Part shown: positions 1 to 64,000 of the stretch, one piece after another
Layout: every line of letters starts with the position of its first letter
Numbering within the stretch: the stretch's first letter is position 1
From: Methanothermobacter sp.
GTDB taxonomy: Archaea; Methanobacteriota; Methanobacteria; Methanobacteriales; Methanothermobacteraceae
Length of the DNA stretch: 64,000 nt
NCBI RefSeq assembly: GCF_030055435.1
Contig: NZ_JASFYG010000007.1
Coordinates: 39,343-103,342, forward strand
Direction: 5' to 3'
Position numbers and translations under genes: made by a program
The notes under the pieces: generated by a model
What the model saw: the letters and a program-made list of their open reading frames with translations, nothing else
Database searches by the model: none
What the model was told of the DNA's origin: nothing

Positions 1-412
1 TCGCCCCCTGATTCACTGGGATCTGGTAGGATGCTGGTACGATGAATGATCGATTAACCCTGTAACTCGCAAGGCCAACACCTGGCCAGTTAAGACGAAC
101 CTCATCCCCTGGCTTCAACTTATCAAGCTTCAGGAAGGGTGAACCGTAGAGTGTCCTGTGCCCGAAGAGTATGACGGTTCTGTTACCAGGGGGATAGGAC
201 ATGGGTTCATGGTAGACTCCATAGAAAACGGATCGGTTGTTGATGGTCTCCTGGAGGTTAATGGATGGTATCTCAATTACCGGCGCCCTGATGTCAGGGT
301 TCTGAACAATTACCTGTGAGGAGTAGAAACTCACCTCAAGAAGGGCGTAGAGTGACACTATGAACATGCCTGCAATTATAAGAAAAGTTGCCAGCCTCAT
401 GAATGTCCCCAT
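1..412 (-). CDS. Sortase family protein (3' part cut by window edge)
   Basis: A reading frame stays open from 412 to the window edge; I translated it by eye. It begins with a hydrophobic segment (about residues 5-24), then an extracellular part containing VILFGHRTLYGSPFLKLDKL, which matches the sortase block with the catalytic His in a GHR context and the following FxxLDxLxxGD element. The catalytic Cys and Arg would lie beyond the edge. Sortases are membrane-anchored transpeptidases that cleave C-terminal sorting signals and join surface proteins to an amine acceptor. The gene directly upstream on the same strand, 19 bp away, ends in a sorting-signal-like tail and is the obvious substrate. 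The start is either the ATG at 412 or the one at 400; neither has a strong ribosome binding site. The family call is good; the sortase class (E-like) is inference. Confidence 0.75.
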   Translation of the reverse strand, partial: MGTFMRLATFLIIAGMFIVSLYALLEVSFYSSQVIVQNPDIRAPVIEIPSINLQETINNRSVFYGVYHEPMSYPPGNRTVILFGHRTLYGSPFLKLDKLKPGDEVRLNWPGVGLASYRVNRSFIVPASYQIPVNQGA

Positions 413-431
413 AAAAAATTAAGGTGGATGA

Positions 432-1358
432 TTAACGTATGATCCTTGTGTAGGCAACTGCGGCTGTAGTCACAAGCACACCTATCACCAGTGGACCGTA
501 GGGGGCACCCGTTTTAGCACCTGGAACAGATGATGAACCGGTTGTCCCCTGAAGAGTGCCTGGCGGGTAATACCCCCCACCACTGGTTGAACCGTTACCC
601 CCGCTTACCTTAGCAGGCCATTCATAGGTGTATACAAACCTCTGTGAGGTCTCGGGGTCCATTGTGACATCCCATGCAGCAACCTGTGTGCTCACAAAGA
701 GATCATCATCCACAAAGGCTTTTGGTGAACTGTAAACGAGCTTTGAGTTTGTAGGAGCAATGGGGGCCCTCACAATACCTGAAACCTTTTCATTATCGAT
801 GTTGATCAGAGTGAAACCAAAGGTTCCCTTCCAGTATTTGAGGTCCAGTGATGGGTTTAGGACCTCTATTTCATTGGGCATGAACCATGAGGACATGAGG
901 CCTGGTTCATTTATAAGTGACCAGTAGTTGCTGTCATCTGACTCAACGTTAACGATGTAAGTGGGTATCTCACCCATCTCACCTGTGGCCCTCAGGCCAA
1001 AGGAAACGGTTTTTGTCTCCCCAGGCTTCACCTTCCAGCCATAGTCACCTCCGAGTTCAGGCGTCCTTGACTTGACCATTTTAACTGCCGCTGGATCCGT
1101 CCACTGGATGAGCCACTTAATCGTGTTGTTCTCTGAAAGACTTCCCTGGTATACTTGTCCTATCTTGAAGTATTGGACATTGTTGTCATTGTTCTTTATC
1201 TTCACAGTTATAACAGCGGTCAGGTCCTTCAACCTGAAGCTGGTTGCAGATGGTTTTTCAGAAACCCAGGTCTCCTTGGCGGCTGACCCTGTATCAGGAA
1301 CTCCCACAATGGAAAGCATGAACACAGCAGCTATAGCAATGTACACCCATTTTTTCAT
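432..1358 (-). CDS. Secreted surface protein with sortase-type C-terminal tail
   Basis: 308 residues. There is a classical signal peptide (MKKWVYIAIAAVFMLSIVG, cleavage near GSAA), a roughly 230-residue beta-rich ectodomain with no family I recognise, then a Gly/Ser/Thr-rich linker (about 255-280) and the tail PGAKTGAPYGPL, a hydrophobic stretch and a final RIIR. That order (xAKTG motif, transmembrane segment, short basic end) is the layout of a cell-wall sorting signal and resembles the LAxTG motif of class E sortases. The GTG at 1370 and ATG at 1364 are in frame, but the GGTG ribosome binding site at 1368-1371 best fits the ATG at 1358. The next gene downstream encodes a sortase. The ectodomain function is unknown. 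Confidence 0.7.
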   Translation of the reverse strand: MKKWVYIAIAAVFMLSIVGVPDTGSAAKETWVSEKPSATSFRLKDLTAVITVKIKNNDNNVQYFKIGQVYQGSLSENNTIKWLIQWTDPAAVKMVKSRTPELGGDYGWKVKPGETKTVSFGLRATGEMGEIPTYIVNVESDDSNYWSLINEPGLMSSWFMPNEIEVLNPSLDLKYWKGTFGFTLINIDNEKVSGIVRAPIAPTNSKLVYSSPKAFVDDDLFVSTQVAAWDVTMDPETSQRFVYTYEWPAKVSGGNGSTSGGGYYPPGTLQGTTGSSSVPGAKTGAPYGPLVIGVLVTTAAVAYTRIIR

Positions 1359-1409
1359 AAACATCCCCACCTAAATATTAAATAAAATTTAATAAATCTT
1401 TTGACTTAA

Positions 1410-2720
1410 TCAGCCGTATATTCTCTGCAGCTCCCGGATCATCCATTCAGGGGCGTTCTGTGTTGGCACGGTCAGAACGATGCTGTTCATGTTCTGTATC
1501 AGGAAGAGGACATCCTCTCTGGGGACTTCAAGTATTATGAGGTAGTTGGCATCCAGTTCTCCCAGATTTGATGACCTCTCATAATCAGAAAGCCTTATAC
1601 CGTAGTTCTGGAGTATAGCGTTGATTTCGGCTTCATTCAGGCCACCGGAGGCAGCTGCCCTCAGGAGCTGCTCCACATCTGTCGATGATGTCCTCTCATT
1701 TTCACTCTGTGAGGTGATGGTGTTCAGTGTTAATCGTTGGCTGTTGAGTATCCGCGCATCCACTGTACCGCTATCCTTGGATCTGAGAATCGCAAGCACA
1801 GTCGCCCCACTTATCCTTGGTGTTGACGTTGCAGTTGATGTATTGTTTCCGGTGGCGTTCTGGTTGAGGTAGACGTCGACCATGTTACCGACACTTATAA
1901 GGCCACCTGCAGCCTGCAGCCTTGTGATCATTATTGGGACGGCAACGGTATCAGGGGTCTGGATCTGTGTATTTGAAAGTACGGTTGCATCGGCTTGGCT
2001 AACAAATTTCTTTGCATCAGCCACCTTCATTATCACACGCTTTTCCTGGCCGTTATCTGTGTAATTAACCATAACCCTACCGACACGGTCCTTCTTGATA
2101 TTTATCTGCTGGTTTTGATAGGTACGCCACGACTGTGTTGCGGGACCCACAACGTCAACTGCTAGGGCCTCTTCTGGTGTAACAGCGGCATCTATCTGCG
2201 CAAGGATGGCTTGTTTCTGGGGATCAGTTGCAAGGGGACCTTTGAAGAGTGCGTTCACCTCAGCGATTTTAGTGGCCTTGGCGTTCTGCAGCACCTCCTG
2301 GTATGGTTGATAGACCAGGAAGTAGTAGCCTGCACCAGCGAGAACCATGAGAATAACACCAAATACAAGGGCACCAACGAGGGTTTTCTGATCTTCTTCC
2401 GGAATTTTTCGACCTATACCCCCAGATGGACCTCCAGGTCGTGTAGGTGGGGGTGTAAGTCTGGGCTTGGGCTTTTCATCACCCTTGAGAGGTTTTTCAG
2501 GGGGTTTTCTGACCTTTGACTCCTCACGGGATTTCAGCCGTGGCCTTGGCTTTGGCATTGGTCTGGGTTTTTTCTTATCCGAGTCCCCACCACCACCAAA
2601 TTTACCCACAAGCCCTTTGAGTCTGTCCCCAATTTTTGAGTCATCTTTTCCTCTGTTTTTCCGGAGATCAGGAGGGTTATTCTTCTTATCCTTGTCATTA
2701 CCTTTAATCTTATCGAGCAT
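1410..2720 (-). CDS. DUF515-like single-pass membrane protein
   Basis: 436 residues. The first 105 or so residues are cytoplasmic, very basic and rich in Pro/Gly/Lys. One transmembrane helix follows (about 115-137, LVGALVFGVILMVLAGAGYY), then a predicted coiled coil and an extracellular domain of about 290 residues ending in mixed alpha/beta sequence. I believe this is the archaeal DUF515 family, but recall is moderate; no function is known to me. The ATG at 2720 sits behind GTGATCTG, a good ribosome binding site, and overlaps the end of the archaetidylserine synthase gene by 11 bp, so translation is probably coupled. A single membrane pass and a large outer domain beside lipid and sortase genes suggest an envelope role, which is inference. 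Confidence 0.65.
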   Translation of the reverse strand: MLDKIKGNDKDKKNNPPDLRKNRGKDDSKIGDRLKGLVGKFGGGGDSDKKKPRPMPKPRPRLKSREESKVRKPPEKPLKGDEKPKPRLTPPPTRPGGPSGGIGRKIPEEDQKTLVGALVFGVILMVLAGAGYYFLVYQPYQEVLQNAKATKIAEVNALFKGPLATDPQKQAILAQIDAAVTPEEALAVDVVGPATQSWRTYQNQQINIKKDRVGRVMVNYTDNGQEKRVIMKVADAKKFVSQADATVLSNTQIQTPDTVAVPIMITRLQAAGGLISVGNMVDVYLNQNATGNNTSTATSTPRISGATVLAILRSKDSGTVDARILNSQRLTLNTITSQSENERTSSTDVEQLLRAAASGGLNEAEINAILQNYGIRLSDYERSSNLGELDANYLIILEVPREDVLFLIQNMNSIVLTVPTQNAPEWMIRELQRIYG

Positions 2721-3396
2721 TCAGATCACGTCTCATTGGTGTTATAGGCACTGCAATATATGCCACAGTGACCATAAAAAGCATGATAGCTGTGGGACCA
2801 GTGCCCATTCCAATTAAACCCGTTACAATTGCTGCCAGTATGAGTATTAAAGCAGCAGGGGCTATTTTATACCCCACACGAGGATATTCTATGCTGCTGA
2901 CCATTAGGATACTGACAGCGAGCATCAGGGGCCCCACAACCTTATCACTGTAGAATCCTGTGAGATAAAATGATGATATAACAACCGCCGCCACGGGTAT
3001 GGGGAGTCCCGTAAAGTTTTTCCCACCCCCTGTGAGAACATTGAACCTTGAGAGTCTCAGTATGCCACATATTACTATTAAGAGACCTACTAATATATTA
3101 ACATATCGAAAATCAGCACTTGTTAGATAAATAAGGATAGCTGGAGCGACACCAAATGAGATTACATCTGAAAGGGAGTCCATGTTTTTGCCAAATCCCT
3201 GAGTATCCACTCTACCAGTTCGGCGTGCAACCCAACCATCAAGTGAATCAAAAAGGACAGCCAAAAGCATCAGAATAGATGCAATATCAAAAAACCCATT
3301 AATGGACATTAAAATGGAAAAGTAACCTGAAGATGCATTTAAAATTGATAAAAGATCAGGTAATGATATGAAGGATGTTATTTTCTTGTCATTCAT
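2710..3396 (-). CDS. Archaetidylserine synthase (CDP-alcohol phosphatidyltransferase)
   Basis: 228 residues, polytopic. The diagnostic CDP-alcohol phosphotransferase motif, D-x2-DG-x2-AR-x8-G-x3-D-x3-D, is complete and begins at DSLDGWVARR; the acidic residues bind the two metals and the CDP group. About six to eight hydrophobic helices follow. The enzyme exchanges CMP of CDP-archaeol for L-serine to give archaetidylserine in the membrane; an archaetidylserine synthase of this family has been characterised in Methanothermobacter. The GTG at 3405 is in frame, but GGTG at 3403-3406 is correctly spaced for the ATG at 3396. The neighbouring upstream gene encodes the decarboxylase for its product, so the pair makes archaetidylethanolamine. 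Confidence 0.9.
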   Translation of the reverse strand: MNDKKITSFISLPDLLSILNASSGYFSILMSINGFFDIASILMLLAVLFDSLDGWVARRTGRVDTQGFGKNMDSLSDVISFGVAPAILIYLTSADFRYVNILVGLLIVICGILRLSRFNVLTGGGKNFTGLPIPVAAVVISSFYLTGFYSDKVVGPLMLAVSILMVSSIEYPRVGYKIAPAALILILAAIVTGLIGMGTGPTAIMLFMVTVAYIAVPITPMRRDLNAR

Positions 3397-3443
3397 CAGC
3401 GACACCTGTCCGTATAAAATAATGTGTCTGAAGTAGTGTCTGA

Positions 3444-4124
3444 CTATATGTTTGTGGTCTCATTCAGCCTTATGAACCTTGCGACTACGGTCTCCCCTGC
3501 AACAGCCCTTGAACCTGTCTTCACAAGTACCTCACAATTTTGTGGCAGTATAAGATCTACCCTGGAGCCAAACCTTATCATACCTATACGGCTTCCCATT
3601 TCAACATGGTCCCCCTCATTTACGTACTGCACGATCCTCCTTGCAATGAACCCTGCTATCTGCACTACACCGACATTACCATGCTCTGTTTCTATTACAA
3701 TAAGGTTTCTTTCATTTTCTGTCAGTATACGTGAACGTGCAATCCTGAATTTACCGTCAAAGTGCTCTGTGTATATCACCCTTCCTGAGACAGGGGCTCT
3801 GTTGACGTGAACATCAAATGGAGACATGAAGGTGCTTATGAGAATACCTTCACCACTATCAGGAAATATCCTGTCAATAAGAGGATAATCGGATCCCACA
3901 CATTTTATGCGGTCTATTCCACCTGATAAGCGCCTTCCATCTGCGGGGGCAACTATTAGGTTGTCTTCAGTGGGGGTATTCCTTTCAGGATCCCTGAAGA
4001 ACTGCATTATGAAGGCTATAAGAGTGAACATGAGTATACTGACCGTATGGTAGCCGAGGAGAAATGGGATGGTGGCCACACTTATGAGGAAACTGACCCT
4101 TTTTGCAACGCCCTTCACAAACAC
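3444..4124 (-). CDS. asd: Archaetidylserine decarboxylase proenzyme (PSD-A type)
   Basis: About 226 residues, the short type-A phosphatidylserine decarboxylase size. Two N-terminal hydrophobic helices anchor it, followed by FFRDPERNTP and VAPADGRRL, the usual family blocks, and DVHVNRAPVSG. The self-cleavage site is in FGSRVDLILP near the C-terminus; cleavage before that Ser would create the pyruvoyl cofactor and split the protein into beta and alpha chains. It converts archaetidylserine to archaetidylethanolamine. An in-frame GTG at 4133 exists, but AGGTG at 4131-4135 is spaced as the ribosome binding site for the GTG at 4124. It is the first gene of the minus-strand envelope operon. Confidence 0.9.
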   Translation of the reverse strand: MFVKGVAKRVSFLISVATIPFLLGYHTVSILMFTLIAFIMQFFRDPERNTPTEDNLIVAPADGRRLSGGIDRIKCVGSDYPLIDRIFPDSGEGILISTFMSPFDVHVNRAPVSGRVIYTEHFDGKFRIARSRILTENERNLIVIETEHGNVGVVQIAGFIARRIVQYVNEGDHVEMGSRIGMIRFGSRVDLILPQNCEVLVKTGSRAVAGETVVARFIRLNETTNI

Positions 4125-4274
4125 ACAATTCACCTATTCTAATGCTGGATCACATGAAGACCCTTTAAGAGTAAACTCCTGGTTTCCACTCATTAGCAAC
4201 TGCAATGAACCTTATTGGGCTGCAGCCTTTGAGGAAATCAGCACACTACTGGATGTTGAATATTTTAGTGAAAC

Positions 4275-4283
4275 ATATATATA
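4275..4283. promoter_or_regulatory. TATA-like element in the asd / mreB-operon divergent region
   Basis: ATATATATA lies in the 255 bp between divergently transcribed operons and is nearly symmetrical, so it could serve either side: about 150 bp before the asd start and about 100 bp before the plus-strand unknown gene. No mapped transcript supports either use. Confidence 0.35.
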
Positions 4284-4346
4284 GTCATGTGCTGAAGATT
4301 AAATGTAATCTGTGGTTGATATGTATGTGTTTTCCTCTGGAGCAGG

Positions 4347-4366
4347 GGAACTTTCTTTTAAGTTCC
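4347..4366 (+). promoter_or_regulatory. 7-bp perfect inverted repeat upstream of the mreB operon
   Basis: GGAACTT and AAGTTCC are separated by TCTTTT and followed by TTTT. It lies within 15-35 bases of the candidate start codons of the first gene. It could be an operator or a 5'-leader hairpin; the flanking T residues also allow a weak terminator. Confidence 0.4.
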
Positions 4367-4379
4367 TTTTAGAGTAGAT

Positions 4380-5021
4380 GTGATGGTGATGATAGAGAGT
4401 AGGATAAAGGTTCTCAGAAAGGCAGCGCAGGTTTCAACAGCCCAGAGTTCAGACAGGCTGTGGTGTGTGATTGCAGGTAATGAGGAGATGGTCAACTCTG
4501 TGGCATATGAGGCAATCACATCCAGGGATCTTGTAAAGATACTCTTCAGGGAACACGTTACCATCAAGGATTCCTTTTTAAGAAAACGCTTTGATTTAAT
4601 AATGCTTCATGGTGAAAGCAACAAGATAAGAGATCTTTCACTTATATGCAAGGAAAAGGGAGGCGCCTATATAAAGATAGCCCCCTATTACGTTGAGAAC
4701 GAACCCAACCTTGTGCTTCTGGTGGCCCCTGAAAACTACATGAAAAGATTTGCAGGGGAGGCCGAGAAGAATAAAATAGGTTTTTCATTCATCCTTGAGG
4801 ACAGAACAAGTGGATTTATAGAAACAGACGTCTACCTTACAGAGAGGCTCCCGGCATTTATAAGGAATATAATCGATCCCCTCTTCAAGGTTACAGACGT
4901 TGTCCTGGTAACACTGCTGATATCTGTTCATGAAGCAGGGGATGTTGAGAGGATAAATGAGATAGCATCCCGCAACAACATATTTGCAGTTGACTTTAGA
5001 GACATATTTAAGGAGGAGTAG
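4380..5021 (+). CDS. Uncharacterised protein co-transcribed with MreB
   Basis: Up to 213 residues, soluble, charged, with no signal peptide or transmembrane helix and no family I recognise. Beta/alpha alternation (LWCVIAGNE, FDLIMLHGE, GAYIKIAPYY, NLVLLVAPENY) suggests a Rossmann-like or receiver-like fold. Its stop codon lies one base before the MreB start, and the MreB ribosome binding site is inside its last codons, so the two are almost certainly one operon. The start is uncertain because GTG, ATG, GTG and ATG codons follow each other at 4380-4391 without a clear ribosome binding site. A role in shape or wall synthesis is only inferred from the neighbour. Confidence 0.7.
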   Translation: MMVMIESRIKVLRKAAQVSTAQSSDRLWCVIAGNEEMVNSVAYEAITSRDLVKILFREHVTIKDSFLRKRFDLIMLHGESNKIRDLSLICKEKGGAYIKIAPYYVENEPNLVLLVAPENYMKRFAGEAEKNKIGFSFILEDRTSGFIETDVYLTERLPAFIRNIIDPLFKVTDVVLVTLLISVHEAGDVERINEIASRNNIFAVDFRDIFKEE

Positions 5022-5022
5022 C

Positions 5023-6096
5023 ATGTTTTCATTTGGAAAGAAGAAATCTGAAGAGAAACAGGAAAGAAAGAGTGCAATTACCAATACACTCGGAATAGAC
5101 CTGGGCACCCTCAATACCGTGGTTGCCAAACCAGCAGGGGATAAATTTGATATCTACAAGATTCCCTCTGTGGTAGCCGTCAAGAAGGAAGACCCATCAT
5201 ATGTCCTGGCAGTGGGTGAAGAGGCAAAGATGATGCTGGGAAGAACCCCTGAGGACATAATCGCTGTGAGACCACTGAGGAAGGGTGTTATTGAGAGCGT
5301 TGCACAGGCAGAGGCCCTCCTTGTATATGCAATGGAGATGGGGGCGGGAGATTCTGAGTCCATTGATAGGATAGTTATAGGCATACCAGGGGATGCCTCA
5401 GAGGTTGAAAGAAATGCCGTTGAGGAGATAGGAAAAAAGGCCGGCGCGAATTATGTCCTAGTTATAAGTGAGGGTCTTGCAGCCGCCATAGGGGCCGGAT
5501 TGCCCATAGCAGAGGCATCGGGGACAATGGTTGTTGACATAGGGGCTGGTTCAAGTGACATTGTTGTGATATCCCTTGGAGGCATAACTGACATTGAGAC
5601 AATCCGTGTCGGTGGGGATGATATTGACTCCAACCTTGTTGAACTGGTGAAGGAGAAGTACAATGTTGAGATAGGCATCCATGAGGCAGAGAAGGCAAAG
5701 ATAGAGGTTGGAATGGTCAAATGTGATGAGGATCTTGAAAACCTTAAAACAGTAGTTATAGGCAAATGCATGGAGACAAACAAACCTAAAAAAGTTGAAA
5801 TTGACTCTGAAATGGTTGCAGAGGCTGCTGAGCCAGTTGTAAAAGGTATAGTGGATTCCATAGCAGCAGTCCTTGAAAGACTCTCACCTGAACTCATCTC
5901 AGGGGTCTACAACAAGACTATAGTGGTGGGTGGAACCTCACAGCTCAGGGGCCTCAGGGAGAGGATACTGGATGAGGTTGGCATTCCTGCTGAGATATCA
6001 GATGACCCCATGACAGTGGTTGCCAAGGGAGCCGCAATAGTTGCTGCAGAGCCAAGGGCACTTGAACCTGAAGTAAGGCTCAAGGCAATGAAATAA
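5023..6096 (+). CDS. MreB/actin-like ATPase (rod shape-determining homologue)
   Basis: 357 residues, close to bacterial MreB (about 335-350). Actin-fold signatures are in order: phosphate-1 GIDLGTLNT (24-32), phosphate-2 VVDIGAGSSDI (170-180) and adenosine motif VVGGTSQLRG in the last fifth. The N-terminus MFSFGKKK is reminiscent of the membrane-binding hydrophobic tip of some MreBs. MreB filaments guide wall synthesis in bacteria; pseudomurein-walled archaeal rods carry homologues, so a similar role is plausible but not shown. The start is the ATG at 5023 behind AAGGAGGAG. It could also be classed as an MreB/DnaK-like ATPase, but the length lacks the DnaK substrate domain. Confidence 0.9.
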   Translation: MFSFGKKKSEEKQERKSAITNTLGIDLGTLNTVVAKPAGDKFDIYKIPSVVAVKKEDPSYVLAVGEEAKMMLGRTPEDIIAVRPLRKGVIESVAQAEALLVYAMEMGAGDSESIDRIVIGIPGDASEVERNAVEEIGKKAGANYVLVISEGLAAAIGAGLPIAEASGTMVVDIGAGSSDIVVISLGGITDIETIRVGGDDIDSNLVELVKEKYNVEIGIHEAEKAKIEVGMVKCDEDLENLKTVVIGKCMETNKPKKVEIDSEMVAEAAEPVVKGIVDSIAAVLERLSPELISGVYNKTIVVGGTSQLRGLRERILDEVGIPAEISDDPMTVVAKGAAIVAAEPRALEPEVRLKAMK

Positions 6097-6112
6097 ATTT
6101 TTTTCTGATCTG

Positions 6113-6736
6113 ATGAAGGTTCTTGGAATTGATGAGGCGGGAAGGGGTCCTGTAATAGGTCCCCTTGTCGTGGCAGGTGTCATGGTCCCTGAGAGGAAGT
6201 TCTCGATACTCCGAAAGATGGGTATAAGGGACTCAAAGAAGCTCACACCCGAGAGGAGAAAATTTCTTGCCCGCAAAATAAGAAGGATCTCAAGGGTGTT
6301 CACGGTCAAGATATCGGCATCGGATATTGACAGGATGCGTGAGAAGGGCTTCAACCTCAATGAGATAGAGAAGATAGCAATAAAGAGGATAATAGCCGAG
6401 GCACAGCCTGACTCCGTCATAATAGATTCTGTGGATGTTAAACCAGAGAGGCTGGCTGAGGAGATAAGGTCTCACTTCGGGGACATCGAGGTGAAGGCCG
6501 AGCACGGTGCTGATGCAAAGTATTACCCTGTTGCAGCGGCATCAATAATAGCCAAGGTTGAAAGGGACCTTGAAATAGAGAAGATACAGAAGAGGAACAG
6601 GAAACTTGGGGACATCGGCTCTGGTTATCCCAGTGACCCCCGCACAAGGGCTTTTCTTGAATCATTCGGCTACGATGAACTCCCGGAATTTGTGAGGAAA
6701 TCATGGGCCACGGTCCAGAAGAGTAGGAAAAATTAA
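6113..6736 (+). CDS. rnhB: Ribonuclease HII
   Basis: 207 residues. It opens with the catalytic block GIDEAGRGPVIGPLVVAG, which includes the first Asp-Glu of the DEDD active site, then RDSKKL, VIIDSVD and EHGADAKYYPVAAASIIAK carrying the remaining acidic residues. The end has GSGYPSDPRT, typical for archaeal enzymes of 200-230 residues. It cleaves the RNA strand of RNA-DNA hybrids, removing primers and misincorporated ribonucleotides. It follows mreB by 16 bp, with TGATCTG as ribosome binding site at the end of a T-rich spacer. Confidence 0.95.
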   Translation: MKVLGIDEAGRGPVIGPLVVAGVMVPERKFSILRKMGIRDSKKLTPERRKFLARKIRRISRVFTVKISASDIDRMREKGFNLNEIEKIAIKRIIAEAQPDSVIIDSVDVKPERLAEEIRSHFGDIEVKAEHGADAKYYPVAAASIIAKVERDLEIEKIQKRNRKLGDIGSGYPSDPRTRAFLESFGYDELPEFVRKSWATVQKSRKN

Positions 6737-6802
6737 TTTAATTATGTCTCTCATGAGATTTTCATGAATATTGGTTAGTGCATATCTTCAACCAGACCAT
6801 TA

Positions 6803-6815
6803 TTTTTAAATATAT
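6803..6815 (+). promoter_or_regulatory. Probable TATA box of the tolQ-exbD-purO-cof operon
   Basis: TTTTTAAATATAT stands about 40-50 bp before the tolQ-like start codon, leaving room for a short leader with the AGGTGAGG ribosome binding site. A 10-bp palindrome, TCTCATGAGA (6749-6758), lies about 50 bp further upstream. Confidence 0.45.
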
Positions 6816-6851
6816 CCTCTCCGGTAAATACCCATCAGGTGAGGCAGAAAA

Positions 6852-7691
6852 ATGTTTCTCGAACCAGTATTCAGCTTCTTTGGCACAGTACTTGAAATGT
6901 TCCGCAGCGGCGGTGTAATAACATACATAATAGCAATCATAGGCATATACGGTTTTATCACGTCCATTGAGAAGATACACTATCTAAGGAAGATTTCACG
7001 TGTTAGCACACCCCAGATAATAGGTAAAGTCAATGAATCCATGGAGAAGGGCGGAGCACTTGAGGCCCTCCGGGAGATAGGGCAGTACCAGAATCCAGTA
7101 TCAAAGATAATATCAGAGGCCCTCAAGATAGGCTATAGGAACCGTTCAGAGGTTGAGGATGCGATGGAGCGTGTTTTTATTGTTGAGATGAGCAACATGA
7201 CAAAGGGTCTGGGGACTCTCAGGACAATAATAGAGGTCGCCCCAATGCTGGGTCTTATAGGGACCGTCATAGGGATATGGTACACATTCAGGGCCCTCGG
7301 TGTTAACGCTGACCCCGCTGCAATGGCTGAGGGAATCTATGTTGCACTGATAACCACAATACTTGGACTGGCAGTTGCTATAATCCTCATGCCCCTCTAC
7401 TCCTACATAACAGGCAGAATAGACGATGAGATAGACAAGATTGAACTCATAAAGAAGATGACAAACTGGGGGTACGCCATCATGAGGATAAGGGTCGATG
7501 GAGACGTTGATGATGTGGTTGGGGCCCTCATGGAGTCGGATGGTGTTGTCAGCGTGAGGACGGTTGATGACCCTGAGGCAAACCTTGTGGTGGCATTCAA
7601 GCCCAGCATGCTTGAGAAGAGCATAAACAACATAATACTTGAAAGGTGCGGTAAGAGCGCCGAGATAATTGAAAGCAAGCTGCGGCAGTGA
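6852..7691 (+). CDS. MotA/TolQ/ExbB proton channel family protein with extra C-terminal domain
   Basis: 279 residues. Three transmembrane helices (about 20-40, 120-145, 155-185) flank a cytoplasmic loop, with the family block EVAPMLGLIGTVIGIWYTF in the second helix. These proteins form the pentameric stator of proton-driven machines. Unlike typical TolQ/ExbB, about 80 soluble residues follow the last helix; the pattern GDVDDVVGALMESDGVVSVR and LVVAFKPSMLEKSIN looks like a beta-alpha-beta-beta-alpha-beta ferredoxin fold of the heavy-metal-associated or ACT kind, without a CxxC metal motif. The ExbD partner follows 4 bp later. Archaea lack an outer membrane and TonB, so the driven partner is unknown. 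Confidence 0.85.
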   Translation: MFLEPVFSFFGTVLEMFRSGGVITYIIAIIGIYGFITSIEKIHYLRKISRVSTPQIIGKVNESMEKGGALEALREIGQYQNPVSKIISEALKIGYRNRSEVEDAMERVFIVEMSNMTKGLGTLRTIIEVAPMLGLIGTVIGIWYTFRALGVNADPAAMAEGIYVALITTILGLAVAIILMPLYSYITGRIDDEIDKIELIKKMTNWGYAIMRIRVDGDVDDVVGALMESDGVVSVRTVDDPEANLVVAFKPSMLEKSINNIILERCGKSAEIIESKLRQ

Positions 7692-7695
7692 TAAA

Positions 7696-8082
7696 ATGGT
7701 CCTGGATACAGAGAGGTACAGGAACAAGGTCCATGGAAGGCCAAGGTTCAACATGGTCCCATTCATTGATATACTCTTCACAATACTGATTTTCCTTGTG
7801 GTAACAACCACCTTTTCAGGGGGGGCAGATGAGGCATCAGGAAAGCCCCAGATAAGTGAAAACACCGGGCCATCAGAGTACTACTTAATACCTGTCGCAG
7901 GCCTGAGGCGGGTAACGGTTAATGGCATTGACATGTCCAGCCACATAAAGGACAGTGCGGTGGCAGTCCACACCAGGGTCATAGATGAGGGTGAAATAAT
8001 AATAAGGCCCAGGGAGGGGGCCATAATCATAACAGCACCACCGGACCTCCCGGTCGATAAGGCGGTTAAAACACCATCATAA
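7696..8082 (+). CDS. ExbD/TolR family biopolymer transport protein
   Basis: 128 residues. A short cytoplasmic N-terminus is followed by one helix, [18 protein letters not shown], which carries the conserved membrane Asp that takes up protons with the TolQ partner, then an extracytoplasmic domain of about 80 residues. The start is the ATG at 7696, 4 bp after the TolQ-like stop. Together the two genes encode a complete stator. No TonB, TolA or TolB is visible nearby. Confidence 0.88.
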
Positions 8083-8098
8083 TTTTTCAGGTGATATG

Positions 8099-8722
8099 AT
8101 GTATCTTGGAAGAATACTGGCAGTTGGGAGAAACAGCAGCGGATCCTTCGTGGCATACAGGGTCTCAAGCAGGTCCTTTCCAAACAGGACGGCAAGGCTC
8201 CTGGATGAGAGGGTTGCGATTGTACCAGTTGAGGGCTGTGAGGGTGACGTATTCAAAAACCCCTACATAGCATACAACTGCATAAGGATAGTTGATGGGA
8301 CTGCAGTTGTATCCAATGGTTCCCATACCGATACCATTGCAGATAAGATATCCCTGGGGATGAACCTGAAGGACGCCTTGGGCTTCTCTCTCCTTACAAT
8401 GGACTATGAGAAGGATGAACTAAACACCCCCAGAATCGCAGCGGCAATCAATGACTCGGATGCATTCATAGGAATAGTGACGGAGGATGGGATAAACATC
8501 AGAAGGGTCCCTGAAGGCGTTTCAATGTACATATCAACATATGAGCAGATAGAACCAGCAGAAACCAGTTTTGAAGCCGGAAATGCAGAGGAGGCGGCAG
8601 AGTTCATACTGGGCGGCGGAGATTTTGCAGCATTCACACACCCTGTTACCTCAGCAGCGGCATTCAACGCCGGAGATGGCTGGAAGCTGGCGACAGTAGA
8701 AAAAATAAATTCCGGTGCTTAA
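8099..8722 (+). CDS. purO: IMP cyclohydrolase, archaeal type
   Basis: 207 residues. The sequence [17 protein letters not shown] and later [16 protein letters not shown] are characteristic of archaeal PurO, which closes FAICAR to IMP, the last step of purine synthesis in archaea lacking PurH. Two ATG codons are adjacent (8096, 8099); GGTGAT at 8090-8095 and the known N-terminus MYLGR favour 8099. It leads directly into cofE, whose ATG follows the stop without a spacer. The close link to F420 and GTP cyclohydrolase genes ties purine supply to deazaflavin synthesis. Confidence 0.95.
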
Positions 8723-9481
8723 ATGCAGATAACCCTAACTGGAGTGGAGGGCCTACCACTTGTCTCAGAGGGTGATGACATAGCAGCCCTCATAGTGGAC
8801 GCCCTGAAATCCTCGGAGATGGAACTCCTTGATGGTGACATAGTAGTAATCGCTGAAACACTGGTGGCAAAGGCAGAGGGAAACACAGTTGACCTCAGGA
8901 GAATTGAACCATCCAGAAAGGCACTTGAAATAGCATCAAGGACAGGTAAGGACCCCAGACTAGTTGAAGCAATTCTTGAGGAGTCCAGTGAGATAATAAA
9001 GGTTGGTCATGACTTCATAGTATCTGAAACCCGGCACGGCTTTGTATGCGCCAATGCAGGTATTGACGAGTCAAATGTTGAGGATGGACTGGCAACCCCA
9101 CTCCCGGAGGACCCTGATGGAAGCGCCAGAAGGATACTTGAGGGTCTTCAGAAACTCACAGGAAGGGAATTGGCTGTCATAATCTCCGATACACAGGGAA
9201 GACCCTTCAGGGAGGGGGCTGTGGGTGTTGCAGTTGGAGTCGCTGGAATTTCACCGCTGTGGGATCGGAAGGGTGAAGTGGACCTTTATGGCAGGAACCT
9301 CCAGACAACCCGGGTGGCTGTTGCAGATGAGCTGGCAGCTGCAGCCTCCCTTGTGATGGGACAGGCAGATGAGGGCATACCCGCAGTCATAGTAAGGGGT
9401 TATCCATGGGGACACCTCCACGCCACTGGCAGCGCAAGGGAACTCTTAAGGCCCCGGGAACTTGACGTCTTCAGGGATTAG
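8723..9481 (+). CDS. cofE: Coenzyme F420-0:L-glutamate ligase
   Basis: 252 residues. Family blocks are visible: [53 protein letters not shown] and [13 protein letters not shown]. CofE adds two glutamates to F420-0 using GTP, giving F420-2, the hydride carrier of methanogenesis. It starts right after the purO stop and ends 8 bp before cofD, in one operon with the two enzymes flanking it in the pathway. Confidence 0.95.
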
Positions 9482-9489
9482 GTGGTTCA

Positions 9490-10395
9490 ATGATAACAGT
9501 CCTCTCTGGGGGTACAGGCACACCAAAACTCCTTCAGGGCATTGTAAGGGTTGTTGACCCCTCTGAGGTTACGGTGATAGTTAATACGGTTGAGAATGAT
9601 TATTTCTCCGGAGTCTATGTTGCACCTGACATCGACACAGTTATCTACACCCTTGCAGGGATAATAAATGAGGAGACATGGTATGGGGTTCGGGACGACA
9701 CATTCATAACCCATGAGAGGCTTGCTGAACTTGGATGCCCGGAGCTCCTTAGGATAGGCGACCTTGACCGGGCATTTAAGATACAGAAAACCCTCCTTTT
9801 AAGGGACATGCCACTCCACAGGGCGGTGGAACACCAGTGCAGGGCACTGGGTGTGAAATCGAGGGTTATTCCAATGAGCAACCAGGAATCTGATATCAGG
9901 ATAATTACAGATGAGGGTGAGATGGGGTTCCATGAGTTCCTTGTGGAGAGGAGATCAGAGCCTGAGGTCCTGGATGTTCGTTTCAGCGGGGTTAAACCAG
10001 CACCTGGTGTTCTTGAGGCGATTGAATCTGCTGAAAGGGTCATAGTGGGACCATCCAATCCTGTGACATCCATAGGACCCATCCTTAAAACAGAGGGTGT
10101 GAGGGATGCTCTCAGGGATGCATGGGTAGCTGCAGTCTCCCCATTTATAGGTAGAAGGCCATTCAGTGGCCCTGCAGGGAAATTCATGGAAGCTAAGGGC
10201 TATGAGGTCTCGAGCCTTGGCCTTGCAGAGATGTACGGGGATTTTCTTGACATGCTGGTGATTGATGGGGCCGACTCAAACCTCAAGACGGAAATAGAAA
10301 AACTAATAAAAGAGGTAACGATAACAAACACCATCATGGAAAACATAGGGGATAAAATAATGTTGGCCAGAATACTTTTGGGTGAAATATTATGA
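9490..10395 (+). CDS. cofD: 2-phospho-L-lactate transferase
   Basis: 301 residues. The N-terminus [17 protein letters not shown] holds the nucleotide-binding glycine motif of Cof[21 protein letters not shown] and [13 protein letters not shown] are further family signatures. CofD transfers phospholactate from LPPG to Fo, forming F420-0, the substrate of CofE encoded just upstream. The start codon sits behind GGTGGTTCA. The downstream gene overlaps by 4 bp (ATGA), so translation is coupled to GTP cyclohydrolase III. Confidence 0.95.
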
Positions 10396-11141
10396 TACAG
10401 ATGACCTTAATTCAGATAGACAATTATGGGCCATGGACAGTCACACCAGCCCCACGTAATGAGGCTGATCTTCAGATACTCCAGGCAGAACTTTACGCTG
10501 ACCTCCAGCGCCAGTTTGCTGCCCGTCAGGGACTTGTTTTCTTCACAAGATTCGATAACATGCTCGCCATCACTAATGGTATAGGAGTGGAGGACCACAG
10601 AAGGATACAGAGGTCCATAGGTAACCGTTACCCCATAACTGTGAGCATGGGTGTTGGGGCTGCTGAGACACCCTATGATGCCCAGAGAAACGCTTCAAGG
10701 GCTCTTCAGAGTCATGGAGGGGCCCAGTCAGAGGATAGGAAGGAGGTCCTTGCCATAGATGGTCTTGTGGATGAGGGTCATGTGCAGATTGCACATATTG
10801 ATATAAATGGCATCACAGAGACCATGACTGACATTGTGCCGGCCTATGACACATCATTCATTGTTAACCGGGTCCAGCACTTCCTGATGAAGAAACTCAT
10901 AAAGGAGGGCGCCCTTCTATTCTTCATAGGTGGGGATAACTTCATGTCCCCCTGCAATGGCCTTGAACCGCAGGGTCTGCTTCGCATACTCAATGAGATA
11001 GATGACGAGATAAACGTTGCACTCAAGGCGGGTATCGGGAAGGCGCCAACCGCTGAGAAGGCCGCTAACCTGGCAGACCTGGCCCTTGAGGAGATAAGGG
11101 GCGGCTTTACATATGACCTGGTCCATGTGATGAAGGAATAG
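10392..11141 (+). CDS. GTP cyclohydrolase III
   Basis: 249 residues, very similar in pattern to the Methanocaldococcus enzyme, with [20 protein letters not shown] at the N-terminus, [14 protein letters not shown] and [13 protein letters not shown]. The fold resembles nucleotidyl/guanylyl cyclase domains and uses metal ions bound by the Asp residues. It opens GTP to the formamidopyrimidine (FAPy) that starts archaeal riboflavin and Fo synthesis. The overlap with cofD places the first and last stages of F420 synthesis in one transcript. Confidence 0.95.
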
Positions 11142-11160
11142 CTGATGAATTTCTGATCAA

Positions 11161-11946
11161 GTGGATGTTCTAAACCAGAAACTTATGGTTGCTGATAGCA
11201 TAATTGTCCTGGCCCCAATGGCAGGTATAACCGATGCAGAATTCTGCATGAAACTTATCCCCTATGGTTTCGATACTGTTACACTGGGTGGCTACAATGC
11301 AGATGAGGAAACATCCAGGGCTGGAAGGCTGATAGCTCAGAGGGGCAGACCTGAATTTGATTTTGACTCTTCTGAACTTAAATCCATAGTAAAATCTGAG
11401 GCATCAAGGATAAAGGACAGTTTTGATGTGCTGGTCTCGGTGAACCTCAGGGCCCTTGACCCAGAACCCATCATGGAGATATCATCCATTGAGGAAGTGG
11501 ATATTGTTGAGATAAATGCACACTGCAGACAGCCAGAAATAACATCCCTGGGCGCCGGCCAGGCGATGCTCCGTGACCCTGATTTTCTGGAGGACTTCAC
11601 ATCTGAGGTCCTGAGGGGTGCCAATGCAGAGGTCTCTGTCAAGATACGGGGAAATGTGCCTGGAGTTGATACGGCTGACATTGCAGGAATGCTTGATGAC
11701 CTTGGGGTGGGCTACATTCACCTGGACGCCATGAAACCAGGGGAGGATAGGGCTGACCTTGAACTTGTAAGTGAAGTTTCACAGGATTTAAGGAATGCTG
11801 TCCTGATAGGTAACAATTCTGTGAGAGACCTCGAATCCGCATTTAAGATGCTTGCTGCAGGTGCAGATGCGGTATCAATTGCAAGGGCCGCCATATCTGG
11901 TAAAATAGACTTCAATCTCAGGGAAATCAGATTTAATCTGGACTAA
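11161..11946 (+). CDS. Dihydrouridine synthase/PyrD-like TIM-barrel protein
   Basis: 261 residues. [13 protein letters not shown] near the N-terminus is the flavin-binding opening of the DUS/dihydroorotate dehydrogenase barrel, and LIGNNSVRD with [10 protein letters not shown] forms the C-terminal phosphate grip. The central block [19 protein letters not shown] replaces the DUS catalytic Cys motif, so it is not an ordinary tRNA-dihydrouridine synthase. From memory, the homologue in Methanocaldococcus is also next to GTP cyclohydrolase III, which suggests a linked job in flavin or deazaflavin synthesis; the reaction is unknown. The GTG start has only a weak upstream TGATC site, and an in-frame ATG lies at 11185. 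Confidence 0.7.
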
Positions 11947-12040
11947 AAATTTAGAAAATTTTAATAGTCCCTTTATCAAAAGAATAATACAGATTCATCT
12001 TTCACCGGTAACGTTAATTTTAGCAACTGAGGGTGAGCAC

Positions 12041-13633
12041 ATGTCTTTCATAAAGCTGGAAAACGTCACAAAGAAGTTTAAGGGTGTTGATGTTTTAAAA
12101 AACATCAGCATTGAAATCGATGAGGGCAAGGTCCTTGGTATACTGGGAAGAAGTGGGGCAGGAAAATCTGTTCTCATAAACATGCTAAGGGGTATGAAGG
12201 AATACAGGCCGGACTCTGGCCGTGTGATCTACAATGTGGCAATCTGTCCAGAATGTCTGAGGGTTGAACCCCCATCCTTTGAGGGTAAGATGTGTGGATG
12301 CGGCTCAAAATTTTCACTAAAGGAAGTGGACTTCTGGAACTGTGACAAGAAGACCTTCGCCGCTGTCAGGAGAAGAATAGCCATAATGCTCCAGAGGACA
12401 TTCGCCCTCTATGAGGATGACACGGTAATCGATAACGTCATAAAGTCAATGCCGGATGTTGAATATGAAAAGGCCCTCTACCACGCCCTTGACCTCCTTG
12501 AAATGGTTCAGATGAGCCACAGGATAACTCACATTGCAAGGGACCTCAGTGGAGGTGAAAAACAGAGGGTTGTCCTTGCAAGGCAGCTGGCCAAGGAGCC
12601 AATGGTTTTCCTGGCTGATGAGCCAACCGGTACCCTTGACCCCCAGACAGCGGAGCTCATACACGACGCCCTCCTTGAAGGTGTCAAGGATAAGGGAATA
12701 ACCATGATCATAACCTCCCACTGGCCTGAGGTCATGAGGGACCTCTCTGATTATGCCATATGGATTGAGAAGGGTGAAATAATTGAGGAGGGAGACCCTG
12801 ATGACGTTGTTGCCAGTTTCATGGAACAGGTGCCCGCACCCGAGAAGGTGAAGGAGTTTGAAAGGGAAACTCCCATCATAAAGATGATTGATGTTAAGAA
12901 GCACTACTACTCCATCGACAGGGGTGTTGTAAAGGCTGTTGACGGTGTTGACCTCACAGTCTATGAGGGGGAAATCTTTGGTGTTGTGGGACTCAGCGGG
13001 GCCGGTAAGACGACTCTCTCAAGGATAATAATTGGAATAACCGAGCCAAGCAGCGGGAAGGTCTGCGTGAGGCTGGGTGATGAATGGATAGACATGACCG
13101 AAAGGGGGCCCCTTGGCCGTGGCCGTGTGACACCCTACCTTGGGATACTCCACCAGGAGTACAGCCTATACCCCCATAGGGATGTGCTGGGTAACCTCAC
13201 AGAGGCCATCAGCCTTGAACTTCCGGCGGAGTTTGCTAGGATGAAGGCAATCTATGTCCTCAAGGCGGTGGGCTTTGATGAGGAGTACGCAGAGAAACTC
13301 CTTGACAAGTACCCTGATGAGCTCTCAGGTGGTGAGAGACACAGGGTTGCCCTTGCCCAGGTCCTCATCAGGGAGCCAAGGATAATAATTCTTGATGAGC
13401 CCACAGGTACAATGGACCCCATAACCAGGGTGCAGGTTACAGATTCAATCCTAAAAGCTAGGGAGGAGCTGAATCAGACCTTCCTGATAATTTCACATGA
13501 CATGGACTTTGTCCTTGATGTCTGTGACAGGGCATCCCTCATGAGGGGGGGCAGGATCCTCAAGACCGGTGAACCAGAGTCAATCGTCGGGGACCTCACA
13601 CCCGATGAGAAGAGGGGGATGCTCAGGGAATAA
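12041..13633 (+). CDS. atwA: Methyl-coenzyme M reductase component A2 (ATPase)
   Basis: 530 residues with two ABC ATPase domains in one chain and no membrane helices. Domain 1 has Walker A GRSGAGKS (36-43) and signature LSGGEKQ; domain 2 has GLSGAGKT and LSGGERH. Between Walker A and signature of domain 1 a cysteine set, CPEC at 69-72 and CGC at 85-87, suggests a metal site. Component A2 supplies ATP to the reductive activation of methyl-coenzyme M reductase. It has its own AT-rich upstream region and a GAGGGTGAGCAC ribosome binding site. The marker-9-type gene follows after 132 bp. Confidence 0.93.
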
Positions 13634-13692
13634 ACCCCCTTATTATCTACGAACCACAATTTATTTATCAAAAAAGCTGTTAAAGGCATTAA

Positions 13693-13719
13693 GTGGTGTA
13701 TTTCAGCCACCACGTGGTG
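13693..13719. promoter_or_regulatory. Palindromic GTGGTG/CACCAC element between atwA and the marker-9-type gene
   Basis: GTGGTG at 13693-13698 is followed by a perfect 12-bp palindrome, CACCACGTGGTG, at 13708-13719, so the hexamer or its complement appears three times in 27 bp. The CCACCAC arm can pair with either GTGGTG copy. It sits about 47 bp before the next start codon in otherwise AT-rich DNA, as expected for a regulator site or an alternative RNA switch. Confidence 0.5.
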
Positions 13720-13765
13720 AATTATTATTAACAGAATAAACATAATTAATAAAGGAGGACTGTGT

Positions 13766-14233
13766 TTGGTATGGAGCGATGCACCATCCCATGTTTGCAG
13801 GGGTGGTGATAAAAGGGCGCTTGCATTCTGCTGCCCACCGGTGAAGCCCTGCCCAATAATGATAGCACTCGAGGAGGCGGGACTGACACCACAGGATTAC
13901 ATTGAAATCAAGGAGTCATTCGCAAGGAAGACGAGGCTCGGCGAGGGCCAGGGGACATGCTTCGGTTCACTTGTCTGGTGCTGCAAACCCTCAAAGCCCT
14001 GTCCACTCAGGGACATGGCCATGAAGAGGATCAACATGACAACCGAGGAGTACATGGAACTCAAAAAGAGGCTCTCAGAGGAACTTGTTGGTACCTCTGA
14101 ACCTGACACTGAGAGCGTGAAGGCCCTGGCAGAAGCCTTTGAGGTATCCATTGAGGAGGCTAGGGAGGCCCTTGCAGAGGCAGATAATGACCTCAGAACA
14201 GCTATGAAGATACTCAGAATGAAATCCCTCTGA
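13766..14233 (+). CDS. Methanogenesis marker 9-type cysteine-rich protein with UBA-like end
   Basis: 155 residues. Eight cysteines form two similar sets: Cys11, Cys22-Cys23, Cys29 (CCPPVKPCP) and Cys65, Cys72-Cys73, Cys79 (CCKPSKPCP), an internal duplication that probably binds metal or an Fe-S cluster. Residues about 118-152 ([19 protein letters not shown] and on) read as a UBA-like three-helix domain. I recall proteins with the CCPPVKPC motif as methanogenesis marker protein 9, present across methanogens with unknown function. The start is TTG behind AAGGAGGAC; the nearby ATG at 13771 is out of frame. Position after atwA suggests a role near MCR maturation, which is inference. Confidence 0.75.
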
Positions 14234-14244
14234 GGGATGGTAAA

Positions 14245-14862
14245 ATGTCCCTCACACCCCTCTACATTGACATGGAAGGTAAGAGGGTACTCGTGGTGGG
14301 TTCAGGTGAAGTTGGAAGAAGAAGGGCAATGAGGTTCATCGAGGCCGGTGCAGAGGTTGCGGTTCTTGGACAGGAAGTTGAAGGTGCTGTTTCAATATCC
14401 GAGGAGAAACTTGAGGAGTGGATTAGTAAGGCAGACCTCATAGTTACTGCAAGTCCCGATAGAAGTCTCAATGAAAGGGTAACTGAACTTGCAGGGGGTA
14501 AACTCCTTAACCGGGCGGATGACCCCTCAAGGGGTAACGTGGTTGTCCCATCGACATTCAAAATAGCGGATGTTTCAATCTCAGTATTCACAGGTAAAAA
14601 GAGTCCACTGATGGCAAAATACCTCCGCAGGAGGATCCAGGAGGTCATAAAACCAGAGGATATACTAATGATTGAGGTTCAGGATGTATCCCGCCGCATG
14701 CTCATGGAAGAAGTCCCGGATCACAGAAAGAGGCGGAGAATTCTCTATGAAATCTCTGAGGATAAACTGGTACAGAAAAAACTTGAAGCTGGTGATCTGG
14801 AGGGTGCCATAAGGAGGGCGCGGGACATAATCATGGATAGGGGGGCTTCAGGTGATTCTTAA
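14245..14862 (+). CDS. Precorrin-2 dehydrogenase / sirohydrochlorin ferrochelatase-like
   Basis: 205 residues, the size of Met8/CysG N-terminal proteins. LYIDMEGKRVLVVGSGEVG is the NAD-binding Rossmann opening; ADDPSRGNVVVPS holds the conserved block with the catalytic Asp, and a helical dimerisation end follows. It oxidises precorrin-2 to sirohydrochlorin with NAD, feeding siroheme, cobamides and coenzyme F430. Its end overlaps hemA by 11 bp, as these genes are often paired. Confidence 0.9.
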   Translation: MSLTPLYIDMEGKRVLVVGSGEVGRRRAMRFIEAGAEVAVLGQEVEGAVSISEEKLEEWISKADLIVTASPDRSLNERVTELAGGKLLNRADDPSRGNVVVPSTFKIADVSISVFTGKKSPLMAKYLRRRIQEVIKPEDILMIEVQDVSRRMLMEEVPDHRKRRRILYEISEDKLVQKKLEAGDLEGAIRRARDIIMDRGASGDS

Positions 14863-16048
14863 CATAAGACTTGACCACAAGACCTCTGATGTGAAGACAA
14901 TGGAGACAGCATCAGACAGGATAGAGGAGATTGTGGGTGAACTTGAGGCCCTTGGAACCGTGACCGAGAAGGTGCCCCTGAGGACCTGCAACAGGGTCGA
15001 GTACTACCTTCACGTCACAGGGGTCCCACCTGAATTTGATTTTAACGGATTTACAGTTGAAAAAGATGAGGAAGCCCTTCTACACATTTTGAGACTGGCT
15101 TCAGGTCTTGAATCAATGATAATAGGGGAGGACCAGATACTTGGACAGATAAAGGCTGCAAGGCTACAGGCCCTCCGTGAGGGTACCTGCGGACCCCTCC
15201 TTGATATGGTGTTCACCAAGGCGGTCCATGTGGGACAGACAGTGAGGCGTAAGACGAAGATAAACAGGGGTTCCGTCTCAATAGGATCAGCTGCTGTTGA
15301 TCTTGCAGAGTCAATACACGGTGACCTCAAATGCAAGAAGGTCCTTGTTATAGGGGCCGGTAAAATGGGGACACTGGTTGCCCGCGCCCTCGCCGAAAAA
15401 CACCTCAAGGCAATAATGGTTGCAAACAGAACATATGAGAGGGCCTACCATCTTGCATGCGAACTCGGTGGTGATGCAATACACTTCGACAGGCTCAACA
15501 GGGCCCTCAGGGATGCAGATGTTGTTATAAGTGCCACGGGTTCACCCCACTATATACTCACCCGTGAGCGTGTCATGGAGTCAATACCACCTGAGAGAAG
15601 ATCCAGAATTGTGATGATTGACATAGCCAACCCACGGGATATAGAAGAATCCGTGAGGGAACTTGGTGTCAGGCTGTTTACAATCGATGACCTCAGGGGC
15701 GTGGCCGAGGAGAACCGGAAGAGAAGGGAGGCAGAGGCGAGGGAGGCAGAGGCGATAGTGAGGGCTGAACTTGAACTCCTCCTGAGGACAATGAAGCACA
15801 GGGAGGTGGAGCCACTTCTTGCTGAAATAAGGGGACGGATGGAGTCCCTCAGGCAGAGGGAGGCAGCTAAAGCAATTAAGAAAATTGAAAACAGCGGAGA
15901 CCCTGAGAGTGTTGTTGAGGGTCTTACAAGGTCCATCGTTGATAAGATATTCCATGATATCGCACTGAAAATCAGGGATGCTGCAGAGAGGGATGATAAA
16001 GAGTTCTTGAGGATGTGCTCTGAGCTCTTTGACTGTGAGGAATTTTAG
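14852..16048 (+). CDS. hemA: Glutamyl-tRNA reductase
   Basis: 398 residues. The catalytic Cys46 is in PLRTCNRVEYY; ESMIIGEDQILGQI and the NADPH-binding GAGKMGT near residue 170 follow, with a long helical dimerisation domain at the end. It reduces Glu-tRNA(Glu) to glutamate-1-semialdehyde, the committed step to all tetrapyrroles, including F430 of MCR. The GTG start lies inside the preceding gene, so translation is probably coupled. Placement beside atwA and the precorrin-2 dehydrogenase gene groups MCR activation with cofactor supply. Confidence 0.95.
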   Translation: MILNIRLDHKTSDVKTMETASDRIEEIVGELEALGTVTEKVPLRTCNRVEYYLHVTGVPPEFDFNGFTVEKDEEALLHILRLASGLESMIIGEDQILGQIKAARLQALREGTCGPLLDMVFTKAVHVGQTVRRKTKINRGSVSIGSAAVDLAESIHGDLKCKKVLVIGAGKMGTLVARALAEKHLKAIMVANRTYERAYHLACELGGDAIHFDRLNRALRDADVVISATGSPHYILTRERVMESIPPERRSRIVMIDIANPRDIEESVRELGVRLFTIDDLRGVAEENRKRREAEAREAEAIVRAELELLLRTMKHREVEPLLAEIRGRMESLRQREAAKAIKKIENSGDPESVVEGLTRSIVDKIFHDIALKIRDAAERDDKEFLRMCSELFDCEEF

Positions 16049-16094
16049 GGTTGGGATGTATTCTGAGCTTTTAAATGCAGAGAATAGAGTTTTG

Positions 16095-16150
16095 TACACA
16101 GAGTTCTACAGAAAAATTAAAGTTTAAGAGGAATTTAAAATTAAAAAATT
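16095..16150 (-). terminator. T-rich termination region for the AAA ATPase gene
   Basis: On the minus strand, just after the AAA gene, the sequence holds repeated T runs (AATTTTTTAATTTTAAA, then TTTAATTTTTC), the usual form of archaeal intrinsic termination. The convergent hemA transcript shows only short T runs on its own strand. Confidence 0.45.
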
Positions 16151-16153
16151 GAT

Positions 16154-17269
16154 CTAGGCGAACATGTGTCTGGGTTCGCCTTTTATATCCCCTTTTTTAA
16201 GGGCATATTCTATGTGTTCACGCTCCACCCGGGGACTGTCATCTGCCAGTGCTCTGTGGAGGGCTGTTTTAAGAACCCTCTCCTTTATGTCCCTTCCGGA
16301 CATCCCCTTTGTCAATTTAACAAGTTTGTCCAGGGAGAAATCCACATCCAGGGGCATGGTCTCAATGTATTTCTCAAGCATCATCCGCCGTTCCTCATCC
16401 CCTGGTAACTTGAACTCTATTTCCTCCTCAAAACGGCTTCTTATAGCATTATCAAGAAGTTCAGGGTTATTGGTTGCCCCTATGGTTACAACACCCCAGT
16501 TCTGATTTATACCATCCATCTCGGTTAGCAGTGCGTTAACCACCTCTGAGACGTCCCCACGTAGGGACTGGAATCTCCTGTCGAGGCCAATTGCGTCCAT
16601 CTCATCTATGAATATAACTGATGGGGCAGTTTTTGATGCCAGTTCATAGAGTTCATGTATCTGCCTTGCACCGTCACCCACATGTTCACCTATGAGACTC
16701 GTGGCCTTTATAAGGTAGAGGGGAACCCTGAGTTCATTTGCAAGGGACTTTGCAAGCATGGTCTTGCCTGTACCTGGACTTCCATGGAAGAGGACGTTTC
16801 TGGGCGCCCAGTCCCTGAATCTGTCGGGGTCCTCAAGGTACTTCATTATTATCCTGCACTTTATCTTGGCGTCCTCCTGACCGATAACATCGTCCATGGT
16901 TATGTCACTTTTCACCTCATGGAACTCCTCCCTCTCGTTCTCCAGCAGTATGATGGAGGTGTTTCGGGTAATCTTTGAACCGTTGGGGTGGGCCCTTATT
17001 ATTTTGAATGCATAGTCAGGGAGCAGTTTCTGGTCGAATAGATAGGAACCCTCAGTTGCACTGAAACCCTCCCACTGGTCCCTTGCATAGATCTCAAAGA
17101 GCTCCTTGTTAACGGCGTCTATCCTTGGGGACTCCATCAGGTTGCATACGAAGGGGTATCCAACCGGCTGGAGAACAACAAGTTTCGCCTCCCTTTCAGG
17201 ATCAGAGGCCTTCACAGGAAACTTTTTATCTGATAGCTGGGGGTCATAGACTATGTTATTGAACTTCAC
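16154..17269 (-). CDS. AAA-family ATPase, proteasome-activating/Cdc48-like single domain
   Basis: 371 residues. An N-terminal domain of about 140 residues unlike PAN is followed by one AAA module: Walker A GSPGTGKT, Walker [12 protein letters not shown], sensor-1 [12 protein letters not shown], Arg finger SRFEEEIEF and the C-terminal helical lid [11 protein letters not shown]. The module is closest to proteasomal and FtsH-type ATPases, but there is no coiled coil, protease domain or HbYX tail (it ends RHMFA). The substrate is unknown. GTG codons at 17272 and 17269 are adjacent; GGTGAT upstream is better spaced for 17269. It could act as a protein-remodelling chaperone. Confidence 0.8.
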
Positions 17270-17379
17270 CACATCACCTGTTCTTCAGAAACAAGTTCTG
17301 ATACTGTGATATATTCAAGAAATAAATTCATCATAGGTAAATTGTGTATAGGAGTGTATAAAGTTTTAGGTACAGTCGT

Positions 17380-17404
17380 GAAGTGTGGACTTTAAGCACA
17401 CTTC
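17380..17404. repeat. 8-9 bp inverted repeat in the 279-bp AAA / endonuclease gap
   Basis: GAAGTGTG and CACACTTC flank GACTTTAAG; one more A-T pair and a G-T wobble extend the stem. A likely TATA box for the AAA gene lies nearby on the minus strand (ACTTTATACACTCC, read from about 17366 down). The rest of the gap, 17405-17551, shows no gene or other pattern. Confidence 0.45.
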
Positions 17405-17551
17405 ATGCAGTTAATTCGATAAACATGAAGGCACTATGATGTTGTCCTGGGAACTTTTGCTCCAGTTCGCTAAACAAGGAGACTCTTAGACTGCTTTTAA
17501 ACTTCATTCAACAAATGGAGGAACTTTTCTGACACTTATTCTGGACCAACG

Positions 17552-18379
17552 TTATCTGCTGAGGTATCCCTCAAGGAGAGACTTTATCCTTCTTGCATCC
17601 TCATCCTTTCTGGGTGTCTCAGAGATTATGGTGGCATCCCATCCCCCCTCAACCAGCACCTCAATTAGGGGCTTAATAGGAGGACCAAAGCCTTCAGATA
17701 GGGTGTGGTGCTTTCTCTCTCCAGCGTCTGTGTACTCTATCCCTGTGAAGTGACAGTGTAGGTGCTCCACTCCTAATCTTCCCTCAATCTCCTCAAGTAT
17801 TCTCCTGTAATCACTGGCGCCCCCTATACACCCACCACCCCTTGCATGTATATGTGCAAAGTCCACGGTGGGCATGACCTTATCAAATTCCTCTGAAAGA
17901 CTTATTATTTCCTCTAGACTTCCCACTTGTGACCTCTTGCCGGTGGTCTCAGGTGCAAGGATAAAATCTTTGACCTTGGAACTTTCAAGTCTTGAGATCA
18001 GTTCTCCAAGTGACTTCCTGCAGAGCTCAAAGGCCCCTCTCCTCCCAAGGTCACCGTAAAAGCCGGGGTGGAATACAATACGGTAGGCACCCATCCACTC
18101 CCCTGCAACCGCACAGTCAAAGAGCCGGTCAATTGACTTCTCTATGGTTTCCTCGTTGGATGATGAAAGATTTATATAGTAGGGGCCGTGCATTGAGACA
18201 AGTATATCATTCTTCCTTGAATTTTCACCTATCTTAAGGGCGTTTTCCTTCTTCAACCTGAGACCATAGGTTGCCTGGTACTCATAGGCGTCAAGTCCCA
18301 TGGCCCTGATCTTCTTGAAAACACTGACTGTACTGCCACGGTAACCCACAGGGTTCCCTGCAGGACCAACCCTTATCAA
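17552..18379 (-). CDS. AP endonuclease family 2 / endonuclease IV-like protein
   Basis: 275 residues, a TIM barrel with metal ligands in the endonuclease IV order: MHGPY, VFHPGF, APETTG, TVDFAHIHA, HLHCHFTG and a late SETP. The three-zinc site cuts DNA 5' of abasic sites; methanogen members are annotated as DNA lyase or endonuclease IV homologues. The xylose isomerase-like relatives share the fold, so repair activity is likely but not certain. The start is TTG behind GGGTGTTTTTT; no ATG fits. It lies 42 bp downstream of gap on the same strand. Confidence 0.82.
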   Translation of the reverse strand: MIRVGPAGNPVGYRGSTVSVFKKIRAMGLDAYEYQATYGLRLKKENALKIGENSRKNDILVSMHGPYYINLSSSNEETIEKSIDRLFDCAVAGEWMGAYRIVFHPGFYGDLGRRGAFELCRKSLGELISRLESSKVKDFILAPETTGKRSQVGSLEEIISLSEEFDKVMPTVDFAHIHARGGGCIGGASDYRRILEEIEGRLGVEHLHCHFTGIEYTDAGERKHHTLSEGFGPPIKPLIEVLVEGGWDATIISETPRKDEDARRIKSLLEGYLSR

Positions 18380-18421
18380 AAAAACACCCGGTTAAAGGGT
18401 TAAATAGAAAAAAATTGGTTT

Positions 18422-19435
18422 TTAGAGTATGCCCATGGCCCTGTTGGTCTTCATTATGGACTTCATGTTGTCCTCTTCAAGTTCAAGGAGGGCCCTTATT
18501 GCATCAACGCTCTCGGGGACGGCATCGGATTCCTGGTGGACCGCCTGCATGTAGAATAGTTCCCCTTCAACAACATTTATGGACTCCTCCCAGACGGGTA
18601 TCTCGAAGAGGTCATTCCTTGACCTTCCAAGCTCCTTGGCGTACTCCATTATCTCTGCGGTTGATGCAAGGCCCTCTGAGGCCCTTACAAGCATGACCCT
18701 GGTTGTCTCGTCCAGCTTAGCCTTTATCTCATCGGCGTCCACCGGGTTCTCCAGTTCCACCATTATATTGTGCTGGTGCATCAGTGTTGTTGGGACAAGG
18801 AGTGCGACGGTGTGGATATTAACGCCCTTCATGACAGTTTTGAGGTCAGGTCCGTGGTGTGAGGGGACCGTTGGGGGGTTCGGTACAATGGCGTTTATTG
18901 GACCCTTTTTCACCTGTACAGGGTCAGCACCCCTTCTTACCATCACTGCCCTCACCTTCTTTATTCCGCAGAGGTCATCTATTGGTTTCAGGGTCCTGCA
19001 GAGGCCGGTGGTGTTGCAGGAAACAACCCTTGTGTAGTCGGCCCCCAGTGACTCTTCGTAGTTTGTGAAGGAGTTGAAGGAGAGTCCAATGGCGTCGTGC
19101 TTTTCACCACCCTGGAATATGGCTTTTATCCCCTTTTCACGGTACAGTTCAAGGTTCTTGGCACCGATGCCCTCGGGTGTTGCATCAACCACGATGTCTG
19201 CTTCCTCCAGCATATCCTCCACGGTACCGCCCACAGGGATTCCAGCGTCATCAAAGAGCTTTTCACGTTCAGGGATGCTTACATAGAGGTCATAGCCCTT
19301 TTCAATTGCAACCCTCGCCTCAAAATCAGGTTTTGTTTTGCTGACACCAACTACCTTCATGTCGTCCTGGGCAGCCACAGCGTCGGCGACTCTCTTTCCT
19401 ATTGTCCCATACCCGTTAATGGCTACAGATATCAT
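18422..19435 (-). CDS. gap: Glyceraldehyde-3-phosphate dehydrogenase, archaeal type II
   Basis: 337 residues. The N-terminus [19 protein letters not shown] is the dinucleotide-binding Rossmann motif; [10 protein letters not shown] carries the catalytic Cys and HHGPDL the archaeal His region. Archaeal type II enzymes use NADP or NAD and run mostly in the gluconeogenic direction in methanogens. The ATG has a GGAGGTTTC ribosome binding site. The 250-bp upstream region holds a strong TATA box with repeated elements, described separately. Confidence 0.97.
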
Positions 19436-19522
19436 TAAAGAAACCTCCTATCCCCTGAAAACTTTTGTTCCCAGAGGAACCTCTTAAGTTTAAAGGTGTA
19501 ATCTGATATTATTTCTCATCGA

Positions 19523-19580
19523 TTATTTTATATAGTTATCTCTGTGATGGGTGGGGACTTTAGGTTTATAGTTATCTCTG
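19523..19580 (-). promoter_or_regulatory. gap promoter: TATA box plus two 14-bp direct repeats
   Basis: On the minus strand TATATAAAATAAT (19523-19534 region) is a strong TATA box about 95 bp before the gap start. CAGAGATAACTATA occurs exactly twice, at 19531-19544, running into the TATA box, and at 19567-19580, 36 bp upstream. Two identical sites spaced about 3.5 helical turns apart and abutting TATA/BRE fit binding of an activator or repressor. Confidence 0.6.
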
Positions 19581-19687
19581 AATGAGTGACTTGGGGTGGA
19601 TAACCATTAAAAACCGTTGAGTTTAAGACATGAGGAATTTTCTTATTCTAAAAAAATAAATAAAAACAAAGTTATGGAGAACAGTTT

Positions 19688-20741
<1,054 letters not shown>

Positions 20742-20749
<8 letters not shown>

Positions 20750-22316
20750 CGAGTGATTCCCCCAGAATTTCAAGTTTTGCCCTTCTTGTAACTGTGTCAA
20801 GGAGTTCCCTGTAATCAGGTGCCTCCCTCTCTGCCAGGAGAGCCGCCTGTTTTATGATCACTGGAACGTATTTTTCAAATACCTTGGCCCTTTCAGCCTC
20901 CTCTTTGGCGGCCTTCTTCTTCCTAAGGTACTTGTAGAGTTTTCTTGCAACTATCATGGTGGCCTGCCTGATTTCATGGAGTATTTCAGGTTCAGGGGCC
21001 ACGCTCTGCTTACCTGTTGAGAGGTATGGGACGTTGGTTGATACAATGTTCACGAATATGGTTAGTGGTGTATTTTCAAGGTCCCTTATACCGTAGCGCC
21101 TCCAGTCAAGGCTCTTAACACCCTCGGTTATTGCGCAGCTACCGGCATCAAAGGTTAACGGGACCCTGTTGGCAAATCTCATTATCTCGGCCTTCCTCTG
21201 GTCACCGACAAGTCTACCGGAGTTTCCACCGTAGGCTATACCAGCCTCAACCACAAAGGCTATACCCCCACGGTAGGTTTTGGGTTTCCTTGTCACGGTG
21301 GCGGTGAACTCTGGCTGGAGTATCTCCTTCATACCCTTCTCAATCTGCTCCTCCCCGATGGGTATGAGGCCTGAGGTTGGTGGTGACATGAACTTCATTT
21401 TCTTGAATGCCTCAACTATCTTCTCGGCCTCTTCCCATTTCATGTCCTTGGGGCGCTTGTTGAGGTCTATTCCTGTGAGTTCCTCCAGTTCCTTTATCTT
21501 CTTGGAGGACATCCTTGAGAGGTTACTTGTAAGCATGCTTCTGAACCGTCTCTTGTTGGTGTGCTTTGCCATGAATATGAGGTCATCGGCTGTGACACCC
21601 CATGGATGTGGAAGGACTTCCTTTGGCATTGGTGGAATGACGTCTGATGCCCTGTTGAAGACGTAGCGGTTTCCTGTGGGGTCATTGAATATTATCTTTG
21701 CATGGGGGTTGGCTATCATCGTCCTTCTTATGTATTCGTAGGCTCCCTGCTCTGAGAGTGAGTAGGAGACGTCCTTGAAGTGGAGTTCTATGCAGACCCC
21801 TGTGTCTTCAACCTCCACCTCCTCCTTTTCGAGTATGAGGCCCTGGTTCTTCTTAACGTCCATCTTGAGGGTCATTTTGACCCCTTTGAGTTCACCGTTT
21901 TCCCTGGTCCCTGATATGACTTTTATGGGTTTGCCTGTGGTCATCTGTGATAATAGCACGCAACCACTGCATCCAAGTCCCTGTTGCCCCCGGGACTGGA
22001 TGTTTCTGAATTTGGACCCGGCGAACATGGTACAGAATACCTTTGGGATGTACTTTTCAGGTATCCCGGGGCCGTTGTCCTGGTGTCTGAGGATGTAGTG
22101 GTCCTTACCAATCCTTTTGAGGTCTATTTTGATCTCAGGGAGTATTCCCGCCTCTTCGGCGGCGTCAAAACTGTTTGTTATGAGTTCATGAAAAACTATC
22201 GTCAGTGACCTTATTTTTCCTGTAAAACCCAGCATCTGCTTGTTTTTCCTGAAGAATTCTGAGGGGGTGAGTTCCTGGAATCCTTCGTCAAAGAGATCCA
22301 AAGCTTGCCTAGCCAA
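20742..22316 (-). CDS. top6B: DNA topoisomerase VI subunit B
   Basis: 524 residues. GHKL ATPase motifs are in order: [14 protein letters not shown] (N box), DNGPGIP (G1) and GQQGLGCSG (G2), then a helix-two-turn-helix and transducer domain ending with the switch Lys region [11 protein letters not shown] binding closes the dimer gate for strand passage. The TTG start is supported by the strong AAGGAGGCGA ribosome binding site; no ATG is better placed. It is transcribed with top6A from a promoter region with two palindromes. Confidence 0.96.
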
Positions 22317-22373
22317 AAGTTCGCCTCCTTAAATAATTTTTCACAGGATAATACGCATGGGATATCATGCTCA

Positions 22374-22423
22374 TATACATATATGTATAACTTATAGCAT
22401 ATAAACTTATACACCTAGGTGTA
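22374..22423. promoter_or_regulatory. Two perfect palindromes upstream of top6B
   Basis: TATACATATATGTATA (16 bp, 22374-22389) and TACACCTAGGTGTA (14 bp, 22410-22423) lie 58-107 bp before the top6B start. On the minus strand a TATA-like TTTATATGC falls between them, so one palindrome is upstream of and the other downstream of the likely TATA box. Such symmetry in non-coding DNA is typical of dimeric regulator sites. Confidence 0.55.
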
Positions 22424-22506
22424 GCTATTGAAGAAGTTATAGTTCGAGTGATATATGTGAAATAATTAAAATTTGCCCTCACAAAAAAACAGGTTTATGA
22501 TGGAGT

Positions 22507-23073
22507 TTACATGAATTTAACGCCTTTCTGAAACTCCTTCATTTTCATTTCCTGTTTCTTCTTTTCAAGAAATGCGTACACAGATTTGTGCCTGGCGCCA
22601 TTAAGTATCATTTCAACGGCTTCCCTTGCAACAGATAGTTTTTCAAATTCACCTATCAGCGCAACAGTTTTTCCATAGACAGATATATCCACCCCGGTCA
22701 TATCATGGATTATGCGTCTGGTTATACCACCCCTACCTATTACACGGCCCTTCTGCCGTGCTATGGCCTTTTTGGATTTGCCGACATAGTCGGTTATCTT
22801 GATGATGTCAAGGGCAACATCGTCGTCCAGGAGCCTTAGGGCAACCTCCGGGTTGAAGCCACGTCCTATAGCCCTGACTATGTTCCTTGCCTTCCATGGT
22901 GACAGGGGATCGTCGAGTTTATCCTGGGGTATTAGTGTAACTGCACCGGTTTCGCTGTCAATTTTAAGGTCTGTCTGCGTTAGACGCTCAATCTGTGACT
23001 TGACCTCACCATTTTTACCTATCAGAACTCCAACCCTTCCTCGGGGTATTTTTAGATATTCCTCGGTGGGCAT
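22507..23073 (-). CDS. KH-domain RNA-binding protein, Dim2/Pno1 type
   Basis: 188 residues with two KH domains: [16 protein letters not shown] (about 14-29) and [18 protein letters not shown] (about 110-127), each with the GxxG loop, the second followed by the charged C-terminal helix common to archaeal Dim2 homologues. These proteins bind the 3' end of pre-16S rRNA in small-subunit assembly. The ATG has GAGGTGAATTAG before it and its own likely TATA (GTTATAAACG). The upstream same-strand genes for Rio1 and aIF1A act on the same ribosomal subunit. Confidence 0.9.
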
Positions 23074-23278
23074 CTAATTCACCTCAATGAATAAATAGGG
23101 ATCAACGTTTATAACACTAAATTAAATTCCTGTAAAGTATCCAGCGGACTTTCCATTCCTGTTTTGTTATCCGCCCCTTCGCCAGGGTTCAAGGTAATGT
23201 TTTAAGATTTTTCTTTTTTTAATTCTTTTTGTCAGGTTGTGGTTTTCCGTGTTCTTTAATACTTTTCCTTGGAGCTGA

Positions 23279-24130
23279 TTATTGTAGGGTTTCTGGTTCC
23301 TTTTTGATTCTTCTCCTTATATCACCCTCATTTACACTGACACCCAGCCTTTTGAAGTCACGGACCACATTCTTTATATCCCTTTCAAGGAGCTCCATGG
23401 CCAGTGGGTGATCAAGGACCATTGCCTGGGATACGTCAATTATAACCGGTTCTCCTGAATGATTCAGTATGTTGAAGAAGGATAGATCCCCATGTACAAG
23501 CCTTGCACCAGTGTAGAGGCGGTGCATATATTCAACTATCAACTCAAGGGTCCTCTCAGGGTCATCGGGTGGAACCTCCCTCATGGTGGGAGCCGGTTCA
23601 CCGTCATCCCCGATGAACTCCATTATGAGGATGTTGTCCCTTGCGACCACTGGTTCAGGCACACGGACACCTGCCTCCAGGGCTCTTTTAAGGTTCCTGA
23701 ACTCCTTGTTAACCCATGCCTGGACAAGCTGGCGTCTGTTGGTTGTCCTCACCCTGAATCTCGGGTCCCCCTGTATGTAGTACTGCATCTTCCTGAAGTC
23801 AGATGTGGCGACACGGTAGATCTTGACAGCAACAAATTCGTCGTTATCGGTTATACCCTTGAAGACATTCGCCTCCTTACCTGTGCTCACAGCACCATTG
23901 AGCACCGCAAGGTAACCCGAGTTGGCAAGTTTGTAGAGTGTTTTGAGGGTAAGCTCATCAAAGACCTCACTTCCCACCCGACGATCCTCAACACCCTTCA
24001 ACCTCTTGGCGGCCTCCATCCTTCCAAGATCAGATTCCACCCTATCCACAGCCCCTGATTTAAGTGCCCTGAGTTCAGGGGCCCGTCCTGTTTCTTCAGG
24101 ATCCATTAGAATCAGCTTCTCTCGGGACAA
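23279..24130 (-). CDS. rio1: Rio1-family serine protein kinase
   Basis: 283 residues. Kinase motifs: P-loop [11 protein letters not shown], catalytic [12 protein letters not shown] and metal-binding [12 protein letters not shown], the RIO1 replacement of the DFG loop; the activation segment and substrate lobe of ordinary kinases are absent. Rio1 acts in late small-subunit maturation. The TTG at 24130 follows the aIF1A stop directly; the ATG at 24106 is an alternative, and neither has a strong ribosome binding site. Co-transcription with aIF1A is certain from the zero spacing. Confidence 0.94.
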
Positions 24131-24430
24131 TCAGAGTTTGAGGTAGCCCTTCCTCTCAAGCCAGTTGGACTCTGTACGGGTGTACCTCCACACTATATCG
24201 GCCTTCTCCTCGCTCTGGAACTCCCATGGCTTCACAAGTACAACGTCACCCTCACGGATCCATATCCTCTTCTTCATCTTGCCGGGGATCCTGGCAAGCC
24301 TTATATGGCCATCGGCACACCTCACCTTGAGTTTCCCGTGCCCCATTATCTGCTCAACAACTCCAGGTATCTCGCCCTTCCTGGGCGTCCTCACACGCCT
24401 AACTTCCTGTGTCTGATGTCCTCTACTCAA
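24131..24430 (-). CDS. Translation initiation factor aIF1A
   Basis: 99 residues, the normal size. The OB fold contains VVEQIMGHGKLKVRCADGH and IPGKMKKRIWIREGDVVLV, then a short helical end. aIF1A binds the A site of the small subunit and helps initiator tRNA selection. The TTG start is supported by AGGAGGAGAG immediately upstream. It leads an operon with rio1. The 140-bp upstream gap is shared with the divergent moeA gene. Confidence 0.96.
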   Translation of the reverse strand: MSRGHQTQEVRRVRTPRKGEIPGVVEQIMGHGKLKVRCADGHIRLARIPGKMKKRIWIREGDVVLVKPWEFQSEEKADIVWRYTRTESNWLERKGYLKL

Positions 24431-24570
24431 ATACTCTCCTCCTCTTTTTTTCGTTGATTAACTTTGATTCTAATGCGATTACACATTCAGCAATCAAAGA
24501 AATAGACAGTATAATTTATTACCGGTGCAGATATAAATAAATTGCTTAGACTGCTTTTCATGGTGATCCA

Positions 24571-25797
24571 ATGGGAGTCGAATTTCTTGATATAATCGAT
24601 CTGGATGATGCAAGGAGGATAATGGCCGATCTCTTCAGGGAACTTTACAGTAGAGGTTCTGAAACCGTTAATATTGATGATGCCCTCGGGAGGGTACTTG
24701 CAGAGGATGTTGAAAGCCCCATTGACCTGCCACCATTTGACAGGGCATCCAGGGATGGGTATGCGGTGGTGGCCTCAGATACCTTCGGGGCAAGCGATGA
24801 GAAACCTGTGAGGCTCAGGTGTATTGAGACGGTTGAGGCAGGCTCTTTGCCATCAAGGAGGGTTGAAAGCGGTTCATGCACCAGGATAAGTACGGGGGCG
24901 CCTGTACCTGAGGGTGCCGATGCAGTTGTCATGGTTGAGTACACCGAGGTTAGTGGCGGAGACGTCTACATACATAGACCGGCATACCCATCGCAGCATA
25001 TCGCGGCTACAGGATCTGATATTGGGGCGGGCAGTGTACTTGTTGGGGGTGGAAAGGTACTCTCACCCGACAAGATCGCGGCGCTTTCAGCTGCAGGGGT
25101 CACCTCGGTGAGAGTTGTATCAAGACCATTGGTACATGTCATATCCACGGGTAATGAACTCATTGAGCCCTCAGGGAGACTTGAACCTGCAAAGATATTT
25201 GATTCAAATTCCCTTGGAATATCGGCGGCACTGAGGGATGCTGGCTGCAGTGTCAGCCGTGGGGGTATAGTTAGGGATGATTACGATGAACTCAGAAGTG
25301 CCCTCATTGAGGGGCTGGGCAAAGCCGACCTTGTTATAACGTCTGGAGGCACCTCTGCGGGGGCGGGTGATGTCCTGGCGGATGTGCTTGCGGAGCTTGG
25401 TGAGGTGGTCATTCATGGTATCTCCATGAAGCCGGGTAAGCCCACCATAGTGGGGGTGGTTGATGATAAGATGGTAGTGGGGCTCCCCGGTTTCCCGGTC
25501 GCAGCCCTTCTGGTTTTCAGGTCACTCGTAGAACCATTCCTCAGGGAACTCTCAGGAATAAAAGCCCCTGAAGGTTCTGTGAGGACACTTAAACTTGCCG
25601 AGAGATTCCACTCATCAAGGGGCAGGGTCCAGTATGCACTTGTGAGGGTTGATGGCCAATATGCAAGGCCCATATTCAGGGATTCCGGTGCGATAGCAGC
25701 CCTTGCAGGGGCCGATGGATACATTGAGGTGCCAAAGAACGTTGAGATGCTCAATGAGGGAGAGGAAGTTGAGGTTGTTCTCTTTGAGAACCATTGA
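24571..25797 (+). CDS. moeA: Molybdopterin molybdenumtransferase
   Basis: 408 residues. LPPFDRASRDGYAVVASD near residue 50 is the MoeA signature; STGAPVPEGADAVVM, TSGGTSAGAGDVLADVL and the MPT-binding MKPGKPTIVG follow, with a small C-terminal barrel. MoeA inserts molybdate or tungstate into molybdopterin; in this organism the product serves formylmethanofuran dehydrogenase and, where present, formate dehydrogenase. The gene stands alone, divergent from aIF1A and convergent with cbiJ. Confidence 0.95.
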   Translation: MGVEFLDIIDLDDARRIMADLFRELYSRGSETVNIDDALGRVLAEDVESPIDLPPFDRASRDGYAVVASDTFGASDEKPVRLRCIETVEAGSLPSRRVESGSCTRISTGAPVPEGADAVVMVEYTEVSGGDVYIHRPAYPSQHIAATGSDIGAGSVLVGGGKVLSPDKIAALSAAGVTSVRVVSRPLVHVISTGNELIEPSGRLEPAKIFDSNSLGISAALRDAGCSVSRGGIVRDDYDELRSALIEGLGKADLVITSGGTSAGAGDVLADVLAELGEVVIHGISMKPGKPTIVGVVDDKMVVGLPGFPVAALLVFRSLVEPFLRELSGIKAPEGSVRTLKLAERFHSSRGRVQYALVRVDGQYARPIFRDSGAIAALAGADGYIEVPKNVEMLNEGEEVEVVLFENH

Positions 25798-25802
25798 ACA
25801 TA

Positions 25803-25945
25803 TTCTTTAAAGATTTAAAAGCAGTTATCTAGTTTCTATTCTAAATTTTTTTAGTGTATGTTCTTTAAAGATTTAAAAGCAGTTATCTAGTTTCTATTCT
25901 AAATTTTTTTAGTGTATGTTCTTTAAAGATTTAAAAGCAGTTATC
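25803..25945. repeat. 58-bp tandem repeat, about 2.5 copies, between convergent genes
   Basis: A unit beginning TTCTTTAAAGATTTAAAAGC starts at 25803, 25861 and 25919. The first two copies are identical over 58 bp; the third keeps about 27 bp and then diverges at the cbiJ stop codon. Each unit contains T-rich tracts (AAATTTTTTTAG) able to act as terminators on the plus strand and A-rich tracts giving T runs on the minus strand. It therefore looks like a duplicated bidirectional terminator. Confidence 0.85.
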
Positions 25946-26729
25946 AGTTTCTTTTTCTATTCAGGATCTCTGTGACATATTCCACAAGTTCATTAATGTC
26001 ATGGAATACCTTTTCTCTTTTCAGGTCAACCCCTGGCCTCTCAACGAGAATGATGGGTATCCTAAGCTCTGATGCAGCGGTGACCTTCTCACGGAGGCCC
26101 CCTGTCTCTCCACTCTCCTTGGTGATAACCACACCTGCACGGTATTCCTCCATGAGCACCCTGTTCATCTCTCTGGAGAATGTCCCCTGCATGGCGATGA
26201 TCTGCCCGGGGGGCACCCCGAGCCTGTGGCATGCCTCAATTGATGAGGTCTGTGGCAGGACCCGGACGGCAACCCTCTCAGGATCCAGTGACTCAAGAAC
26301 CTCAGGTAGTGTTGAGACCCCTGCAAGGTGCATCGCAACCTCACCCTCCCTGAGGAGTGATGAGGCCACCTTCCCGGCCTCCCTGAATGAGTCAACCCTT
26401 ATGGCGCCCTCAACATCCAGCCGTGGCCTTTCGAACCTCAGGTAGGTTATGCCTGTATCCTGGCATGCAAGGAGTGCATTTTCAGTGGCCCTTGTGGCGA
26501 AGGGGTGGGTGGCATCTATGAGGAGCTCAGCACAGATTTTCTCTATCAGTTCTCCCAGCCCGGATCTGTCAAGGGGCCCTCTGACTGTTCTTAATGCCCC
26601 TGAACTTTCAGCGAGCTCAGCACCATATTCGGTGGTTGCTGTGGCTGTTATATCAATTCGAGGATCCTTTGAGAGTTTTTCTATGATTCTCCGGGCATCC
26701 ATGGTCCCTGCCATCACAATAACATTCAT
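25944..26729 (-). CDS. cbiJ: Precorrin-6A (cobalt-precorrin-6A) reductase
   Basis: 261 residues. NVIVMAGTMDARRIIEKL begins the NAD(P)-binding half, then DATHPFATRATENAL and YLRFERP, the signatures of CbiJ/CobK, and the ITKESGETGG block in the C-terminal half. It reduces cobalt-precorrin-6A in anaerobic cobamide synthesis, needed for the corrinoid of the MtrA methyltransferase. It begins 3 bp after the P-type ATPase stop, so the two are co-transcribed although functionally unrelated. Its stop lies inside the end of the 58-bp tandem repeat. Confidence 0.93.
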   Translation of the reverse strand: MNVIVMAGTMDARRIIEKLSKDPRIDITATATTEYGAELAESSGALRTVRGPLDRSGLGELIEKICAELLIDATHPFATRATENALLACQDTGITYLRFERPRLDVEGAIRVDSFREAGKVASSLLREGEVAMHLAGVSTLPEVLESLDPERVAVRVLPQTSSIEACHRLGVPPGQIIAMQGTFSREMNRVLMEEYRAGVVITKESGETGGLREKVTAASELRIPIILVERPGVDLKREKVFHDINELVEYVTEILNRKRN

Positions 26730-26732
26730 AGG

Positions 26733-29231
26733 TCATTCCCGCCCGTCAGCAAGCCTCATGATGGCCTCCGCAATCAGTATGAGGGAAGCCACTGCGATTA
26801 TGAGGATCCAGTCTGTAACCGTGAGGGGGACGGTCCTGAATACACCCTCTAGGGGTGCAAGGTAGACCACAAGGATCTGCAAGAGGAGTGAGGCTGCAAC
26901 AGCAACAATTAGGGACTTGTTGGAAAACCCGGTCCTTGACTTGCAGTTGAATACGTTGAATATCTGGAACATCACAAAGACCGTGAATGCAACTGTCATC
27001 GCCCTCTCAACACCGTTCCCTGAGGATAGCATGTACATGTAGAGCCCAAGCGTCCCCGCCGCCATGACAGCACCTGCAATTACTATACGCAGCAGGTTCC
27101 TCCTTGGCATTATATCCTCCCTCTCGGGTTTTCTGAGCATTATATCGGATTCAGGGGGCTCAACACCCAGGGACTGTGCAGGGGGACCGTCCATTATTAT
27201 GTTTATCCAGAGTATCTGTATCGGGTTGAATGGTACAGGGAGGTTGATGAGCGAGGCCGATACGATTGTAAGGATGGCCCCCACATTTGTTGAAAGCTGG
27301 AACTTAACGAAGCGCCTTATGTTATCAAAGATGGTTCGCCCCTCCCTCACCGCTTTAACTATCGTTGCGAAGTTATCATCCTGGAGCACCATGTCAGAGG
27401 ATTCCCTTGCCACGTCCGTCCCGCTCCCCATTGCTACACCTATGGCGGCCTTTTTGAGGGCGGGGGCGTCGTTTACACCATCACCTGTCATGGCAACCAC
27501 GTGGCCCCTCCTCTGGAGGGCCTCAACTATTCTGACCTTCTGTTCAGGGAAGACACGGGCATAGACCCTCACGTCCTCCACCATCTCCTCGAATTCATCA
27601 TCAGAGAGATCATCGAGTTCCCTTCCTGTGAGGGCCAGACCATCATCCATGAGTCCAAGTTCGTGTGCTATAGCCACTGCGGTGTCCCTGTGGTCACCTG
27701 TGATCATGACAACCTTTATACCTGCCTTCCTGCAGGTCTCTATGGCCTCGGCAGCCTCCTTTCGTGGAGGATCCATCATACCGACGAGTCCAGCAAACAC
27801 AAGGTCCCTCTCCTCTTCATCTCCATCGGGCAGTTTCCGGTATGCAAGGGCGAGGACACGGAGGGCCCTTGATGTCATATCGTTGAGCCTGGACATCCAC
27901 TTAGCCAGTTCATCATCATCCATGGCCCTCAGAGAGCCGTTATAATCCACGTAACTGCATCTACCGAGTATTATCTCAGGGGCCCCCTTGATGAGAAGGT
28001 ATCGCCCGTCAGCCAGCTGGTTTATGGTGGTCATCCTCTTCCTTTTACTGTCAAGGGGTATCTCCATGAGACGGGGGTATTTCTCCTCAAGATCCTTTCT
28101 ACTGTATCCATTTTCTTCTGCGAAGCTCAGTATGGCTGCATCGGTTGGGTCACCTATGACCCTATCATCTGAGATTGTGGCGTTGTTGCAGAGTGCTGAT
28201 ACAAGGAGTGCCATCTCTGGCGAGGTGAGCTCTGATTCCCTCACGGTCATCCGGTTATGGGTGAGTGTACCTGTCTTGTCGGTGCAGATCACCGAACATG
28301 AACCCAGAGTTTCAACTGCAAGGAGCCTCCTTACAATGGCATTGCTCCGGGCCATCCTCTGCATACCCAGCGCGAGGGTCAGTGTCAGTATGGCGGGAAG
28401 GCCCTCGGGTACAGAGGCAACTGCAAGTGAAACAGCGGTCATGAAGGTGTCAACCAGTGGAAGTCCGCGGAGGAACTGTATGGCGAATACCATGGCACAT
28501 ACAACCACCGCTATGAGCCCAAGGCTTTTTCCAAGGGAGGCTATCTTCTCCTGTAGGGGGGTCTTACCCTCATCCTCCTGTATCATCTCGGCTATCCTGC
28601 CTATCGATGTATCCATGCCCACGGCTATGACGGCGCCCTTACCGCGACCTGATACAACGTCAGAGTCCATGAATGCGATAACATCCCTTTCATCCTCAGG
28701 GTCCTCATGTGTCTTCTGGACGGGTATGGATTCTCCTGTAAGGGTGGATTCGTCTATGCGGAGGTCATAGGCTTCTATGAGTCTGATGTCTGCAGGTACA
28801 TTGTCCCCCTCCTCTATGATTACAATATCCCCTATTGTGAGCTCAGAGGCGGGTACTTTCTGGGTCATACCTTCCCTTATAACCGTGGCCTCAGTTGATA
28901 CCAGGCCCTTGAGTTTCTCCATTGCTTTTTCGGCCCTGTACTCCTGTATGAAGCCAACTGTGGCATTCACAACCACCACGAATAGTATGACTGCAGAATC
29001 GAGCACATCACCCACAAAGTAGGATGCCACAGCCGCAAGTATGAGTAGTATGATGAGTATATCCATGAACTGGGCAAGGAACATTCTGATGGGTCCTGCC
29101 TTTTTCTCCTCAACCAGTTCGTTCTTCCCATAAGCTTCAAGTCTTCTGGCTGCTTCATCTGAATCTAAACCATTTTCTGACGTTTTAAGTTCCTTCAAGA
29201 CTTCCTTTACACTCATCCTGGCCCATTTCAT
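26733..29231 (-). CDS. P-type cation-transporting ATPase, type IIA (Ca2+ pump-like)
   Basis: About 832 residues with ten predicted helices. Order: actuator TLTGESIPV, helix-4 ion motif SVPEGLPAIL, phosphorylation site ICTDKTGTLT, nucleotide-binding KGAPEIIL, hinge MTGDGVNDAPALKKA and helix-6 IMDGPPAQSLGVEPPE. PEGLPAI and NIIMDGPPA match SERCA/PMR1-type Ca2+ or Mn2+ pumps; the ion is inferred. Three in-frame starts are possible (GTG 29240, ATG 29231, ATG 29216), none with a strong ribosome binding site. On the minus strand CTTATAAAC near 29325 is a plausible TATA box. Confidence 0.9.
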   Translation of the reverse strand: MKWARMSVKEVLKELKTSENGLDSDEAARRLEAYGKNELVEEKKAGPIRMFLAQFMDILIILLILAAVASYFVGDVLDSAVILFVVVVNATVGFIQEYRAEKAMEKLKGLVSTEATVIREGMTQKVPASELTIGDIVIIEEGDNVPADIRLIEAYDLRIDESTLTGESIPVQKTHEDPEDERDVIAFMDSDVVSGRGKGAVIAVGMDTSIGRIAEMIQEDEGKTPLQEKIASLGKSLGLIAVVVCAMVFAIQFLRGLPLVDTFMTAVSLAVASVPEGLPAILTLTLALGMQRMARSNAIVRRLLAVETLGSCSVICTDKTGTLTHNRMTVRESELTSPEMALLVSALCNNATISDDRVIGDPTDAAILSFAEENGYSRKDLEEKYPRLMEIPLDSKRKRMTTINQLADGRYLLIKGAPEIILGRCSYVDYNGSLRAMDDDELAKWMSRLNDMTSRALRVLALAYRKLPDGDEEERDLVFAGLVGMMDPPRKEAAEAIETCRKAGIKVVMITGDHRDTAVAIAHELGLMDDGLALTGRELDDLSDDEFEEMVEDVRVYARVFPEQKVRIVEALQRRGHVVAMTGDGVNDAPALKKAAIGVAMGSGTDVARESSDMVLQDDNFATIVKAVREGRTIFDNIRRFVKFQLSTNVGAILTIVSASLINLPVPFNPIQILWINIIMDGPPAQSLGVEPPESDIMLRKPEREDIMPRRNLLRIVIAGAVMAAGTLGLYMYMLSSGNGVERAMTVAFTVFVMFQIFNVFNCKSRTGFSNKSLIVAVAASLLLQILVVYLAPLEGVFRTVPLTVTDWILIIAVASLILIAEAIMRLADGRE

Positions 29232-29438
29232 TTTTAACACTTTTCAATTTATTTTAGTAATTTTCTTGAGATCTAGAATCATGATATTTTTTGAATTGGA
29301 TTACCCAGTGACATTCATTATCCAGTTTATAAGGTATATATTATTAATGAAGTGTTGTGATTGTGGTGGGATCACCTATGAATCATATATCATCTCAGGT
29401 AAGCCGCTTTTGAGGACATCATAAAAAATCAGATGGGT

Positions 29439-29825
29439 TTATGGATTGTACTCGTAGAAAAAGGTTTTTCTGTAATTTACAAGTTTCATGGGTTTTTCTG
29501 TGGCTATATTTTCCCCAGTGAGTGGTTTTATGATCAGCCGGGCACCAGCTGCGTCCGCTACCATCATAAGGGGGGTGTGGAGTTCAGATGGGGGTCTTAT
29601 GGAGTATATTGTGGCGGCATCCCTGTAGATATCCATGTCCGGTGAGGTGATGTCATCGTAAATTATGTCCCCACGGGAAGGTTTAATATCTGTTAGAATC
29701 AAATCAACTTTTGAATGTTTCATGATATAATCTGAAACATACAGGAATCTGCCGGCACCAACCTCAACAACACGGTCGGATGGCTGCGAACTCCTGATTA
29801 TGTAAAGTGCAAGATCTTCCCACAT
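29439..29825 (-). CDS. UPF0146 family protein (methyltransferase-like fold)
   Basis: 128 residues. RVVEVGAGRFLYVSDYI resembles the glycine-rich SAM-binding loop, and LILTDIKPSRG and YDDITSPDM continue the Rossmann pattern, but the protein is far shorter than active methyltransferases. This is the archaeal UPF0146 family; no function is known to me. Its start is 18 bp from the divergent rimI start. Confidence 0.82.
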   Translation of the reverse strand: MWEDLALYIIRSSQPSDRVVEVGAGRFLYVSDYIMKHSKVDLILTDIKPSRGDIIYDDITSPDMDIYRDAATIYSIRPPSELHTPLMMVADAAGARLIIKPLTGENIATEKPMKLVNYRKTFFYEYNP

Positions 29826-29843
29826 TGTACCACGGAGATAGAG

Positions 29844-30311
29844 ATGATAGTAAGGGAATTCAGACCACAGGACCTTAAAACGGTTCTGAAGATTGAGAGG
29901 GAATCATTTTCTGATCCCTACCCGGCACACCTCCTGAGGGACATATACAACCTTGGAGCAGGTTTCCTCGTGGCCCAGGAGGACGGCAGGGTCGTTGGAT
30001 TCATAATATTCTGGATCCGCTTTGAGGATGAAGGTCATATTATTTCACTTGCAGTTGATAAAGATTACCGCCGCCAGGGTGTCGGGGCTGAACTTGTGAG
30101 GACAGCCATAGGTATATTTGAAAAATTTCATATTAAAAATATTAAACTGGAGGTAAGGGCAAAGAATAGAGGGGCCATAAATTTCTACAGGGCCCTTGGC
30201 TTCAGTGAGGAGAAGGTTATAGCAAACTACTATGAGGATGGAGAGGACGCTGTGGTGATGAGGATGGATCTCCACTCTGGAGGAGATTCTCCTTATGATC
30301 ATGAATATTAA
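29844..30311 (+). CDS. rimI: N-alpha-acetyltransferase (RimI/Ard1-like)
   Basis: 155 residues, a single GNAT domain. The acetyl-CoA loop is in SLAVDKDYRRQGVGAELV, followed by IKLEVRAKNRGAINFYRALG and a closing NYYEDGEDAVVM, the pattern of RimI/Naa10 enzymes acetylating protein N-termini. The ribosome binding site is GGAGATAGAG. Its promoter must lie inside the divergent UPF0146 gene because the gap is only 18 bp. Confidence 0.92.
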   Translation: MIVREFRPQDLKTVLKIERESFSDPYPAHLLRDIYNLGAGFLVAQEDGRVVGFIIFWIRFEDEGHIISLAVDKDYRRQGVGAELVRTAIGIFEKFHIKNIKLEVRAKNRGAINFYRALGFSEEKVIANYYEDGEDAVVMRMDLHSGGDSPYDHEY

Positions 30312-30352
30312 ATTAAGTCTAACCAGTCAGAAGTCATGATCACGGTGGTGAA

Positions 30353-31435
30353 ATGTTTAGGGAAGCAAAATTAGCCTTGGAAGACGGTACAATAATAAAA
30401 GGAGAGGCATTTGGATTTGAAACAGTAAAGACGGGGGAAGTTGTATTTGCAACCGGCATGACGGGTTATGTTGAATCACTCACAGACCCCTCATACAAGG
30501 GCCAGATACTCATGCCAACCTACCCTCTGCAGGGCAACTATGGAATATCTGAGAAATGGTACCAGTCAGATGGTATAAAGGCCGAGGGCCTCATAGTGAG
30601 GGAGGAATGCCAGAAACCATCACACCAGCTATCAGAAAAGACACTCTCAGAGTTCCTTGAGGAATATGAAATCCCCGGCATAGCGGGTGTTGACACACGG
30701 GCCCTTACCATAAAGATAAGGGAGAGGGGTACCATGAAGGGTGCCCTTGCAACAGAGGAGATTGATGATGATGAACTCCTTGAACTGGCAGTGAACCAGC
30801 CAGACATAACCGAGATTGACCTTGTGGACCAGGTATGTGTCACCGAACCGGTCACCCTGAATGAGGACGCAGAGAGGAGGGTTGTTATAGTTGACTGCGG
30901 AATCAAGAGAAACAGCATAAGGGCCCTCCTTGAAAGGGATGTTGGTGTTGCTGTTGTACCCTACAGGATGGATCCAGAGGAAATAATGGAATATGACCCT
31001 GACGCACTCCTAATATCAAGCGGACCTGGTGACCCCACAAGGGTGAAGAAGGCCATAAGCACGGTCAGAACACTATCAGAACAGCTTCCCATATTCGGGA
31101 TATGTCTGGGACAGCAGATAATCGGCCTTGCATTCGGGGCCAGCATATACAAGATGAAATTCGGGCACAGGGGTATAAACCAGCCGGTGAAGGACCTCAG
31201 GACAGGCACGGTCTCAATAACATCCCAGAACCACGGGTTCACCATCGACCCGGACTCAGTAAGGGGGACGGATATTGAGATAACACAGCTGAACCTCAAC
31301 GACGGGACACCCGAGGCAATAGAACACAGGGAACTCCCAGTTTTCAGTGTCCAGTACCACCCTGAGGCAGGACCAGGGCCACATGATACCATGAACATCT
31401 TTGATCGCCTTGTAAGTGTTATGAAAGAATACTAG
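30353..31435 (+). CDS. carA: Carbamoyl-phosphate synthase small subunit
   Basis: 360 residues. The N-terminal half has [20 protein letters not shown]; the C-terminal class I glutaminase has the nucleophile Cys in [14 protein letters not shown] and the catalytic His-Glu in [13 protein letters not shown]. It delivers ammonia to CarB for carbamoyl phosphate, the precursor of pyrimidines and arginine. GGTGGTGAA precedes the ATG; carB begins 24 bp later. Confidence 0.97.
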
Positions 31436-31459
31436 GATAAGAGGAAGATGGGGATATAA

Positions 31460-34400
31460 ATGCCGCGGGATGAAAGCATCAACAAGGTACTTATCATAGG
31501 ATCCGGCCCTATACAGATAGGGCAGGCTGCTGAATTTGATTACTCAGGTTCTCAGGCATGCAAATCACTGAGGGAGGAGGGGATTGAAACAGTACTCGTC
31601 AATTCAAACCCTGCCACCATCCAGACCGACATGGAAATGGCTGACAGGGTCTATGTGGAGCCCCTCACACCTGAAATAGTTGCAAAGATAATCGAAAAGG
31701 AGAAACCCGACGCAGTACTCCCAACCATGGGGGGACAGACAGGCCTCAACGTTGCAACGGGCCTTGCAGAGATGGGAGCCCTTGAGGGCGTGAAGGTTAT
31801 AGGGTCCTCCATTGAGACCATAAGAAACGTTGAGAACCGTGAACTCTTTGACAGTTTCATGAAGAAACTCAACGAGCCAGTACCCGCAGCAAGAGCAGTA
31901 AATTCAGTTGAAGAGGCCCTTGAAGCTGTTGAAGAGATAGGTTATCCTGTTATAGTGAGGCCAGCATTCACCCTTGGGGGTACCGGTGGTGGTGTGGCCC
32001 ATAACCGTGATGAGCTCATTGAGATAGCCACCAGGGGCCTTGAGATGAGCTTCATCAATCAGGTCCTCATAGACCAGTCGGTCATGGGCTGGAAGGAATT
32101 CGAGTATGAGGTCATGAGGGACCGAAATGACACCTGCATAATCGTCTGTAACATGGAGAACATCGACCCCATGGGCATACACACGGGGGAGAGCGTGGTG
32201 GTTGCGCCGGCCCAGACCCTCAGTGACGAGGACAACCAGAGGCTGAGGGATGCGGCAATAAAGATCATAAGGGCCCTCAAGATTGAGGGGGGCTGCAACA
32301 TACAGTTCGCTGTCCACCCGGAGACAGGCGAGTACAAGGTCATAGAGGTGAACCCGAGGGTGAGCAGGAGCAGTGCACTGGCATCAAAGGCCACAGGTTA
32401 CCCCATAGCCAAGATCGCTGCCAAGATAGCCGTTGGGATGACCCTCGATGAGATAGAGAATGACATAACAAAGGAGACACCGGCATCCTTTGAGCCATCC
32501 ATCGACTACATTGTGACAAAGATTCCAAGGTGGCCCTTTGATAAGTTCAGGGGGATAAGCCGGGAGATAGGGGTTCAGATGAAATCCACAGGGGAGGTTA
32601 TGGCTATAGGAAGAACCCTTGAGGAGTCCCTTAACAAGGCCATAAGATCTCTTGATATAGGTGCTGATGGCTTCATGGAGATACCCTACACCAAAAAGGA
32701 CCTTGAGAACCCCACTGATCTCAGGCTGTTCCAGATATACACAGCCCTTAAGGACGGTATGAGTATAGATGAGATACATGAACTTACGAATATAGACCCA
32801 TTCTTCCTGGAGAAGATACTGAACATAGTGAACTTCGAGTCATCTCTAACCAGAGAATCCCTGAGGGATCCCAGGGTTCTCCTCAAGGCAAAGAGGATGG
32901 GCTTTTCAGATTCAAGGCTGGCATCAATAACAGGGCTCACAGAATCCGAAATAAGGTCCCTCAGAATCAAGAATAATATAAAACCTGTCTACAAGATGGT
33001 TGACACCTGTGCAGCTGAATTTGAGGCTAAAACACCCTACTACTATGGCTGCTATGACCTTGAAGATGAGGTTGAGGTTTCAGACAGGAAGAAGGTCCTC
33101 ATCATAGGTTCAGGTCCAATAAGGATAGGTCAGGGCATAGAATTCGATTACTGCTGTGTACATGCAGCAATGGCACTAAGTGAAGAGGGCTACGAGACCA
33201 TAATGGTTAACAACAACCCTGAAACCGTGAGTACAGATTATGACATATCTGATAAGCTCTACTTTGAACCCCTCACACTGGAGGACGTCCTTGCTGTGAT
33301 AGATAAGGAGAAACCTGAGGGCGTCGTGGTACAGTTTGGGGGCCAGACATCCATAAACCTTGCAGTGCCCCTGGCAGAGGAGGGTGTCAGGATACTGGGG
33401 ACACCACATGAGAGTATAGACAGGGTTGAGGACCGTGAAAGGTTCAGCCGTGTCCTTGATAAGCTGGGGATCCCACAGGCACCCTACGGAATCGCCAAGT
33501 CCTTTGAGGATGCAAGGGGGGTGGCTGAACTCATAGGGTACCCTGTACTTGTACGGCCATCATATGTCCTCGGTGGAAGGGCAATGGAGATAGTCTACGA
33601 TGAGAGAGAACTTGAGGAGTACATGAAGGAGGCTGTGAGGGTATCCCCTGAGCATCCCATCCTGGTGGATAAGTTTCTTGAGGATGCAATCGAGGTTGAC
33701 GTGGATGCCCTCTCTGATGGAACCGACGTCTACATTGGGGGGATAATGGAGCACATAGAGGAGGCGGGGGTCCACTCAGGGGACTCAGCATGTGTGATAC
33801 CACCGCAGAGCATCCCACAGGAGATAATTGAAACCATAAAGGAGTATACAAGGAAACTTGCCCTTGAACTTGAGGTTGTGGGCCTAATAAACATCCAGTA
33901 CGCCGTGAAACCCGACTCTGACCCAGCAGTCTACATACTTGAGGCGAACCCCCGGGCCAGCCGTACCGTTCCATTTGTCAGTAAGGCCACAGGCGTACCC
34001 CTTGCCAAAATCGCTGCCAAGCTGATGATGGGGGCGAAGCTCAGGGACCTTGGATTAACAGAGGAGAAGGAGATAGAGCATGTGGCGGTGAAGGAGTCTG
34101 TTTTTCCCTTCATAAAGCTGCCAGGGGCAGACTCGGTGCTGGGCCCTGAGATGAAATCCACCGGCGAGGCAATGGGTATCGATGAGAACTTTGGGATAGC
34201 CTACTACAAGTCCCAGCTATCTGCCAGTATGGACCTCCTCACAGAGGGAAAGGTATTCATAAGCGTCAGGGACCAGGATAAGGACAAGATAGCCGACATC
34301 GTTAAAAAGGCCAGTGACCTGGGCTTCAAGATCATGGCAACCCGTGGGACAGCAAGGGCGGTCAGTGACATAGCCGATATAGAGGTTGTGAGGAAGGTGA

Positions 34401-34639
34401 GCCAGGGGTCACCAAACATAAGGGACTCCATACTTAATGGTGAAGTTGGTCTCATAATCAACACACCATCAGGGAAGCAGTCAGCCGACGATGGCTATCT
34501 AATAAGGAGAATGGCCGTAGAACTTGGAATACCCTACGTTACGACACTTGCTGGGGCAAGGGCAGCCCTTAATGCCATTGAGGCTGTTCGACTTGGAAGG
34601 ATAACTGTGAAGTCCCTTGACGAATACCACGGGATGTGA
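31460..34639 (+). CDS. carB: Carbamoyl-phosphate synthase large subunit
   Basis: 1059 residues, full length. Two homologous halves begin [20 protein letters not shown] and [23 protein letters not shown]-grasp blocks with [18 protein letters not shown] and [12 protein letters not shown] sequences follow, an oligomerisation domain lies between, and a C-terminal MGS-like allosteric domain contains [13 protein letters not shown]. It makes carbamoyl phosphate from bicarbonate, ammonia and two ATP. From memory, this gene is split in the Methanothermobacter delta H annotation; here it is intact. Confidence 0.97.
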
Positions 34640-34706
34640 TCCATTGCACCAACTTTTCCTTAAAATTTAAACTGTTGTGATATTATAGAATGTAGCGGTG
34701 AAGAAC

Positions 34707-36038
34707 ATGAGATATGGGAAACTCATGCTCGCTGCATTCATAATATTATCACTCACTGCATTACCACTATCAGAGGCCCACATACTCATAGTTGCAGACA
34801 GCCTCTCAGATAGCAGCTGCATGTATGATGAGGCAAAGAAGGTTGCAACAACCCTCAAGAACAGGGGTTACCAGGTAGTTGAACTCTACAAGGGAAATGC
34901 AACCATTAAGAACATACTCAAGGGCATGTACGGTGCAGATGCTGTGATATACGCGGGCCATGGAGGATATATGTCAGGAAACTATGACTGCCGTGGGGGC
35001 TATGCCAGCCCACCATTCTCACTGGTTGCAAGTGACGGCTACATATGGAGTGCAGGTGACATGGTGCAGGTCAATGGACAGACATTTTACCTGCCATTCA
35101 AGGAAGGAATACCTGTAATATTACTCCACGCATGCTTCTCAACTGGATGGGTTGAGGATTATGAGGTTAAAAACCCCATAGAGACCATCTATCACTTCTC
35201 AAGGATGTTCACAGGTTCAGGCGCCAACTACTATGCCACTGCATATGATGGTGCAGAGATAATATACGACTTCCTCAACGGCTCCAGGAACTTCTATGAG
35301 GCCAACCAGAATAATAACTATGAGGTTATAAATAAGAGCACAGTTTACAATGGCACAGCCATCTGGCGCAACGACCATGGATGGGCGGCCTTTGTCGGGG
35401 ACTGGAACGGCACATTCCCAAGAGCCAGCGATACAACACCCTATGATGATGCCGCCGCAGAGGAATGGTACAGAACCAAGGTCAAACCCAATTTCACAGG
35501 AAGCAAACCAGTGGCGGACTTCACATACACCTACTGCGGTTCAACATCACTTCGAACATTCACCTTCAAGTCAACTGCATATGACCCTGATAACGACACA
35601 TTAACACTCAAATGGAACTTCGGTGACGGCTCAACAGCAACATGTGAAGAGGTAACCCACACCTATGCAAGGGAGGGCTACTACACAGTTTCACTGACCG
35701 TTACAGATAGCAACGGCTTAATCTCAGTTAAGAAGAAGACAATCACAGTTGGAAACCCAAAACCCGACCTTGTGGTAACGGGGACAAGAAAATCTGGAAG
35801 CACACTCTACATATACGTTAAGAACCAGGGAACAGCTGCAGCCAGAAACTTCTATACAAGGGTGTGGTATGGCAGCTCCTCAACAAAGAACTATAAACAG
35901 ATGTACACAGGTACACTGAATCCTGGTGCAACAGTCACACTAAAGACCTACTATAAGTACTCACGGGGCACGGTTAAGGTCGACTACTACAATGGGGTTT
36001 CTGAGAAATCAGAAACAAACAACATCAGGAAATTCTGA
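34707..36038 (+). CDS. Secreted caspase/gingipain-like (clan CD) protein with PKD and CARDB domains
   Basis: 443 residues. There is a signal peptide (about 1-24, cleavage near SEA), then a Rossmann-like domain: VIYAGHGGY puts a His-Gly at 85-86 after a hydrophobic strand, and VILLHACFSTGW puts Ala-Cys at 142-143 after a second strand. That is the catalytic dyad layout of clan CD cysteine peptidases (caspases, gingipains, CHAT). Residues about 268-350 form a PKD domain (WNFGDGS, HTYAREGYYTVSLTV), and the last 90 a CARDB-like domain (DLVVTGTRKSGSTLYIYVKN). The GTG at 34698 is in frame, but GGTGAAGAAC is spaced for the ATG at 34707. The substrate is unknown. Confidence 0.72.
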   Translation: MRYGKLMLAAFIILSLTALPLSEAHILIVADSLSDSSCMYDEAKKVATTLKNRGYQVVELYKGNATIKNILKGMYGADAVIYAGHGGYMSGNYDCRGGYASPPFSLVASDGYIWSAGDMVQVNGQTFYLPFKEGIPVILLHACFSTGWVEDYEVKNPIETIYHFSRMFTGSGANYYATAYDGAEIIYDFLNGSRNFYEANQNNNYEVINKSTVYNGTAIWRNDHGWAAFVGDWNGTFPRASDTTPYDDAAAEEWYRTKVKPNFTGSKPVADFTYTYCGSTSLRTFTFKSTAYDPDNDTLTLKWNFGDGSTATCEEVTHTYAREGYYTVSLTVTDSNGLISVKKKTITVGNPKPDLVVTGTRKSGSTLYIYVKNQGTAAARNFYTRVWYGSSSTKNYKQMYTGTLNPGATVTLKTYYKYSRGTVKVDYYNGVSEKSETNNIRKF

Positions 36039-36087
36039 ACAATATCTCATTAATTCTTTCCTCAGGAACTCATGGATGTCTGAATAA

Positions 36088-36100
36088 TTATTTTTTTATT
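36088..36100 (+). terminator. T-rich terminator after the clan CD protein gene
   Basis: TTATTTTTTTATT, with seven consecutive T, lies 50 bp after the stop codon and just before the TATA box of the next gene. Confidence 0.5.
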
Positions 36101-36120
36101 CCTCTCCTGCTTACAAAGAG

Positions 36121-36130
36121 ATAAAATATA
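36121..36130 (+). promoter_or_regulatory. TATA box of the amidohydrolase gene (leaderless)
   Basis: ATAAAATATA is centred about 25 bp before the ATG at 36151, and there is no ribosome binding site between. That distance equals the archaeal TATA-to-start spacing, so the transcript probably begins at the start codon. Confidence 0.6.
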
Positions 36131-36150
36131 GCAAAAACCAATATTCAAAT

Positions 36151-37299
36151 ATGCTTGTTGTTGAAAACGGGACTGTCCTACGTGGTGCAAGCCTGAGACC
36201 CGAAAAGACAAACCTCCTCATTGAAGATGGCATCATAGCCGAGATAACACCTGATAGGATCCCTGGAAGCAACAGGATTGATGCATCAGGCCTCATGGTT
36301 GCACCTGCCCTTGTGAACTCCCATGTGCACCTTGGAGATTCAGTTGCAATGGACTTGGGTGATGGGAGGCCACTTGAAGATATAGTGAGACCCCCCAATG
36401 GCCTGAAACACCTGATACTTGCATCATCCACGCCCTGGGAACTTAAAGCATCCATGAAGGATGCGATGTTTGACATGATGGCCCATGGCACAGGATCATT
36501 CATTGACTACAGAGAGGGTGGTGTTGAGGGTGCTGAACTCCTCACTGAAGCAATGGATGATCTCCAACTGAAGGGAATGATATTAGGAAGGGACCCTGTG
36601 GTTTTTGACCCTGAAGCATCAAATGCTGAGGTCAGACGTGCTGTGAGAAGGATCCTTGAGGTATCTGATGGCTTTGCACCAAGTGGTATGGGTGAGATAA
36701 CCGACGAGGCAGCTCGCATAATCGTTGATGAATGTGAAAGGATGGGTAAGGTTGCATCGATTCACGTTGCAGAGCACCCAGAATCCCAGAGGAGGTCACT
36801 TGAAGAGACAGGCAGGAGTGAGGTTGAAAGGGCTGTGGATGCTGGATTTAAGCTTCTGGTGCACCTCACAAACCCAGTCAAGGATGACCTTGAAATTGTA
36901 AGGGAAAGCGGGGCATCGGTTGTGCTCTGCCCCAGATCCAACGGGGCGCTTTCAGCAGGCATACCCCCAGTTAAGAGGATGCATGAGATGGGCATAAATC
37001 TCCTTCTCGGCACAGACAACGTCATGTTCAACTCGCCGGACCTCCTCAGGGAGATGGAGTACACTCTGAAGGTTACAAGGGGATCCACAGGCGAATACTT
37101 CCCACCACTTGAGGTGCTGAGGATGGCAACAGTTAACGCATCGGAGATAACGGGTGGGGGTGTTATTGAGGAGGGATTCCCGGCGAACCTCATGATCACT
37201 GAGAAACTATCCGCTGACCCCTACCTCTCCATCATAAACCGTACTGAATCGAAAAATATAATATATTTAATAATAAAAGGTAAATTAGTTAAGAGGTGA
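36151..37299 (+). CDS. Amidohydrolase family protein (chlorohydrolase/deaminase-like)
   Basis: 382 residues. A metal-dependent hydrolase barrel: NSHVHLGD (HxH pair), [17 protein letters not shown] and [16 protein letters not shown] give the expected His, His, His and Asp ligands for one metal, and the small beta sandwich is formed by both ends. Relatives deaminate purines or pyrimidines or act on S-adenosylhomocysteine-type substrates; the specificity cannot be read. It appears leaderless. The universal stress protein gene follows 4 bp later. Confidence 0.88.
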
Positions 37300-37303
37300 G
37301 GCT

Positions 37304-37735
37304 ATGTACAGTAAAATCCTGCTCCCAACCGACGGCTCAAAACATGCCAACAAGGCAGCTGAACATGCTATATGGATTGCCAGGGAAAGTGGAGCCGAGA
37401 TAATCGCTTTAACAGTTATGGAGACATCATCCCTTGTGGGTCTCCCGGCAGACGACCTTATAATAAGGTTGAGGGAGATGCTGGAGGAGGAGGCATCAAG
37501 GTCCCTTGAAGCCGTTAAGAAGCTTGTTGAGGAATCAGGGGCAGGTGTTAAACTGACACTCAGGACCGATGAGGGTTCACCTGCAGAGGCCATATTGAGG
37601 ACAGTGGAGAAGGAGGGCGTGGATCTCGTGGTCATGGGAACCTCAGGCAAACACGGCCTTGACAGATTTCTTCTGGGCAGCGTGGCAGAGAAGGTGGTAA
37701 GGTCAGCGGGCTGCCCGGTCCTTGTTGTTCACTGA
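37304..37735 (+). CDS. Universal stress protein (UspA family)
   Basis: 143 residues. [20 protein letters not shown] at the start and [24 protein letters not shown] near the end give the ATP-binding G-x2-G-x9-G-S motif, so this is the ATP-binding type. Dimers modulate stress responses; no specific partner is evident. GAGGTGAGGCT precedes the ATG; an eight-T run follows the stop. Confidence 0.95.
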
Positions 37736-37774
37736 AAACCATTTTTTTTAACCGACTCGCTTCTGGTGTTGGTC

Positions 37775-38620
37775 ATGCTTGTAAAGGAGATAATGTCAGA
37801 GAAAATACACTATGTAACTGTTCCAGGAAACAGGGCAACAGCCCTTGAACTCATGAGAAAGGAGAATGTATCAGGGCTTCCAGTTGTTAAAAAGGGAACA
37901 GAAGAACTTGTGGGGATAATAACCAGATCAGACCTTGTTGAGAATCCAGATGAGGAGCAGATAGCGCTGATAATGACGAGGAATCCCGTCACAGTAGCCC
38001 CAGACGATGACGTCAGGGTGGCTGCAGAGAGGATGCTCGAGCGGAACATCCGGAGGGTCCCTGTTGTTGACCAGGACAAGCTTGTGGGTATAGTGACAAG
38101 CTATGACCTTGTTGCAGGTGCAATTGCAGAGATGGAAATCGATGAACCAGTGGAGAATTACATGACAAGGAACATCCCCACAACATGGGACAGAACACCT
38201 CTCAGCGTGGCATTTGAGATAATGAGGTACTTCGGGCTGAAGGTGCTCCTGACCCTCAACAACAGCGGTGAACTCTCAGGGGTCCTCACAGAGACAGACT
38301 TCATAAATGAAAGCGAGGTTGTCTCTGAAAGCACGGTTCATAATACATCCGTGGGTACAGAGGGTGACAGGTGGGCCTGGGACAGTAAAAACGTGCTCTA
38401 CGTTATAAAAAACCAGCTCAAATTCCCTGACAAGGAGGTCAGGGACGTTGCAACAACAGATATAGTCACCGCAACCACCTCAACAACGGTCACCTCCTGC
38501 GCAAGGAAGATGAAGAGGAGGAACATTGAACAGATACCCATCATAGACTATGAGGGAAACCTCACCGGGCTTGCAAGGGCCAATGACCTTATAAGTGCTC
38601 TGATTGATTCAAATGAGTGA
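37775..38620 (+). CDS. CBS-domain protein with four CBS motifs
   Basis: 281 residues made only of CBS repeats: [39 protein letters not shown], a degenerate third, and [20 protein letters not shown], forming two Bateman modules. These bind adenine nucleotides or SAM and signal energy state, but no effector domain is attached. GGTG at 37765 is spaced for the ATG at 37775. The next gene overlaps its stop by 8 bp and may encode its partner. Confidence 0.92.
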
Positions 38621-39029
38621 CCAGAGAATAAACCTGAAGGCCTCTAAGGGCTCTCTGAGGGTGGTGGCTAAAAACCATGGTGAGGTCTCAATAAGGGACA
38701 TCGAGATAAAGATGCTACTCGGCTACTGCTGGTGGTATGATCTGCCGGTTATTGAGACACTGCTGGATGTACTTGAGATGACACTGAAGAGGGCCATCTC
38801 TGAGGTACTCCCCCATGATGAGCTACTGCTTGATTACACGGTGAGGACAAATGACCTCCCTGATGACTCCAGTGAGGTTGAGATAATTTTCAAGGGGATA
38901 AGTGCCGATGGTATTGAGTTCAGCACCCCCTCTGGACTTGTTTTAAGGGGTGATGATTCAAGGGGTCTCCTTCAGAAGATCACTGCCTTCAGAAGAAAGG
39001 TTGATGAAAATATTCAGAGGGTCCTATGA
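38613..39029 (+). CDS. Uncharacterised protein coupled to the CBS gene
   Basis: 138 residues, soluble, no recognised family. Visible features: an N-terminal beta stretch ([20 protein letters not shown]), an aromatic patch YCWWYDLP, and an amphipathic helix [14 protein letters not shown]. The ATG at 38613 lies within the end of the CBS gene (ATGAGTGA), implying translational coupling. A role as partner of the CBS sensor is inference from the overlap. Confidence 0.65.
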
Positions 39030-39136
39030 CCTGACAATCCTCAATGCAAATAATCTACCGCGTTATGCCTGGACAATAGTGTTTCTTATCACTCAGCAGC
39101 TAATCACAAGATATTGGATGAGTTATCACTAGACCT

Positions 39137-40237
39137 TCATGTTTGTGGTGGGGAGTGGTTCTGTGACTCTATGTCCTCATGCTCCCTTATTATGTGTGGC
39201 AGCACCTCAAGGAGCACATCCTCGGCATCTTCCCTGTCCCTAACCCTTCTTGCCACTATCTTCCCGTTCCTGAATATGGTCACGTTACTGTCACCCACCT
39301 CAACCATGATGACACCCATCTTCTCTGAGCATCGGGGCTTCCTCTTTTCCATCCTTTCACAAGTTTCTTTTATATCGATGTGGTAGGGCAGCTTAACCTC
39401 GAACATTATCCTTGATTCAGCATCCCTGCAAGGACTGTAAAGTACAATGTCCCTCTCACTCTCCCTGTAGCCTGTGAGGTCCAGGAGCACTCTCTCAAAC
39501 CCGACGGCCATCAACTCATTCTTTATATGCCTCAGATTTGCTGCATTGAGGAGCCTCTCAGGTTCATCAACCTCTATTATTGCAGAGCCCCCCTCATGTC
39601 TGACCCTCACGCTGCCCTCACCGTAGAGTCCCCTGATGAGGGTTTCAGCATATGATACCCTGTTTATCCGTTCAGGCGTTATCTCCTGATCCTTTATCCT
39701 TGTTGCAAGGCATGTGGTATTCTCTGAGTATTCAAGGTTCCTTTTTTTGAGATATTCAAGGACGTCACTCCGTGTAATCCCCGCATCGAGTAGAGGGGTC
39801 TCTATACCCAGCAGATGGTTAACTAGGGTGCCAGGACGGTCCTCAAACATGTCACTTGCGGTTGTTCCATCAAGGACCGCCTCAAAACCCCTTTTTTTGG
39901 CCTCTTCGAGTATTGAACTGTATATGATGTTCTTGCATACAAGGCACCTCTGGGGGGTGTTACTCACAAACTCCTGGTTTTCAAGGAGCGGCCTGTTTAT
40001 TATAAAGTGCTCAACCCCAAGGGATCCGGCAATTGATGATGCATTTTCTATAAAGCCACGGGGCATAACACCTGTGTCAACTGTGAATGCAGCAACTGCA
40101 TCAGCCGAATCCACTGCAATATCAAGCAGTGCTGTACTATCAGCCCCCCCTGAGAATCCAACAGCAACCCTTCGGCCCTTGAGGGCCTCCTTCACCTTTT
40201 CTATCTTTGATTCAAGATCCATGAGTTTCACATCCAT
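39137..40237 (-). CDS. LarE-like PP-loop sulfur transferase with C-terminal extension
   Basis: 366 residues. PP-loop GFSGGADSTAL (27-37) binds ATP. Three cysteines, Cys98 and Cys101 (RCLVCKN) and Cys176 (TTCLATR), are placed as in LarE proteins that hold a [4Fe-4S] cluster and insert sulfur into the nickel-pincer cofactor. The LarE core ends near 258; about 108 more residues follow, with Cys270, Cys293 and Cys303, and are not typical of LarE. GAGGATC precedes the ATG at 40237, which lies inside tfuA (26-bp overlap). No larB or larC is nearby; the operon contains ycaO and tfuA, so sulfur delivery to thioamidation is a reasonable inference. Confidence 0.8.
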   Translation of the reverse strand: MDVKLMDLESKIEKVKEALKGRRVAVGFSGGADSTALLDIAVDSADAVAAFTVDTGVMPRGFIENASSIAGSLGVEHFIINRPLLENQEFVSNTPQRCLVCKNIIYSSILEEAKKRGFEAVLDGTTASDMFEDRPGTLVNHLLGIETPLLDAGITRSDVLEYLKKRNLEYSENTTCLATRIKDQEITPERINRVSYAETLIRGLYGEGSVRVRHEGGSAIIEVDEPERLLNAANLRHIKNELMAVGFERVLLDLTGYRESERDIVLYSPCRDAESRIMFEVKLPYHIDIKETCERMEKRKPRCSEKMGVIMVEVGDSNVTIFRNGKIVARRVRDREDAEDVLLEVLPHIIREHEDIESQNHSPPQT

Positions 40238-40895
40238 GATCCTCATCATCAGAGCTTACCAGTCTTTTAATGTATTTTATAACCTCAAGGGCATCCTCCC
40301 TTTTTATATCCCTCCCCTCAGATTCAAGGAATGACATGAGGGATGCCCTTCTGTTTTCAGGTATCTCTGCATCATGCAGAATTCTCTTGTAGTTCCTGAG
40401 GGGATAAAATAGATCCTTAGCGATTTTCATGAGTTCTTTGAAGTCATCTTCACCGATGATACCCCTTCTAAGGGCCCTTTTAAAGTTAAAATGAATGCTC
40501 ACAAGGGAATCAGAGAAGGCCTCAAGGGTTTCGGGGTTGAAGGCAACTGCAACATCATCATCAGATTCCAGATCACCATTCAGGTAGGCCCTGAATATAC
40601 GGCCGACTCCCACCATTCCCAGATCATGGAGTTCAGAAGCCCTTAGGGCACCCATACTGGCCCCTCCAACAACGGTAACACCCATCCTGAGGGCCTCAAC
40701 GATCTCACGGTGTCCCACCGCCGGGCTCTGATGGAAAACACCGTCAATTATCCCTATTATCTCTGGCTTCTCTGAGAGAGCATCAATGATGTCACCCCGC
40801 CTTACAGGGGGTCTGTAATCTGCCCTTAGGATATCTGATGCCTCACGGTGGGAAAGTGATGGCCCTGTAAATATTATGATCCTTTTTCCATGCAT
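40212..40895 (-). CDS. tfuA: TfuA-related protein (thioamidation partner of YcaO)
   Basis: 227 residues. IIIFTGPSLSHREASDIL and the core VVGGASMGALRASELHDLG are the TfuA signatures, with a helical C-terminal half. In Methanosarcina, tfuA and ycaO are required for the thioglycine of the McrA active-site region; TfuA is thought to help deliver sulfide. The ATG at 40895 has only a weak ribosome binding site, 48 bp after ycaO. The downstream LarE-like gene overlaps its end. Confidence 0.93.
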   Translation of the reverse strand: MHGKRIIIFTGPSLSHREASDILRADYRPPVRRGDIIDALSEKPEIIGIIDGVFHQSPAVGHREIVEALRMGVTVVGGASMGALRASELHDLGMVGVGRIFRAYLNGDLESDDDVAVAFNPETLEAFSDSLVSIHFNFKRALRRGIIGEDDFKELMKIAKDLFYPLRNYKRILHDAEIPENRRASLMSFLESEGRDIKREDALEVIKYIKRLVSSDDEDHGCETHGS

Positions 40896-40943
40896 ATGAA
40901 TTATCTAGTGCATTGGGTCACTTAATCATTTCATCTGTGTGAC

Positions 40944-42140
40944 CTATGATATTTCACCGGGGGACCTTATGCGTCCCCCCACCCTTTCAGGGTCAACAGA
41001 GAAAACTTCGAGTCCCGGTACAATGACCCTTACAACGGGAACACCAACATCACGGGTTAGATCCACATAGAGTGTCTGCTTCAGGCCCGCCCTCTTCAGT
41101 TTATCCAGGGTAATCTCAAGGTCCCTCTGGAATGACCTTGTTGAGAGGTCCTCCATATCCCCAAGTGCAATGGTATCATCGGGCTCAGAGAACCAGTGTC
41201 TATTTAGCCTCTTCATCCTCTCATAGCCAGCCCTCCTCATGAACTCCGCCCTTACGGTGTCCTCCCTTGTGCCATGTATCTGGGTGGCCCGGCTCTGGGC
41301 AACCTCTGTGAGGGCCCTTATAACTGCAATTTCAGGGTCTAGGTGGGTCCCCACGCCCATGGTGAGGAGTGCAGGGTCCCTGAGCACAACATCATCTGCA
41401 ACCGCAGCAACCGTTGCAACGCCAGTGTCAGCGGTGAGATCCACAAGCGTTATCTCAACCCCTGCCCGCTGGAACCTTTCAAGGAGACACATTATTATCC
41501 TGTTATCTGTCCCTGAGCAGTCGATCTCTATCTTAGGACCCCTCCTTGCCTCAAAGAGGCTCCAGGCGTCCCTCTCTATCACCTCCATGAGGCCGTGGAA
41601 TATGGCCTCCTCCAGGACGTTCCCGGATGCAAGGCCATTGGTGTTGGATCTGAAAAGACTCACACAGCCCTCAGGGGGATTGTAAGGGTGAAAAACTGCA
41701 TTTGCAGGTACGTGAATCCTGTCCTGGCTTTTTATATCCTCTGCAATTATCCACTCAACTTCAGAGTCTGTATCAGCGTTTTGAGGTAGAATAAGTGCCT
41801 CAGGGTCCAGGCATTTATCCATCTCCGATGGATGGGCCCTCAGTGTTTCGTCCAGGGGACTCCTCTCGGCGGAGTACCTTTCAAAGGCCTCCATCATTGC
41901 AGAGACACGTGCCTGTTTTCTGGTTGCACCCTTACCTGCGTATATGCTAACGGCACCCTCCTCCGCTGTCGGCCTTATGGCTGAGAATACGGGTATGCCT
42001 ATACGGTCAAGGTGCGTTATCTCGGTTATCCGTGTGACACCTATGTCCCTGAGTTTTTCCCGGAATGCCCGGAGTGTCTCTGAGGGTTTCATGGCCCGGT
42101 GGGTGCATCCAACATACTTAACAGGAATATCCTGGAACAT
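40944..42140 (-). CDS. ycaO: YcaO-domain protein (McrA thioglycine formation)
   Basis: 398 residues. The YcaO ATP-binding elements appear as [38 protein letters not shown] and [20 protein letters not shown]. YcaO activates a peptide backbone amide with ATP; with TfuA it installs the thioamide on McrA. The GTG at 42149 is in frame, but GTGATC is the ribosome binding site for the ATG at 42140. It abuts the M50 protease stop, so that gene, ycaO, tfuA and the LarE-like gene form one operon. Confidence 0.94.
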
Positions 42141-42149
42141 CTCGATCAC

Positions 42150-42725
42150 TTAGAACATGCTGTTGAATGTGAGTGCAAATGCAGATGCGGCTGCAATGAG
42201 CCATATGAGGGGGTTCCATCTGAAAACCTTGGCACCATCAAGTACGGCGATGGGTATAAGGTTAAAGAGGGCAAGGAAACTGTTAACGGCGTATCCAAGT
42301 ACAGCAACATCGCGAAGTGGAGATGGAAGCACAGATGATGCCATGAGAAATAGTAGAGCCAGCATTATGTTGGTGAGGGGTCCCGCAATGGATATCTTCC
42401 CGTTAACGTTCCTGTCAATGTAGTTTCCATGAATGTAAACGGCCCCTGGGGCTGCGAATACGAATCCAAAGTAGGATGTTACAATGGCCAGTATGAGGCC
42501 CTCGATCCAGAGCCTGTACTCGGCCCAGAATCCATACCTTATTGCCATTAACTTATGGGCGATCTCATGGAGGACAAATCCGAGCCCCACGGTAACAAGG
42601 GTTGCCGGAAGCAGAATCAGCGCTACCTGTAGGTTTCTGCCTGAGAACACATAGGCAAATACGCCTGCGATCACAACCATTGAGGTCAGGATATCCCTTA
42701 CCTCTCCTTTACTAAATCTAACCAT
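42150..42725 (-). CDS. Site-2 protease (M50) family membrane metalloprotease
   Basis: 191 residues with about five to six helices. [13 protein letters not shown] carries the zinc-binding HExxH, and [11 protein letters not shown] has the conserved LDG third ligand; both lie in membrane segments. It is the minimal type without PDZ or CBS domains, expected to cut substrates within the membrane. TATA-like ATTATAAG (42749-42756) is centred 28 bp before the ATG at 42725, so the transcript may be leaderless; the GTG at 42746 is too near TATA. It heads the ycaO operon. Confidence 0.88.
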
Positions 42726-42855
42726 GTTTATATTAAAAGGGAACACAGCTTATAATGCTTTCCATTGCTGGATTGATACTGCCTTTCAATTAAATGGAAG
42801 ATTTAAGAACAATCCTCGATATTCTAGAATGGAAAAATTTAAGTGCTTTAAAGGA

Positions 42856-43965
42856 TTATTTATAAGTATAAACTGATATCCTCTCGTTGTATGGAGGTTC
42901 ACTGAATTCTATCCGAAAAAGTCCGCCTTTCGACCCTGAAAAGGTGAGGGTTCCCTCAAGCTGTCCTGTGAGGATTTCAACAAGTTTGAAGCCAAGGGAT
43001 TTGCTATTCCTGAGATCCTCCTCACTGAACCCCACACCATCATCCTTAACTTCAAGAATACAAACAGAATCCCTCCTTTTAAATCTCACTGTGATTTTGC
43101 CTCTATCTCTTCCTCTGAAGGCGTGTTTGAGTGCATTGCTTACCAGTTCACTGAGTATAAGGCCTAGGGGAATTGAGGTCTCAAGTCTCAACTTTATATC
43201 GTCGGCTTCAAATGAGACTTCTATATTCTTACCATGGGAGTATGACCTATGGAGGTTCTTTAGAAGTCTGGATGCATACACTTTGAAGTCTATGGAGCTG
43301 AAATTACCTGAACGGTATAGTTGCTCATGAATGAGGCCCATGGACCTTATTCTGTTCTGGCTTTCCTCAAGGAGATCTTTGCATGTGGGGTCTTTAATGG
43401 TATGGCTCTGAAGGCTAAGAAGACTTGAAATTATCTGGAGATTATTCTTGACCCTGTGGTGTATCTCACTCAGAAGTACCTCCTTCTCCCTCAGGGACCT
43501 CCTGAGTTCCTCCTCCATCTTCAGCCTCTCGGTTATATCCCTGGCCACCAGGACAGCGTACCTTTCACCATCAAAATCAACCATATCTACCTTTATCTCA
43601 ACGGGTATCATCTCACGGTTCCTTTTTATAAGGTGCCCCTCCATTGTTATCCTCTCATCGTTGCCCTCAAGGATCTCTCTGAAGAGGGAATGCATGTCCT
43701 CAGGCAGAAGATCATAGATCCTGTGCCCGGTTATATCACGGGTTGAATACCCCAGCCTGGTGCATGCTGAGCGGTTGGCGTCTGTAAGTTCCCCTCCAGG
43801 CGTTTTAACAAGGAATATGGCGTCATCTGTATAGTCAAGGAGTTTCCTGAACCTTCTGAGTTCGGCGAGTGACTCCTGAAGACGGGGATAGTAGCTCTTC
43901 CTTATGGATTTTTCACCTAAACCTATTATCTTCTCCCTGAGGGTTTCCCAGTCCCTATCAGACAT
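42856..43965 (-). CDS. PAS-domain sensor histidine kinase
   Basis: 369 residues, no transmembrane helix. One PAS domain (about 50-165, TPGGELTDANRSACTRLGYS and ARDITERLKM), then the phosphoacceptor HHRVKNNLQIISSLLSLQS of the HisKA_2 type, and an HATPase domain with ELVSNALKHAF and VKDDGVGFSEEDL. The cytoplasmic signal is unknown and no response regulator is adjacent. GAGGTG is spaced for the ATG at 43965. It is immediately downstream of the broken alcohol dehydrogenase gene. Confidence 0.92.
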   Translation of the reverse strand: MSDRDWETLREKIIGLGEKSIRKSYYPRLQESLAELRRFRKLLDYTDDAIFLVKTPGGELTDANRSACTRLGYSTRDITGHRIYDLLPEDMHSLFREILEGNDERITMEGHLIKRNREMIPVEIKVDMVDFDGERYAVLVARDITERLKMEEELRRSLREKEVLLSEIHHRVKNNLQIISSLLSLQSHTIKDPTCKDLLEESQNRIRSMGLIHEQLYRSGNFSSIDFKVYASRLLKNLHRSYSHGKNIEVSFEADDIKLRLETSIPLGLILSELVSNALKHAFRGRDRGKITVRFKRRDSVCILEVKDDGVGFSEEDLRNSKSLGFKLVEILTGQLEGTLTFSGSKGGLFRIEFSEPPYNERISVYTYK

Positions 43966-43976
43966 TTCATCACACC

Positions 43977-45117
43977 TCAAGTCCCATGGAGGGCCCTTCT
44001 GAATATCTCCTCAACATCAGCCTTCTCTGGACGGGCAGGATTTGTAACTATACAGGGATCCCTCATAGAAGTCTCTGCAAGGGAGGGTATGTCCTCCTCA
44101 GCAACACCAAGGTCCCCAAGTGTCATATCAATTCCTAGGGTCTTCCGAAATTCCCTTATGTGTTCCTTGAGTTCCTCAAGCCCCGAACCACTGAGTCCCA
44201 TGACCTCTGCGATCTTGAGATACCTATCCCTCGCGGCTTTGAAGTTGAATTCAATAACGTATTCAAGGAGGAGTGCGTTTGCCTCACCATGGGGTATGTC
44301 CAGCATCCCACCCACGCTGTGGGCCATGGCATGCACAAGTCCAAGGCTGGCGTTGGAGAATGCAAGGCCCGCTTCAAGGCTTGCAAGCATCATATCCTCA
44401 CGGTAATCCATGTTATCCGGTTCAAGCATGACGCGGGGGAGGGCCCGGTTTATGATGCCTATTGAGTCGAGGGCGTTGAGATCAGTCAAGTGGAAACTTG
44501 CATTGGATACGTATGCCTCGATGGCATGTGCCAGGGCATCCATACCTGTTGCAGCTGTCAGCTCCATATCCATGGTCAGGGTGGTTTCCGGGTCTATGAG
44601 GGATGCATCGGGTACCATTGTCTTGCTTATGATTGCCATCTTAACCCTTCTATGGGGGTCCATGATTATCGCAAACTGTGATACATCTGCACCTGTACCG
44701 GCGGTTGTCGGAATGCATATTATAGGAACCGATGGTACTGGAATCCGGTCAACACCCTCAAACTCCAGCACATCCATTCTATTGGATACAACAGCGCCCA
44801 TGGCCTTTGCACAGTCAATGGGACTTCCTCGCCCAGCGCAACTATCATGTTGCACTCCTCTGCATCAAAAACCTCAGCACCCTCCATGACCTCGTGGTCG
44901 CGTGGGTTTGGTGTTACATCATTGAATATGACATAATCAAGGCCCTCATCACTGAGTCTACCTGTAACATCATCCACGAGACCGGTCTTCATTATGCCAT
45001 GGTCTGTTACAAGGAGGACCCTTCTGGCCCGAGGTTTGAGGCGTATCTTCCCGCCAGGAACCTGGCCCCCTTTCCAAAAACAAATTCAGCTGTCACAAAT
45101 TTTCGAAGCTCCCCCAT
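43977..45117 (-). pseudogene. Iron-containing alcohol dehydrogenase, two frameshifts
   Basis: The full gene reads from the ATG at 45117 (after GGGTGGTTAA) in three pieces. Frame 1 encodes GELRKFVTAEFVFGKGARFL and runs to a stop soon after 45030; one G is missing from a G run at 45028-45030, after which LLVTDHGIMKTGL continues. A second lost G near 44830 turns the expected VALGGGSPIDCAKA into VALGEEVPL; the remaining 290 residues are intact, with GMDALAHAIEAYVS and IPHGEANALL metal ligands. An intact enzyme would be about 380 residues of the iron-dependent ADH family. Recent decay or sequencing error in G runs are both possible. Confidence 0.88.
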
Positions 45118-45172
45118 TTAACCACCCGTGCAGTTACCGGCATGGGCTGCATATACATATAAATTAGGTTTA

Positions 45173-45709
45173 ATGATTAATATAAACCTTGAGTATTACC
45201 TTGCCATAGATTTTAGCGGTGATCATGTGCAGGTCTGTGAGTACTGTGGGGTTGACGGTTATTATGGTCGCGAAATTGCCGGGACAGACAACTGGATTGT
45301 TTACCTTGCACCGAGCCAGCGCTACCTTGCAACCTGTGTGGTGGCACTTCGGAGGAAATGCAGGAACCTCTCTGAAGTCACCAATGATGAGTGGCTTGAC
45401 TTTGCAGTTGTGGTGCGGGTACTTGAATCTGCTGTGGGCGACCTTTTTGGACCGGACCTCTTCAACTGGAGCTGCTTTAAAAATTCGGCTTTCAGGTCTG
45501 AAAATCCCGACCCCGAGGTTCACTGGCACTTCATCCCCCGCTACAGCAGACCCGTGAAATTTGGGGGCGAGGTCTTCAGGGATCCCGACTTTGGTCACAT
45601 ACCTCTGCCCATTGAGTTCAGGGCACCGGATAAAGTTATGGATGAACTTGAACTGGTCATGAAAAGAGCTGTTATGGAAAGACTGGGTGATGCAGTTGGA
45701 AAGGATTGA
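45173..45709 (+). CDS. HIT-family protein with N-terminal cysteine pair
   Basis: 178 residues. PEVHWHFIPRYSRPV holds the HIT-like HxHxxPRY block, placed late in the chain as in HIT nucleotide hydrolases. Near the start CEYCGVDGYYG gives a CxxC pair typical of zinc-binding archaeal HIT proteins. Substrates are probably dinucleotides or nucleotidyl-sulfates; specificity is not visible. The ATG at 45173 has a short AT-rich upstream region with TATA-like ATATAAAT. The M24 gene overlaps its end by about 20 bp. Confidence 0.82.
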   Translation: MININLEYYLAIDFSGDHVQVCEYCGVDGYYGREIAGTDNWIVYLAPSQRYLATCVVALRRKCRNLSEVTNDEWLDFAVVVRVLESAVGDLFGPDLFNWSCFKNSAFRSENPDPEVHWHFIPRYSRPVKFGGEVFRDPDFGHIPLPIEFRAPDKVMDELELVMKRAVMERLGDAVGKD

Positions 45710-46679
45710 AGGGGCACTTGAAGCCATCTCTGGTAAAGCTGACGGGGTACTCATAACAAAAAGGGAGAATATATATTATCTCACGGGATTCATGCCAACT
45801 GTCACAGCCTTCCTGTTCCTGAGTGATGAACCGGTCCTCTTTGTAAATGAGATGGACCTCGAGTCAGCGGAAGGATGCGAGATTCATGTTGAAGCCTTCA
45901 GGAGGGTATCTGATGTCTCTGATATGGTTGAACTAAGGGCCATTGGGGTTGAACCCTCCATGCCAGTGGGCCTCATTGAGAGAATCGGTCTCGACAGGGA
46001 CTTTCAGGTGATGGATCCCATCGCAGATCTCAGGATGGTTAAGGACAGGGAGGAGATAAAAAGGATGGAGGCAGCCCTTAAAATTGCCGAGGAATCATTT
46101 AAGAAACTTGAATTCCGTGGCAGCGAATCTGAGGTAGCCGCCAGACTGGACTACCTTATGCGTCTTGGAGGTTCAGAGGGAGTTTCATTCGACACCATCG
46201 TAACATCGGCCTCAAGGTCAAGCATACCACATGCGGTGCCAACCTCTAACGATTTAGGCTCCCCTTTACTGGTTGACTGGGGCGCTGTTCACAGCGGCTA
46301 CCACTCTGACACCACAAGGACACTGGTGGAGAGTGAACGGGAACATGAGATCCTTGAAGTGGTAATTGAAGCCAAAAGGGAGGGTCTGAAGGTAGCTAAA
46401 CCTGGCGTGAGGGCATGTGAAGTCGACAGTGCAGTGAGGGGTGTTATAGATGAATATGGATACGCTGATAAATTTATACACTCAAGTGGTCATGGTGTTG
46501 GACTTGAGGTCCATGAGAGGCCATCGCTTTCAGCCGACGATAAAACGGTTCTCACTGAGGGAATGGTCCTCACCATTGAACCAGGGATATATCTTCAAGG
46601 AGAATTTGGTGTGAGGGTGGAGGACATGTTTGTTGTGGGTGGTGGAGTAATGAACAGCCTCCCCGATCACCTGAGTTAA
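45690..46679 (+). CDS. M24 family metallopeptidase (Xaa-Pro dipeptidase-like)
   Basis: About 330 residues. The creatinase-type N-terminal domain precedes the pita-bread fold: VDWGAVHSGYHSDTTRT supplies two Asp ligands, HSSGHGVGLEVHE the His, IEPGIYLQG one Glu and VRVEDMFVV the last. Such enzymes remove residues before proline. A GTG at 45687 and ATG at 45690 are adjacent; the choice is uncertain. It overlaps the HIT gene and so shares its transcript. Confidence 0.92.
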   Translation: MQLERIEGALEAISGKADGVLITKRENIYYLTGFMPTVTAFLFLSDEPVLFVNEMDLESAEGCEIHVEAFRRVSDVSDMVELRAIGVEPSMPVGLIERIGLDRDFQVMDPIADLRMVKDREEIKRMEAALKIAEESFKKLEFRGSESEVAARLDYLMRLGGSEGVSFDTIVTSASRSSIPHAVPTSNDLGSPLLVDWGAVHSGYHSDTTRTLVESEREHEILEVVIEAKREGLKVAKPGVRACEVDSAVRGVIDEYGYADKFIHSSGHGVGLEVHERPSLSADDKTVLTEGMVLTIEPGIYLQGEFGVRVEDMFVVGGGVMNSLPDHLS

Positions 46680-46801
46680 GTGTATCACCTGAGTTAAATG
46701 TTCATGAAAATAAATGAATTAAAAAGTGGGTTGTCATGAATATAGTATAAATAATAGCCCGTAAATAAATTAGTAACAGCAAGAGTTCAAGTGGTGTGCA
46801 G

Positions 46802-47743
46802 ATGGCAGTATTACCGGCAGCATTGAAACCCGTGAGCGAGGCCCTGGAGAGTATATTACCTGATAAACTGCTTCTCCGGGTGCAGGAGACACTCATAAGG
46901 ACAGGACTTTATGTGAAGGCATCTGAGATAATAACACTTGCATTTCTTGCGGGGGCACTCTTCGCTGTTCTTGGATCAGTTGTAGCCGCAGTCGCGGGTT
47001 TGAATGTTATTCTAGCAGTTATTGTTGGGTTTTCAATGCCATCAATCCTCCTTGGGGCCTACATCTTTGTCATGATGGAGAGACGTGTTGACGCCATTGA
47101 GCAGTCAACCCCTGACTTTCTCAGGCAGATAGCATCACTGCTGAGGGCAGGGGTAGGCCTTGAATCGGCCTTGGAGGACGTATCCAAACAGGGGGAGGGG
47201 CCACTCTACGATGAACTCAAGAGGGCGGTTATTGAAATAAAAATCGGGCGGACATTCGATGATGCCATCCTCTCCATGAGTGAGAGGCTCAAATCCCAGA
47301 ACCTGGACAGAACCTTCAGGATGATCCTTGAGGGTAGGAGGGCAGGAGGAAGCCTATCGGATGTAATTGAGACAGTTGCAGAGGATCTTAGGGCTGTTCT
47401 GGCACTCAAGAGGGAGAGGAAGGCCAATGTTATGATGTCGGTGATGTTCCTTATTGTCGCCGCCATAATCGCGGCACCATTCGCCCTTGGAATGATAATG
47501 GTCTACTCAGGGTTCATGGAGTCTGTGGGGAAACCCAACCCCATCCTTGGCGCCGCCAAGATCGCCGCTGCAGGTTACATCATAATACACTCTATAATTG
47601 CAGGGCTCCTCATTGGAATCATAATGTATGGGAGCGCAAGGAAGGGTGTTAAGTTCTCTGTGCCACTCTCAATCGTGGCCTATGCAATATTCTATGTTAT
47701 AGGAAAATTTGGACTGAGCCTTGTTGGAAGCATGGCACCATAG
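46802..47743 (+). CDS. Type II secretion/type IV pilus assembly membrane protein (TadC/GspF-like)
   Basis: 313 residues. Hydrophobic helices at about 40-85 and two to three in the last 110 residues flank the cytoplasmic GspF domain, with [20 protein letters not shown] and [20 protein letters not shown], both family blocks. It forms the membrane platform of archaeal pili. GGTG is spaced for the ATG at 46802. The next gene is a small prepilin-like protein; no GspE-type ATPase is in the window, so the motor must be encoded elsewhere. Confidence 0.88.
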
Positions 47744-47755
47744 GAGGTTAAGGTT

Positions 47756-47950
47756 TTGTCTGGGGGTTTAATTGCTGATGATTCAGGTCAGGGGTCAGCC
47801 GAGCTGATACTTGTGTTTGGTGGTATAATAGTCATTGTGACCTTTGCAGTGGTGTGGTACCGTAACTATGTGAGGTCATCTCAGACTGCAATGAACTCTG
47901 ATGTTCAGAACGTCACAAACTCAATTAAAGGGCTCAAAAGAAAATTCTAG
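47756..47950 (+). CDS. Prepilin-like protein with class III signal peptide
   Basis: 64 residues. DDSGQGSAELILVFGGIIVI is a class III (EppA-type) signal: a Q-G cleavage site, Glu at +4 of the mature chain, and a hydrophobic helix, then a short polar tail ending KGLKRKF. The mature protein would be about 50 residues, a minimal pilin. The start is TTG behind AGGAGGTT. It lies 12 bp after the TadC-like gene and 15 bp before the aldehyde dehydrogenase gene. Confidence 0.82.
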   Translation: MSGGLIADDSGQGSAELILVFGGIIVIVTFAVVWYRNYVRSSQTAMNSDVQNVTNSIKGLKRKF

Positions 47951-47965
47951 TTTTAAGGTGGTCAT

Positions 47966-49378
47966 ATGGATATGATCATTGATGGTGGGCAGGTAGGGGG
48001 AGAAAATCGTTTCAGTGTCAGGAATCCCTTCAACGGCGAGGAAGTTGATACTGTACCCCTTGCAGGTAGGGATGATGTTTTAAGGGCTCTTGAGGCGGCC
48101 CACCGTGCAAAAGGTACCATGTCTGATCTTTCTGCCAGGCGCATCTCTGAGGGCCTCCATGATGTTGCTGATGAGCTCAGGGCAGAGATGGATGAACTTG
48201 CCCGACTCATAACCCTGGAGTCAGGTAAACCCATAAGGTTCTCACGTGATGAGGTTAAAAGGTCAGTTGAAACCGCACATCTATGTGCAGAGGAGGCAAG
48301 GAGGCTCTACGGCGAATCAATACCAATGGATGCAGGTATCGGTGGGAAGGGCCTTATTGGATTCACTGTAAGGCTCCCCCTGGGGGTTGTGGCTGCAATA
48401 ACTCCATTTAACTATCCACTCAATCTCGCCATCCACAAGGTTGGACCGGCACTGGCAGCAGGGAACACCACGGTTCTGAAACCTTCACTTGAGGCGCCCC
48501 TCTCTGCACTTAGACTCTGTGAAATACTGAATGAACATTTCCCTCCAGGAGCTGTTAATTCTGTAACAGGGAAGGGCCGGGAGGTGGGTGATCTTATAAT
48601 AGATAGTCCCCTCGTGGATAAGATAACATTCACAGGCAGTGTGGAGGTTGGAAGATACATATCCGGCAGGGCCTCAATGAAGAAGGTAACCCTTGAACTG
48701 GGGGGCAACGATCCCCTAATTGTCATGGATGACGCTGACATTGACTCTGCAGTTGAGGCCGCGGTTAGGGGTTCCTATCTCTACTCCGGACAGGTCTGCA
48801 TCGCGGTTAAGAGGATGATAGTCCATAAAGATGTGGCCGACGAATTTGCAGATAAACTTGTGGATAAGACCCGCAGGTTAAGGTCAGGGGATCCACTTGA
48901 TCCGAAAACTGATATAGGGCCACTTATAAATGAGGAGGCGGCCATTGAGGTTGAAAGACGAATTGAAGATGCCGTTAGAAATGGTGCAGAGCTCCTCCAT
49001 GGAGGGTCAAGGAGTGGCAACTTTGTTGAGCCCACAGTCCTTGACCATGTGCGTCCTGAGATGGGGGTTGTTGCAGAGGAAACCTTCGGGCCGGTGTCAC
49101 CGATTATAAGGTTTGATGACGCTGATGAGGCCTTAAGGATTGCCAATGGGACATGCTATGCACTTCAGGCAGGGGTTTTCACTGAGAACATAGGAACCGC
49201 CCTGAGGATGGCATCTGAGATCGAGGCTGGCACAGTTCTTGTGAACAAACAGTCAACATTCAGGGTGGACCATATGCCATTTGGCGGTTTCAAGTGCAGT
49301 GGAATGGGTAAGGAGGGCGTTAAGTACGCCATAGAGGATATGACCAGGACAAAACTTGTTATTTTAAACAGTAGATGA
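47966..49378 (+). CDS. Lactaldehyde/NAD-dependent aldehyde dehydrogenase, CofA-like
   Basis: 470 residues of the aldehyde dehydrogenase superfamily: ITPFNYPLNLAIHKVGPALA, cofactor loop FTGSVEVG, catalytic Glu in LELGGNDPLIV and nucleophile Cys in SGQVCIAVKRM. Overall it resembles CofA of Methanocaldococcus, which oxidises lactaldehyde to L-lactate for the F420 side chain; that role is inferred from similarity by eye. AAGGTGGTC precedes the ATG; a second ATG lies at 47972. A lone CofA-like gene next to pilus genes gives no operon support. Confidence 0.85.
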   Translation: MDMIIDGGQVGGENRFSVRNPFNGEEVDTVPLAGRDDVLRALEAAHRAKGTMSDLSARRISEGLHDVADELRAEMDELARLITLESGKPIRFSRDEVKRSVETAHLCAEEARRLYGESIPMDAGIGGKGLIGFTVRLPLGVVAAITPFNYPLNLAIHKVGPALAAGNTTVLKPSLEAPLSALRLCEILNEHFPPGAVNSVTGKGREVGDLIIDSPLVDKITFTGSVEVGRYISGRASMKKVTLELGGNDPLIVMDDADIDSAVEAAVRGSYLYSGQVCIAVKRMIVHKDVADEFADKLVDKTRRLRSGDPLDPKTDIGPLINEEAAIEVERRIEDAVRNGAELLHGGSRSGNFVEPTVLDHVRPEMGVVAEETFGPVSPIIRFDDADEALRIANGTCYALQAGVFTENIGTALRMASEIEAGTVLVNKQSTFRVDHMPFGGFKCSGMGKEGVKYAIEDMTRTKLVILNSR

Positions 49379-49778
49379 TTATAGGCCCCTCCACAATTTA
49401 ACATTAAGTGATTGACCGTTTGATTATTGCTATTATTAATGAAATAATGATTATGACCGCTTTAATATCTGAAGAATGGCATTTGTTATTCCTAATTTTA
49501 ATAAAAACATTGTTGGCCAATTTTTAATATAAAGGTGAATGGTTTGTTGAATCAATTGTATTAATGATTTTAACTGAAAATGAATAGAGCCATATTTTAA
49601 TTTACTGCTGATTATATGGTCTGATTATAATTTTTAAATTGACTTAACCATAATAAAATCAATATAACAGTATTTTTTATCAATTAATAAATTTAAAATT
49701 TACTATTTTATATATTTAAAAAAATTTTTATATTAATTATACATATACACATTTTTAGAGCTATATGGAGGTGAAAAA
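49379..49778. other. 400-bp AT-rich intergenic region
   Basis: Very low in G and C, with no gene I can support. It contains many TATA-like strings; the best for the downstream gene are TTTTATATATTTAAAA near 49708-49722 and ATTATACATATACAC near 49736-49750. Around 49530, TTAATATAAAGG followed by GGTGAATGG looks like a start signal, but the frame closes after three codons. It is the longest gene-free stretch in the window and feeds a secreted protein gene. Confidence 0.6.
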
Positions 49779-50960
49779 TTGAAAGGTGGATATAAAGTGC
49801 TGTCATTGATGCTCCTGTTTGCAATTGCAGCGGGCATCTCAGGGGCATCAGCGGCAGAAATACCCCAGAATGCCGTGAACCTGACGATGCAGCAGAATGC
49901 ATCTGACCCAACACAGATAATAGTGGATGTGAACTACAGTGACGACCTTCAGGATGTCGATCAGACGATAGCTGTCGATGCAAAACTTGAACTCTTAAGC
50001 GGCAACATAACGGGCTCAGAAATAAAATGGTACTACACCGGCGATCTGAACGGACCCTTCGCAAATTACACTGTCCCTGAAGGGGTCAACGTAGTCTGGC
50101 TCAGTTCATTCACAAATGCACCCGTACCTCAGGGACAGGCAAAACTGTACATGGAGGACGGTAAAAGCTACAGGTGGCTCTTTGTCATTGAAAACGCAAA
50201 GGGCAAGGTATTCACGGTGAGGGCAAACTCAACAGCCTTCCAGATGGGCCCCGACGGACCTGAAAATGAAACCGTGCTCAACTCAACCCAGCTCACAGTG
50301 GACCTCCAGCCACACTTCACCCTGGAAAACCTGACGGTCACACCCGTAGCCGGCAGCGCACCCCTGGATATAACCGTCACTGTTAAGATCACAAATACCG
50401 GTGTTGAAGACGACTTCACAGCAGAACTCCGAATCAACGGTGATGTGAAGGATACAGAAACTGTGAATGTCTCAACAGGTGAAACAGTCACGGTAACATT
50501 CACTTATACGCTGCCAGCAGGGCTATACAATGTCACAGTCAATGATCTGGCACCTGTGAGTGTCACATCAACCCCCTCAGTACCTACAGCATCACCTGCT
50601 CCAGGCATCTACAGGAACAATGTAACTGTGACCCTTGCAGGTCCAGAAGGTTCAGTGATATACTACACTCTTAACGGATCAAATCCAACTGTTAACAGCA
50701 CAAGATACACAGCACCAATCCTTCTCACAAAATCAGCGACACTCAAATTCATAGCCGTTGTTAACGGAGCATCCTCTGCAGTTTCATCAGCCAGTTACAC
50801 TGTCATGAAACCGGTAACCCTCAGCTACTACGTCAAGGTGAAGGTCAAGAAATGGTACAGAAAATGGTACAGGTACATGGGCAAATGGAGATACAGTTGG
50901 AGGTACTACTGGACCTACAGGTACGTTAAGAGGACCAGCAGCTACTGGCAGATAACCTGA
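49779..50960 (+). CDS. Secreted surface protein with chitobiase-like repeat and aromatic-basic tail
   Basis: 393 residues. Signal peptide (1-26, ISGASAA), an unassigned N-terminal domain, a CARDB-like beta domain (about 178-265, LENLTVTPVAGSAPLDITV), then a CHB/HEX-C-type domain (about 270-340, IYYTLNGSNPTVNSTRYTAP). The last 45 residues are extremely rich in Tyr, Trp, Lys and Arg (KVKKWYRKWYRYMGKWRYSW and on) with no acidic residue and no membrane anchor. Many N-x-S/T sites suggest glycosylation. The TTG start has GGAGGTGA before it. The tail may bind the pseudomurein wall or polysaccharide; that is inference. Confidence 0.75.
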   Translation: MKGGYKVLSLMLLFAIAAGISGASAAEIPQNAVNLTMQQNASDPTQIIVDVNYSDDLQDVDQTIAVDAKLELLSGNITGSEIKWYYTGDLNGPFANYTVPEGVNVVWLSSFTNAPVPQGQAKLYMEDGKSYRWLFVIENAKGKVFTVRANSTAFQMGPDGPENETVLNSTQLTVDLQPHFTLENLTVTPVAGSAPLDITVTVKITNTGVEDDFTAELRINGDVKDTETVNVSTGETVTVTFTYTLPAGLYNVTVNDLAPVSVTSTPSVPTASPAPGIYRNNVTVTLAGPEGSVIYYTLNGSNPTVNSTRYTAPILLTKSATLKFIAVVNGASSAVSSASYTVMKPVTLSYYVKVKVKKWYRKWYRYMGKWRYSWRYYWTYRYVKRTSSYWQIT

Positions 50961-51018
50961 TACCTTTATTTTTACATTTTTGGGAAAATGCATTAAAAGA
51001 GTTACATATACTTATTTT

Positions 51019-51933
51019 ATGGACGAACTCAGGAACTGCAGCCTATGCGAATGGAGGTGTGGTGCAAACCGTTCCGCAGGTGAGAGGGGAGTCTGCGGGG
51101 CTGCTGAGACTGAAATCGCCTATACCTCAATTACAGATGTCCTGAAAAGTTACGCCATAACCTTCCTGTCCTGCCCATTCCGGTGTGCCTACTGCAATGC
51201 CTACAGGATATCACAGTACCCTCACTCAGGATGGGTTTACAGGGGTTATGTGAAACCTGAGGATCTGGCAGTGGAGGCGCTAAGGGAACTTGAAGCACAT
51301 GGCATATCAAATCTGAGCTTCACTGGCGGTGAACCCACAATACACACACCCTACATCGAAAGGATGCTGCATGAAATAAAGGGTGAAGGCGATGTTGATG
51401 TCATAGTGGCAACAAATGGATTCCAGACACCCGAGACTTTAAAGCGCATCATAAGGTTTACCTCACTTTTCAGTTTTGAGATAAAGGCCTTTTCAGATGA
51501 ACTCCACAGAAACCTGACAGGGGCACCCGTGGCTCCTGTACTCCGGAACGCAGCCTACCTTGCAGAGAAATTTCCTGAAAAGATAAGGGTCTTCAGGACG
51601 GTCGTGATACCCGGCATAAACCACCATGAGATCGGGGAGATAGCATCATTCATTGCAGAGATAAATCCCGAGATCCCCTACCGCCTGATAGGTTTCAGAC
51701 CCAACTTCCTCCTCTACTACCACATGGGACCTGACAGAAAACTGATGGAGAAGCTGGTGGATGAGTGCAGGGCAGAGGGCCTTGAGAGGGTTGATTATTC
51801 TGGCTACTACCCTCTATCAGAATTAAAGCTTGAGGACCGTCTGAGAAAAGCAGGGTGCAGTCTCCCAAGGGACTGTGGAAGGTGCAGCAATGAAGTGTGC
51901 AGGGCGATTCTCAGGGAGCCATGGAGGGGTTAA
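51019..51933 (+). CDS. Radical SAM protein, pyruvate formate-lyase activase-like
   Basis: 304 residues. The cluster motif CPFRCAYC (CxxxCxxC) follows an N-terminal cysteine region, CSLCEWRCGANRSAGERGVC, then SFTGGEPTIH, the SAM-binding GGE element, and VVIPGINHHEI. A C-terminal set (CSLPRDCGRCSNEVC) may bind another Fe-S cluster. The layout resembles anaerobic activases (PflA-like) and small SPASM-like proteins; the target is unknown. The ATG at 51019 is chosen because the protein then begins just before the first Cys block; upstream frame is poor. Its stop overlaps the stop of the convergent gene. Confidence 0.85.
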   Translation: MDELRNCSLCEWRCGANRSAGERGVCGAAETEIAYTSITDVLKSYAITFLSCPFRCAYCNAYRISQYPHSGWVYRGYVKPEDLAVEALRELEAHGISNLSFTGGEPTIHTPYIERMLHEIKGEGDVDVIVATNGFQTPETLKRIIRFTSLFSFEIKAFSDELHRNLTGAPVAPVLRNAAYLAEKFPEKIRVFRTVVIPGINHHEIGEIASFIAEINPEIPYRLIGFRPNFLLYYHMGPDRKLMEKLVDECRAEGLERVDYSGYYPLSELKLEDRLRKAGCSLPRDCGRCSNEVCRAILREPWRG

Positions 51934-52652
51934 CCAGCCAGGAACTCCTCGACCAGGTTCCGTGTCTCGTTGAGGGCCTCAAGGGGTATCCCCCTTGGCA
52001 TTTCCCCGGGTTTTCCCTCAACATCCCTCAGAACACCGTCGACACCAAGGAACATTCCCTCACTCACAACACCCATGAAGTTCTGGGGCGGCAAAAGGGC
52101 CACGGCCACCCTGTCCTTCTCCCTCACATCAGGGTCATTTGTGACAACCTTTATGGACCTCCCACCCACATTAACATTGCAGATCTGAAGTTTATCCGCG
52201 GAGGGGTGTCCCCCAACACTCATAACCTCACCTGCAACTATATCAACTGCAATAACAGGGTCTGATATCTTCCCTAGCATCAACCGGCCCCTGAGGTTTC
52301 CAATGGTGTTCAGGAAGAACTTCACCTTTGCTATGTTCTCCTCAACCCTCTCCCTCTCATCCCTTGAGGCCTCATCAAGGAACTTACGGCTCCACTCTTC
52401 ACCCCCAAGGGCATCAGTTATCACCTTAAGTTTTTCATCAATACTCTTCATCTCTGAACTTGCTGCAAGGTCCTCTGGTTCAAGGTATGAGTATATGAGG
52501 CTCTGCAGTGTCCTTTCAATCTCAGATGCCAATTTAATGGCAGGTTTCTTTTTCCACTGGCCCCTGAAACCACCTGCCTCAAGGGCCCTCCTGAAGAGGT
52601 CAACCGCCTTAACTGCAACCATGAGCCTGTAATCCTTACTGGTGTCCCACAT
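51930..52652 (-). CDS. tRNA-binding (EMAP/Trbp111-like) domain protein
   Basis: 240 residues. The first 130 or so are helical and unassigned; the end is an OB fold, IVAGEVMSVGGHPSADKLQI and VVTNDPDVREKDRVAVALLP, as in Trbp111, Arc1 and the MetRS C-terminal domain. It probably binds the tRNA elbow and could act as a synthetase cofactor. GTGATC upstream fits the ATG at 52652 rather than the GTG at 52661. It converges with the radical SAM gene with overlapping stops (TTAA). Confidence 0.85.
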   Translation of the reverse strand: MWDTSKDYRLMVAVKAVDLFRRALEAGGFRGQWKKKPAIKLASEIERTLQSLIYSYLEPEDLAASSEMKSIDEKLKVITDALGGEEWSRKFLDEASRDERERVEENIAKVKFFLNTIGNLRGRLMLGKISDPVIAVDIVAGEVMSVGGHPSADKLQICNVNVGGRSIKVVTNDPDVREKDRVAVALLPPQNFMGVVSEGMFLGVDGVLRDVEGKPGEMPRGIPLEALNETRNLVEEFLAG

Positions 52653-52820
52653 TTTGATCACAATCCGGAATCATTTTTTAATTCCAGTAACAGCCTTTTT
52701 ATTCCTGCCACTACAGTAATCTGTTATTCCCCTATAACTATTTAAGCTATAAACAATAACATTAACCAACAGTAGGGTTATGCAGCAGCTCTACATGTTT
52801 AACTGTCCGGTGGTGGAAAA

Positions 52821-53150
52821 ATGGTTGAATTATCCAGTCTATATGGACTTGAAATATACACCTCAAGGGGTAAGTACGTTGGGAGGGTTCAGGACGTTGT
52901 CCTCAACATCAAGAAGGGACGTGTCTCAACACTGAAAGTCCGTCCAATGAGGCATGATAAGAAGAATGTTGGTATAAAGGATGTCCTCAAGACCAGCATA
53001 AGGATAGTCCCTGAATCAGATGAGATAAGACCCATAAAAGAGGAGGGCATCATCGACATAAACTATGAACGTGTCCAGGCGGTTGGAGACATACTCATAA
53101 TATCTCCGGATGTTTCAGTGGAGAAAAAGGTAAATCCCCTTGAATCCTGA
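52821..53150 (+). CDS. PRC-barrel domain protein
   Basis: 109 residues. SSLYGLEIYTSRGKYVGRVQ and VVLNIKKGRVSTLKVRP form a PRC barrel (about 5-75) followed by a short second beta part. Archaeal PRC-barrel proteins include RimM-like RNA factors and the CdpB cell division proteins; which this is cannot be decided by eye. GGTGGTGGAAAA precedes the ATG, with TATA-like CTATTTAAGC about 85 bp upstream. Confidence 0.82.
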   Translation: MVELSSLYGLEIYTSRGKYVGRVQDVVLNIKKGRVSTLKVRPMRHDKKNVGIKDVLKTSIRIVPESDEIRPIKEEGIIDINYERVQAVGDILIISPDVSVEKKVNPLES

Positions 53151-53168
53151 TTTTTTCTGTGTGATGAC

Positions 53169-53933
53169 ATGATCGTGGGTATAGTGGGCTGCGGCGCAAT
53201 AGCCAACCTTATAACGGGTTTCGTGAGGGATGGTAAGGTACCCGTTGAACTGGGATTCTTCTATGACAGGGACCTTGAGAAGGCAGAGAACCTGGCATCC
53301 ATGGTTGATGGGACTGCGGTCCTTGATGTTGCAGATATGCTCCCCCATGTTGACCTTGTGGTGGAGGCCGCATCACCTGAGGCCGTGAGGGAACTGGTCC
53401 CCGGAATACTTGAGGCAGGCAGGGACGTCGTCGTTATGAGTGTCGGCGCCCTCATGGACCCTGAATTAAGGAGCCTTCTTGAGAGGAAGGCCTCAGAGAA
53501 TAATGCCAAAATACATGTACCCTCTGGGGCCATAGTGGGCCTAGATGGCCTGAAGGCAGCATCCATGGGCAGTATAGAGTCAGTTAAACTTGTTACAAGG
53601 AAACCACCACGGTCACTGGGTATAAGCATGGATGAGAAGAAGATCCTCTACAGTGGTAAGGCATCAGAGGCCGTTAAGAGGTTTCCACTCAACATAAATG
53701 TGGCAGCAACCCTCAGTCTCGCCTGTGGACGGGATATTGATGTTGAGATAATAGCGGACCCGGCAGTTGACCGTAACGTCCATGAGGTGACCGTTAAGGG
53801 GGACTTCGGGGAGTTCAAGACTATAACAGAGAATGTCAGGTGCTCCATAAACCCCAAGACAAGTGTGATGGCCGCCTATTCCGCCATAAGACTCCTTAAA
53901 TCCCTCAGTGAGAACATGCATATTGGAACATGA
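53169..53933 (+). CDS. nadX: L-aspartate dehydrogenase
   Basis: 254 residues. [17 protein letters not shown] is the Rossmann opening; [33 protein letters not shown] and [14 protein letters not shown] are the conserved blocks of this family, the last near the active-site His region (DRNVHEVTV). It oxidises aspartate to iminoaspartate for NAD synthesis, replacing NadB. GTGATGAC is the ribosome binding site; the Thg1-like gene begins 4 bp after the stop. Confidence 0.94.
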
Positions 53934-53937
53934 TGGT

Positions 53938-54696
53938 ATGATGCGGGAACATGAAATCTACTCAAACCTCAAGGTGCCGCTGTCCTCCCGCATAGTACTG
54001 AGGCTTGATGGGAGGGGCTTTCACAGGCTAACAGCAAAGGCAGGGTTTAGGAGGCCCTATGATGATGTCTTCCGTGACCTCATGGTTTCAGCGTGCCTTG
54101 AGATCATGAATGAGTTCAGCCCATCATTCATATACACCTTTTCTGATGAGATCAATGTACTCCTTGATTCTGTTCCATTCTCAGGAAGGGTTGAGAAGCT
54201 TGACTCGGTCTTCCCGGCTTTTGCATCATCATCATTCACACTTAGTGCCATAAAAAGGGGTTTATCACTTTACAAACCTGTTTCATTTGACTGCAGGGTC
54301 ATACCACTGGGCAGGGAGGTGGTCTGGGAGTACTTCAGGTCAAGGCAGGATGAGGCCTGGAGGAACTGCCTCAACAGCTATGCATACTGGACACTGAGGG
54401 ATGAAATGGATAGAGATGATGCCGCAAGAACCCTGAATGGGATGAAATCAGATGCCCTCCATGAGCTGCTCTTTGAGAGGGGTTTGAACATCTCAGAGGT
54501 TCCTGCCTGGCAGCGGAGGGGTATCGGGGTCTACCGGGCTCCGGTGAAGGTGAAGGGCTACAATCCCATAACTGAGAGGGAGGTCTCTGCGGTGAGGATG
54601 AGGGTGAAGGTTGACATGGAACTTCCACTCTTCACAAAAGAATTTTTTGAGGGAATTCAGGGTTTTAAGGAACGTAATGGATCAGAGAGTGCCTGA
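53938..54696 (+). CDS. Thg1-like 3'-5' polymerase
   Basis: 252 residues. The catalytic palm has IVLRLDGRGFHRLT (first metal Asp) and IYTFSDEINVLL (second acidic pair). The bacterial/archaeal-type RNCLNSYAYW replaces the eukaryotic HINNLYN block, so this is a Thg1-like protein that adds nucleotides 5' in a template-dependent way, repairing or capping tRNA 5' ends; an enzyme from this genus has been studied as a reverse polymerase. The start is the ATG at 53938 or 53941. The JAMM gene overlaps its 3' end. Confidence 0.92.
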   Translation: MMREHEIYSNLKVPLSSRIVLRLDGRGFHRLTAKAGFRRPYDDVFRDLMVSACLEIMNEFSPSFIYTFSDEINVLLDSVPFSGRVEKLDSVFPAFASSSFTLSAIKRGLSLYKPVSFDCRVIPLGREVVWEYFRSRQDEAWRNCLNSYAYWTLRDEMDRDDAARTLNGMKSDALHELLFERGLNISEVPAWQRRGIGVYRAPVKVKGYNPITEREVSAVRMRVKVDMELPLFTKEFFEGIQGFKERNGSESA

Positions 54697-55123
54697 TAGA
54701 ATGGGTTTAATTGAAAGGATCCTTGATTTTATGGGTGTAAAACCGGTAAGAAGTGTGCTGGTCGATTCCGATGTCATGGAGGAGGCTCTGGAAATCGCAA
54801 GAAGGTCACATCCACATGAATTTGTGGCGCTCCTTGAGGGAAAACAGGAGGGTGATGCACTTCACATCACTGGCCTCATATTCCTGCCATCAAGGACCTC
54901 TGATGAGGGTGCTGTTATGGATGTCCTGATGCTCCCACCCTTTACAGGTATTGTGGGGTCGGTGCACTCCCATCCTGGCCCCAGCAATTTACCTTCAGGT
55001 GCTGATATGCAGTTCTTCTCAAAGAATGGTCTTTTCCATATGATAATAGCACACCCCTACACTTTAGAAACGGTTGCAGCCTATACAAGGCAGGGTGTGA
55101 CTGTTGGGTTTGAGATTGTTTAA
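54677..55123 (+). CDS. JAMM/MPN metallopeptidase (JAB1-like)
   Basis: 148 residues, the minimal single-domain archaeal size. HSHPGPSNLPSGAD gives the zinc motif H-x-H-x7-S-x2-D, and the upstream catalytic Glu is in EFVALLEGKQ. Such enzymes cut isopeptide or C-terminal bonds of ubiquitin-like proteins such as SAMPs or ThiS/MoaD relatives. Starts at 54677 (AAGGA before it) and 54701 are both possible; the former is preferred. It overlaps the Thg1-like gene by 20 bp. Confidence 0.9.
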   Translation: MDQRVPDRMGLIERILDFMGVKPVRSVLVDSDVMEEALEIARRSHPHEFVALLEGKQEGDALHITGLIFLPSRTSDEGAVMDVLMLPPFTGIVGSVHSHPGPSNLPSGADMQFFSKNGLFHMIIAHPYTLETVAAYTRQGVTVGFEIV

Positions 55124-55208
55124 AAAGGAATATTTTGTTTTTGGGATTATTGGGTCTAGTTAAATTATAAAAAAGGGATTTTTAGGGGGGGTCTAATTGT
55201 TGGTAGAC

Positions 55209-56786
55209 TTATATTTCTATTGCAACAGCATCGTCCACGTTCTCAAGTTTCTTGACCTCATCTATGACCTCAGAGGGGACACTCTGGTCAACCTTGAGGA
55301 CCATGACGGCCTCTCCACCGATCTCCTTCCTTCCAACCTGCATGGTAGCTATGTTTATCTGGTGCTCACCCAGCTTGGTGCCGATGGCCCCTATAGTACC
55401 TGGGAGGTCCCTGTAGCGTGCTATTATCATTGTACCCTCTGGCTTCACATCCACCCTGTATCCATTGATACCGATTATCGTGGGCTCCTTGATATGGGTG
55501 GCCTCCACGCTGAACTCGCCCCTGTCAGAAACAGCCCTTACCATTATTATGGACCTGTAGCCATCAGCCTCTGACCTCTTGGCCTCTGTAACCACGATAC
55601 CCCTCTTCTTTGCAATTGTCGGTGCATTTATGAGGTTCACTGGTTCTGTGAGTATGGGGTTCAGGATGGCCTGCAGCATGGTCCTTGTGAGGATATCAAA
55701 CTGCATATCTGCAAGTTCACCGCAGTAGGTGACGTCCAGTTTCTCTATGTTACCTGGGAGGGCCTGTGTGATGATGCTGCCCAGTTTCTCTGCGATTTCG
55801 GTGTAGGGTCTGAGGGACTTGTAGGTTTCCTGGTCCAGCACTGGCATGTTAAGGACGTTCCTGGGTGAACCTCCCTGAAAGACAGTTTTTATCTCATTTG
55901 CAACTATTATTGCGGCGTCCCTCTGGGCCTCAGCTGTTGAGGCGCCTATATGTGGTGTGAGGACAACGTTCTCAAGTTCAAGTAATGGGCTACCCTCTGG
56001 GGGCTCCTCCTCGAATACGTCGAGGGCCGCTCCTGCTATTTCACCATCCTTCAGGGCCCTGTAGAGGGCTTCCTCGTCGATTATACCTCCACGGGCACAG
56101 TTAACTATGAATGCGGTTTCCTTCATCAGTTTAAGTTCATCCTCTGAGATGAGGTGCCTTGTCTCTGGGGTGAGGGGTACGTGTATGGTCACAATGTCGG
56201 ATTCCCTTAGGAGTGTTTCAAGGTCTGTGACGGTCACACCCATTTCCTCGGCGGCCTCCCTGCTTATGTAGGGGTCATATACCAGTATGTTCATTCCGAA
56301 GGCCTTTGTTCTTAGAACAACCTGTGAACCTATACGGCCCATACCTATTATACCGAGGGTTTTGCCGTTTAGCTCTATACCCATGAACCTGTTCTTCTCC
56401 CATTTACCCTCCTTGACGGATTTATCTGCAAGGGGGATCTTCCTTGCAAGGGCTAGCATGAGGCCTATTGAATGTTCGGCAACTGTTATGGATGTTGATT
56501 CCGGGGCGTTTATGACCATTATACCCCTCTCTGTGGCAGCCTTAACATCCACGTTGTCAACGCCCACACCCGCCCTTGCGATTATCTTGAGGCGGGGGGC
56601 TGCCTCTATGACTTCCCTTGTGACCTTGGTCCGGCTCCTCACAACTATGGCATCGAAGTCCTTTATGGCCTCAAGGAGCTCCTCGGGTGTTATGGTTGTG
56701 TTAACCACAACCTCCGCCACCTCTTCAAGTTCAGATATTCCCTTTTCATTGATGGAATCAGCAATAAGCACTTTCATATCTGGCAT
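55209..56786 (-). CDS. serA: D-3-phosphoglycerate dehydrogenase
   Basis: 525 residues, the long form. Catalytic and NAD-binding domains: [30 protein letters not shown] (Arg) and [13 protein letters not shown] (His-containing). An intervening ASB domain and a C-terminal ACT domain ([20 protein letters not shown]) follow, implying serine feedback. It starts serine synthesis from 3-phosphoglycerate. GGTGAAATT lies before the ATG at 56786; an in-frame ATG is 9 bp inside. Confidence 0.97.
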
Positions 56787-56886
56787 AATTTCACCACACT
56801 TATCACAATGAGGATCTTATAGAATGATAGAGGAATCTATAGAGGTAGGGTATATTATAATTATTGGTGTCATGGAGGATGATGTG

Positions 56887-57624
56887 ATGTTCACTGGTTC
56901 AGTTACTGTTGATGGAGTTGAGCTCCCGGAGGCATTCCTGGGAAGCGCACCGTTCACCGCGGCACCCTACTTTGGGCACCGCTCAAGGCTGTATGAGATG
57001 GACCTCAAAAGGAGGCCTGAAAACATTGCGGAGGTGCTCATGGGGGCATATGATGCGGGTGTGAGGGGATTCCAGGTCATCCCTGAGGATCCCGTGCTTG
57101 AGGCGCTTGAAATGGCAGTTGATGCCGGGTGCAGTTTTAGACTCATGGGCACAGTTCGGGAGGGGCGCCTTGAGGAGGACCTAGAGACACTCATGGATCT
57201 TGGGGCCAGCGCCGTTCTCCTTGATGAGCACTACACGGATCTTCTACCAGTCGCTGAGGTGGCTGAGATCCTTGATGATATTGAGGTCATATCTGGCCTC
57301 ATAACCACAATGCCAGGGTCCACCACCAGGCGGCTCATTGATGAGGGGGTTGATAACTTCCAGCTTTACATGATACCCCTCAACAGGCTGGGTTATATGA
57401 TGGATTTCCCGGTCTTCCTTAAGGAGGAACGGGCAAAACTCAGGGATCTACTCCTTGAACTGGGAAAGGTTGTTGTTGCCGAGAAGGTACTTGCAGCGGG
57501 GATACTATCACCAGGGGAGGCCTTTAAATTCCTTGAGGGTGCTGACTACGTTGATATGGTCACTGTGGGTGCGGCATCTGTTCCTGAAGTGAAAGAAACA
57601 TTCGGGGAACTCTTCAGGTTATGA
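56887..57624 (+). CDS. Uncharacterised TIM-barrel-like protein
   Basis: About 246 residues, soluble, no family recognised. Repeating strand-helix units (GVRGFQVIPEDPVLEALEMA, LGASAVLLDEHYTDLLPVAE, EVISGLITTMPGSTTRRL, DYVDMVTVGAASVPEVKE) suggest a TIM barrel. GSAPFTAAPYFGHRSRLY near the start is a distinctive conserved-looking block. The start is uncertain: ATG codons at 56872 and 56887 follow a TATA-like TATATTATAAT (56849-56860), and GGAGG at 56875 suits 56887. It is transcribed away from serA. Confidence 0.65.
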   Translation: MFTGSVTVDGVELPEAFLGSAPFTAAPYFGHRSRLYEMDLKRRPENIAEVLMGAYDAGVRGFQVIPEDPVLEALEMAVDAGCSFRLMGTVREGRLEEDLETLMDLGASAVLLDEHYTDLLPVAEVAEILDDIEVISGLITTMPGSTTRRLIDEGVDNFQLYMIPLNRLGYMMDFPVFLKEERAKLRDLLLELGKVVVAEKVLAAGILSPGEAFKFLEGADYVDMVTVGAASVPEVKETFGELFRL

Positions 57625-57699
57625 TCTTGCCTCTGAAGCATGACCCCACTCCATCATCATATTTAATATTTTCTATAGGAATGAAATCGTAAAATAGAA

Positions 57700-57726
57700 G
57701 TTAATGTTTTAACATTAACATGTTAA
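57700..57726. promoter_or_regulatory. Overlapping palindromes before the membrane-anchored protein gene
   Basis: GTTAATGTT and AACATTAAC flank TT at 57700-57719, and TTAACATGTTAA, a perfect 12-bp palindrome, overlaps at 57715-57726. The half-site TTAACAT thus appears several times, 60-90 bp before the ATG at 57788. Confidence 0.5.
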
Positions 57727-57787
57727 AGGACACCTCCCATTGTTCATGAATGGGCTCCCATCTGCTCAGCGTATATGGGGTGTGGTT

Positions 57788-58255
57788 ATGGATACTGCGA
57801 CAAAGGTGCTTGTTGTAATCTGTTTTATTCTCATAGGGGCCCTGGGCTTTATCTCAGGTATGTTCCTCAAGTCACCCCATGATGGGGATCAGTACTACAA
57901 TGTGACCATCACCGGCGATACAGAAGGTGGTGGGTCTTCAGGTCCCAGCTGGCACAGGGTCATGACATTCACAGGCTCTGAATCGGATTACCGCTATGTT
58001 AACATCAGGGGCAACAGGCTACGCGTTGTTTTTTCAGCGAGTCCATTGGTGAATTATGATGTGAACAGCATCACCGTGGATGTCCTCAGGGACGGATACA
58101 CTGTGGCCACTGACACCGTGGACTGGGGACCCACAGAGTCACCTGCAAGAAAGAAGAGAACCCTTGAGGTTGAGGGGAGCCCTGGAGAATACTGCATCGC
58201 GGTTTATGCAAACGAAATCAGGGACTGGAAGGTCACGGTGTGGGATTACTACTGA
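57788..58255 (+). CDS. Membrane-anchored extracellular protein, uncharacterised
   Basis: 155 residues. An uncleaved N-terminal helix (about 6-28, VLVVICFILIGALGFISGMF) anchors a beta-rich outer domain of about 120 residues (FTGSESDYRYVNIRGNRLRV, SITVDVLRDGYTVATDTVDW) ending WKVTVWDYY. The domain looks like a small jelly-roll but no family is recognised. GGGGTGTGGTT precedes the ATG at 57788, preferred over an earlier in-frame ATG. Convergent with the HTH regulator. Confidence 0.7.
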   Translation: MDTATKVLVVICFILIGALGFISGMFLKSPHDGDQYYNVTITGDTEGGGSSGPSWHRVMTFTGSESDYRYVNIRGNRLRVVFSASPLVNYDVNSITVDVLRDGYTVATDTVDWGPTESPARKKRTLEVEGSPGEYCIAVYANEIRDWKVTVWDYY

Positions 58256-58275
58256 AAGCTGATAATGGACAGGGT

Positions 58276-59211
58276 TCAGCTACAGGTCTTCCTTTCCGCT
58301 ATCACCTTCAGGAACTCCCTGCTACTTTCCATCTCATTTATCTCCCAGCTCTTGATCACAGGTACACCATCGAGGTTCTCACTTATACGGGGGTTATCAA
58401 TGATAAAAACAGATTCTGAGCCACTTACAACTGACAGGTCCCTCAGAGGCACAGCCATCCTCCTTAGAGTCCTGGAGTTCCTCCCCTTCTCAAGGTCCGT
58501 TATGACGGTACTCTCAAAATTCAGTTCCTTTGCAACTGCATCAAAGGGGGTCCTCTGGGTCTCGATCATCCCGAACCCAATATCACCCAGCCTTCCCTTT
58601 GGCCTTATTTCAACTTCATCCCTCTCAGGGACACTTAAGATGTCAATTGAGAGGGTTATCCTTATGTTGAGTATCTCCTCGAGTTTCATGGCTGTTTCAG
58701 GCGAGGCCCTTGCAAGCCCATTCTCATACTTGTAGATGGTCTTGCGGGATACATGGGCCATGTCTGCAAGGTCCTTGAGTGAGAGCTTGTAATCCTCACG
58801 GACCCTCCTTAGGGTTCTCCCATCTATCTGCACATAGTAACCGCCACGATCAGCTATCACCTCAGGGTACTCCCCATCAACCACTATGTTCCTGAAGGTT
58901 TCAGGGGTAATAACAGGGATACCGTGCCTCTCATAGACAACATCCTCCTCAAGGTACTCTGTCTTTGACCTTATACCAATGAGGAGTGGTGATGCAAGGA
59001 AGGTGCGTGCAAGGGTTTTTATCTCATTGGCCTGGAAACTATTTATACTATCAATGTTCACAAGGACCTTAAGCAGAAGTAGAAGGAGTTTTCTCCTGGC
59101 CATGAGGTCAAAGCAGCTCCTATCATATATTTGAGATGTTTCAAATCCGTTGCTGGTAAGAAGTTCGTGTATTTCCCTTAATACATCTTCCCTCTTAACA
59201 GATTTATCCAA
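58276..59211 (-). CDS. HTH-type (XRE) transcriptional regulator, archaeal family
   Basis: 311 residues. The helix-turn-helix LSLKDLADMAHVSRKTIYKY lies near the middle, with an N-terminal region that resembles restriction-endonuclease-fold domains and a C-terminal region with a second degenerate HTH-like segment. This matches the archaeal putative HTH-type transcriptional regulator family of about 310-325 residues; targets are unknown. GGTG is spaced for the TTG at 59211, which is preferred to the upstream in-frame codons that would invade tiaS. Confidence 0.85.
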   Translation of the reverse strand: MDKSVKREDVLREIHELLTSNGFETSQIYDRSCFDLMARRKLLLLLLKVLVNIDSINSFQANEIKTLARTFLASPLLIGIRSKTEYLEEDVVYERHGIPVITPETFRNIVVDGEYPEVIADRGGYYVQIDGRTLRRVREDYKLSLKDLADMAHVSRKTIYKYENGLARASPETAMKLEEILNIRITLSIDILSVPERDEVEIRPKGRLGDIGFGMIETQRTPFDAVAKELNFESTVITDLEKGRNSRTLRRMAVPLRDLSVVSGSESVFIIDNPRISENLDGVPVIKSWEINEMESSREFLKVIAERKTCS

Positions 59212-59231
59212 CTGGACCACCGGGTGATTTA

Positions 59232-60512
59232 ATGTACAGAATTCATGTGGGTATAGATGATACCGATTCTCCAGACGGGATGTGCACAACCTATATATCA
59301 TGCTTTATAATCCATGAACTTAAAAGTTGCGGTTTCAACCTTGAGGGTTACCCGCGGCTCATAAGACTGAACCCCTTCGCGCCCCACAAGACCAGGGGTA
59401 ACGGTGCAGTGGCATTCACTGTGTTGGCTGAATCAGAGAATGAAATGGATGATATCAGAGATATCGTCATTGGCAATGTTGAGGGACTTGCAGAGCTTGA
59501 TAATGACAGAACAAACCCTGGGGTGGTCTTTTATACAGGTGAGATCACAGATTCCATGAGGGAATTTGCAATATCTGCTATAAGGAGAATACTCAAAATT
59601 GAGGATGCCATGAGGGTTGCAGAGGAGGTGGGGGCAGAGGTTCATGGATTCAAAAGGGGAAGAGGGATCATAGGGGCCCTTGCAGCCATCGGCTGCCCCC
59701 TTGAGGACAGGACATATGAACTTCTCACCTACAGGGTCCCTGAAAACTATGGAAAACCCCGTCAGATAGACCCAGAATCTGTGAGGCTCATGGACACTGA
59801 AACAGGCGATGAGACCTTTGACAACATTGATGGTGATTACATTGCAATAGAGCCCCATACACCCTGCCCAATACTCTATGGTATACGTGGCGAATCACCT
59901 GAGGTGCTCCTGAAAGCCATGGAGATGGTTCGTGTCTATGAGGAGATAGAGAGGTTCTGCATCTTCGAGACAAACCAGCACACGGACCAGCACATACAGG
60001 ATGCAGAGAGCATAGCTGATATGGAGATATTTGGATGCTACCGCATCAGTGGCAAGGTGCTCGACAAACCTAGGGTGATTGAGGGGGGTCACGTATTTTT
60101 CACCCTTGGTGACGACTCTGGGAAAATCGAATGCGGTGCCTATGAGCCCACAAAGGACTTCAGGAAGGTCATACTTGAACTCATACCAGGGGACAGGGTC
60201 ACCGTTTATGGGGGTATCGGGGCCCAGGGGACACTGAACATTGAAAAGATACACCTTGAGAGGGCCGCTGAGCTCTACATAGAGGAAAACCCCCTGTGTA
60301 CCTGTGGCAGGCGCATGAAATCCGCAGGCAGAAATAAGGGGTTTAAGTGTCCCGCATGCGGGCGGAGGGTAAGAAATTCCAGAAAGGTTAAGAGGGTACT
60401 TGAGAGGCCCCTGAAGGAGGGCTACTATGAGGTCCCCACCTGTGCCAGAAGACACCTCTCAAAGCAGCTTGTGAGGATGGGAATATCTAGCGGCCCTTAC
60501 CCATCTGCCTGA
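59232..60512 (+). CDS. tiaS: tRNA(Ile2) 2-agmatinylcytidine synthetase
   Basis: 426 residues. VGIDDTDSPDGMCTTYI starts the kinase-like domain; FAPHKTRGNGAVAF, an OB fold (RISGKVLDKPRVIEGGHVFF) and a C-terminal zinc ribbon, CTCGRRM and CPACGRRV, follow in TiaS order. It attaches agmatine to C34 of tRNA(Ile2) so that AUA is read correctly, an essential archaeal modification. GGGTGATTTA precedes the ATG, 20 bp from the divergent regulator start. Confidence 0.96.
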   Translation: MYRIHVGIDDTDSPDGMCTTYISCFIIHELKSCGFNLEGYPRLIRLNPFAPHKTRGNGAVAFTVLAESENEMDDIRDIVIGNVEGLAELDNDRTNPGVVFYTGEITDSMREFAISAIRRILKIEDAMRVAEEVGAEVHGFKRGRGIIGALAAIGCPLEDRTYELLTYRVPENYGKPRQIDPESVRLMDTETGDETFDNIDGDYIAIEPHTPCPILYGIRGESPEVLLKAMEMVRVYEEIERFCIFETNQHTDQHIQDAESIADMEIFGCYRISGKVLDKPRVIEGGHVFFTLGDDSGKIECGAYEPTKDFRKVILELIPGDRVTVYGGIGAQGTLNIEKIHLERAAELYIEENPLCTCGRRMKSAGRNKGFKCPACGRRVRNSRKVKRVLERPLKEGYYEVPTCARRHLSKQLVRMGISSGPYPSA

Positions 60513-60624
60513 GTCAGGTAGAAAGTGGGGATTGATAAGGTCTTTAGCCGTCTGGCTGGGTTAGGTGGAGGATGAGAATTTCTGGCGGCTGTTATCCCTC
60601 TGAATTAATAAAAATGGAAACCTT

Positions 60625-60648
60625 TATAACAATCACTGTTATATTTAA
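60625..60648 (+). promoter_or_regulatory. Operator-like inverted repeat over the TATA box of the PrpD operon
   Basis: TATAACA and TGTTATA flank ATCAC (60625-60643), a perfect 7-bp inverted repeat, and the right arm runs into the TATA box ATATTTAA (60641-60648). TATA is centred about 25 bp before the ATG at 60668 with no ribosome binding site between, so the mRNA is probably leaderless. A dimer on this site would block TBP, the usual archaeal repression geometry. Confidence 0.65.
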
Positions 60649-60667
60649 AGGCAACATAGTAGCATCA

Positions 60668-61963
60668 ATGATTACAGGAAAGCTTGCAGAATTTGTATCA
60701 TCACTTTCATACAGGGACATCCCTCCTGAGATCATTGAAAAGGCAGAAATATGCCTTCTGGACTTTCTGGGGGTTTCACTCAGGGGTTCAGGGGAAAGGA
60801 GCGGCCTTACGGCACTCAGGGCACTGGGTACCGGCGAGGGAAATTCGACGGTTATAGGTCATGGCAAAGGCTCTGATGAAAGAGCTGCCCTCCTCAATGG
60901 CATATTCGCCCATAATCTGGACCTTGATGACGGTCACAGGGGGGCCCAGATGCATCCAGGCGCATGCGTGATTCCCGCGGCCCTTGCAGCTGCGGAGGTC
61001 CTTGATGTGGAGTTCAGGGAGTTCATAGCAGGGGTTGTGGCAGGGTATGAGGTGGCCATCTTCATGGGCCTCCTCGCAAATCCCGGCCATAGGGCTAGGG
61101 GCTTCCACACCACAGGCACCTGTGGAACATTCGGGGCCGCCGCAGCCGCAGCCAGCGTAATGGGCCTTGACTGTGAGGAGACAGTCAATGCACTGGGACT
61201 TGCAGGAACCCAAGCAGCAGGACTCCTTGAATCAGACCATGCCGGGTCAATGGGCAAGCACTTGCACGCCGGGAGGGCGGCCCAGTCAGGACTCATATCT
61301 GCAAAGCTTGCTCTGGAGGGTTTCACGGGGGCAGAGTCCATAATTGAGGGAAAGGAGGGATTCCTCAATGCAATGTGCCAGCCCCCATCAGAGTTACCTG
61401 AAACTGGTGTCTTCCATATAGGAGACGTTTACCTCAAGAGGTACCCTGTCTGCAGGCACCTGCACTCTGCCCTTGACTGTGCCCTTGAAATACTTGCAAT
61501 GACCAAGTTCTCTGCATCAGAAATAGATGAGGTCCTTGTGGAGACCTATGATGTTGCAGCAGAACACGACAACTATTCCCCAAAAACTGTTGAGGCAATA
61601 AGGCAGAGTTTACCTGTTTCACTGGCCATACTCTTTGAGAAAGGGGATCTCAGGGTTGAGGACCTTAAAATATCCTCCAGTATCAGGGAGATGGTATCAA
61701 AGATTAAAATAATAGCGGATTCAGAGATGCAGGGTATGAAGAACAGGAGGCCTGCACGTGTAACAGTGAGACTCAGTGATGGCAGTGTTCACACGGCTTT
61801 CAGAGAGCTTCCAGCAGGGGAACCAGAGAACCCCTACACGTGGAAGGACATCATTGAGAAGTTCGCCCTCCTGAACCCTAGTTACGGGACAGATAAACTG
61901 GGGATCCTTAGTGAAGCATGGTCAGAGAATATCTCAGAGGTAATCTCTGAGGTCCTTGATTGA
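60668..61963 (+). CDS. MmgE/PrpD family protein (2-methylcitrate dehydratase-like)
   Basis: 431 residues. CLLDFLGVSLRGSG, NGIFAHNLDLDDGHRGAQMH, GFHTTGTCGTFGAAAAAASV and MGKHLHAGRAAQSG are the family signatures, the last two lining the active site. Relatives dehydrate 2-methylcitrate or isomerise/decarboxylate other tri- or dicarboxylates (including cis-aconitate decarboxylase), so the substrate cannot be named. The ATG at 60668 is chosen from the TATA spacing; an upstream in-frame ATG would precede the promoter. First gene of the last operon. Confidence 0.88.
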   Translation: MITGKLAEFVSSLSYRDIPPEIIEKAEICLLDFLGVSLRGSGERSGLTALRALGTGEGNSTVIGHGKGSDERAALLNGIFAHNLDLDDGHRGAQMHPGACVIPAALAAAEVLDVEFREFIAGVVAGYEVAIFMGLLANPGHRARGFHTTGTCGTFGAAAAAASVMGLDCEETVNALGLAGTQAAGLLESDHAGSMGKHLHAGRAAQSGLISAKLALEGFTGAESIIEGKEGFLNAMCQPPSELPETGVFHIGDVYLKRYPVCRHLHSALDCALEILAMTKFSASEIDEVLVETYDVAAEHDNYSPKTVEAIRQSLPVSLAILFEKGDLRVEDLKISSSIREMVSKIKIIADSEMQGMKNRRPARVTVRLSDGSVHTAFRELPAGEPENPYTWKDIIEKFALLNPSYGTDKLGILSEAWSENISEVISEVLD

Positions 61964-62064
61964 TGCATTATATGGAGCTCGATATTAGCTCACTGATTGA
62001 CAAATGCTCAGAAAAGTCCTCTGGGCTACTTATTAAGGGTATTAATTAACTGGAGGTGAAAAAT

Positions 62065-62964
62065 TTGGAAAAAACCCGCATATACCTTGATAGAATTGGA
62101 ATAGGAGTCCCCGAAGGTGAATCAGAGAAGAGATTCAGTGATGGTGGACAGTACCGCTTTGAGGTCCCTGGGATACAGAGGCCTGGGGCCATGAGGGCCC
62201 TCCTGGATGCCATGGAAGAATATGATGTCAGGGTCCACAGGGTAACCCAGACAAAGGGGATAATGCTCCTCACCGACGGTGAAATTGAGGAGATGGCTGA
62301 ACTGGCCCGTGAAGCCGGCATCGAACTCTTCCTGAGTGTGGGTCCCCGGGCAACGTATGATACAAGTGCATCTGCAAGGACACCTGAGGGTTCAAGGATA
62401 GGTTACAGGCTCAGGGGATATGACAACCTGGTGTATGCGGTTGAGGATGTTCGGAGGGCGGCTGAACTCGGTGTGAGGGGCATAGTGGTCTACGACGAGG
62501 GACTCCTCTGGGTTCTCGGGAGGATGCGAGGCGACGGTGAACTGCCAGCGGACCTCCACTTCAAGGTCTCAGCCCACTGCGGGCACGGTAACCCTGCATC
62601 AGCACGGCTACTTCAGGATATAGGTGCCGATTCCCTCAACCCTGTGAGAGACCTCCAGATACCCATGCTCGCAGCAATAAGGGAGGCCATTGACATTTCA
62701 ATCGATGTCCACACAGAGAACCCCAAGTCATCCGGTGGATTCATAAGGCACTACGAGGTTCCTGATATCATAAGGTACGCATCCCCGGTTTACCTCAAAA
62801 CAGGCGGATCTGTGGCAGGACACCATGGATGGGACACCACAGAGACACAGGCACGTGAGAGGATAAGGCAGGTTGTGCTTGTGAGGGACATGATAGAGCG
62901 TTACTACCCTGAAGCTGTGTTATCATCTGGGAAGGACCTTGCGGTACCTGTGGGGGGAAGGTAG
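62065..62964 (+). CDS. U32-peptidase-like TIM-barrel protein
   Basis: 299 residues. Strand-helix repeats include MRALLDAMEEYDVRVHRV, GIELFLSVGPRATYDTSAS, VRGIVVYDEGLLWVL, HFKVSAHCGHGNPASARLL and ISIDVHTENPKSSGGFIRHY. I recall close relatives annotated as U32 family peptidase, but the U32 signature is not evident; HCGHGN and DVHTEN could be metal or substrate sites. Function is unknown. GGAGGTGA at 62052-62059 is spaced for the TTG at 62065; the GTG at 62056 is inside that site. The fumarase-like gene starts 1 bp after its stop. Confidence 0.7.
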   Translation: MEKTRIYLDRIGIGVPEGESEKRFSDGGQYRFEVPGIQRPGAMRALLDAMEEYDVRVHRVTQTKGIMLLTDGEIEEMAELAREAGIELFLSVGPRATYDTSASARTPEGSRIGYRLRGYDNLVYAVEDVRRAAELGVRGIVVYDEGLLWVLGRMRGDGELPADLHFKVSAHCGHGNPASARLLQDIGADSLNPVRDLQIPMLAAIREAIDISIDVHTENPKSSGGFIRHYEVPDIIRYASPVYLKTGGSVAGHHGWDTTETQARERIRQVVLVRDMIERYYPEAVLSSGKDLAVPVGGR

Positions 62965-62965
62965 A

Positions 62966-63808
62966 TTGGATATAGCGGCACGGGTGAGGGACGCCCTTAT
63001 AAGGGCAGGCACAACCACACCCCCAGATGTTATGCGGGCATATAAGCGGGCACTTGAAAGGGAAGAGGATGAAAAGGCCGCATGGATCCTTGAACTTCTC
63101 ATTAAAAATGCCAGGATAGCCGAAGAAAGCGGCAGACCCCTCTGTGACGACACGGGAATACCCCACGTCATCGTTGAGGTGGGTGAAGATGCCTTCCTGC
63201 CGGGTGGCTTCTTCAACCTCATAAGGAGGGGGATTGCTGAGGGCCTCCTTAAACTTCCAGGAAGACCCATGGCCGTGCGGGGCGATGAGATTGAGAGGAT
63301 AGAGCAGAGCCAGGGCCTCTACAGTGACCCGTCAAAACTTCCCCCAGCACCATTCCTTGTTGACTCAGTCCCGGGAGACGAGGTCAGAATCCATGTTCTC
63401 CTCCTTGGGGGCGGCCCCGAGATAAGGGCAAGGACCAGAAGGGTTTTTCACAGACACAGCTATAGAAAAGTATTTGAGGAAGTTCTGACATGGATGAAAA
63501 CAGAGGTCCCTTTACTTGGATGCACCCCGTGCATACCGGTTATAGGTATTGGGAGAACTCATTTTGAGGCCACGAGCCTTATGCTCAGGGCAATGGCCAC
63601 CGGAAGCCTTGATGAGCAGTCTGAAATTGAGGATTACATTACAGAATCCCTTAACAGTACCGGAATAGGGCCCCTGGGTCTTGGGGGATCCACAACAGCC
63701 CTTGGTTCCCTGGTGAATGTGGGGCCTCAGAGGGCTAGCGGCGTCAGAATAGTATCAATGAGGCTGGCCTGCTGTGTGGAGCCGAGAAGGGCAACCATAA
63801 AACTGTAG
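62966..63808 (+). CDS. Fumarate hydratase/tartrate dehydratase alpha-type subunit
   Basis: 280 residues. PLCDDTGIPHVIVEVGED, LGCTPCIPVIGIGRTHFEAT and GLGGSTTALGSLVNVGPQRA match the Fe-S class I fumarase alpha family (TtdA-like), with cysteines for the [4Fe-4S] cluster; the common QDTG is CDDTG here. The beta subunit is not within the window. The start is TTG after GGGGGGAAGG. With PrpD- and citrate-synthase-like neighbours it may act on a hydroxy-tricarboxylate rather than fumarate; that is inference. Confidence 0.85.
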   Translation: MDIAARVRDALIRAGTTTPPDVMRAYKRALEREEDEKAAWILELLIKNARIAEESGRPLCDDTGIPHVIVEVGEDAFLPGGFFNLIRRGIAEGLLKLPGRPMAVRGDEIERIEQSQGLYSDPSKLPPAPFLVDSVPGDEVRIHVLLLGGGPEIRARTRRVFHRHSYRKVFEEVLTWMKTEVPLLGCTPCIPVIGIGRTHFEATSLMLRAMATGSLDEQSEIEDYITESLNSTGIGPLGLGGSTTALGSLVNVGPQRASGVRIVSMRLACCVEPRRATIKL

Positions 63809-63825
63809 ATCTCTGAGGTGAATGA

Positions 63826-64000
63826 ATGGCTATAGGAAAGGATTCGCTTGAAAAAGTATTCAGGATGGGTTCCCCGAAGTGGAGGACTTCCATTACTAGG
63901 GTGGAGCCTAATCGGATTGTTACCAGGGGTTATTCTCAGGAGGATTTGATTGGTGGTGTTTCTTTTTCTGAGATGGTTTACCTGTTGATTCGGGGTGAGC
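63826..64000 (+). CDS. Citrate synthase / citryl-CoA lyase family protein (partial)
   Basis: The first 58 residues, read by eye to the window edge. SITRVEPNRIVTRGYSQEDL and GGVSFSEMVYLLIRGE match the N-terminal domain of archaeal citrate synthase-like proteins often annotated as citryl-CoA lyase; the catalytic His and Asp lie beyond the edge. GAGGTG is spaced 5 bp from the ATG. It is the fourth gene of the PrpD operon. Confidence 0.8.
   Translation, partial: MAIGKDSLEKVFRMGSPKWRTSITRVEPNRIVTRGYSQEDLIGGVSFSEMVYLLIRGE

Follow-up and report, generated by a model that had tools for sequence, protein, structure and literature searches.

The ycaO-tfuA-larE Locus of Methanothermobacter

Methyl-coenzyme M reductase, the source of nearly all biological methane, carries a sulfur mark in the form of a thioamide. 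The genomic stretch analyzed here, hereafter called the window, spans 64,000 nucleotides of a Methanothermobacter genome and carries on its minus strand, in this order, the genes for an M50-type membrane protease, YcaO, TfuA and a LarE-like PP-loop protein (table 1). A preliminary description of this DNA had reported the last three genes to be consecutive on that strand, and the open reading frames and family cut-offs confirm it: YcaO and TfuA both exceed the NCBIfam equivalog cut-offs for the McrA thioamidation type, and the LarE-like protein exceeds that of LarE (TIGR00268). Some gene boundaries had to be revised. The ycaO frame, previously bounded at 42140, is correct, but it starts with the GTG at 42149, position 42140 being the in-frame ATG of codon 4. 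The spacing between ycaO and tfuA is 48 bp, and tfuA overlaps the larE-like gene by 38, 26 or 11 bp depending on whether the first, second or third in-frame ATG is taken as the start of the latter. The overlap of 26 bp given earlier is thus right for the second ATG, but 27 of the 39 aligned larE-like homologues start at the third.

Table 1. Coordinates of the genes, domains and residues considered in this study (window positions unless a contig is named).
Feature	Position	Strand	Match or conservation
M50-type membrane protease gene	42150..42746	-	PF02163 38.1 bits, cut-off 27.2; directly upstream of ycaO
ycaO, McrA-glycine thioamidation YcaO	40944..42149	-	TIGR03266 579 bits, cut-off 365; PF02624 324.5 bits
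tfuA, TfuA-related McrA-glycine thioamidation protein	40212..40895	-	NF033432 297 bits, cut-off 235.2
LarE-like gene with C-terminal extension	39137..40249	-	TIGR00268 187 bits, cut-off 150
LarE-type PP-loop domain, residues about 10-262	39464..40222	-	
SGGADST PP-loop motif, residues 33-39	40133..40153	-	S33, G35, D37, S38 in 110/110 rows
Cys102, first CxxC-C cluster-type cysteine	39944..39946	-	110/110 rows
Cys105, second CxxC-C cluster-type cysteine	39935..39937	-	110/110 rows
Cys180, third CxxC-C cluster-type cysteine	39710..39712	-	110/110 rows
C-terminal extension, residues 263-370 (108 residues), single TBP-like repeat (predicted)	39140..39463	-	
larB/HypF-type and larC/QueC-type pairs	L226 4551-5306 + 5412-7736; L227 5715-6926 + 7037-7708; L228; L229		

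The M50-type protease gene adjoins ycaO in all 14 named loci of the class Methanobacteria that hold both, as well as in the genome G001 discussed below, and is a possible further member of the operon. A protein of 141 residues (cluster c7; window 38604-39029), for which neither Pfam nor NCBIfam gives a match at E <= 0.1, is encoded beside larE in 15 of the 49 named class loci. (A tRNA search of the window found none, and sigma-70 and terminator scans are uninformative for an archaeon).

The LarE-like Protein and Its C-terminal Extension

The nearest fold of the LarE-like protein is that of the [4Fe-4S] LarE of PDB entry 8cnz. In an alignment of extended LarE sequences comprising 110 rows, of which 109 are distinct because the window protein was entered twice, the key residues of the [4Fe-4S] type, namely SGGxDS and the CxxC-C cysteines, are invariant. 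The retention of the three cysteines had been noted previously under the numbers 98, 101 and 176, which correspond to Cys102, Cys105 and Cys180 when counted from the first ATG. The protein also has the residues expected of ligands for the phosphate of P2CMN; taking Ser180, Arg212 and Arg214 of L. plantarum LarE as the reference, with equivalence read from the alignment, Thr183 and Arg217 occur in all 110 rows, and position 215 is Arg in 44 rows (window included) and Lys in 66.

The C-terminal extension is predicted to fold as a repeat of the TATA-binding protein (TBP), each modeled chain having a single repeat and hence no two-repeat saddle; its score against the TBP family (PF00352) is 19.0 bits, below the Pfam cut-off of 22.9. 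These structural matches are second looks at Foldseek's own list, and further folds may lie beyond that list. The extension has the length and the three cysteines (274, 297 and 307) previously attributed to it, but of the 110 rows just 33, 32 and 30, respectively, have Cys at these positions, and we rejected a second cluster site on this count. The protein is, in sum, a variant of LarE with a predicted TBP-like repeat.

Linkage of larE with tfuA in Methanobacteria

We then surveyed 151 genomes of the class, a search at the level of the phylum yielding the identical 151. LarE exceeds its cut-off in 138 of these genomes (two genes in 12, none in 13), and TfuA and YcaO are found at E <= 0.001 in 142 and 145, respectively. 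In 89 of the 151 genomes, tfuA is followed within 2.5 kb by larE on the same strand, and in none does larE lie upstream of it; the gap between the matched stretches is 300 bp or less in 82 of the 89 and at most 944 bp. Because of this recurrence, the placement of larE downstream of tfuA is not due to chance. The remaining genomes have both genes apart (44), larE only (5), tfuA only (9) or neither (4), those with tfuA only including G131, which is 99% complete, and G013, which has a weaker LarE match. The scatter of homologues that the preliminary description had named as evidence against its reading is therefore present in part, in the 44 genomes with separate genes and the 9 that have tfuA and in which no larE exceeds the cut-off.

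A synteny control tempers the weight of these counts. Among the 49 named class loci, larE is near tfuA in 24, and a convergent block containing c7 and CBS genes is kept in 20 of these; larE with the block but without tfuA is found in none of the 49. The four tfuA-linked loci lacking the block either end within about 800 bp of larE (L010, L011) or are rearranged (L023, L052). Since the flanking genes are conserved as well, we do not take the bare count of 89 genomes as strong evidence, and consider the linkage moderate evidence for a functional tie. The data support an old and conserved link of larE with the thioamidation genes in the class, and the ycaO-tfuA-larE operon is real and old.

Ten of the 20 genomes of genus g14 have tfuA and larE together, and all ten carry ycaO at another place. 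In three other genomes of g14 (G131, G120 and G127; loci L150, L151 and L153), tfuA adjoins a gene read as HD-type and no larE exceeds the cut-off. (Of note, tfuA is split into two open reading frames in G148, a 99% complete genome of the same genus as that of the window [L158 5926-6354 and 6381-6752], the adjacent frames of ycaO and larE being open).

The most telling case of linkage is that of G001, a genome of 1,243,342 bp in one contig that is 99% complete, because genes of the conserved c7/CBS block were not matched within 15 kb of its locus. Here the M50-type gene, ycaO and extended larE stand together, and the open reading frames of ycaO and larE overlap by up to 41 bp. G001 yielded no tfuA match, and no match to a ThiF/MoeB-type E1 enzyme at E <= 1e-20, a situation at odds with a ThiS relay being obligatory. 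The consulted part of an earlier study (Nayak 2017, PMC5589413) names two methanogens in which YcaO occurs without TfuA and thioglycine is present. Outside the class, a deltaproteobacterial contig (L068) carries a LarE gene (3837-4685; 292 bits) and, immediately after it, a YcaO gene (4667-5896; PF02624 229.5 bits), the only such pair that tblastn with the window YcaO showed among the 31 non-class loci.

Relocation of larE beside E1

In 40 of the 61 larE regions lacking tfuA within 2.5 kb, a ThiF/MoeB-type E1 gene lies downstream on the same strand, with an estimated gap of -1 to 19 bp in 38 cases and of 718 and 1026 bp in the other two. Among the other 21 regions, four end less than 700 bp past the larE match, one is that of G001 with its ycaO, and one, from G132, has tfuA and ycaO just past the 2.5-kb limit; the rest show neither gene within the fetched stretch. 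In a tree of 125 rows, extended LarE is separated from outgroup LarE with SH-aLRT 100, the tree being built by a quick method without bootstrap and carrying a long-branch warning at the junction of the outgroup with the G001 row. The E1-linked rows group in a single clade, which contains tfuA-linked rows as well, and the label needs four changes. This topology suggests about one relocation of larE with later shuffling rather than 40 events, and for this reason the 40 regions are not used as strong evidence. The E1 beside relocated larE is 49% identical to the E1 of the Methanothermobacter genome; both proteins score best against models of the ThiF/MoeB type, yet below every NCBIfam cut-off listed, and we therefore leave their own substrate unassigned.

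A Possible Role in Sulfur Supply for McrA Thioamidation

The preliminary description held that the sulfur source of thioamidation in vivo is not settled. This is incomplete, since archaeal TfuA is reported to hydrolyze thiocarboxylated ThiS (ThiS-COSH), thereby supplying YcaO (PMC8153245, consulted in part). Excerpts of other studies add that YcaO systems forming thioamides away from sites of high sulfide tend toward a ThiS-like carrier plus TfuA (PMC13063428), that LarE adenylylates a carboxyl group and yields a thiocarboxylate (PMC9283937), that many methanogens are without rhodanese-related sulfur donors (PMC2948915) and that thiF, sufS, moaD, moaE and moeB occur near the ycaO-tfuA loci of other methanogens (PMC5589413). 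The portions of the literature consulted give no answer on which enzyme charges the carrier in methanogens, and our search retrieved no paper tying LarE to TfuA/YcaO in methanogens or to "methanogenesis marker protein".

Both a ThiS-like carrier and an E1, as needed by the McrA thioamidation system, are encoded in the Methanothermobacter genome. There is one strong E1 match (L221 5665-6417; ThiF Pfam 197.6 bits, cut-off 28.1) and a second that is weak and below the Pfam cut-off. The former contains no CxxC and so may need an outside sulfur donor. The single ThiS-like protein has 68 residues and ends in GG, and its gene overlaps a PP-loop gene that we read as TtuA/NcsA-like.

By its chemistry and gene position, we infer, LarE is a natural candidate for the sulfur donor, and the LarE-like protein with its predicted TBP-like repeat may plausibly supply activated sulfur for the thioamidation of McrA by YcaO and TfuA, a reading we favor tentatively. 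It draws on the position of larE, downstream of tfuA in so many genomes and never upstream, and overlapping ycaO in G001; on the E1 beside the moved larE, such enzymes activating the carrier that TfuA reportedly uses; on the invariant PP-loop and CxxC-C residues together with the nearest fold; and on the E1 and ThiS-like protein of the same genome, the literature on TfuA, LarE and rhodaneses, and the L068 pair. In the scheme we propose, a [4Fe-4S] cluster on the three invariant cysteines would bind a spare sulfide, and the PP-loop would activate a carboxylate with ATP, most probably the Gly-Gly at the C terminus of the ThiS-like carrier, either alone or with a ThiF/MoeB-type E1. Sulfur transfer would then yield a thiocarboxylate, which TfuA would hydrolyze, passing sulfide to YcaO for the O-phosphorylation and thioamidation of the McrA glycine. 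In a lineage without detected tfuA or E1, larE would hand sulfide straight to YcaO. The TBP-like repeat would serve for docking or dimerization.

Alternative Interpretations

Sulfur supply to thioamidation appears to us the likeliest role, though a guarded choice, given that sequence by itself does not separate it from a role in the nickel-pincer pathway. The protein could be an ordinary LarE of that pathway, working with LarB and LarC encoded elsewhere, its place in the operon reflecting inherited gene order or shared control by sulfide supply. Of the 151 class genomes, 143 have LarB and 150 have LarC over the respective cut-offs, the Methanothermobacter genome being among both; in that genome the window LarE is the sole LarE over the cut-off. 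The P2CMN phosphate-ligand positions are largely retained, and gene order in the region is widely conserved. The presence of larB and larC, the retained ligand positions and the conserved gene order weaken the sulfur-supply reading, as do the genomes with tfuA and larE apart or with tfuA and no larE over the cut-off, the larE of G001 without tfuA or E1, the reduction of the E1 move to about one event, and the scores of the E1 proteins below the NCBIfam cut-offs. The preliminary description was right that no larB or larC lies nearby, but the argument it built on this, that a pincer role is unsupported, we rejected, as both genes are present elsewhere in the same genome. Its proposal of a dedicated sulfur donor is supported in part: conserved linkage, G001 and the E1 neighbor speak for a donor, but "dedicated" is not supported.

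What weakens the pincer role instead is the absence of a LarA match. LarA is, to our knowledge, the only known user of the pincer cofactor. No LarA match at E <= 0.001 was found in the Methanothermobacter genome, and 143 of the 151 class genomes gave none; the eight matches are all in g14 and of about 50 residues each, four of them over the cut-off, whereas the two control genomes, T. maritima and M. acetivorans, were positive. The pincer nucleotide may nevertheless be made for a user other than LarA. The larE of this genome is near neither larB nor larC, and an E1 neighbor and a TBP-like repeat have no place in the pathway as described. In general, LarE often neighbors them, LarC in about 54% and LarB in about 47% of cases, according to the consulted part of PMC13329287. 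On balance we regard an ordinary pincer LarE as rather unlikely. In the Methanothermobacter genome and in G001 (in the latter from translations only), the neighbor of larC is a QueC-type gene and that of larB a HypF-type gene. The portion of PMC13329287 consulted mentions three archaeal QueC-family clusters, frequent in methanogens and left unanalyzed there, to one of which the window LarE-like protein might belong.

One LarE may also serve both ends, forming thiocarboxylates on the LarB product as well as on the ThiS-like carrier. The near-universal presence of both partner sets would agree with this, most genomes having a single larE over the cut-off, but we know of no LarE that acts on a protein, and larB and larC persist where no larE exceeds the cut-off, for instance in G131 and G120; we consider this improbable. 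The protein might instead thiolate nucleic acid, bound through the TBP-like repeat much as other PP-loop thiolases carry RNA-binding domains, which is very unlikely in our estimate. A further variant would be a distinct sulfur relay of Methanobacteria. In it, TfuA would open for YcaO a thiocarboxylate that the TBP-module LarE had formed, either on the ThiS-like carrier or conceivably on the pyridinium nucleotide made by LarB, and this LarE could also feed YcaO in the absence of TfuA and E1. Doubtful as it is, such a relay would, if true, present the first protein-modifying LarE and explain the sets of larB, larC and larE without LarA.

Were the favored role in sulfur supply true, a protein-thiocarboxylating LarE would extend the LarE family to a new class of substrates, and a tie would be made between methane metabolism and nickel-pincer enzymes, here without the user LarA. 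Methanothermobacter is accessible to genetic tools (PMC8609365 and PMC10370314).

Comparison with Known Systems

The ycaO and tfuA genes match the description of the YcaO-TfuA McrA locus in the consulted part of PMC5589413, where LarE is not mentioned, whereas a LarE-type gene lies directly downstream here. With [4Fe-4S] LarE proteins (mmLarE of 8cnz and that of Thermotoga maritima) the window protein shares the PP-loop fold over residues 8-262, SGGxDS, the CxxC-C cysteines and a TIGR00268 score over the cut-off. It differs from them by the additional TBP-like repeat, by its gene being in a ycaO-tfuA operon, or beside E1 in other genomes, and by the separation of larE from larB and larC in its own genome, along with the missing LarA match in most of the class. 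Compared with the TATA-binding protein (PF00352), the extension has one repeat instead of two, is fused to a PP-loop enzyme and scores below the cut-off. The tRNA thiolases TtuA and NcsA are PP-loop enzymes that use a ubiquitin-like (Ubl) carrier in thiocarboxylated form, and working with such a carrier is a feature that the protein described here would share with them.
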